From a virus, in the IMG/VR virus record IMGVR_UViG_3300047548_000747, positions 1-31,104 of that record: a stretch of DNA of 31,104 bases; one strand, 5' to 3'. Both the position numbers and the translations under genes were made by a program. The notes beneath the pieces were generated by a model. That model was not told the DNA's origin and did not search any database. It saw nothing but the letters and a program-made list of their open reading frames with translations. Positions 1-31,104 of the stretch are shown in pieces (within the stretch, counting starts at the first letter, position 1; every line of letters begins with the position of its first letter).

Positions 1-80
1 CATGAAAGGAGTATCGGGTGTGGACTTCGATTTGTCCACACCTATCGGCACGAATTTTCAGGAATTCCAAAAATTTATTC

Positions 81-119
81 CGCCACAAATCCCGTGGCGT
101 TGCCACAAATCGTGTGGCA
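81..119. repeat. Tandem palindromes, left pair (GCCACAAAT type)
   Basis: Two imperfect palindromes start 20 bp apart. The first has arms CGCCAC/GTGGCG (81-86 and 94-99). The second has arms TGCCACA/TGTGGCA (101-107 and 113-119) around AATCG. The same motif pair with the same 20-bp spacing recurs at 599-639, on the other side of the plus-strand gene. The dyad symmetry and fixed spacing are what one expects of a repressor operator or a short mobile-repeat boundary; which of these is unknown. Confidence 0.7.
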
Positions 120-198
120 CTTGTGAAAATCCTGCATTTTTGCGCGCATTGCCCAGCGCCGGCAGCATATGTAACTCCGGGAAAGACCGGAAATTTTT

Positions 199-322
199 CG
201 TCACCGTTCGCCCGCTCCGGGTAGTTCTCCAAATAGGGCCGCTGACAAATTGCTGACAAATCGCTGACAAACCGCTGAAACGGTCGTCACCTTCGATCCG
301 TTTCGCGTAGCTCTCCAAATAG
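199..322 (+). repeat. Imperfect 38-bp direct duplication, 86-bp period
   Basis: The segment 199-236 (CGTCACC... ending GTAGTTCTCCAAATAG) recurs at 285-322 (CGTCACC... ending GTAGCTCTCCAAATAG). The last 16 bases differ at one position, while the middles have diverged. The second copy ends immediately before the ribosome binding site of the gene at 335. The 48 bases between the copies hold the 11-bp GCTGACAAA repeats. Confidence 0.7.
241..284 (+). repeat. Four 11-bp iteron-like direct repeats
   Basis: GCTGACAAA begins at 241, 252 and 263, and a decayed copy (GCTGAAA) begins at 274, giving an exact 11-bp period. Repeats at one helical turn place protein sites on the same DNA face, as in iterons or clustered activator/repressor sites. 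Confidence 0.7.
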
Positions 323-334
323 AAGGAGCATCAC

Positions 335-598
335 ATGGGAAACCTTGAAGGCTTTGACGCCAGAATTCACGACGCAATTCTCAGCCGAGAATTGGACATT
401 GCCCACGCAAAAGCCATCGACGCCATTTTGGATGGCGGCGAGGAAGTCGCCGCCGCAATCAATCACGCACTGGAGCACATGTGCAAAACGTCGTCGGGGG
501 CAATTCAGACGATCTCCCTGTTCGCGCGCCTCGGCTTCCTTTACACGCTCCACAGCGGAATCATGCCCGGTGTGAGCATAGAAGATCCGGAAGAGTAG
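335..598 (+). CDS. Small alpha-helical protein of unknown function, the only plus-strand gene
   Basis: An 87-residue acidic, probably all-helical protein with no family recognised. The start is well supported: AAGGAG lies six bases upstream of the ATG. There is no signal peptide. A moderately hydrophobic stretch (about residues 56-72) is interrupted by Arg and His and is not a convincing membrane segment. The gene converges on the minus-strand block, and its stop at 596-598 abuts the palindrome pair at 599-639, beyond which the minus-strand stop at 640 follows at once. Opposite orientation, its own repeat-rich leader and matching palindromes on both sides make it look like an independently expressed cargo gene (moron) or a small regulator. 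Function cannot be assigned from sequence. Confidence 0.7.
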   Translation: MGNLEGFDARIHDAILSRELDIAHAKAIDAILDGGEEVAAAINHALEHMCKTSSGAIQTISLFARLGFLYTLHSGIMPGVSIEDPEE

Positions 599-639
599 CC
601 GCCACAAATCGTGTGGCAATGCCACAAATGGCGTGGCGG
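599..639. repeat. Tandem palindromes, right pair, between convergent stop codons
   Basis: The second pair of GCCACAAAT palindromes starts at 601 and 621 (20-bp spacing, as in the left pair). Outer arms CCGCCAC (599-605) and GTGGCGG (633-639), together with an inner TGTGGC-AAT-GCCACA hairpin, let the whole 41 bases fold as one structure. It exactly fills the gap between the plus-strand stop and the minus-strand stop at 640. It could stop transcription from both sides, but no T-run follows on either strand, so it is not a standard intrinsic terminator. Confidence 0.65.
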
Positions 640-813
640 TCAGTCAGCCGCCGCCACGTCCCACGCCCGCGGATCTGCTGCCCGCTCGTTTTCTGCTGCC
701 ATCGCCGCCGCTTCGCCCTGCAGCCTCTCCAGTTCTGCAGACTCAACAGCCATCACCTGCGAGAACATGACAGCCAAGCTCACGACGATCGACACCACAG
801 CCAGCTCGCTCAT
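640..813 (-). CDS. Small single-pass membrane protein with short coiled coil
   Basis: A 57-residue protein. The ATG at 813 overlaps the stop of the methyltransferase gene as ATGA, which sets the start; longer readings would overlap that gene out of frame. Residues about 3-22 (rich in V, S, I, A, L, M) form one membrane segment. A charged Ala/Glu-rich tail follows, suited to a short coiled coil. This is the last gene of the minus-strand block. Its size and topology fit a holin, a spanin-like subunit or an envelope-associated accessory protein, but no family motif is visible. Confidence 0.6.
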   Translation of the reverse strand: MSELAVVSIVVSLAVMFSQVMAVESAELERLQGEAAAMAAENERAADPRAWDVAAAD

Positions 814-1370
814 TTTCGCGCCCACCAGATGCGGGTATTGGTTGCCACCTGGTGCCGGCCGGAGAACCGTCGCTGTACTGCATCCATCACGCCAGGATCT
901 GCTGACCAGTAATCGTGCCCGCACATGATGCCACCGTCTCGCAACAGCGGCCACCATGCCTCGACGTCTGCAGCCACCTCTGCGGCATGGTGATCGGCGT
1001 CGATGAATATGCTGTCTACCTGTCCAATCAATCCACGCTCGACCAACTGGCGAGCTGCATCCACGCTGTAGGCTTCGATCGTCTCAACCTTTGCGCTGGT
1101 CAAATCGTGAATCAGTTGCACGGTCAGTTTTCGCACGCCCTGCACCCACGGAATCGGGATCGTGTAGCCGGCGTTTGCATCCACTGCAATCACCCGCGCC
1201 GGTTGCTGCAGTCCCGCGCACGTCGCCCACAGGCTGCGGCCGCAAAATGTGCCGATCTCAACGTGACAGCGGCTTTCCTGCAGCGTGTAATAAAGCCAGC
1301 CCAGTTCCGTCGGCCACATCTCGCCGGGAATACGGTAAGCAATCTGCATAGCCGTTACGTGGTCTACCAT
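810..1370 (-). CDS. Class I SAM-dependent methyltransferase (Methyltransf_24-like)
   Basis: A 186-residue Rossmann-fold methyltransferase. Motif I is VEIGTFCGRS (about residues 37-46), followed by VIAVDAN (the acidic residue that binds the ribose of SAM). SIFIDADHH lies near 119 and GGIMCGHDYW near 140. This pattern matches small stand-alone enzymes often placed among glycan- or surface-modifying genes. The ATG at 1370 overlaps the stop of the upstream PRTase-HAD gene by 7 bases (ATGGTAG). The substrate is not visible. Its position beside the nucleotide/sugar-type fusion gene suggests the two act on a common small molecule or a virion/surface glycan, which is inference. Confidence 0.75.
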   Translation of the reverse strand: MVDHVTAMQIAYRIPGEMWPTELGWLYYTLQESRCHVEIGTFCGRSLWATCAGLQQPARVIAVDANAGYTIPIPWVQGVRKLTVQLIHDLTSAKVETIEAYSVDAARQLVERGLIGQVDSIFIDADHHAAEVAADVEAWWPLLRDGGIMCGHDYWSADPGVMDAVQRRFSGRHQVATNTRIWWARK

Positions 1371-2872
1371 TTGCAATGCACCTCCGCAGTGTGTGGGCAA
1401 ACGGTCATCTGCCCCGTTCGTTCGTGTATCAACCTCGCCTGCCGTGGGTCACTCTCCACGAACATCAGCGGGGCCGGTCGCGGTCGATGGACTTTCGCCC
1501 ACGCCCCAAAGTGCTGAGCCTTGTAATCGCCCATTGAATGTCGCTCCCGCTCCCGCGTTGTCGCCGCCGGGTGCATTATCAGCCGATGCCATTGCACGCC
1601 GTGCCTCCGCAGCCAGTCCTCAGTTTCCGCCCGATAGCGTTCCACCCGTGCCGTGACGATCAGCGGAACCGGGGCTTTGCGTGGCAGATACAACGGGCGA
1701 GCGTTGCGGATGAAATCCAGATAGCGCGGCCCATCGTCATCCTGTTCACGGCTCGGATCGTGGCAAAGAACGCCATCGAAATCGAGAGCCATGTTGGGTG
1801 ACAAAACGGAATTAAATATGTTCCACTCCAGCATGTGCGGCCACTTCAATTCACTGTGCCACATATCGGGTTTCAGGTGGGCTGCTGGGTTGCAGTAAAT
1901 CGCTGCGGTCACAGCGTTCCAGCCCCGCATGATCGGCAGTACCTGACGGAAACTGTTGCCTGTCATGCAGGTGTCGTCAACGATCAGCACCTTGCCCTGC
2001 GGCCGGATGTGTGACGATCCGCCAAGCCTCCATCCGTTGCCCGCCTCAATCACGTCGTTCAGCGTCTGTCGAATTGCCAGCAGCGGCAGGTGCAGATACA
2101 TGGAAAGCATCGTCGCAGCCGACAGCCCGGACCGTGCCACGCCTGCGATTGCAGTGATGTCACTGGGGATCTGCCCAGCAAAAGCCTTCACATCGTTGGC
2201 GAACTGCGCCGCCGTGATCCATCGCGGGTAATCGCTGCCCATCGCGAACGCCCCGCGGTTGCGGTGCCTGCGTGGTTTGCTGGGGAGCGTTCGCTGCGGT
2301 TGCGTTCGCCGTTGCCCTGCCGGTTTTCGTTCGGCGTACTTGCGCCCACGCGTGCGCGGGATCCGCTGCGGTTCTGGTGTGGTTTCGACGGCCTCAACAA
2401 TCCACTCCCGCACCCTCGCCTCTACCATTCCCGGAGCGATTGCACAGCCCCACCGCTGCCACCATGCCCGCGCGTGCAGTTGGGCGCGGCTGCGGATGCG
2501 GTAGGCGAGCGCGTCGATTTGCTCCAGCACCTGCTGCCGGGTCATGATGTTCAACTCATTGATTTCGTTGGTGCATCCGGTGCAATCGGTTTGCTCGCCC
2601 GTCTCGCGGCTGATGATTCGGGCCAGTGCGTCGCCGTAGCCTGTTTTCGCCCTGATCGGTTTCCGAGCGGCTTTTGTCGTCAACCGCGATTGATTGCCGT
2701 GGGCCAGAATACCGATCGTTGCGTCCTCTCGCTGCTGTCTGGCCTCAGCAATTGCCGCCATCATTGCATCGACTGCAGCCCCATTGCCAGCCTTGCACGA
2801 TTGATGAAACGGCCGCGGAACGGTCGTCTGTCTCCGATCACACCAGCCTGCTGCCTCGCAGTTGCATGTCAT
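1364..2872 (-). CDS. Fusion: Cys-rich N-domain, phosphoribosyltransferase, HAD-like phosphatase
   Basis: A 502-residue three-part protein. Residues 1-170 hold a Cys-rich segment (MTCNC, GWC, then CTGC followed by a helix) that resembles a domain I associate with planctomycete phage-like proteins and glycosyltransferases. An Arg/Lys/Pro-rich linker (about 165-210) follows. A type I phosphoribosyltransferase domain carries the PRPP loop VLIVDDTCMTGNS (about 295-307). A HAD domain follows with motif I LDFDGVLCHD (about 363-372), motif II around IVTAR, a Lys in DYKAQHF and the acidic FVESD. The domain pair suggests a nucleotide-salvage-type transferase coupled to a phosphatase. I chose the ATG at 2872, which overlaps the preceding stop; an in-frame ATG at 2881 is the alternative. 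The PRTase part also has an internal ATG (MGSDYP). Confidence 0.75.
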   Translation of the reverse strand: MTCNCEAAGWCDRRQTTVPRPFHQSCKAGNGAAVDAMMAAIAEARQQREDATIGILAHGNQSRLTTKAARKPIRAKTGYGDALARIISRETGEQTDCTGCTNEINELNIMTRQQVLEQIDALAYRIRSRAQLHARAWWQRWGCAIAPGMVEARVREWIVEAVETTPEPQRIPRTRGRKYAERKPAGQRRTQPQRTLPSKPRRHRNRGAFAMGSDYPRWITAAQFANDVKAFAGQIPSDITAIAGVARSGLSAATMLSMYLHLPLLAIRQTLNDVIEAGNGWRLGGSSHIRPQGKVLIVDDTCMTGNSFRQVLPIMRGWNAVTAAIYCNPAAHLKPDMWHSELKWPHMLEWNIFNSVLSPNMALDFDGVLCHDPSREQDDDGPRYLDFIRNARPLYLPRKAPVPLIVTARVERYRAETEDWLRRHGVQWHRLIMHPAATTRERERHSMGDYKAQHFGAWAKVHRPRPAPLMFVESDPRQARLIHERTGQMTVCPHTAEVHCKW

Positions 2873-3393
2873 GAGCCGCATCCAATTTCTACATCACCAT
2901 GCACCAATACGTTGTAGGTGACGATCCCGCCCGACGTTTCGCACGCCATTTCCGCAATAAAATCAATCGTGCCATATGCTACGCCATTCACCGCGTTTGC
3001 ACAATCAGGGCAAACAAATGTGAGCGAACTAACGTCTTTCCACACTGATGAAACAGGGCTTTCAAATCCGCCTCCAGATGTCGCGGAGCGGTACTGCACC
3101 GACCATTCTCCAGTGACTGAATCACAGAACACCCGCACCCAAAGTTCTGTGGCAGCCGAACGGATAATCTGGCCGGTTTCTGTGTATTGACTGGGGCAAC
3201 CGAAGTCGGTGCTTGTCTCTACTGGCGAAGGTGCTATTTCGCAGTCGTTATTTGTCTCAACGACACTGATCCAATTTATTATACCAGACTGCCCAGCAGG
3301 CCACCCGGGACAGCATGGGCAGCCGCCGCAGCAACAATCCTCCACCGCCTTTTTCTTCCGCCCCCCTGTTATCTCGCCAAACCCGACACTCAT
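2869..3393 (-). CDS. Cys-rich protein of unknown function, tail-end region
   Basis: A 174-residue protein with about 13 cysteines, six of them inside nine residues near the N-terminus (CCCGGCPCC), then FVCPDC further on. The body is beta-rich (VRVFC, WSVQYRS, GTIDFIAEM, TYNVLVHGDV). The ATG at 3393 overlaps the upstream stop as ATGA. No family is recognised. It follows the tail hub and another Cys-containing protein, so a tail-tip or accessory virion role is plausible. The cysteine cluster suggests metal binding or disulfides. Confidence 0.65.
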   Translation of the reverse strand: MSVGFGEITGGRKKKAVEDCCCGGCPCCPGWPAGQSGIINWISVVETNNDCEIAPSPVETSTDFGCPSQYTETGQIIRSAATELWVRVFCDSVTGEWSVQYRSATSGGGFESPVSSVWKDVSSLTFVCPDCANAVNGVAYGTIDFIAEMACETSGGIVTYNVLVHGDVEIGCGS

Positions 3394-3926
3394 GGGTAAC
3401 ACTCGTCAGTCCAGACTTCGCACAACGTTCCCTCGATCAAAAGGAAATCGCAGCGCGTCTGAATCACTTCGCCGTTGCAGCATTCCCAGTCTGTGACAGG
3501 GACTTTAAGCATTTCGTATTCGGCAGAGATGATGGCGTACAGTTGCTCTCCAGTCTCTGGGTCTTTGTGAATCGGCAACAGCCGCACATGCCCGCCGTCC
3601 TTGATTTTCAGCGTTCGCGCGTCGTGAGCATAAACGAACTGATTGGTTCCAATCGGCCGCGTTTTGTCGGCGTCGAATGCGACGATGGCGGCGCAGTCGT
3701 CTTCATTGCCGCCCAGTGTGGCAGCGTCGCACAAATCGCACGTGAGCGCATCATATTCGTCGGGCGGGGATTCATTAAATGTCGCCAACTCAACACGATA
3801 CCAGCCATCGCCCAAGCATTCAGCGCACAGCCCCTCTTTGAGATTTGCCGGTGCACCACCGCCGGCGAAGAGCAGTTTGTACTGCCGCCGATCCGTGCGA
3901 ACTGTTTTCGGGAGTTTGAGACTCAT
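3390..3926 (-). CDS. Unknown protein downstream of the tail hub
   Basis: A 178-residue acidic protein with scattered paired cysteines (CAECL, CDLCD, ECC, near the end DECYP). No membrane segment or signal peptide is seen. A patch of short beta strands (FVYAHDA, HVRLLPI, LYAII) suggests a compact beta domain. The ATG at 3926 overlaps the stop of the hub gene as ATGA and its own stop overlaps the next start. Conserved synteny with tail-tip genes is its only functional clue. Confidence 0.65.
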   Translation of the reverse strand: MSLKLPKTVRTDRRQYKLLFAGGGAPANLKEGLCAECLGDGWYRVELATFNESPPDEYDALTCDLCDAATLGGNEDDCAAIVAFDADKTRPIGTNQFVYAHDARTLKIKDGGHVRLLPIHKDPETGEQLYAIISAEYEMLKVPVTDWECCNGEVIQTRCDFLLIEGTLCEVWTDECYP

Positions 3927-5827
3927 GATTCCGCCAACCCCCTGTCCACGATCAGCACAGTAGACGGGCCACCGCTGCCCATTTCCCAGCGTCTTTCCAC
4001 GATCTGCACATAACGAGTGTAGCCGGTTGGCGCCGCGTTTAGGCTGATTTCCCGGCCTGCGATTTTCGTGAGCAGGTCGCCGATTTCGTAATCCGTATGC
4101 CAGCCCGGGAGGCGGAACTCACAGGACACGTCGGCGAAATGGTTCTGGTCGCGGATGCGTTCGGCGTATTGCAGTGCGTCAAAATAGTTGTCTTGCTCGT
4201 CGGCAAGGTTGCCCGTCTCTGCCAACACCGACGCATATGGACCGTATTCCTGCCGCCAGCGTTTCGCGAATTTTTCTGGAACCACAATCACCTGTCGGAA
4301 CTCACGGGCATTCACCGCCCCGCCCTGTTTCGTCGCGTCCGCCGTCAGCCTTGCGTCGCCTGCCACGGTGCCAGTGATTCGCAGCCGTGCCTGATCTCCG
4401 GCTTCGTACAACACAGACGGGATTTCCATTCCGTCAAACAACACGCCAATCTGATCGGGGCACAGTCGGACGGTCCATTCTGGATCTTCCGGTTCCCACG
4501 TGTAGCCGCCATCGGTCGAGTATTCCAGTTGAATCGGGAACCTCTGCTTACGCTCATTCGGCTCGTAACTTTTGGCCTCGCTCCAATACGTCAACGGGTC
4601 TTCAATGATGCGCCGGTGCGGCCAGTATTTCGAGAACACCTGCGCAAGATCCGGGACCGTCGGCATCTGCCCGAGGCGCGATATCTCCGGATCAAGGTCT
4701 CCGGCTTCGTTTGCAATCCACAGCCGCCAGACCGTTTCGTTCCCAACGTACTCGCTGCCGTCTTTCCGCAGGTCGTCCGCTGCCAACGAATCCTTCGCCG
4801 CCGGCCATGCGGGGTACAGGTCCAGCGTTACTTCTGCCCTTTCAAAGTCGCCCATTACGATAACGCGATTGAACGAGTCGCCGATGGCGTTTGAGACTTC
4901 CAGTTGGTTCAGGTTGCTGTCGTCCAAATCCAACACACTACCGACAGCCTGAAATTTCAACTCCTTCTGTGTGCCATCGCCGATTTTGAATGCCTTCAGT
5001 TGCGGCTTTTCCTCGTCGAGTTTGTAATCGACGTACCAATTAAAGCCGGCCGGGATCAGCAGTGTGTCGAGCGCTTGATGGAGTTGTGTGCCCAGTGGGA
5101 TCCGCAATTCACGCACGGGTAAAGCGCTGCTGAGCGTGCTCTCCAGTGTCGCCTGGTCAAAATTCTCGATAAACTCCTCCGCCGTATTCAGTTCCCAGCA
5201 CATCGCCAGAACCGCCTCTGCCAACGTCCACTCCTGCCGCGTCTGCAGGTGGTAGTCCGCTCCCACGGCGTCGTCAGCGGCTTCCGGGTGAATCCACAGG
5301 TTGATCGTGTCGCCGCCCGTTCCGCTTCGCAATTTGCTGGATTTGTTAAACAGAACCCGCTGGTCGATGAAGGGATTGAAAACGATGTCATCTTCAATTC
5401 GCTGTTCCTCGCCTGCCGGCTCATTCCAGACCGTGTAGCCGGTCACCGGCAGCCCGAAATGATACGGGCGCAATTGCACTTGTGCCGTCAGTGATTCGGC
5501 TTGCTGGTCGATGCGGACTGTCTCCGCCACGTAGTCCCCGCGGTGCAGTTTGATTTTGTCCGGCGCCGTGGGAATCAACACGTCCACCATGCGGGCGAAC
5601 TGTGCGGGCTGCGTGCGGTTCTGCAGGTGAGCGGTCAGCCCAAATCCAAGGGACGCAAAATCCAACCGAGAACCGCCGGCGGACTGCACCACCATCGTAG
5701 CGTAAGCATCAGCAAACACCGTGGGCGAACTGGTCGGCGGGTTGCCGCCAGTGTCGCCGATGTAGACGGTCAGCTCCGGGTATTGATAGACCAGAGCCGA
5801 CGCCGTGTTGAGAGCGTCAAAGCCCAC
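3923..5827 (-). CDS. Tail hub / tail-associated protein (probable)
   Basis: A 634-residue beta-rich protein without transmembrane segments. It sits where siphoviruses place the distal tail and hub/lysin proteins, after the tape measure and two short genes. The middle (about 280-330) reads like hub domains (HQALDTLLIPAGFNWYV, FKIGDG), and the C-terminal third carries a long run about velocity of orientation terms such as DYEIGDLLTKIAGREI. These resemble the hub fold of gp27/Tal-type proteins. No peptidase or murein hydrolase motif is visible. The start is GTG at 5827, preceded by GAGG in the end of the upstream gene; the upstream stop lies 3 bases away. The family call rests on position and general character. 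Confidence 0.6.
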   Translation of the reverse strand: MGFDALNTASALVYQYPELTVYIGDTGGNPPTSSPTVFADAYATMVVQSAGGSRLDFASLGFGLTAHLQNRTQPAQFARMVDVLIPTAPDKIKLHRGDYVAETVRIDQQAESLTAQVQLRPYHFGLPVTGYTVWNEPAGEEQRIEDDIVFNPFIDQRVLFNKSSKLRSGTGGDTINLWIHPEAADDAVGADYHLQTRQEWTLAEAVLAMCWELNTAEEFIENFDQATLESTLSSALPVRELRIPLGTQLHQALDTLLIPAGFNWYVDYKLDEEKPQLKAFKIGDGTQKELKFQAVGSVLDLDDSNLNQLEVSNAIGDSFNRVIVMGDFERAEVTLDLYPAWPAAKDSLAADDLRKDGSEYVGNETVWRLWIANEAGDLDPEISRLGQMPTVPDLAQVFSKYWPHRRIIEDPLTYWSEAKSYEPNERKQRFPIQLEYSTDGGYTWEPEDPEWTVRLCPDQIGVLFDGMEIPSVLYEAGDQARLRITGTVAGDARLTADATKQGGAVNAREFRQVIVVPEKFAKRWRQEYGPYASVLAETGNLADEQDNYFDALQYAERIRDQNHFADVSCEFRLPGWHTDYEIGDLLTKIAGREISLNAAPTGYTRYVQIVERRWEMGSGGPSTVLIVDRGLAES

Positions 5828-5830
5828 AGC

Positions 5831-6016
5831 CTATTCCTCAGCGGTTGCCGGTGTTGCTGGTGCGGGATCTGCTGCAGGCTGCGATGTGGGCGTGCGTCCC
5901 CCGAAGCCGGATTGCTGCAGCGTGGCGAATGCCTGCTGGCGGTGTTGGTCCAGTGTTAACCCGCTCGCTGGGTCATAAGACTTGTCTACGTCAATCACGT
6001 CCTGATTTGTCGCCAT
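5831..6016 (-). CDS. Short Ala/Pro-rich tail-region protein
   Basis: A 61-residue hydrophilic protein whose C-terminal 20 residues are nearly all Ala, Pro, Thr and Glu. The ATG at 6016 is chosen because AGAGGAAAG stands five bases upstream; an in-frame ATG at 6067 has no such site. It overlaps the preceding gene by 22 bases and ends just before the hub gene. Function unknown; probably a minor tail component or assembly factor. Confidence 0.55.
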   Translation of the reverse strand: MATNQDVIDVDKSYDPASGLTLDQHRQQAFATLQQSGFGGRTPTSQPAADPAPATPATAEE

Positions 6017-6387
6017 GTGAGCTTTCCTCTGCAGTTCCAACCGTTTACCCCGGAGCCATCCAACCACGGATCCTCTTCGGGTGTGAAGCCCATGAATATC
6101 GAGTTGCCGAATGTCTTGATGTCGCTCCCGACAGTATACGTGACAGTGCCAAATTCGCCAATCTGAGCGTTCATCGTTTCAATCGCCGTCTGAATCAGAT
6201 TGTGCGAAGTGTAGCCCACGAACTGCATCCACGCGGCGAATTCACGGCCGTGCAGCCTGCCGAACAAGTGATATTCACCCGTCACGCCGAACCACGTTTG
6301 CACGCTGCGGGATTCGTTCCACGGTTGCGGCAGAATCGTCCCGTGCAGGTTGCTGCCGGTCGTCATCGTCGTCATTGCGATTGTCAT
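5995..6387 (-). CDS. Tail protein of unknown family, after the tape measure
   Basis: A 130-residue, beta-rich protein starting with an ATG that overlaps the tape-measure stop (ATGA). Its aromatic-rich middle (VGYTSHNLIQTAIETMN, then TVTYTVGSDIKTFG) looks like a small globular tail protein. Position directly after the tape measure is that of distal-tail proteins in siphoviruses, although it is much shorter than a typical Dit. No catalytic motif is seen. Confidence 0.55.
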   Translation of the reverse strand: MTIAMTTMTTGSNLHGTILPQPWNESRSVQTWFGVTGEYHLFGRLHGREFAAWMQFVGYTSHNLIQTAIETMNAQIGEFGTVTYTVGSDIKTFGNSIFMGFTPEEDPWLDGSGVNGWNCRGKLTWRQIRT

Positions 6388-8102
6388 GGTGCCGTCGCCG
6401 CGGGGAGCGGCGCCTCCTTCGGTCTCATCGGCGGTCCCTGGACTTTCACGGGTTGCTGCCGGGCTGCGGCCATCTCATCGCGGATCTGTTGCAGCAGTGC
6501 AATCTGTTGCTCAACGATTGCCCGGTCTTGATCCGACAAGTTGCCACCGATCGGGATTGCGCCAAACAGTCGGCGTTGTTCCAGAGTTTCCTGCAAGCCT
6601 GCAATTCCCACTTCAGGTGCTGACAGTCCCTGCAACTCTGCAATTCGCATTCTGTTTCTTACGGTCGCCGCGGTGTCAATGTCGATGCCGCTTAAATTGA
6701 TTTTCGCCAACGTGTCGTTCACAATTTTTTCAACCTGCCCGGCGACTCCTCGCCCACCACTGATTTCGCCAACCGAAAGAACAGATTGTGACTTTGCCTC
6801 CGCTCGCGACAGTTGCGTTTGGTCTGCAATTTCTGTCGTGAGTTTGGTGAACTCCTGTTTTCCTGCAGCCTGCCCACCAATCAACTCAGCGGCTCTTTGC
6901 TCTTGCTGAATGGCATTCACATCACCCGTTACAATCTGTCGGATTGCTGCTGTGCCTTCGTTGATTTCGAGCGTACTCAGAAACTGCTTTGCCAACTCCG
7001 GAGACGCACGCATTGCGGCAATACGTTCATCCAGCGTTCCGAGCTGATTGAAGCTGTCAACCTGTGCTTTTGTCAATCGGGAAACTGTTCCGTCGTCCAG
7101 TTTGGTTTCACGCTCTGCAACAAACATATCCATTCGCTGCATCAGTTGGCGGAGTGTGGTTCCGGTGATCGCCCCGCGTTCGTCCTGAAGGATCTGCGAA
7201 ATAGTCGCGGCCAGTTCCAGTGTTCGCTCTGAACCCAGTGCCTGAATCCGCTCGCCTCGTGTGTTGACGGCCGCAAGAGAGGTGCTGAGATTGTTGATAG
7301 TTTGCGACAAGTCACCGCCGCGGCCCGCTGCTTGGAATTGTGACAACTGCCCAATAATGGATTGAAAATCACGGTTCCCAGTTGCCCCTGCAATTGTGAG
7401 CATTCCGGAAAGGATCGGCATGGCGTCCTGAACATTTCCGGCAGTCAGTTTCAGAACGTCTGACGAAAGCCGCATTGCCTCTTCAACGTCTTTTGCGCCG
7501 CCGGAAATTGCAGCGCCGATCATTTCGGCCAATCCAGCCGGGTTGACACCTAAAAGCGGGGCCTGCTCCATCACCATCTGCTGTGCCCGTGGTGCGTCCT
7601 CCGCTCCCACGTTCAATGTCATTCTTCGGATAGCGTCCTCAAAAGTCCGTGTTCCAGCCGCAGCCTCCAAACGCAATTGAGCCACTTTGTCCAGTTCGCT
7701 GGTAATTGCTGCAACGACAGCCTGCAGCGTAAACATGCCGGCCACCATGTTTTTGATTTGCCCAACGCCCTCCGATAACTTCGTGCCAAACCCGCCGGCT
7801 GCCTGTTGAATACTGCCTTTCGCCTGCTTCACTGAATCCCGCAGTGCATCCACTTTTTTCTTTTGCGCGGCGAATGCGTCTGTGCCTGCAGCCATGCCCT
7901 TCAGCGCGGCTTCTGCCTGCTTCAGTTCCTGCTCCAATTGATTGAACGAACCGGCCGCAGCTTCCGCGCCTTTCTTCGATGTCGCAGTGAGCCTTTCGAG
8001 TTGCCTTTCCTGCTTGTCGAATTTGCCCTCCAGACGATCCAGAACCTGAACCATCTTGTTCGCGGTGGCAATCCACTCAACCTCAATCCGCTCGTCAGCC
8101 AT
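6384..8102 (-). CDS. Tail tape measure protein
   Basis: A 572-residue, mostly helical protein. The N-terminal 130 residues are a Lys/Glu/Gln/Ala coiled coil (VLDRLEGKFDKQERQLERL onward), followed by a hydrophobic segment (about 118-135: MVAGMFTLQAVVAAI) and long Ala/Gln-rich helices. The C-terminus is Pro-rich. This is the usual make-up of a tape measure protein, which sets tail length and lines the tube before DNA ejection. At 572 residues it is short, implying a short siphovirus tail (a rough inference). It follows the tail tube gene and one intervening gene. The ATG at 8102 overlaps the previous stop by 8 bases. Confidence 0.85.
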   Translation of the reverse strand: MADERIEVEWIATANKMVQVLDRLEGKFDKQERQLERLTATSKKGAEAAAGSFNQLEQELKQAEAALKGMAAGTDAFAAQKKKVDALRDSVKQAKGSIQQAAGGFGTKLSEGVGQIKNMVAGMFTLQAVVAAITSELDKVAQLRLEAAAGTRTFEDAIRRMTLNVGAEDAPRAQQMVMEQAPLLGVNPAGLAEMIGAAISGGAKDVEEAMRLSSDVLKLTAGNVQDAMPILSGMLTIAGATGNRDFQSIIGQLSQFQAAGRGGDLSQTINNLSTSLAAVNTRGERIQALGSERTLELAATISQILQDERGAITGTTLRQLMQRMDMFVAERETKLDDGTVSRLTKAQVDSFNQLGTLDERIAAMRASPELAKQFLSTLEINEGTAAIRQIVTGDVNAIQQEQRAAELIGGQAAGKQEFTKLTTEIADQTQLSRAEAKSQSVLSVGEISGGRGVAGQVEKIVNDTLAKINLSGIDIDTAATVRNRMRIAELQGLSAPEVGIAGLQETLEQRRLFGAIPIGGNLSDQDRAIVEQQIALLQQIRDEMAAARQQPVKVQGPPMRPKEAPLPAATAP

Positions 8103-8766
8103 CGCTCGGTTTCCGCTGCAGTTGGAGTGTTGTCAGGAACAGGTCAAGAATCGTTTCACGACCCACCCACAAGTCAAGGTGGACGGCCAATTCCGGCAGC
8201 ATACGGTAGTTGATCTGCAGCAGTTTGAGCAGCCACTGGATTTGCGCCGACGGATCCACGTTGAACACCATTTCCCGCAGCCCGAATTCCTGCAGGTATG
8301 TTTCCCGCAGCGTCTGTGCTTCGTCGCACAGCCAAGCGAACTGGCGAACGACTTCCCATTTCATGGTGCCGTCATCGGCGTATACCGCGCGGCTGTCCAC
8401 CGTGTCCGGAGTCGGCAGTTTCCACTTTTGCTCGCCGAGTTTTACCCACGGTCCGGCCTGCGTGTAATGCCGTCGCAGTTCGTTCTCCTGCGGCGGTTTC
8501 GCGTTCCAGATGCCCACCCAGTAGCGCGGCCTGCCGCCGTCCGCTTTGACAATGGACGGCAGCCACGTCTGCTCCGCGGCCGCGAAGTGCATCAGCGGAT
8601 TCTGCGGATTCAGCCACCCCAGCATCAGCCCGCGATTGCCGCCAGGTCCTTCCACGTTCGGCAGCACGTCGTGCCCGCCGATAACGGAAGGAAGCCCGGC
8701 GAGTTTCGCCGCGGCTTCGAGGTCTGCCGGCTTTGTGTCCGGCATGAAAAGTAAATAATGCGCCAC
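8095..8766 (-). CDS. Unknown protein between tail tube and tape measure
   Basis: A 223-residue protein in the position normally taken by tail assembly chaperones (gpG/GT of lambda). It has an N-terminal region with GGHDVLPNVEG and LMLGWLNPQNP, a Trp-rich middle and a helical C-terminal half (WLLKLLQINYRMLPELAVHL). The start is GTG at 8766, supported by GAGAGGGG six bases upstream. I see no second overlapping frame with a slippery site as used by typical chaperones, so the chaperone role is only suggested by position. Confidence 0.6.
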   Translation of the reverse strand: MAHYLLFMPDTKPADLEAAAKLAGLPSVIGGHDVLPNVEGPGGNRGLMLGWLNPQNPLMHFAAAEQTWLPSIVKADGGRPRYWVGIWNAKPPQENELRRHYTQAGPWVKLGEQKWKLPTPDTVDSRAVYADDGTMKWEVVRQFAWLCDEAQTLRETYLQEFGLREMVFNVDPSAQIQWLLKLLQINYRMLPELAVHLDLWVGRETILDLFLTTLQLQRKPSDG

Positions 8767-8789
8767 GTCTGTCCCCTCTCGTCAGTGGC

Positions 8790-9683
8790 TTATGGAATTG
8801 CGACGGCAGCGTTCGCTGTGAGCGTCTTACCGTGCAGAGTGATCGTTGCGGAACCGTCGTCCTGATTGCTGACTGAAACGCTGTTCGTGTCAGTCAAGCC
8901 GGCAGCGAAAGTGAAGCGGATGTTGTCGCTGCTGCTGCTGTACACACCAGAATCAGCCCGGCGGCGGAGGTAAATATTCGCGGAGGTCATCGCGGTCCAA
9001 TCGCCCACGGTTGCGGCAATCGCGTCAAAGTCGTTTACCGTGATTTCAATAGTTGGCTGAATGGTCTTAATCATGGCGTACTTCGGCCACACTGAGCCCG
9101 ATCCGAGCGGCGGTTTTGTGACTTCAATTCCGGGATTGATTCGCACCGACTGAACGCCGTCGATCAGTGTCGCGTTGATATACACTGGACCCAAAGCGAA
9201 TTCAGCGTTGAACGACTGGCCAGCCAGCGCCTGCCCCGTTGCGTCGTCTGCACCCTTCGTGAATCCATCGGATGAGAGCCAGTGGAAATCCATCTGGCAG
9301 GTTGCCGCGTCGCCGTCCTGCGTCGCCTCAAATTGCGTCGGAACAGCGAAGACATTGCTGCCGCTGATCGCCACGAAATTTGAGCCTGTGACGAAACTGC
9401 CGGCGTTCGCCCGCACCTTCAGCGGGACCGTGATGGTGCTCCCGAGAACGGCAAGCCCAGCGCTGCAAAACGCGGAGGTGTTCAAGGCGACGACTGCCGC
9501 AAGGTCGCCGGTTGTGATGCTCGTCACCTCGCCGGCCATCTTGCCACTGATTTGCGAAATGGCGTTGCCGCCGGAGGTCATCGCCTTCCGGTGTTCTTGA
9601 TTTGTTCGGTGGTCTGCGTTCGTGATTTGGCGAATGGTTGTCGCCCCAAGAACCACATCGGCCAGCGTGAAAATCTTGCTCAC
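8790..9683 (-). CDS. Major tail (tube) protein
   Basis: A 297-residue, Ser/Thr/Ala-rich, beta-rich protein without cysteine clusters or membrane segments. It has the make-up of siphovirus tail tube subunits: an N-terminal segment with the assembly-type TLADVVLGATTIRQITNAD, a central strand-rich core and a C-terminal Ig-like stretch (NSVSVSNQDDGSATITLHG). It follows the head-tail connector genes and precedes the tape measure, exactly as in lambda. The start is GTG at 9683, overlapping the upstream stop (GTGA) with GAGGAG six bases ahead. Confidence 0.75.
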   Translation of the reverse strand: MSKIFTLADVVLGATTIRQITNADHRTNQEHRKAMTSGGNAISQISGKMAGEVTSITTGDLAAVVALNTSAFCSAGLAVLGSTITVPLKVRANAGSFVTGSNFVAISGSNVFAVPTQFEATQDGDAATCQMDFHWLSSDGFTKGADDATGQALAGQSFNAEFALGPVYINATLIDGVQSVRINPGIEVTKPPLGSGSVWPKYAMIKTIQPTIEITVNDFDAIAATVGDWTAMTSANIYLRRRADSGVYSSSSDNIRFTFAAGLTDTNSVSVSNQDDGSATITLHGKTLTANAAVAIP

Positions 9684-10198
9684 TTTATTCTCCTCGCTCG
9701 TTGTCGTGCGTATTGCGGACTGAGTGCGCCCTTACGATATTCGCGGGCTGATTGTTTGCGTTCCTGTGTGATTTCACCTTTGGACATGATAGCAATTTCG
9801 CGTTTTTGCCAGCCAGCCAAACGGCGCTGACTCCGCTTGAATCTGGCCTGCTGCTCGAACGTCATTTTCGCCCACTCTTCGGGCGGTTTGCGCACCATGA
9901 AGGAACGCATCAACAGCCTGCCGCCGTGTTGTGTTGCAGTGATCTTGTGACGCAAACGCTTCAGCAGCGTGCCTGTGCGATAGTTCGGGCGAGTGTGGCC
10001 AAACTTGTTTTTCTTGTACTTATCGTATTTCGTGCCGCGTTTACGAAAACCATAAAGCGTGTAGCCGCGTTCGTCGAAGTGCTGCGGGACTCGTTTCCAC
10101 TGGCGTTCCATCACGCGGTAATTGATTTCACGCATCAACTTTGCGTGTGCGCGGGCGGTTAGGGCGAACCGCTTGATTTGTATTTCGATTGCCAGCAT
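9680..10198 (-). CDS. Basic tail-completion protein (gp10/virion morphogenesis-like)
   Basis: A 172-residue, very basic protein (many Arg and Lys, e.g. RGTKYDKYKKNKFGHTR and RRLAGWQKRE). It resembles the small basic connector proteins that follow the head-tail adaptor in siphoviruses and Mu-like phages. The ATG at 10198 is preferred because AAAGGG lies six bases upstream; an in-frame ATG at 10222 overlaps the upstream gene. It ends in a GTGA overlap with the tail tube gene. The assignment rests on charge, size and order. Confidence 0.6.
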   Translation of the reverse strand: MLAIEIQIKRFALTARAHAKLMREINYRVMERQWKRVPQHFDERGYTLYGFRKRGTKYDKYKKNKFGHTRPNYRTGTLLKRLRHKITATQHGGRLLMRSFMVRKPPEEWAKMTFEQQARFKRSQRRLAGWQKREIAIMSKGEITQERKQSAREYRKGALSPQYARQRARRIK

Positions 10199-10208
10199 GG
10201 GCAGCCCT

Positions 10209-10688
10209 TTAGAGTAAATCAATCACCAGTGCAATCTGAAACGCCCACTCATTCCGCCCCTGATTTTCGTCTGGGTTAATCGGCCCAGGTTCCTGCGTAA
10301 TGTTCAGTTGCCTCAGCATCAGTTGCCCACTGCCGCCGGATGAGGAGTTGATGCCTGCCATGATATCGGCGAGAGCCTGCCAACACCAGAGGTACTGCCC
10401 ACCGTAGTCGCTCTCTTTCTCTGCAGGCATTGCCACTTCAAAAGTGGCATTCACGGTCAAACGCCCGCGGGATGTTCCGGCGTTCCACTCCGTTGTTGTG
10501 GGGTCGATCTGCAGCACGCAAAGCGGGGCGCGAGTGTCGTCCCCGTAATCCTCCTGCACGCCGCCATAGTAGACCCGCTTCGCTGCCGCCGTGCTGTCCG
10601 CCACACTGCACAGCGTTTGCCACGCCGCGATTGCTGCGATATTTGCCCGGACATTTGCGAGAACGCCGGCAACGTCAAGGCGGGCCAT
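10209..10688 (-). CDS. Tail terminator-like protein
   Basis: A 159-residue protein with an N-terminal helix (VLANVRANIAAIAAW) and a C-terminal strand (NEWAFQIALVIDLL). This layout and the position before the basic completion gene and the tail tube are those of lambda gpU-type tail terminators, which cap the tube and meet the head connector. Its ATG at 10688 overlaps the preceding TGA by one base. No catalytic motif is visible. Confidence 0.6.
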   Translation of the reverse strand: MARLDVAGVLANVRANIAAIAAWQTLCSVADSTAAAKRVYYGGVQEDYGDDTRAPLCVLQIDPTTTEWNAGTSRGRLTVNATFEVAMPAEKESDYGGQYLWCWQALADIMAGINSSSGGSGQLMLRQLNITQEPGPINPDENQGRNEWAFQIALVIDLL

Positions 10689-11050
10689 CAGATTGCCCCT
10701 GTGCGTAGCGTCTTCGCCCCGCGGGTCAGCGGCAGGGTCTGGACCACGTAAACGGTTTTAGCCCCGTCCTGCGATTGCCCAACGGCCTCAACCTGTGCGA
10801 GGTCTGAGCCGATCAGAATGGAGTCAGTCACTGACACGTCAACGGAGTCGGCGACAAGGATCTCCCCTCGTCGCCTCGTCCCTCGCCCCCGGTCCTCTTC
10901 ATAGGTCGTGGCCTGCCACGTTATGATGCCGGTGAATGCCACCTGATTCCCAGAATCGCCCCCGACGTAACGCCGCATCTGAACCGCGAAGTCATCGAGG
11001 TCCAGAAACACGGCGGAAACATCGGAAGCAATTTGTGATGCAAGTGTCAT
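10688..11050 (-). CDS. Head-tail connector / stopper-like protein
   Basis: A 120-residue protein with an N-terminal helix (LASQIASDVSAVFLDL) followed by several beta strands. This fits the small beta-barrel stopper proteins (FII/gp16 type) that close the portal. It lies between the capsid-side genes and the tail terminator. A strongly basic loop (EDRGRGTRRRGE) is present. No ribosome binding site is obvious ahead of the ATG, which lies 11 bases after the previous stop. Confidence 0.55.
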   Translation of the reverse strand: MTLASQIASDVSAVFLDLDDFAVQMRRYVGGDSGNQVAFTGIITWQATTYEEDRGRGTRRRGEILVADSVDVSVTDSILIGSDLAQVEAVGQSQDGAKTVYVVQTLPLTRGAKTLRTGAI

Positions 11051-11061
11051 TGCGGCGGCAA

Positions 11062-11733
11062 TCAGTAGGCGTAACGGAAATCCACTTCAACGGCTGCGAT
11101 GGTAACGGAAGGCGTGCCAGTTCCGGAAGCCTTCTGAATCTGAATGATCGGCTGCACGTTCTGGCCTGCGGCTGCGGCGGACATGTCAAACGTGGTGCCG
11201 GCTGCAACACGTTCGCCGTCGATGAAGAATCGCACGTCCTTCAGCCCGTTGCTGAAGTCGATTTCGAGGACTTTGTAGGCTGCTCCCAGCGTGGTGCCGG
11301 TGGCCTTGTCGTCGTTGTCGTTCGTGGCGTCGTCGGTTTCGACAACCACGGCGGAAGTGCTGACTGAACCCTCAACGCGAAACCACGCGTTGTAGGTGAC
11401 AGAGTCAGGAGTGTCGTTGCGTGCGGCCCCGAGACCGAGAACCAGCGTGGTCACGGCGTCGATGTCGGCAACCTTCGCAATGATCCGGCATCGCTGCAAC
11501 TGGCGAAGGTCGTAGGGCAACACGTCGTTGAAAAACAGGCAGACGTTTTCCGCCTCGCTGGTTGCGGCCAGTGTGAGCTTCGCAGCGCCGCCGTCCTCAG
11601 TGATGCACAGGTAGGTTGGCGTGCCGCTGCTGGAGGTGTCAGCAATCGTCCAGCCATTCTGGCCGGGAGTCGCTGAGAACACCTGAGCGCGGTCGAAAAG
11701 ATCGCGAAAACATCGAACGCCACGAGCAATCAT
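11062..11733 (-). CDS. Beta jelly-roll (concanavalin/LamG-like) virion protein, probable
   Basis: A 223-residue protein with alternating strands and turn-rich DG motifs. The sequence AYKVLEIDFSNGLKDVRFFIDGERV followed by GTTFDMS is typical of lectin-like jelly rolls that describe a particle surface. It stands directly downstream of the capsid gene, so a head decoration or capsid-fibre role is plausible. AAAGGA lies seven bases before the ATG at 11733. The jelly-roll call comes from pattern only; carbohydrate binding is inference. Confidence 0.5.
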   Translation of the reverse strand: MIARGVRCFRDLFDRAQVFSATPGQNGWTIADTSSSGTPTYLCITEDGGAAKLTLAATSEAENVCLFFNDVLPYDLRQLQRCRIIAKVADIDAVTTLVLGLGAARNDTPDSVTYNAWFRVEGSVSTSAVVVETDDATNDNDDKATGTTLGAAYKVLEIDFSNGLKDVRFFIDGERVAAGTTFDMSAAAAGQNVQPIIQIQKASGTGTPSVTIAAVEVDFRYAY

Positions 11734-11847
11734 TGGAATATCCTTTCACTTGTTTTAGGCGGCTGAAAGTGCCGGCCTCTCAACGCTGCAAGCCGCCCCA
11801 CGGATGGAGCGGCTGCAGGTGCTGGCGAACCAACAGAGGGGATCAGA
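11734..11847 (-). other. 114-base spacer with a small hairpin
   Basis: Between the capsid ORF stop and the next ATG no gene is seen. On the minus strand AGCCGC and GCGGCT form a 6-bp stem with a 12-base loop but no T-run, followed by the ribosome binding site AAAGGA of the next gene. The gap interrupts an otherwise overlapping gene series and could allow processing or partial termination after the abundant capsid gene. Confidence 0.35.
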
Positions 11848-14064
11848 TTATGCTTCACCCTTGTGCTTCTGGATGCCGCGGTGGTTCATCGCCTTTGCGG
11901 CAAAGGTCTGCAAAACGTAGTACTCCATGGACAGCTTCTCTTCGTCCATGTACGAGCGAACGAGCGGATTTTCTTGACCCTGCAGGAAGGTAACTTCGAT
12001 GGTGTCGATGGTGCTTGGATCTGCGAAGAGATACCAGGCGAGAGTGCTGTTCGCGTCGAGGATTGGTTCCACAACCGGAATCATCGTGCGGGCTGGGTTG
12101 TACGCCAGCGTATTCACCGAGCTGTTCGGGTCATACGCGGAGTTCACAAGCTGCAAGGCGACCGTTTCCAGTGCCGACGGGACAACGAGGTAGCGCGGCT
12201 GCAGGTTCAGGATGTCGTCGCTTTCTGCACCTTCCGGCGTGTTCTCGCCTCGCATCTGTCGCATCAGATTGGTGAGCAATCCCAACGTCGTCACCGATGG
12301 AGCGCCGGTGCCTGTCGTGAAGTTCTTCCGCTTGCGTGCACCAGACACGTCGGAGAACAGGGCGACACCATCGCTGAGCGTCGGGTTGCTGGTGAGTTGT
12401 GCCCACGCCACGGCGTTCACCGTGCGGGCGGCGGCTGCACCGAGCATAACCGGCGTCCGGGTCAGGGCGTCCATGTCGTCGTTCACCAGCAGTTTGTAAC
12501 TGAAGGAAACGCCGAGCGAACGGGACTCAACGGCGTAGGACTCGCGGGCGTCCGCGAAACTCGCCTTGTTCGGCTCGCTGGTGTCGTTCCAAATTGGAAG
12601 GTTTGGAATGGCGCCCATGCGGAGGCGGTTGATCTGCTTGAAGTCGGCGACACTGGTGCCCTGTCGCATCGGACCACGCCAAGTGCTGGGGGCTTCGGTG
12701 TAGCCGACCATCATGCTTTTGTTGATCGCGTCTTTCGTCAATTCAACAAAACTTCCAGTTGTGTGGTACGGGCCATCTGATCGCGCACCGGGCAAATCTT
12801 TTGTCCCGAACATAGCCGCAATGGCAACCTGTTCGCGAGTCAGCCCGATTGTTCGCACGCCGAGATGCTGAAGCAGCGTTTCAGCCAACTGAAATGGTGT
12901 GGCATGACGAAACTGCTTGTCATCAAACCGCACTTGTTCTTCGCTGAGGTATCGAGCCATCCGCGCGGAATCATTTCCGACGGCAGCGGACACGCTTCGT
13001 CGGGCCAGCGTGTTTGAGATGTCGGACCGCAAACGATCGTAGCCGTTACTGGTGTAGCGAATGGAAACACCGTGAGGAATGGTTGCGGCTGCGTCGGCTC
13101 TGCGTTGATTCAAAAACAGACGAACAGCCCCGATGCTTTGCATGTGACGAATTTTGTCGAACTCTTCGGGCATTCCAGCCAGTTCGCAAAGGTCGCGGGC
13201 CTCAGCCTCAAAAGCAGCCTGAGCGGCGCGTTCGTTTGCCAGTGTGCGGGCGGTGCCCTCAGCCACCAATCGTGCGATGTCATCTGCAGTCAGTGCGGCG
13301 GGTGGCGACTGTCGCTGTTCGGGCGTGGGGGCCGGTGCAGGCGTCGGCGGTGCGGCCATGCGTTCGGGGTTGGCCACAATCCACGCCTGAGCCTGTTCGT
13401 CGGTCAGTTCGGCAGGCATCCCGCGGGACACCAGCAGAGCACGGAGTTGTTCGTTCACTTGAAAATCTCCTTCGGGGGAATGAATGAAACGGCAACGAGC
13501 CGGGTCCAGTCCCCGGAGTTTTGCCTGATCGTCTGCACCAATCGGAGTCAGCGAAACCTCGCGGAGTCGCCACTTCGTCACCACGTTCACCGGGCCTTCG
13601 TACTCGCGGCCACCGATGGTTTTCTTTTTGCCCTTGTCAATGTACGTCCGCTTGAGAACTTCGTAGCCCACGGAAACATCCGTCACGTGTCCATCACGAA
13701 CAGCAGCCAATGCTTCCTCACCCTGTCGGGCTTTGCTAAACATCAGCGTTGCAGTCACGCGGCCATCGCCAACTGTGATATTTCGAGCGCTGCCCAACTG
13801 GTCTGTGACGCTGCTGCGGCGGTGTGAGTCGAGAAACGGGATCTGCCGCGACTTCGGAAATTCAACGCCGCTGGAAAGCAGGATTTCAGGGACATAGTCC
13901 ATCCGCTCCCAGTCAACCATCATCACCGGCTGTTCGGTGCTGATGACAGCCTCAACGGTGCGGCCCTCTTCGTTGAAGGTCTTCGCCCGCAATTCGATCT
14001 CAGCACGAAAACCCGGGCTGATCGCGTTTCCGCTGCCGATTGTTTCGTTATGGCGTTTGGGCAT
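11848..14064 (-). CDS. Prohead protease - scaffold - major capsid fusion
   Basis: A single 738-residue ORF. Residues 1-200 match the HK97-type prohead protease family (S78): the catalytic His lies in FLDSHRR (H81) and the Ser in DVSVGYE (S131). Residues 203-330 are a scaffold-like region, with NEQLRALLVSRGMPAEL, a Pro/Ala linker (about 237-256) and a helical segment. Residues from about 330 to the end form the capsid domain (related in style to Mu gpT-like heads), with conserved-looking GAARTVNAVAWAQL and the C-terminal YYVLQTFAAKAMNHRG. The ATG at 14064 overlaps the portal stop by 17 bases. An internal ribosome binding site and GTG at 13458 would give a 536-residue scaffold-capsid product without protease. 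Confidence 0.85.
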   Translation of the reverse strand: MPKRHNETIGSGNAISPGFRAEIELRAKTFNEEGRTVEAVISTEQPVMMVDWERMDYVPEILLSSGVEFPKSRQIPFLDSHRRSSVTDQLGSARNITVGDGRVTATLMFSKARQGEEALAAVRDGHVTDVSVGYEVLKRTYIDKGKKKTIGGREYEGPVNVVTKWRLREVSLTPIGADDQAKLRGLDPARCRFIHSPEGDFQVNEQLRALLVSRGMPAELTDEQAQAWIVANPERMAAPPTPAPAPTPEQRQSPPAALTADDIARLVAEGTARTLANERAAQAAFEAEARDLCELAGMPEEFDKIRHMQSIGAVRLFLNQRRADAAATIPHGVSIRYTSNGYDRLRSDISNTLARRSVSAAVGNDSARMARYLSEEQVRFDDKQFRHATPFQLAETLLQHLGVRTIGLTREQVAIAAMFGTKDLPGARSDGPYHTTGSFVELTKDAINKSMMVGYTEAPSTWRGPMRQGTSVADFKQINRLRMGAIPNLPIWNDTSEPNKASFADARESYAVESRSLGVSFSYKLLVNDDMDALTRTPVMLGAAAARTVNAVAWAQLTSNPTLSDGVALFSDVSGARKRKNFTTGTGAPSVTTLGLLTNLMRQMRGENTPEGAESDDILNLQPRYLVVPSALETVALQLVNSAYDPNSSVNTLAYNPARTMIPVVEPILDANSTLAWYLFADPSTIDTIEVTFLQGQENPLVRSYMDEEKLSMEYYVLQTFAAKAMNHRGIQKHKGEA
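13456..13472 (-). promoter_or_regulatory. Internal ribosome binding site and GTG start inside the capsid ORF
   Basis: On the minus strand AAGGAG (13472-13467) stands eight bases before an in-frame GTG (13458-13456) encoding residue 203, exactly at the protease/scaffold boundary. The residues after it (NEQLRALL) look like a natural N-terminus. This allows separate, higher-level synthesis of scaffold-capsid from the same gene, analogous to the nested Nu3 start of lambda. Confidence 0.6.
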
Positions 14065-15679
14065 CGTTCGTTCCGGTCGGGGATTCAGCGGCTTCGTTTG
14101 CGTTTCGCGGTGCCGGTAATCCCATTATGTTGGCGAGGATTTCGGGTGGGATACCAAGCCTACCAGCGACTTCGTAAACCTCAGCCAGATTCGCCATCAC
14201 GTCCCGCCAGTTGGTGCCGAGTTTCGCGCATTCCATTTGCAGCGAAGACAGCCCACCCTTGATCCGGTCGTGAGCGGCTTTCGCGTCGTCTACTGGATTG
14301 ATCGAAAGAGCAATCGGGCCGTTCCAACTGGCGACCATGAAGCGGCCGGGCGATGCCATAAATTCCGCGGGGGAAATCAAATCGTCAAAGAAACCGGACA
14401 CCATCGCCGCACGAATCACAGCCTCGTAAATCGGCTGACAGAAGTTGTCGGCAAACCATTGCTGTACGTCGTGCAACTCCGGCCAAATATCGTTGTCTGC
14501 GGATCGCTCTGAACTGAATGAGGAGTTGCGGTAGTCGCCTGTGATGGTCGAAGACTTCACGCCCGGAACCGCAGTTGCCGTTCCTCGCTGAAGGTGCTGG
14601 ACGAACGCCTCCGGGTTCATGTTCGGCTGGTTCGGGCTGTGCAGTTCAAACTTGCCGTCTCGCCCGGTGTTCACCAGCAGGCCAGGCTGCAGTTTCGTGA
14701 CGGTATTGCCATCGCCGTCCGTCAGGTCGTCCGGTGCTGTTGTCGATGCGTTCAAGCCGAATTTCGTTGCCCCGGTGGGCTTCGCGTATGCGCCGACGAC
14801 ACAGGCAGCCAGTGCCGTGGATTTCAGCACGTTGTATTCGAGGTCGGCGGTGTCCTGCGTGCGAGTCAATGCAGCAGAAAACCACGGCACGCCGCGGAGC
14901 TGGTCGATATCCTCCTCAACGTACAGGTGCCCCATCTGGTCTGCTGGGATTCGCACAGCGTTCCCAGACTGGTTGGCCGATGCGTAGGCGGGCTGCAGGC
15001 GAATGTAGTACGCTGTGCGGCGGTTTTCTTCGTCCAGTTCGATGCCGCGGAACAGGCTGGATCCGCCCGGGATTTCGGCGGATGTCACCTCTGTCTCGTC
15101 TGCCAGTCTGCAAGAGTCGATCAATTGCAGCGTGAGCGGAATCGGCAAGTCTCTGCGGATCTGCTCCGCCTGCGTGATTGGTTTCATCCGGAAAAGTGCG
15201 TCGCCGGACAGGATAACGGCCTGCAGGGCCACGCGCTGCAATCCAGCCAGTGTCTGCCCGCCCTGTGCCGGCAATCCACGGGAGTCGAATCCGGCGTTCA
15301 ACCGCTTCCAGAGTTCTTTGCAGCGGTCGCGGAATGCCTCGTTTGGCGTGCCGTCTGCGTTCATTGCCAATGGCTCGGGGTGCATCCCACGGCCGATGAC
15401 TTTGCTTTGCAGTGTCCGGACAATTTTCCGGGCCGATGGGTTGGTGCGGTAAAGCCGCCACGACTGAGCCCGCAGGTTGTCGGTAACAGCCGAACTGGCC
15501 TCATTTTCCTTGTAGACTGACAGCGTGACTTTGTTCGTGCGGGTCGTCTTCGCCTGCGGGTAGATGTTGTTCGGCGCCGCACTCATCGCCATGATCTGCT
15601 GAAGCGTAGCGCGTGCCTGCAGTCTGCGGGCTGCTGCTGCCGGTGCGACGTATCCGATGAAGCGGTCGAGCAGGTTCAC
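14048..15679 (-). CDS. Portal protein (lambda gpB family)
   Basis: A 543-residue portal; lambda gpB is 533. The N-terminal half carries the family features: NNIYPQAKTTR, then RSSAVTDNLRAQSWRLYR-like sequence around 60-75, and the conserved NPSARKIVRTLQSKVIG. In the middle are a strand-rich core (LQLIDSCRLADE) and VEEDIDQLRGVPWFS, followed by the clip/stem helices. It forms the dodecameric DNA gate at the capsid vertex. It starts with GTG at 15679, overlapping the gpW-like stop as GTGA, and precedes the protease-capsid ORF, as in lambda. Confidence 0.9.
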   Translation of the reverse strand: MNLLDRFIGYVAPAAAARRLQARATLQQIMAMSAAPNNIYPQAKTTRTNKVTLSVYKENEASSAVTDNLRAQSWRLYRTNPSARKIVRTLQSKVIGRGMHPEPLAMNADGTPNEAFRDRCKELWKRLNAGFDSRGLPAQGGQTLAGLQRVALQAVILSGDALFRMKPITQAEQIRRDLPIPLTLQLIDSCRLADETEVTSAEIPGGSSLFRGIELDEENRRTAYYIRLQPAYASANQSGNAVRIPADQMGHLYVEEDIDQLRGVPWFSAALTRTQDTADLEYNVLKSTALAACVVGAYAKPTGATKFGLNASTTAPDDLTDGDGNTVTKLQPGLLVNTGRDGKFELHSPNQPNMNPEAFVQHLQRGTATAVPGVKSSTITGDYRNSSFSSERSADNDIWPELHDVQQWFADNFCQPIYEAVIRAAMVSGFFDDLISPAEFMASPGRFMVASWNGPIALSINPVDDAKAAHDRIKGGLSSLQMECAKLGTNWRDVMANLAEVYEVAGRLGIPPEILANIMGLPAPRNANEAAESPTGTNDAQTP

Positions 15680-15885
15680 GCGGTGGGTTGCTCCAGCGAG
15701 ATGAGCGAAACCATTGAACCGGAAGCCTCTGCGTCCGCCTCGTCCATCAGTTCGGTGCGTGCCTTCATCAGGTCACGCAGGGCCGCCATTTGCTTTGAGC
15801 GGCCATGGACCGTGTAGGATTGTGCCGTGAGCGTCTGCAGGATTGCAGCATTCACGGCCGTGAGGAGTTGGGCTGACGTGGTCAT
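15676..15885 (-). CDS. gpW-like head-tail joining protein
   Basis: A 69-residue protein, against 68 in lambda gpW. It has an N-terminal helix (LLTAVNAAILQTLT), the beta hairpin YTVHGRSKQ and a second helix (ALRDLMKARTELMDE). This is the gpW fold and the lambda gene order terL-gpW-portal. It ends as GTGA with the portal start. The ATG at 15885 is the choice; an ATG at 15897 in frame is the alternative, and neither has a good ribosome binding site. Confidence 0.7.
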   Translation of the reverse strand: MTTSAQLLTAVNAAILQTLTAQSYTVHGRSKQMAALRDLMKARTELMDEADAEASGSMVSLISLEQPTA

Positions 15886-15935
15886 GCCAGCCAGCATAGC
15901 CGCCGGCTGGTGTCATGACATACCAGCGTTACCAA

Positions 15936-16241
15936 TCACCGCAGGCCGTCGACAATAGGCGTTTTGTGTTCGAGCGTCATGATGTTCAGCGCGAAGCGAA
16001 AGGTCCACGTATGCCCGCAGGGTGGATGCTCCGGGGATCTCGTTCGGCAGCATTTGTAATAACGCACCTGTCCCTGTGTGCTGTACGCCACGCCATGCCC
16101 TCCGGCACGATCCCAGCATATCGGACAGCGTCGCCACGGCTGGATCTCCTCAGCGCGTGCAGGTTGCGGTTGCGGCTCCGGTGCTTTGTGCGGCTGCCGA
16201 TTAGACCCACGGCCTGCCATCTGGTCTTTTGTCTCCGCCAT
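15936..16241 (-). CDS. Zinc-ribbon protein between terminase and gpW
   Basis: A 101-residue protein. Residues 1-36 are Pro/Gln/Arg-rich and disordered. Residues about 39-83 form a zinc ribbon: CPIC, a strand (GVAYSTQGQVRYYKC), then CRTRSPEHPPCGHTW. This resembles the Ogr/Delta-type phage zinc fingers that act on late promoters, though DNA binding is not proven. The ATG at 16241 has AGAGGAG eight bases upstream and lies inside the end of terL (41-base overlap). Possible roles are a late transcription activator, a packaging cofactor or an RNA polymerase binder. The gene order with an extra zinc protein here differs from lambda. Confidence 0.7.
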   Translation of the reverse strand: MAETKDQMAGRGSNRQPHKAPEPQPQPARAEEIQPWRRCPICWDRAGGHGVAYSTQGQVRYYKCCRTRSPEHPPCGHTWTFRFALNIMTLEHKTPIVDGLR

Positions 16242-18108
16242 GTATCACACTCCTCTGTGTTTGGATCGCCATTCGCGGCGGGAACCCGCCGTTTTCTTCG
16301 ACGTAGGCAACAGCCAACGCCAGCCCGTACCGAAGCGCGTCGCGGAAGTCGTTCGGCGCCCCTTCGTTTTTCTTCACCCACAGCAGTTTCGCGTTGCCGC
16401 GGTTGTCGATGCTGTCTGAAATTGTAGCATTGCACAGGTGCTCAAGGAATTCGATATCATTCTCGCTGCCCTGGCATAGCCCAAGCCCCTCCGCCTGTGC
16501 CGGCATGCGTTCGTCAAGCCTGGCTTGGAGGTCGGTTTCCCAGTAGTCCGTATTGACGAGGAACAGCATCTGCTCTGAGCGGTCGTTCGTTTGCACGGGG
16601 GCGAGCTTGTAGGGTTTGCCGCCAAGGTCGTTGCTGGAACCTTTGCACGGCACCATCCCGGGATGCGAATTGCAAAAGTCGTAGGTGCGTTTGGTGTCCC
16701 AGCCGGAGTCGGCAGAGACCACGATCGGGGCCATCGGGTTGCCGCCGTCCTCGTGGTGGTACTGGCGGAGAACTACGCGGTCCCACACGTCTTCCAGTGT
16801 GTTCATCGCCCCATAGTCCACGACGTGCGAGCGGAAGTCGTCGCCGTGGGCCAGCACGACGTAAAGCCGATAGCCGCCCTCCGCCGCCTGCTGGTCGATT
16901 GTGACCGTGAGGAAGCGACCCCAGACCGGGACAACGCCGCGGGGAACGACCGTTCGCAGGCGTTCGCCGATCCGCTCCGGAGTCGATTTCGATTTGCGGG
17001 CTTCCCATGTCTCGCCGGCGTCCTCGTTGATCCACTGCCTGAGCTTCGCCGGGCTTTTGCACTTGCCGAGGAAGTCGGAAACGATCTGCCCCCATCCGTG
17101 GAACAAGGCGTAGAAAACTGAGAGCTGAGAACCCCACTCGGATCCCCAGTTGGTTGGTGTGCCAATCAGCCAAGACATATCGTCCGGCGGAAGGCTGCGG
17201 GCGTCCATGGCGCGTTCGTGGTCCACTTCGCAGCCTGCGGGAACCCAGACGCCCCGCGGCATCATCCATGCCCTGTGAAGGTCGTCGATGCGGCTTTCGC
17301 AGTACCGGCAAACGTAGTGAGCAGTGCGGCGGGCGAGGTCACGGTCTGTCGCCCCGGTCGGCAGTTTGTCGAAGAAGATTCCGCCAGGTGTCTGCCCGTT
17401 GCCAAATTCCAGCGTTTGGAATTTGCAGCAGTGCGGGCAGGGGACGCAGTACCGGTGGTTGGTGCTTTGGAGTCGCCCGAATTCCACGTTGGACTTGTTG
17501 CGGACTGATGGCGTTGATTCAAAGACAAATTTCCTGTCGGGGTGCTCTGCCCCGCGTTTGCGGAAGCGTTCCAGTGGGTCGCCTTCGCTGCTGGTCTTTT
17601 CCTGCACCCATTTGTCAATCTCGTTGCCGTGGCCGATGCGGATGGACTTGTCGGCCAAACGGGATTTACCTCGCGGCCATGCACCATGGCAGACGGCACG
17701 CCGCAGGGCAATTCTGGTTTTTGACTGCCGCTGCCGAATCGGGACTTGCGAGCGAAGGCGTGGGCAGTATTCCAGCATCAGCCAGAAGCGGCCGAAAACG
17801 GATTTGCAGTTCGTCTCATCCGGCGTCGCGAACATGGTTTCCTCGGGGCGGGTGTCCATGCTTCTCATGAGCATTCCCAACCCGAAATTCGTCTTGAACA
17901 TACGGGCCGCCCACTGCATCCACAGGGCGCGGAATTGCGGGTTGTCGTATGCCCAGCACGGGCCTTGCGGGGCTGTGACCCATGGAACGCTTTGTTCGTC
18001 AAACGCCCTGCCGGTGTGGTCGTAGAAGTGCAGCCGAAGCCAGTCGGCTGAAGACTCATGGACACGCGGCCGCATGGCATCGCGGGCGACGATGGCAGAT
18101 AATCTCAC
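16201..18108 (-). CDS. Terminase large subunit (lambda gpA family)
   Basis: A 635-residue packaging motor; lambda gpA is 641. The ATPase has a divergent Walker A region (about 70-80), a Walker B-like NEIDKW (about 162-167), and EGDPLERF and FESTPSV as in gpA. A zinc-type CPHC (224-227) pairs with CRYC (267-270). The nuclease domain has acidic residues in TVTIDQQ (D405), VSADSGWD (D467) and NDFRDALRYGLA (about 596-605). The start is GTG at 18108 with GGAGG seven bases upstream, overlapping the small-subunit stop (GTGA). It cuts concatemers and drives DNA into the prohead. Confidence 0.9.
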   Translation of the reverse strand: MRLSAIVARDAMRPRVHESSADWLRLHFYDHTGRAFDEQSVPWVTAPQGPCWAYDNPQFRALWMQWAARMFKTNFGLGMLMRSMDTRPEETMFATPDETNCKSVFGRFWLMLEYCPRLRSQVPIRQRQSKTRIALRRAVCHGAWPRGKSRLADKSIRIGHGNEIDKWVQEKTSSEGDPLERFRKRGAEHPDRKFVFESTPSVRNKSNVEFGRLQSTNHRYCVPCPHCCKFQTLEFGNGQTPGGIFFDKLPTGATDRDLARRTAHYVCRYCESRIDDLHRAWMMPRGVWVPAGCEVDHERAMDARSLPPDDMSWLIGTPTNWGSEWGSQLSVFYALFHGWGQIVSDFLGKCKSPAKLRQWINEDAGETWEARKSKSTPERIGERLRTVVPRGVVPVWGRFLTVTIDQQAAEGGYRLYVVLAHGDDFRSHVVDYGAMNTLEDVWDRVVLRQYHHEDGGNPMAPIVVSADSGWDTKRTYDFCNSHPGMVPCKGSSNDLGGKPYKLAPVQTNDRSEQMLFLVNTDYWETDLQARLDERMPAQAEGLGLCQGSENDIEFLEHLCNATISDSIDNRGNAKLLWVKKNEGAPNDFRDALRYGLALAVAYVEENGGFPPRMAIQTQRSVIHGGDKRPDGRPWV

Positions 18109-18692
18109 ACCAAGTCCTCCAGACTGTCGCAAAACTCGCGGCGGGCGATGTCGATTTCGTTGGTTGCCAACCTGAGCGTCTCCGCCTTCGCTGCGTCCGG
18201 TGCAAGTCGTGCAAGTTTCTCCGGGAGTGACTGCAGCCGGGACACAAGGCGGGACCAGAGCAGGGCCATGTCTCTTTCGATCTCCACTCGCTCGATCAAC
18301 TCGCCGCGTTTTTTTGCGTTCTCGATTCGCCGCTTCTCCGACTGCAGCCGGATCTGCTCGATCTCCGCCTGTCGTTTTTCTTCGCTCGTAGTGCTGGCAT
18401 TGCCGGTGGCTTTTGCCAGTCTCCAACTGACGATCTGCTGCAGCGGGTAGCGGCCTTCGTCGCCAGGCATCGGCGGGGATTCCGTTCTCCACTGCTTGAC
18501 CGTCTGGACTGCCAACCCGAAGAACTCCGCCACCTCCGCCAGCGTCCGGCATTCCCAGCGGGTGCTGTGCTGCTTTCGCTCTTCTGCCTCCAACAGGTCT
18601 TCGATCGCCTGCAGGTCGTCCGGCGAATCAGCGGAGTCGAGCAATTCGAGCAGCCAGCGCCGCTCTTCGGTTGCTGGTGCTGTTGCTGTCAT
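18105..18692 (-). CDS. Terminase small subunit (Nu1-like)
   Basis: A 195-residue DNA-recognition subunit. A helix-turn-helix near residues 47-75 (TLAEVAEFFGLAVQTVKQW with the wing SPPMPGDEGRY) is the Nu1-type winged fold. It is followed by a long helical, Glu/Arg/Lys-rich region (assembly) and a C-terminal arm touching terL. The start is the ATG at 18692; an upstream TTG reading is unlikely. GGAG lies eleven bases ahead. Paired with the large subunit by a GTGA overlap. Confidence 0.85.
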   Translation of the reverse strand: MTATAPATEERRWLLELLDSADSPDDLQAIEDLLEAEERKQHSTRWECRTLAEVAEFFGLAVQTVKQWRTESPPMPGDEGRYPLQQIVSWRLAKATGNASTTSEEKRQAEIEQIRLQSEKRRIENAKKRGELIERVEIERDMALLWSRLVSRLQSLPEKLARLAPDAAKAETLRLATNEIDIARREFCDSLEDLV

Positions 18693-18981
18693 TTGCGGGG
18701 GACTCCGATTCAACGCGGTGGACGTGGGCGTGGGCGTGGGCGACAACTGCAGGCGGTTTCTCGGCTTCCGCGTTTGATTCCTGCATTTTCATCAGGACGC
18801 GGGCGGCTGCGATTTTGTCGCGTGGCTTGCCCTCCGCCACGATTTTAACGAGCGCCGCCGGCAAGCCTGCCAGCAGGTTGTCTGGGATCTTCCAGCCCTT
18901 GCGAACTGCCTGCCCGATCAGTTGCATGTCAGAGCGGGACAGCGGCTCTGTGATGAGTGAAGAGTCGGTTGGCTGGATCAT
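18628..18981 (-). CDS. Small unknown protein upstream of terminase
   Basis: A 117-residue protein. The N-terminal 70 residues are a helical domain (IGQAVRKGWKIPDNLLAGLPAAL, then KPRDKIAAARVLMKM). A His-Ala tract (VAHAHAHVHR) encoded by a GCCCAC hexanucleotide repeat follows, then a Ser/Asn-rich tail and a basic C-terminus. The ATG at 18981 has AGGTGA five bases upstream. It overlaps the small terminase gene by about 65 bases. It may assist DNA recognition or be a small helical packaging factor. No family assigned. Confidence 0.65.
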   Translation of the reverse strand: MIQPTDSSLITEPLSRSDMQLIGQAVRKGWKIPDNLLAGLPAALVKIVAEGKPRDKIAAARVLMKMQESNAEAEKPPAVVAHAHAHVHRVESESPANDSNSTSNRRAALAARIARLR

Positions 18982-18984
18982 TTG

Positions 18985-20292
18985 TCACCTCGCTTCCAGT
19001 GTCGCGGTTTTGCCTGTCAGCGTTTCCCAGCGTTTCACTATCACGTCGCAATACTGCGGGCTGATTTCCATGCCGTAGCACTTGCGGCCCAGTTGTTCGG
19101 CGGCGATAAGCGTCGTGCCGGAACCGCAGAAGGGTTCGTAGACGTTGTCGCCCTTTGCGCCGAAATCGCACATAGCCCGCGCCGCCAAATCAACCGGGAA
19201 GGTGGCCTTGTGCTCTTCTTGTTGCTTCGGTCGCGGTATGTTCCACTTTGCCCATCGCGGCTCATTCTCGCCTTGTGTCGTTGTATATTTATTTCCCTTT
19301 GACAGCACAAACACTAGCTCCCAGTTTCTCGACAGAATCCCTCTGGACGCTGTCGGGAATCCAGCCCCTTTATCCCAGCAGATCGTTTCTTTCACCGAAA
19401 GACCGTGGGCTCCCGCGAACATCGTCCGCCCATAGCCCGCCCGGCAATGGGCCGTATACATGACGTTCCAGATGACAGGAGAATCTTCCGACTCCAGGTG
19501 AGAAGAGACAAGAGAAAGCACGTTGTTGCAAAACTCGACCCACTCATCTTCCGTCCTGTCGTCGCACTGGTGGTTGTAGAACTTCTTCGTCTTGCCGCTG
19601 TAATCTGTTTTGTATCCTCCGTCTTTGCTGTTGTATGGCGGCGACGTGAAGCACAGGTCTGCCTTCGCCCCCGCCATCAGCCTCGCCACGTCCTCTGCCT
19701 TCGTCGAATCACCACACAACAGCCGATGCTCCCCGAGAATCCAAAGGTCGCCCGGCTTTGTGATCGGATCGGCAGGAGGTTCAGGAACCTCGTCCTCCGT
19801 CACCTCAACCGGCGTCTCTGCCGGCATGTCATAGCCCATCAGTTTGGACAACTCGTCCGCATCAAACCCCAGCAGCCCGAGGTCATAATCGTCAGCGTGC
19901 AACTCCGCCAACTCCACCTCCAGCATCGCATCGTCCCACCCGCTGTTCAGGGCGATCCGGTTGTCAGCCAGAATGTAAGCCCGCTTCTGTGCGTCGCTGA
20001 GATGCCCGAGACGAATGCACGGCACGGACTGCAGCCCCAGTTTCTGCGCCGCCATCACCCGCCCATGCCCGGCAATGATGCCGTTCTGAGCGTCCACCAA
20101 AACAGGATTCGTGAATCCAAACTCTTGAATGCTGCCGGCAATCTGAGCCACCTGGCTTTCGCTGTGCGTCCTCGCGTTGCGAGCGTAGGGAATCAGGTCG
20201 GCCGTGGCCACCTGCTCGATCTGCACAGGCTGCCCACCGTCCGCCTTCCCGCTGCCCCCTTCCCCCTGTTTTTCTCCGCCTCGCCTCGCCAT
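18985..20292 (-). CDS. ParB-like / DNA methyltransferase fusion
   Basis: A 435-residue protein. Residues about 25-115 form a ParB/Srx-type domain (IPYARNARTHSESQVAQIAGSIQEFG, with IIAGHGRVMAAQ at 72-83). Residues about 180-430 are an SPPY-type DNA methyltransferase: catalytic TSPPYN (216-221) and the SAM motif FCGSGTT (388-394) at the C-terminal end, so the order is catalytic motif first (beta-type). It modifies adenine N6 or cytosine N4 in the phage or host DNA. Such fusions often sit beside phage terminase and may mask restriction sites before packaging. The ATG at 20292 is preferred over an upstream TTG. It follows the 270-base gap and starts the packaging block. Confidence 0.85.
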   Translation of the reverse strand: MARRGGEKQGEGGSGKADGGQPVQIEQVATADLIPYARNARTHSESQVAQIAGSIQEFGFTNPVLVDAQNGIIAGHGRVMAAQKLGLQSVPCIRLGHLSDAQKRAYILADNRIALNSGWDDAMLEVELAELHADDYDLGLLGFDADELSKLMGYDMPAETPVEVTEDEVPEPPADPITKPGDLWILGEHRLLCGDSTKAEDVARLMAGAKADLCFTSPPYNSKDGGYKTDYSGKTKKFYNHQCDDRTEDEWVEFCNNVLSLVSSHLESEDSPVIWNVMYTAHCRAGYGRTMFAGAHGLSVKETICWDKGAGFPTASRGILSRNWELVFVLSKGNKYTTTQGENEPRWAKWNIPRPKQQEEHKATFPVDLAARAMCDFGAKGDNVYEPFCGSGTTLIAAEQLGRKCYGMEISPQYCDVIVKRWETLTGKTATLEAR

Positions 20293-20562
20293 GTAGTATC
20301 CCCGCCTCAAAAAACCTTATCTACAAAAAAAGTACGCTGTACCGAACCCGCGGCACCCCTCCGGAGGCCCGAAAGGACCCGTTTTTCCCCTAAAAACCCT
20401 GTGTTTTTGATGCAAAATCGACGCATTCAACACTTTTCCACTAGGAAAAAGACTAGGTTTGAGCGTTAGGGTAACGTGCTGCCATCACCCTATTAGGGTA
20501 GGTATTTCCCTCTCCCTTAGGGTCCGTCTTGCTGGTTCCCTATCGTTTTGAACATTTGCCTT
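20293..20562. promoter_or_regulatory. 270-base intergenic region with TTAGGGT repeats
   Basis: No gene is seen. TTAGGGT occurs at 20466-20472, 20493-20499 and 20517-20523, the second as half of the inverted repeat ACCCTA/TAGGGT (20487-20492, 20494-20499). ACTAGG occurs at 20440 and 20452. A 6-bp hairpin TTTTCC/GGAAAA lies at 20434-20449. On the minus strand a 4-bp stem followed by T7 (around 20324-20340) could act as a weak terminator. Since this gap separates two co-directional blocks, it is the likely site of a promoter for the packaging and head genes, controlled through the TAGG sites. Confidence 0.5.
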
Positions 20563-20961
20563 TCACGAAACCGCCTCCGCGTGGGCCTCTTCGGCCGTCT
20601 TTGTTGGGCCGTCAATCAGGATCTTCAGGCCTTTGGATGCGACTGGGAAAGCGTCCGTCTCTCCGCTTTGTGTCACAGTGAACGTACCCCAGTAGATGCC
20701 TGGTGTGTCCACGTTTGCGGCTTGGAAATCGTAGTTGACGGTGCCTGATGCGGGAGTGACGATTGTTGCAGATGCAGCGCTCACCTTCGTGGTGTTGGTG
20801 GCTGCGTTCACCATGGTGAAGGTGACTGTGAGCCCAGTAAGATTCACGGGCTGCAACACGCCAGCGCTGTCGGGCTGCTGTAACGTGACAGGGAGCACAG
20901 TGCGGGTGTCGCCCTGCCTGCGTCGATGGATCTGCTGGACTGGTGCCGGTGGCGTCGTCAT
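20563..20961 (-). CDS. BppU/baseplate-upper-like Ig-fold protein
   Basis: A 132-residue protein with an N-terminal strand pair and the pattern GLTVTFTMVNAATN...PASGTVNYDFQAANVDTPGIYWGTFTVTQSGE. This is the signature look of the BppU N-terminal domain and of Ig-like phage adhesion modules. The ATG at 20961 overlaps the previous stop (ATGA). It ends a run of fibre genes. A role at the receptor-contact end is likely; the family name is from pattern memory. Confidence 0.65.
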   Translation of the reverse strand: MTTPPAPVQQIHRRRQGDTRTVLPVTLQQPDSAGVLQPVNLTGLTVTFTMVNAATNTTKVSAASATIVTPASGTVNYDFQAANVDTPGIYWGTFTVTQSGETDAFPVASKGLKILIDGPTKTAEEAHAEAVS

Positions 20962-21191
20962 TGTTCGCTGCTCCCGATAGCGCTCAACCGTCGGCCTGAT
21001 GTGCCGATAGTGCTGAGCCTCTCCTGTGATGTGCCCGTCATTGCCAGCCGCCGCTGTGATGTACCGATCAGACTCAACCGCGTCGTTACGTTTGCCACGA
21101 CAACGACGGCCCCGGAGTTAGCCAACGCCCACCCCGCGAACGCTCGCCCCTGAAACACGCGGGGTCGCATGATGTATCGGCCGGTGCTCAT
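20958..21191 (-). CDS. Tiny repeat fibre protein (four 10-residue repeats)
   Basis: A 77-residue protein. Residues 8-36 are a short strand-rich head (VFQGRAFAGWALANSGAV). Residues 37-76 are four tandem decapeptides of the form xRLSxIGTSx, with the pattern R-L-S/A and G-T/S-S conserved. It starts in an ATGA overlap with the gene above and ends in another with the one below. Such regular repeats form beta-helical or triple-stranded rods. It may be a fibre shaft or a trimerising piece. No family was recognised. Confidence 0.65.
   Translation of the reverse strand: MSTGRYIMRPRVFQGRAFAGWALANSGAVVVVANVTTRLSLIGTSQRRLAMTGTSQERLSTIGTSGRRLSAIGSSEQ
20964..21083 (-). repeat. Four 30-bp coding repeats
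   Basis: The decapeptide repeats of the small fibre gene are encoded by four tandem 30-bp units that keep the reading frame. Units differ at a few positions, so this is an older, protein-conserved array rather than a fresh expansion. Confidence 0.6.
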
Positions 21192-21847
21192 GTCTTCGTC
21201 AGGGTCGCCCCTGTCCTGTTACCTGCCGCATCGAGCCCAGAGTAGTCCACAGTGAACGTGCTGGCTCCGAGCGTGATCGTATACGTCTCCGCGGCCGTCC
21301 CTGCGTCGCTGATCGCACCTGCAAGGATCGAGAGCATATAGCCGAGCCTGTCCGGCATTGTGCCCTGAATCTCCGTCACCGCATCCGCTGCGATTGCATC
21401 CGCCGTTATCACGTCGGTCTGAAACTCATGGACGTCTGCTGCTGCGTGATTGCTTCCGGTAAGTTGGAGTTGACGGTTGCTGTTGACAGCCAGAATAAAC
21501 CGAGCACCGTATGACCCAGCAACAGTGTGGTCTGCTGGGAGTGCCGCGTAGACGTCTGCCGTGATTGCACTGAGCGGCATTTCGTAACTTGGAAACGTCG
21601 CCGTTGTCAACGTCAGGTCTGTCCACCATGTTGCCAGCGGAGTGCCTGCAGCGTTTGTTGCAATCAGTCGATATCTGCCTGCCGGAACATCAGTGAATGC
21701 CGCCGTGTATAGCCCTGCTCGATTCGTCGCCGCTGTGACAGTGCCTGCAGTTGCGACGATCGTATCTGAGCCAGCGGAGAACAGCCGGACTGTCAGCGTC
21801 TGATTTGGCGGGGCGGAGAATTCGACGGATTGCGTGGCCATGATCAT
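21188..21847 (-). CDS. Beta-rich fibre-region protein
   Basis: A 219-residue Ala/Thr-rich protein with an Ig-like N-terminal half (TVRLFSAGSDTIVATAGTVTAATNRAGLYTAAFTDVPAGRYRL) followed by a second strand-rich domain ending in LGASTFTVDYSGLDAAGNRTGATLTKT. There is no membrane segment. The ATG at 21847 overlaps the stop of the gene above; a second ATG three codons in is possible. It belongs to the receptor-contact gene run. Confidence 0.6.
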   Translation of the reverse strand: MIMATQSVEFSAPPNQTLTVRLFSAGSDTIVATAGTVTAATNRAGLYTAAFTDVPAGRYRLIATNAAGTPLATWWTDLTLTTATFPSYEMPLSAITADVYAALPADHTVAGSYGARFILAVNSNRQLQLTGSNHAAADVHEFQTDVITADAIAADAVTEIQGTMPDRLGYMLSILAGAISDAGTAAETYTITLGASTFTVDYSGLDAAGNRTGATLTKT

Positions 21848-22197
21848 TCACCAATCTGGATATAGCCGTTTGTCAGCGTCGTTACTTCGCGGGGGCTTTG
21901 CTGGTATTTCGTCGGCACGAATTCATCGAGCGATTTGCCCAGCAACTGAGCGTAGGCGGCAACGTGCTGAAGATTCAGCCGGGCCAATGCCAGCCATCGA
22001 ACAGCGTCGCCGTTCATGGCGTCTGCGATGTCCTGTGGGCTTGCTTGTGGATGCTCCCAAAACGCCCTCCACCCGTCGATGTGCTCGCCTGCTCTGCGGT
22101 CAATTTCGGATTTGACTTTGCGGAGCAACTCATCGGCTGCCATTTGTGCCTGAGTGGGCTGCGGGATTGGATTGGTTGCAAAAATGCCGTCTGTCAT
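21844..22197 (-). CDS. Unknown small protein in the fibre region
   Basis: A 117-residue, mainly helical protein (QMAADELLRKVKSEIDRRAGEHIDGWRAFW, then WLALARLNLQHVAAYAQLLG). It ends in a strand (TLTNGYIQIGE). The ATG at 22197 lies five bases after the stop of the fibre gene; an earlier ATG at 22221 would overlap it. It could be a fibre-assembly chaperone, the usual occupant of this position, but no family motif is visible. Confidence 0.55.
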   Translation of the reverse strand: MTDGIFATNPIPQPTQAQMAADELLRKVKSEIDRRAGEHIDGWRAFWEHPQASPQDIADAMNGDAVRWLALARLNLQHVAAYAQLLGKSLDEFVPTKYQQSPREVTTLTNGYIQIGE

Positions 22198-22201
22198 GTT
22201 G

Positions 22202-23458
22202 TTATCCAAAAGCGAATTCAATCGTCGGGAAGAACCATGCTGACCACCGCCAGTTCTCTGCGTTTATTCCAGTCACCGTGAAAAATGGACTCGTCCCACT
22301 GATTGTCAAATCTGTGCTTGCGTTGTCCTCGTAGTCTGTCCCGATGATTTGCGACTCAACAAGCGTGATAGTGCCACTCACGTTTTTGAATATCAATCGG
22401 CGAGTGTAGACGGCTAATGCTGATCCGTCGGATTTGCTTCCGGAAACCTGCAGAATACCCGTCAAAATTGTGTTCGATCGAGTGGTGAAGGCTGGCGAGC
22501 CAAACAGATTTCGTAGCTGTAATGCGGTAGGCGTGTTGTTTGTAGTTGATGCCGAAAGAAAAAAGCCGCCCACTCGAACATCAAAAGCGCTATGCCGAAA
22601 ACCAAACGTTAATTCATTTTGGCGGCTTGCAGTGGCTACTGCACCAATTGCAATCCCGCAATGAGCAGTAACTATCGTGTTTACTGTACCAATTGCCGTG
22701 GCGTTGCTTACAGTAACAGACCCAGATTCGGGGCAAATGCACAGACTACCTATTCCCGTTACGCTCGATGCGCCAATCGCAATTGATGACCGCTCAGTAA
22801 CGCTAGCCGTACCAATTGCAATTGATCCTCGCGATCCCTCTGCTCCATTCGCAGAGGCATTCCCAATCGCAATGACATTGTTTCCGCCAGTGGCTGAAGC
22901 ACCTGGCCCAATTGCTATGCAGCCCGTGTTGTTTGTTCGCGAATTGACGCCAATGACAATGCTATTATCGCCCGCTGCAACTTGATTGGCGTTTGTGCGA
23001 GTGGTCTGAAGATCAATTGCGTTTGCACCCCTAGCATTGCCGCCTGCGGTCGTACCATCTGGCACTGCCAGCGAAAACGCACCCGATCCCTTCGGCACGA
23101 TCGACACCGAAACATTCGTGCTGCTACCAGTCGCCTGCAGACTCAGGTGGTTGACTGTGGCGTTTGGCGATGCCGTGTAGATGTCCGGAATGATCCATCC
23201 GCTGCCCTGCAGTGTTGCTCCGCCTGCGCCGTCTGCCCGCAGAACTGCGTTGTCTGTCGAGCCTGCGGAACCACCAATCCCGCCCGATGGTGCCGCAAAC
23301 GCCACCGATCCATCACCCTGCACCGTCAGCACGTCGCCAGACGATGCCGTGGCGAAACTGATCGTTTGGCAGGCTGCAGCCGCATTGGTGTTGTTCCCGA
23401 GCAGGCTGCGGGCTGCAACGTCGACAATCTGCGCAGGGATTACGGCGGTCTGGCCCAT
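22202..23458 (-). CDS. Tail fibre with YadA/Hep-Hag head repeats
   Basis: A 418-residue, Gly/Ala/Ser/Thr-rich fibre. Residues about 165-275 contain the repeats (IAIGPGASATGG, VIAIGNASANGA, SIAIGTASVTE, IAIGASSV) of the trimeric autotransporter head (left-handed beta roll). The N-terminal part has a phage-fibre layout (GGSAGSTDNAVLRADG), and the C-terminal 140 residues are a distinct receptor-facing domain (VRVGGFFLSAS onward). It would trimerise at the tail end and bind the host surface. The ATG at 23458 overlaps the previous stop by one base (TAATG). It is the largest host-contact protein here. Confidence 0.85.
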   Translation of the reverse strand: MGQTAVIPAQIVDVAARSLLGNNTNAAAACQTISFATASSGDVLTVQGDGSVAFAAPSGGIGGSAGSTDNAVLRADGAGGATLQGSGWIIPDIYTASPNATVNHLSLQATGSSTNVSVSIVPKGSGAFSLAVPDGTTAGGNARGANAIDLQTTRTNANQVAAGDNSIVIGVNSRTNNTGCIAIGPGASATGGNNVIAIGNASANGAEGSRGSIAIGTASVTERSSIAIGASSVTGIGSLCICPESGSVTVSNATAIGTVNTIVTAHCGIAIGAVATASRQNELTFGFRHSAFDVRVGGFFLSASTTNNTPTALQLRNLFGSPAFTTRSNTILTGILQVSGSKSDGSALAVYTRRLIFKNVSGTITLVESQIIGTDYEDNASTDLTISGTSPFFTVTGINAENWRWSAWFFPTIEFAFG

Positions 23459-23823
23459 TATTCAGATTCCTCACGGCAATCACTGCAGGCTGTTTTCACG
23501 ATGTCCTCGATGATGCTGGCGTTGGTGGCGATTGAGAGCAGCGCGGCTTCCACCGCGTCCTCAAAACTGGTGTTGTTCGCTGCAGCGTAATCGCCCTCGC
23601 TCGCACGCGCCTCCGCTCGACAATCGCCGAATGCAGAGACAGCCTCCCTCACACGCTGTTGGGCAGCCTTCAGGGCTGCCACAGCCGCCATCGCAGCAAG
23701 TTGCTCCGGATAGCATCGCCCAAGTGGCCGGCTGTCGGGATCGGGCTGAAACACTATCCCACCGGAAGGAGGTTCCGTCGGGGTGGGTGTAGGAATCTGT
23801 CCGCTGAGTTGCTCGTCCGCCAT
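23458..23823 (-). CDS. Unknown small protein before the fibre
   Basis: A 121-residue protein with a Pro/Thr-rich N-terminus (PTPTPTEPPSGG), a helical middle (AAMAAVAALKAAQQRVREAVSAFG) and four C-terminal cysteines near CRAEA/CSDCREE. The ATG at 23823 has AGAGGTGG six bases upstream, so its frame is well supported. A longer out-of-frame ORF from upstream (to 23561) covers most of it. No family recognised. Confidence 0.6.
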   Translation of the reverse strand: MADEQLSGQIPTPTPTEPPSGGIVFQPDPDSRPLGRCYPEQLAAMAAVAALKAAQQRVREAVSAFGDCRAEARASEGDYAAANNTSFEDAVEAALLSIATNASIIEDIVKTACSDCREESE

Positions 23824-24070
23824 TGTCTGCCACCTCTGATACAGGGATACGATTTGCCACCAAAGCCACATTGTACTGCCTCACACTCCATTGCCCGAAC
23901 ATCGTGAGAGTGAACGGAGCGAGCAGAATCAGCCCTTTACCCAACCGCTCGCCGTGCTTTGTGTCGCCGATGCTCTTGAGTGCCACGACACCCCACAAAA
24001 AACAGAGCCACGCGAATCCCGCGGCCTTGAGGAATTCAGTGCCGAGTTCCATCGTGAGTATCTGGTTCAT
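23561..24070 (-). CDS. Small two-segment membrane protein, long out-of-frame overlap
   Basis: The N-terminal 65 residues look real: an ATGA overlap at 24070 and two hydrophobic segments (AAGFAWLCFLWGVVAL at about 14-29 and GLILLAPFTLTMFGQW at about 43-58). From about residue 83 on, the frame runs inside the well-supported gene 23458-23823, with Cys/Arg-rich, low-quality sequence. The real protein may stop near there through a frameshift, or both frames may be used. A holin role is possible from topology and location. Confidence 0.45.
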   Translation of the reverse strand: MNQILTMELGTEFLKAAGFAWLCFLWGVVALKSIGDTKHGERLGKGLILLAPFTLTMFGQWSVRQYNVALVANRIPVSEVADNGGRATQRTDSYTHPDGTSFRWDSVSARSRQPATWAMLSGATCCDGGCGSPEGCPTACEGGCLCIRRLSSGGACERGRLRCSEQHQF

Positions 24071-24270
24071 TGTGTCAGACTCATTGCGAAAAAGGTTGCG
24101 ATTATTGCCACAGCGTAAGCGATCGCCCAGACGACCGCACGCCATGCGTTGCCGGTGTAGCCCAGGAGTGTCTTTGCCTCGTCCCTGCCCACGCGCACCC
24201 GCTTGTCCCCGGCCTGCAGGTCGATGCCGCCACTCTCTTGCTGATTGTCAGGTTGGGCTTCATCGGTCAT
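24067..24270 (-). CDS. Small C-tail-anchored membrane protein
   Basis: A 67-residue protein with an acidic N-terminus (TDEAQPDNQQE), a basic middle (DKRVRVGRDE) and one membrane segment near the C-terminus (AVVWAIAYAVAIIATFFAM). The stop overlaps the next start (ATGA). With its neighbour it forms a pair of small membrane genes, a common sign of holin/antiholin systems. Neither has diagnostic motifs. Confidence 0.6.
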   Translation of the reverse strand: MTDEAQPDNQQESGGIDLQAGDKRVRVGRDEAKTLLGYTGNAWRAVVWAIAYAVAIIATFFAMSLTQ

Positions 24271-24305
24271 TCTGCGGGGCCTTGCCGCGGTTGCTGGGAA
24301 TTAGA

Positions 24306-24332
24306 CGCCCTGCGGTTGGTAGCAACAGGGCG
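24306..24332 (-). other. Hairpin after the gene ending at 24334
   Basis: Just after the stop codon on the minus strand, CGCCCTG and CAGGGCG form a perfect 7-bp stem with a 13-base loop. No T-run follows, so it is a weak terminator or a transcript-stabilising or processing hairpin rather than a clear terminator. Confidence 0.4.
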
Positions 24333-24333
24333 G

Positions 24334-24747
24334 TTATTTGTCAACATCAAAGGGTGATTGCAAATCGGACTCCCGCAGCAGTCGCATGCCGAGATTTTCA
24401 GTGTTCTGGATCTGCTGAACCTGCGGGGCTGGTGTTGGGGCTGGTTTTTGTTCGAGCATTTGATTGAGGAAATAGCCGCCGATTGCGCCCGCAGGGCCGA
24501 GCATGCCGAGGCCGGCTGCGAGCAGTGGGCCGATGCCGGACTTTTGCGGCTGTTGCGGAATCTGCTGTGGTGGCGAATAGTAATGCACGTCGCCGGCTGA
24601 GGTGATCTTCATTTCGTCACTCTCAGATGCCTGCTGCATCCCCAAACCAGTCCGTCGATACGCGTCCAGATGCTTGCGCCCCATCTCCAGTTTCTCCTGC
24701 ACATGGTCTGTCATTATCGTGCTGAACAAACTCTGAAAACGACTCAT
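24334..24747 (-). CDS. Unknown protein with hydrophobic Gly-rich middle
   Basis: A 137-residue protein (start at 24747 uncertain; later ATGs at 24714 and 24681 and an earlier GTG at 24771 are alternatives). The N-terminal part is helical and charged (VQEKLEMGRKHLDAYRR). A Gln/Pro linker leads to a Gly/Ala/Leu-rich segment (GIGPLLAAGLGMLGPAGAIGGYFL) that could insert in a membrane. A Pro/Gln-rich tail follows. The first 92-125 bases overlap out of frame with the gene at 24623-24883. A membrane-active or lysis-associated protein is plausible. Confidence 0.5.
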   Translation of the reverse strand: MSRFQSLFSTIMTDHVQEKLEMGRKHLDAYRRTGLGMQQASESDEMKITSAGDVHYYSPPQQIPQQPQKSGIGPLLAAGLGMLGPAGAIGGYFLNQMLEQKPAPTPAPQVQQIQNTENLGMRLLRESDLQSPFDVDK

Positions 24748-24883
24748 AGGGCGTGCCTTTATAAATTTCACTCAACACGATCTCAATAGCCCGGCCAGTA
24801 CGAATTGCAGTTTCAAATGCAGCGTCAACTGCAGTCGCCTCTGCGTCGTAGTCGGCCAGACTATTGAGTATCGATGACAGCAT
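24623..24883 (-). CDS. Small unknown ORF, partly overlapped out of frame
   Basis: An 86-residue frame. The first half (LADYDAEATAVDAAFETAIRTGRAIEIVLSEIYKG) has protein-like helix character, but after about residue 50 it runs across the next gene in another frame and loses it. It starts two bases after the previous stop. It may be a short genuine gene, or the first half may be joined to the following frame by a frameshift. Confidence 0.4.
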   Translation of the reverse strand: MLSSILNSLADYDAEATAVDAAFETAIRTGRAIEIVLSEIYKGTPYESFSEFVQHDNDRPCAGETGDGAQASGRVSTDWFGDAAGI

Positions 24884-24885
24884 TG

Positions 24886-25179
24886 TTATTTGTCCGGTGC
24901 TGCAGTATTTCCCGGACCATTGGTTTCCGATCGAGTGCGGCCACTGCCAGACTCAAGGACAACACGAGCAGCATTCGCTTCGCGAAACTGCATTCCCTGA
25001 GCATATTGCATCTCAAGGACCTTCTCGAAGGTGGTCGCGTTCGTGCTGTGACGATCGCGGTCAGCCTTCAATCGCTGCATAAAGAAATCATCGGTTTCTG
25101 CCGCTGACATTTTGCCATCTCCTTTTTTGCCCGGAATTGTAATAACGCCATCACCGGGAATAGGCGTTCCGGTGCTCAC
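24886..25179 (-). CDS. Small hydrophilic protein after the protease
   Basis: A 97-residue charged protein with a helical middle (FFMQRLKADRDRHSTNATTFEKVLEMQYAQGMQF) and a Ser/Gly/Arg tail. The start is GTG at 25179 with GGAGG six bases upstream, overlapping the protease stop (GTGA); an internal ATG at 25110 with AAGGAG eight bases before it is an alternative. No family is seen. Confidence 0.55.
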   Translation of the reverse strand: MSTGTPIPGDGVITIPGKKGDGKMSAAETDDFFMQRLKADRDRHSTNATTFEKVLEMQYAQGMQFREANAARVVLESGSGRTRSETNGPGNTAAPDK

Positions 25180-26180
25180 TTTGAGCCTCCGAGTGTCTCG
25201 ACGTCAAGAATGATAGGCTGGCCGGGCGCGTATGTCTCGCGGTCGATCTCTCGCCCATCACGTGCGAGGATAATCGTGATCGGTAGACACTGCCCGTCGC
25301 GGCCTTTGAGCTGGTTGATATTTTGCTGCATCCATGCGCTCACGGCCGCCTGAATCTGCGAGTCCGTCGGGCGAACGATCTGCGGAGCGGGCGGACTGGC
25401 TGACTGCTGCTGCGGTACTGACGGTCTCGTGACGATGCCGACGGAGTCAATTGGCGGAGTGACACCAACCACGCGGGGTGGTCCTGTCGGGATGCCGATG
25501 AATTGCGGCTGCTGGATCTGCGGACGGAGCCAGATGGAGCAGCCATTTGGTCCGCATTGCTGCGAGTAGTATTGTGTGAGATGCAGTCGTATCGCGTCTG
25601 CATCTGTCACCACCGTGCGAGCGTTGGTCGCCGCGTATTGGCTGCGTGATGTCGGCGTGCTGCCGGATGTTTCGACGCCCGTAACCAGCCCGACAGCGTA
25701 GCCATCATCGGTGACCACTGGGGCGCCGGAGTCGCCTGAGCACGAATGCAAACCACCGTCGCCGATCATGAACTGACTGCCCACCATTTCGCCGGTCCAG
25801 CCCGTAGTGGGGCGGCCGTGGTATTTCGGACCAAACCCGAGCGCCTCAACACGGACGCGCTGCGTTGCCTGCTGCAGTGCGAATTCACCGCCGTAGGGCA
25901 TGGGGGACTCGAAACAGGCCACGTCGTGCCGCGGATGAATCCGCAGGTTTTCGACAGCGTATCGCTGGCCTCCTTTGATCACCGAGCCGCGTTCGGCGCG
26001 GTCGAAATTGTGGGCTGCTGTGACGATCAGGCACCGGCCGCTTTCTGTGGTGCCGACAACGAAGCATGTGCCGTAGCCTGTGTATTGATTGCCTTGCGTC
26101 GTTTTCCCCTGCACTATCAATTGCATGGCTTCGGCGTTTGCACTGCAGCACAGCAGGAGCCAGATTATCAGTGTTCTCAT
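25176..26180 (-). CDS. Exported trypsin-like serine protease
   Basis: A 334-residue protein. Residues 1-18 are a typical signal peptide (charged start, TLIIWLLLCC core, then ANAEA), so it crosses the membrane. The protease domain (about 20-200) carries all three catalytic elements: TAAHN (H57), RHDVACFE (D86) and CSGDSGAP (S151), in chymotrypsin order. A Pro/Gln/Arg-rich linker (about 220-270) follows, then a C-terminal domain with LPITIILARDGREI. The last ten codons of the nuclease gene are not shared; the start ATG at 26180 overlaps that gene's stop. Exported proteases are unusual in phages and might serve surface processing or lysis. Confidence 0.8.
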   Translation of the reverse strand: MRTLIIWLLLCCSANAEAMQLIVQGKTTQGNQYTGYGTCFVVGTTESGRCLIVTAAHNFDRAERGSVIKGGQRYAVENLRIHPRHDVACFESPMPYGGEFALQQATQRVRVEALGFGPKYHGRPTTGWTGEMVGSQFMIGDGGLHSCSGDSGAPVVTDDGYAVGLVTGVETSGSTPTSRSQYAATNARTVVTDADAIRLHLTQYYSQQCGPNGCSIWLRPQIQQPQFIGIPTGPPRVVGVTPPIDSVGIVTRPSVPQQQSASPPAPQIVRPTDSQIQAAVSAWMQQNINQLKGRDGQCLPITIILARDGREIDRETYAPGQPIILDVETLGGSK

Positions 26181-26572
26181 TTGACTTTCTCCCGCGTTGC
26201 GTGCCCCGCCTTGACCTGCGCTTCGGCTAGGTTTGTGCCGTCGCGGAGTAGATACACGTCACCGATTACGCGTCCCATGCTGGTTGAGTCGCGAAAGTCA
26301 CCATCCAGGCTGCCGACGACGTGCAAGCGAACCTGATAGCCGTCTGCCAGATTCCGCAGGTGCAGGTGTGATGCCATGCCGCTGTTTTCGGGGATATCTT
26401 TTTTGAGCGCCCATTGCCGCCGCTGTTCGATCGATTCCATCTCGGGCGCCCAACAGTTGCGGAGGCGGACGACGAATTTTCGAGTGACTTCCACCTCAAT
26501 CGTGTCGCCATCGAGGACACGCGAAACACGGCCGTCTGTTGTCCAGCCGAGTTCTGGCATTTGATCCGTCAT
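26177..26572 (-). CDS. SNase-family nuclease
   Basis: A 131-residue protein with the staphylococcal-nuclease layout: VLDGDTIEV (acidic metal residues, D21/D23), RLRNCWAPE (Arg near 38, Glu near 44) and SMGRVIGDVYL (Arg near 101). It has no signal peptide, so it should act inside the cell or after lysis, unlike secreted thermonucleases. The ATG at 26572 overlaps the preceding DUF1353 stop (ATGA). It could degrade host DNA or process ends. Confidence 0.7.
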   Translation of the reverse strand: MTDQMPELGWTTDGRVSRVLDGDTIEVEVTRKFVVRLRNCWAPEMESIEQRRQWALKKDIPENSGMASHLHLRNLADGYQVRLHVVGSLDGDFRDSTSMGRVIGDVYLLRDGTNLAEAQVKAGHATREKVK

Positions 26573-26985
26573 CGCTCCGCCCTCCAGATGAACCGCCGGT
26601 ACGCCGACACGGCGAGGAACATCGCATAATGCCGCCACGCGGGAACGCCGGCATCACGCAACAGCCAGAGAAAACAGGCGTCGCCAAACACGCGTTGTGG
26701 TCGCGTTTCGGCTTCCTCGCAGATCCAGTCGTGAACCAAACTGGCGAGAGCGAAACGCGGATCTTTGGGGCGTCCAATAATCCACCACAGCGGCCGCGGA
26801 ATTGAGGCGCCGTCCCAAAGGTACAGAGCAGGAATCGACACCTCCAGCGTTGCACCGTGGCAGATATTTGCCCGTACGAGGATGTCTTCATTCACGACAT
26901 CGAAGTGACTGTCAGCAGCACAAACGCCGCTGTATGCAGCCAATTCCTCGCTGCATTGAATCGTTATGGGCTCTTTTCTTGCCAC
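26569..26985 (-). CDS. DUF1353 family protein
   Basis: A 138-residue protein that matches DUF1353: LYLWDGASIPRPLWWIIGRP and LASLVHDWICEEAETR. This small family is common in phages and near lysis genes, and its HDxxC/E-like motif suggests a peptidase-like site, though function is not established. The start is GTG at 26985 with GGAG seven bases ahead; a GTG at 27042 is the alternative. It is followed by an ATGA overlap with the nuclease. Confidence 0.7.
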   Translation of the reverse strand: MARKEPITIQCSEELAAYSGVCAADSHFDVVNEDILVRANICHGATLEVSIPALYLWDGASIPRPLWWIIGRPKDPRFALASLVHDWICEEAETRPQRVFGDACFLWLLRDAGVPAWRHYAMFLAVSAYRRFIWRAER

Positions 26986-27145
26986 AGCATTTCTCCGCAG
27001 TCGTCCGTCCCGCAACACGTCCGCCGTGGGTGGGGGCCGCACAATCAGGGGCTGCGGCGTCCTGCAGGGCCTCCCACCCGGCGGGCGTCTCCACCGAATG
27101 ATAGGCTAGCGGACTTTGCGGAATTGGCAAGATGGATCGGCAAGA
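26986..27145. other. 160-base gap
   Basis: Between the two small genes no supported gene was seen. A minus-strand reading through here lacks a good start and ribosome binding site. Possible leader space for DUF1353. Confidence 0.3.
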
Positions 27146-27640
27146 TTATTCGAGGGACGCGAAAAGATCCAGTTCGCGAACGGCTTTCATCACGTCCGCC
27201 ACTGGCGTCGCGTCTACGGGCCTTCGATCAGTCCGGCGAGGAATCGGCCCCGCCGGATGAAGCAGCGCCTCAGATGCCCAGTCAGCGGCTTCCTGCGGGC
27301 AGCCCGTCCACCAGTGCCAGTCTCCGGGCAGTGCGGAGTCATAGGCAATGGCTTCCCGCGTCAGTTGCCCAGTCGCCAGCCCGTCCCGCTCGATCGCTGC
27401 CAGAGTCGCCCACGCTGCCGCCAGTGCGTCGCCTGCGAGGATACGCCGTTCCTCAGCCGCTCCGAGCGACACACGCAGCCAGACGAACGCCTGCGGGGTC
27501 AGGCGACGGTGCCACGCGTCGGAGATGTCGCCGCGGAAATCCGCTCTCACCCAGTCGCCCCACATCGGATGGTTGATCAGAACAATTCGCGACAATTTCA
27601 CGGAAACGAATAAAAGATTATTTGGAGAGAGAGCATACAT
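27146..27640 (-). CDS. Unknown protein next to the repeat array
   Basis: A 164-residue protein (start uncertain; ATGs at 27709, 27640 and 27565 are in frame and none has a strong ribosome binding site). The core is helical and Trp-rich (DAWHRRLTPQAFVWLRVSLGAAEERRILAGDALAAAW). It has no membrane segment. It is separated from the primase by the TGTAAC array and lies first in the lysis/fibre run. The 27709 start would place two TGTAAC sites inside the coding part. Function unknown. Confidence 0.5.
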   Translation of the reverse strand: MYALSPNNLLFVSVKLSRIVLINHPMWGDWVRADFRGDISDAWHRRLTPQAFVWLRVSLGAAEERRILAGDALAAAWATLAAIERDGLATGQLTREAIAYDSALPGDWHWWTGCPQEAADWASEALLHPAGPIPRRTDRRPVDATPVADVMKAVRELDLFASLE

Positions 27641-27973
27641 ATTGAATGAGCCCGTGTAACGGAGTGATTTGAGCCTCGTGTAACGCTGCCGCAGGCACCA
27701 GAATACCATTTTTTGCTGTGTTTTTACGCGTGTAACAGTGTAACAGCATTTTTCGAAGGGATACGAACACTTTTCGGGAGAGGGTCACAAAATATTTTTG
27801 AGGGAGGAGGTGAGGCGATTCTTTGGGCTTCTGCGGTTTGGTGTGTTACACTGTTACAGATCTCTATCTCAATCTCTCTAACTCTCTATCTCATATCACT
27901 TTACGTCTATTCCATTAGTGTAACAGTAACTGTAACAAGAGTACTTTGTAACGGAGGAACCGCCGTTACACGG
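27641..27973. repeat. TGTAAC repeat array: origin or operator candidate
   Basis: This 333-base non-coding stretch holds about ten copies of TGTAAC(A). In plus orientation they lie at 27655, 27679, 27731, 27739, 27919, 27931 and 27947. In minus orientation (TGTTACA or GTTACA) they lie at 27844, 27852 and 27965. The pairs 27731/27739 and 27844/27852 have an 8-bp period and point at each other. Between them lies a pyrimidine tract (27861-27900), on the minus strand purine-rich. Position beside the primase-helicase fits a replication origin with iterons; it could equally be an operator cluster. No gene is supported. Confidence 0.6.
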
Positions 27974-30775
27974 TCAAAACGGCTTGAAGTCTGCCAACTC
28001 CGCCCCGTCTGCCTGTTTTGCCTTTTCCTCCTCCTCCGGCTGGTGGGAGAACGGCTTGAATTCGATGCGGGGAACGATCGTCCACCTGTTGACGGATTTG
28101 CCCGCTCGGATCAATTTCCCTGTCACGCCTGGGATGCGGCGGAGGATGATGTCGATGCGTTTGCCCCGCCACTCGTTGGGCAACAGGTAGCGAAGGACTG
28201 CCGATTTCTGGATCATGACCACTTCCGGCGTCACCTGCAGCCCACAGGCCAGCAGGGCGTCTGATGCTTCGCCGTCGGAGAATGCGGATTCGATGAGCGA
28301 AGAGACCGGAGCGGTGCGCCCGCCCGGCAGCCTCACCTGAGCGGTGGCGATAGCCTCAATCAACTCCGCCGAGTCGCTCTGCACCTGGTCTGTTTCCGGG
28401 ATGGCCCCCAGAGCCGCTACGAAGAGCGCCAACGCGTCGGAGTCAGGCATCCCGACGGATGTAGCGTACATTGCCACTGGAACCGCGTAGGACTCGCACA
28501 CGCGGCCGTGGACGTTTTGGGGCCGGTTGTCCATCAGAAACTCAACAAGGCGTCTGGCGGGCCTCACAGACAACAAGGCGACGGCCATCAATTTCTGCCC
28601 CAGCGCGGCGAGGTCTTCGTAGCTGGGTAATTCGATTTTCCCGGAACGGCTCAATTCGCAAACAATGAAACGGCTCGTGTCCGCCTCGCCCACCAGCCCG
28701 GACTCGATCGCCGCACACCAGAATATGTGCTGCAGCCGGAAGGCAATATGCGAGTGCTGAGATGCGGTCCCGCGGAATGACTCGTCCCCGCGGCCGGAGG
28801 CGCGAACCATTTCGAGAATGCGTGGGCGGTCGGCCGCCTTCTCCAGCTCGTCGCAGATCGCAATTCGTCCCGACGCCCCGATGTACTGGCGTATCCCAGC
28901 CGCGGAGGAGTTGCTGCTCATTTTGCAGAGTCGGCCAAACACCTGAGCCAATGCCTTCAGCAGCGTCGTTTTGCCCGAATACGCCTGGCCGATCAGAAAC
29001 ACCTGCGGGCGCCATTTCCACAGCGTTTGCGTCCACGTGGCGAGAACCAGACCTGTGAGCACCTCCGGCCATGCGTGGGATGCGTGCCCGTAATTGAACT
29101 TGTTAAACACGTTGTGCAGCTGGAACACCTCGTCCACATACAACCGCCCCGGCTCCGCGTTGACGCTCCCGATTGCCGCTTGTGTCCGCCGCAAATCGAT
29201 CCAGTTGCAGCGGTCGCCTACGTCGAAGGCTTCGCCGCAGAATACGGGGTTGCTGCTCACCTGAAGCATGGGCGTTCCGTTGAGGATGCCGAGTCGTTTG
29301 CTGGTGCACACCACAAGGCTGCCGTGATGCTCCCAGATGCCGACCCCGCGTTTCTCGTCCTCCGTCGTGTTGTTGCTGGCCACCGCGGCAATGGCGGTCC
29401 GGATCTCCGTCAGGGCGTAGTCCCCAGCGTCCGCTGACGTGCCGCGGACGTGGCGAATGACTTTGTGGCCACCCGCTTGGATCAACGCCTCGTACTTCAG
29501 AGCCCCAACGTCCCTGATCGTCGTGAACCTCTGCGTGCATTCACTGAAGATCTCCACCGCCCCGCCGTCTTGCTGGGATACGTGGGTGATGCCACATTTT
29601 GCCAGCACAGCCTGATAATACCGCAGCCAGTCGGGCGAGTTCTCCGGGTCGTCGTCTTCTGCCTCCGGCGTTTCCGCTGCCGGCTGGGATACCGGAAGCG
29701 GCGCGGGCTGGTGCGGCTGCCGAACGGGTGGGGTGTACTTGTCGTCGCGAAGGAGTCGCCCACGTTCGCCAGCGACTTTGTCGGCGTCCTCCAATTTGTG
29801 CAGCAGTTCCGCCGTGGTCCATGGTGGTTCACATTTCTGGTTCCAAGTCTCCAGCAGTTCGAGAGCGTCGGGGACCGGCAGCCCGAAGTCGAGAACGAGC
29901 ACGCACGCTGCGTGGAATGTCTTGTCATGCCCGGACTCGCCACTGACTGCCGGCGGTACTTTCTCCAGATATTTCGCCGCACGATCCACCACCGACTTCC
30001 GCGGCCGCGGTCGTTTCTCCTGTTTCGCCGCCGTAGCGTCCGCTGGCGCGTCTGCCCCTAATGCCTGAATCTTCTGCCACGGAACCTGCCGGATCTCGTC
30101 AGGGACGCGGTGGAGCGTTGCCACGCGGTGCGGGCGGTCTGGCGTGCTGTCGCCCTTGCGTGCCACCGTGCCGTACAGTTTGCAGACCCGAGCGGCATTG
30201 AAGACTTTGGTGTCGATCGTCACCGCCGCCGTGCTGAATTTCGCCGCCAACGCCCGCAATGCGTTGCGGATTGTGCCCTTCGTTTCCTCATCGTTCTCCG
30301 CGTCAGTCATCCAGTGAAGGTGCCACCCGTTGCCGCTGCAGCACACCACCGGGGCGGGCCACCCCTGAGACACTAAATACTTCGCGACTTCCGCGGCCGT
30401 CAGTTGGGCCGCTTTCCATTCGCTTTCGGACGACGATATTCCCGCGGGCCGGACTGGATCGCAGTCGACAAAAAACCACCGCCGCCGGATCACGTCTGCA
30501 TCGTTCACGGTTGCGTCGATGCGTTCGGCGAAGCGGTTGAGCGCCCGCGCCGTCACCGCCGCGTTGAATGGGTTGAGAACGAAGTAGATGCCGCTGTTCC
30601 GCGGATGGTTTGCGTATTGCCCGACGGCACTCGCCGCTTGTTCGTAGTTCGTCCAATATCCTGCATCGGTGCGGCTCTTGCTGCCGAAGGCGTTCAACAC
30701 CCGGATCTCCACAGCCTCACCGCCGCCAAACACCTGCAGCGTTCTCAATACCGTTTCCCTGTTGTACGTCAACAC
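27974..30775 (-). CDS. Primase-helicase (PrimPol plus AAA/SF3-type helicase)
   Basis: A 933-residue protein. The N-terminal half is PrimPol-like: RRWFFVDCDPVRPAG with the DxD pair (about 104-106), and SGNGWHLHW (about 147-155), the His of the nucleotide site. A linker rich in Pro/Gln/Glu (about 345-385) follows. The helicase has Walker A GQAYSGKT (about 596-603) and Walker B AICDE (about 639-643). It would prime and unwind phage DNA. I chose the GTG at 30775 (AGGAG seven bases ahead), because the longer frame from 30826 begins inside a terminator hairpin. It is the replication protein of this segment. Confidence 0.85.
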   Translation of the reverse strand: MLTYNRETVLRTLQVFGGGEAVEIRVLNAFGSKSRTDAGYWTNYEQAASAVGQYANHPRNSGIYFVLNPFNAAVTARALNRFAERIDATVNDADVIRRRWFFVDCDPVRPAGISSSESEWKAAQLTAAEVAKYLVSQGWPAPVVCCSGNGWHLHWMTDAENDEETKGTIRNALRALAAKFSTAAVTIDTKVFNAARVCKLYGTVARKGDSTPDRPHRVATLHRVPDEIRQVPWQKIQALGADAPADATAAKQEKRPRPRKSVVDRAAKYLEKVPPAVSGESGHDKTFHAACVLVLDFGLPVPDALELLETWNQKCEPPWTTAELLHKLEDADKVAGERGRLLRDDKYTPPVRQPHQPAPLPVSQPAAETPEAEDDDPENSPDWLRYYQAVLAKCGITHVSQQDGGAVEIFSECTQRFTTIRDVGALKYEALIQAGGHKVIRHVRGTSADAGDYALTEIRTAIAAVASNNTTEDEKRGVGIWEHHGSLVVCTSKRLGILNGTPMLQVSSNPVFCGEAFDVGDRCNWIDLRRTQAAIGSVNAEPGRLYVDEVFQLHNVFNKFNYGHASHAWPEVLTGLVLATWTQTLWKWRPQVFLIGQAYSGKTTLLKALAQVFGRLCKMSSNSSAAGIRQYIGASGRIAICDELEKAADRPRILEMVRASGRGDESFRGTASQHSHIAFRLQHIFWCAAIESGLVGEADTSRFIVCELSRSGKIELPSYEDLAALGQKLMAVALLSVRPARRLVEFLMDNRPQNVHGRVCESYAVPVAMYATSVGMPDSDALALFVAALGAIPETDQVQSDSAELIEAIATAQVRLPGGRTAPVSSLIESAFSDGEASDALLACGLQVTPEVVMIQKSAVLRYLLPNEWRGKRIDIILRRIPGVTGKLIRAGKSVNRWTIVPRIEFKPFSHQPEEEEKAKQADGAELADFKPF

Positions 30776-30782
30776 GTCGTAT

Positions 30783-30787
30783 CTCCT
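30783..30787 (-). promoter_or_regulatory. Primase ribosome binding site
   Basis: AGGAG on the minus strand, seven bases before the GTG at 30775. It fixes the start codon and lies only 8 bases after the T-run of the terminator. Confidence 0.7.
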
Positions 30788-30795
30788 GAGTCGAC

Positions 30796-30835
30796 AAAAA
30801 AACCCCGGCGCGTGGTGGTTCGTCACGCGCCGGGG
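30796..30835 (-). terminator. Strong intrinsic terminator in the primase leader
   Basis: On the minus strand, CCCCGGCGCGTG (30835-30824) and CACGCGCCGGGG (30814-30803) form a perfect 12-bp stem with a 9-base loop, followed by seven T (30802-30796). The primase ribosome binding site follows after 8 bases, so the terminator stops transcripts from the right just before the primase start. Confidence 0.85.
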
Positions 30836-30913
30836 CGAAGATCCGGCTGCCGTCGCGGCCGGGGAATCAGGTTGTCTCTGCAGTCACCGGGAACCACTCC
30901 AGCAGCCGCAGCG

Positions 30914-30961
30914 TTAATGTATCAAATGGCACCCACACACTATCATGCTATTGCCAAGCAT
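30914..30961 (-). CDS. Possible 15-residue leader peptide
   Basis: AGGAG with a five-base spacer stands before an ATG (30961) opening the short frame MLGNSMIVCGCHLIH, stop TAA at 30914. It lies in the transcribed leader between the truncated gene and the primase terminator, the usual place of an attenuator leader peptide, and overlaps an inverted repeat. It may be chance; the composition has no run of one amino acid. Confidence 0.25.
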   Translation of the reverse strand: MLGNSMIVCGCHLIH

Positions 30962-30967
30962 GGGTGC
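30929..30967 (-). repeat. Inverted repeat in the primase leader
   Basis: GCACC (30929-30933) faces GGTGC (30963-30967), and inner arms CATGCT (30944-30949) and AGCATG (30957-30962) enclose seven bases. A bulged hairpin forms just after the stop of the truncated gene. It includes the start of the possible leader peptide, so folding could hide it. Confidence 0.5.
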
Positions 30968-30986
30968 TCCTGCCGCCAGTGGAATC

Positions 30987-31103
30987 TCATAGCTGGTGCT
31001 CGGCAGGTTGCTCCAGTGTGTTAAGTTTTTGATATTCATTCAATGCCCACATCATCAGCCCGCGTTTCCTATTTCCGCCGGCAATTTTGATCCAACGGTC
31101 TGC
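30987..31103 (-). CDS. Truncated gene at the window edge (C-terminus only)
   Basis: The last 38 residues of a protein continue into the right edge of the window: basic sequence with DRWIKIAGGNRKRGLMMW and LNEYQKLNTLEQPAEHQ, then a stop at 30987. Codon usage and regular charge favour a real gene. The N-terminus is outside the window, so no function can be given. Confidence 0.55.
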   Translation of the reverse strand, partial: ADRWIKIAGGNRKRGLMMWALNEYQKLNTLEQPAEHQL

Positions 31104-31104
31104 G

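Follow-up and report, generated by a model that had tools for sequence, protein, structure and literature searches.

An in-frame internal start at the protease/scaffold boundary of phage protease-major capsid protein fusion genes points to nested genes

In phage HK97, the gene for protease gp4 is followed by a separate gene for the major capsid protein (MCP), gp5, which carries an N-terminal scaffold (delta) domain. In phage lambda, the short form Nu3 is nested in protease gene C, and the C-terminal part is common to both products; Nu3 is scaffold alone, and the MCP (E) is encoded separately. Protease I and scaffold Z of Mu and gene 27 of PaMx73 likewise have an in-frame internal Shine-Dalgarno (SD) start where the protease domain ends, and in PaMx73 this start falls on a Val codon; the short product is only a scaffold and the MCP is separate (PMC4378225). 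In herpesviruses, which infect eukaryotes, UL26.5 begins in the middle of UL26, the short product being the abundant scaffold and the long one the protease carrier, but UL26.5 has its own gene start instead of a bacterial ribosome binding site and the MCP is again separate (PMC12474303).

A further group of phages has these functions joined. Protease, scaffold and MCP are reported to be encoded by a single gene in MD8-like Pseudomonas phages (PMC8508860), and fused capsid-protease genes have been noted in Rhodobacter (PMC8601537) and Arthrobacter (PMC5513430) phages; they have also been noted in Microbacterium phages (PMC9671004). The available parts of the MD8, Rhodobacter and Arthrobacter accounts make no mention of an internal start, and we found no paper on an internal start in protease/MCP fusions in the open-licence literature.

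The window analyzed here, a 31,104-nucleotide stretch of viral DNA (IMG/VR record IMGVR_UViG_3300047548_000747, positions 1 to 31,104), contains a fusion gene of this kind. An earlier note on this DNA had described, without naming the strand, an uninterrupted 738-codon frame with an S78-type protease, a Pro/Ala linker and a capsid domain. The frame is a single ORF on the minus strand that runs from an ATG with no internal stop (Table 1), and a portal gene (PF05136) and a GpA-type terminase gene lie upstream on the same strand. The elements that the note had listed were all present: H81 and S131 of the protease were invariant in 24 aligned homologs, the linker was found at residues 237-257, and the C-terminal part matched PF25209 with 141 bits, above the curated cut-off of 27. 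The matched frame was open in the 60 close IMG/VR relatives except for two frameshifted contigs, L052 and L053, and the capsid domain was conserved through to the C terminus in aligned homologs.

The assignments to NF045541, PHROG 4523 and Pfam family Phage_capsid_4 identify the gene as a fusion of a known kind. NF045541 (prohead protease/MCP fusion) matched residues 30-736 at E = 3.4e-128, with a score of 429 bits that is below the curated cut-off of 525; the match covered positions 1-633 of the 634 in the profile and was thus full length, with protease and MCP in a single ORF. PHROG 4523 ("major head and protease protein") matched at E = 1e-124. Matches of the protease domain alone fell below the curated cut-offs, at E = 3e-7 for TIGR01543 (30.6 bits; cut-off, 59) and E = 0.003 for PF04586 (18 bits; cut-off, 21). 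The AlphaFold2 (AF2) model of this domain had a pLDDT of 72, and T4 gp21 and herpes proteases were among its top Foldseek matches, all of them with E > 0.1. For the ClpP-type relative, only ClpP proteases appeared among the 60 matches listed. A sequence search of the PDB found no family member with a solved structure, and the full-length AF2 model was unusable (pLDDT 57). The scaffold-like region is composed of a conserved N-terminal block, the Pro/Ala linker and long helices, which the AF2 model places at residues 205-213, 222-231, 260-295 and 311-327.

Table 1. Features of the protease-scaffold-MCP gene, in window coordinates
Feature	Position	Strand	Basis or remark
Full-length ORF, protease - scaffold - MCP, 738 aa	11848..14064	-	NF045541 and PHROG 4523 matches
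S78/HK97-type prohead protease domain, residues ~26-187	13504..13989	-	Invariant H81/S131, TIGR01543, PF04586, AF2
Catalytic H81 codon	13824-13822	-	
Catalytic S131 codon	13674-13672	-	
Scaffold-like region, residues 203-327	13084..13458	-	Sits between protease and MCP core, cf. HK97 delta domain
Pro/Ala linker inside scaffold-like region	13294-13356	-	
HK97-type capsid core (Phage_capsid_4), residues 424-733	11866..12795	-	PF25209, E = 8.7e-41
Full-length start ATG, weak SD	14062..14064	-	Lies in the portal gene (14048-15679), at its 3' end
Internal SD AAGGAG	13467..13472	-	Pairing energy with anti-SD (dG), -8.8 kcal/mol
Internal start codon GTG, residue 203	13456..13458	-	ATG/GTG throughout 80 homologs; aligns to M1 of the L064 MCP
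Proposed nested gene, scaffold-MCP, 536 aa	11848..13458	-	Proposed from homolog conservation and L064

The order of protease, scaffold and HK97-fold MCP is that of HK97 gp4/gp5 and also that of the NF045541/NF045540 fusions and MD8 gp5-like genes (PMC8508860). With Mu and PaMx73 the window shares an in-frame internal ribosome binding site and start at the end of the protease domain, in the window as in PaMx73 at a Val codon. It differs from them in that there is no scaffold-only short product with a separate MCP; the frame runs through the capsid domain as far as the stop.

The in-frame GTG of residue 203 is preceded by AAGGAG at exactly the eight-base spacing given in the earlier note (8 nt, ATTTTCAA; minus-strand sequence around the site, GAAGGAGATTTTCAAGTGAACGAA, with AAGGAG followed by GTG as codon 203). 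The free energy of pairing of this AAGGAG with the anti-SD was -8.8 kcal/mol, as opposed to -3.5 kcal/mol for the full-length start, and by SD strength the site ranked second among the 41 internal ATG/GTG codons of the ORF. On the two strands of the window together, there are just four cases of AAGGAG with an RTG 5-9 nt after it. Synonymous codon shuffling produced AAGGAG at the GTG203 site in 341 of 3,000 trials (11%). Taken by itself, the window makes the site only suggestive and not decisive; by comparison with its homologs, it is far beyond chance. GTG162, which had a slightly higher score when only the window was considered, falls within the protease domain, and in-frame ATGs of its region showed no similar SD enrichment across the family (only ATGs were counted). 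The codon-shuffle null proved a weak test of the SD, reaching the 5% level in 8 of 64 family representatives, since the residues that precede the start are rich in Glu, Lys and Gln, whose codons are themselves rich in purines.

We compared 80 ORFs of the subfamily (60 IMG/VR relatives, later extended; 38 sequences after dereplication). A scan of genome contigs yielded only three relatives. In the alignment of homologs for which the earlier note had called, codon 203 was ATG (74 ORFs) or GTG (6 ORFs) throughout, with an SD in 74%. Residue 203 is Val, encoded by GTG, within the clade of the window and Met outside it. Only five of the 738 columns (203, 216, 451, 601 and 604) had ATG/GTG in at least 97% of the dereplicated sequences; the frequency of an upstream SD was 0.74 at column 203 as opposed to 0.00 at each of the other four. 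Column 203 was also the sole near-invariant column that swapped Met and Val yet kept a start codon. Positions -14 to -8 are rich in purines even though the linker before codon 203 varies in length and sequence; the block that follows the codon (NEELRALLVSRGM) is conserved. Contig L180 has a frameshift within the linker and L052 one within the capsid part; L053 looked like a split gene but has an out-of-frame deletion spanning the boundary. L053 is near-identical to L019, and its deletion (L053:4300-4330), which takes out exactly the boundary, the SD and the start codon, is a mutant or an assembly error.

In two cases the protease and the MCP were found as two genes. On contig L064, from an Anaerolineales MAG, the protease ORF stops before the MCP gene, whose ATG is preceded by AGAGGAGG and whose protein begins MHPKLRAFLEANGLRAGATEQEA. 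The first 23 residues of this MCP align from M1 to V203-NEQLRALLVSRGMPAELTDEQA, with a score matched by 0 of 1,000 shuffles. Thus, the internal start is homologous to a true gene start. The second case is Faecalibacterium phage FP_Epona.

We then considered the whole fusion family. Altogether, 312 complete fused ORFs, represented at 60% identity by 64 sequences with S78- and ClpP-type proteases, were obtained from scans seeded by members from Rhodobacter, a coliphage (ClpP-type protease), Bordetella and deltaproteobacteria. With a fixed SD motif (GGAG, GAGG or AGGA, 5-12 nt upstream), an SD preceded 58 of the 142 in-frame ATGs of the boundary window and 33 of the 755 downstream (Fisher p = 6e-29). 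A boundary ATG with an SD was found in 53 of the 64 representatives, and in 55 with GTG counted; in downstream windows of equal size, ATGs with an SD (ATG only) were found in 8, 6 and 4 of 64. Among cultured relatives, the boundary ATG is codon 224 in Pseudomonas phage JBD68 and codon 211 in coliphage mEp213. Since S78-like and ClpP-like fusions both show the pattern, the internal site follows the scaffold-MCP part and not the protease. Fusions lacking the internal ribosome binding site, which the earlier note had held to count against its proposal, were limited to a few homologs, the strict motif being missing in 9 of the 64. Two of these, L287 and L288, still have the boundary ATG; its leader is A/T-rich like the leaders of their other gene starts, and an SD preceded 0 of 6 and 0 of 5 mechanically called genes at the two loci. 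L287, L288 and a third locus, L289, carry the capsid family among called genes with A/T-rich leaders and no SD.

Four actinophage fusions, chosen only as fusions named in papers, show on inspection no sequence relationship to the window: RRH1, Anseraureola (cluster EE), Inspire2 (AN) and ScienceWizSam (AU). In each, the best internal SD-start of the ORF was at the protease/scaffold boundary, at codon 274, 166, 160 and 241, respectively, and ranked first among 22, 29, 19 and 20 internal starts. Four first ranks would arise at random about 4 times in a million (the product of the four). The nested arrangement appears, by sequence, to hold across the protease/MCP "fusion" family and to occur in unrelated fusions as well.

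The internal initiation first suggested from the window is strongly supported by these comparisons: start and SD are conserved, the MCP of L064 starts at the same residue, and independent fusions have the same site. We consider it very probable that the ORF represents in-frame nested genes, giving a minority of protease-scaffold-MCP and a majority of scaffold-MCP, with the proteases co-assembled into the shell before they cleave. The weak ATG at 14064 would yield the minority 738-aa protein, and the strong SD-GTG at 13458 the majority 536-aa protein. Because the scaffold and capsid domains are common to both, the two forms would be able to co-assemble, and the procapsid would thereby receive proteases in limited number. 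As suggested by HK97-type proteases, the protease would then cleave the scaffold and linker, free or destroy itself, and mature the shell; the self-cleavage of the full-length fusion proposed earlier is plausible by this analogy. The accompanying idea, that internal initiation provides few proteases and many capsid subunits, fits the SD strengths in the window and the copy numbers of HK97, whose prohead contains 415 MCP and ~60 protease molecules; the D3 prohead contains ~90 proteases (PMC12749128). An HK97- or D3-like ratio of protease to MCP could not be attained by one ORF without internal initiation. In mEp213, Pd_22F and RcKemmy, the SD of the full-length start equals or exceeds the internal SD, so that a low share of protease may not apply to all of these phages; the ratio could be governed by coupling or differ among relatives.

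Could the conserved site be a by-product of the protein sequence? Met/Val203 might be kept for protein reasons, with an SD-like sequence arising from the acidic, purine-coded linker; the six residues before the start are indeed enriched in Glu, Lys and Gln, and an SD often reappears at this site when codons are shuffled. The other invariant Mets lack an SD, however, and in the boundary window an SD precedes only 10.8% of non-ATG codons as opposed to 41% of ATGs (p = 1e-19). The split homolog L064, moreover, starts at exactly this residue. On these sequence comparisons the by-product explanation is largely refuted, and we regard it as very improbable. Alternatively, only the full-length fusion may be made, with proteolysis near residue 200 parting protease and MCP and the internal start left over from formerly separate genes. 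Merging of neighboring genes, such as those of L064 and FP_Epona, would leave such a relic, and prohead proteases do cleave MCP. Relics decay, yet the start and its SD persist in members that are less than 60% identical; the start survives the exchange of ATG and GTG and is seen in unrelated fusions, and the 1:1 ratio of protease to MCP would be unlike those of the HK97 and D3 proheads. A relic is accordingly improbable, if a little less so than a by-product.

An explanation that accepts use of the internal start fares somewhat better while remaining unlikely: the full-length protein would not be a shell subunit but would serve as a protease that associates with the scaffold, in the manner of lambda C and Nu3. 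It matches the nested protease/scaffold genes of Mu and lambda. Against it, the full-length protein has the whole conserved capsid domain in the same frame. We prefer the nested reading, in which the long form is itself a shell subunit. Its extension to phage "capsid-protease fusion" genes as a rule, of convergent origin, is slightly favored: they would be nested, a minority of MCP subunits would carry the protease into the shell, and the reason for keeping the fusion would be that it both delivers the protease and counts it.

Compared with the known nested genes, what would be new here is a nested product that extends through the capsid protein, and that does so across annotated fusion families; the arrangement seems common to many phages annotated only as encoding a "fusion protein." If the internal start is used, many single-fusion annotations in phages and prophages overlook the chief structural product, every such annotation predicts the wrong N terminus for the capsid protein precursor, and the phages have a simple mechanism for setting the protease dose of the procapsid.

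Several other minus-strand genes of the window were noted. The 950-aa protein encoded at 27974-30826 had no Pfam match and, judged by eye only, is possibly a primase/helicase. A trypsin-like serine protease of 334 aa that appears to have a signal peptide (Trypsin_2, PF13365, E = 6e-9) is encoded at 25176-26180, among the late phage genes. The 418-aa protein at 22202-23458 has YadA-head-like repeats with a weak match to PF05658 and is probably a trimeric tail fiber or adhesin. A DNA methyltransferase (N6_N4_Mtase) with an N-terminal ParB_N domain and a TTG start is found at 18985-20310, and the 505-aa protein at 1364-2881 contains a phosphoribosyltransferase domain (PF00156) in its middle part.
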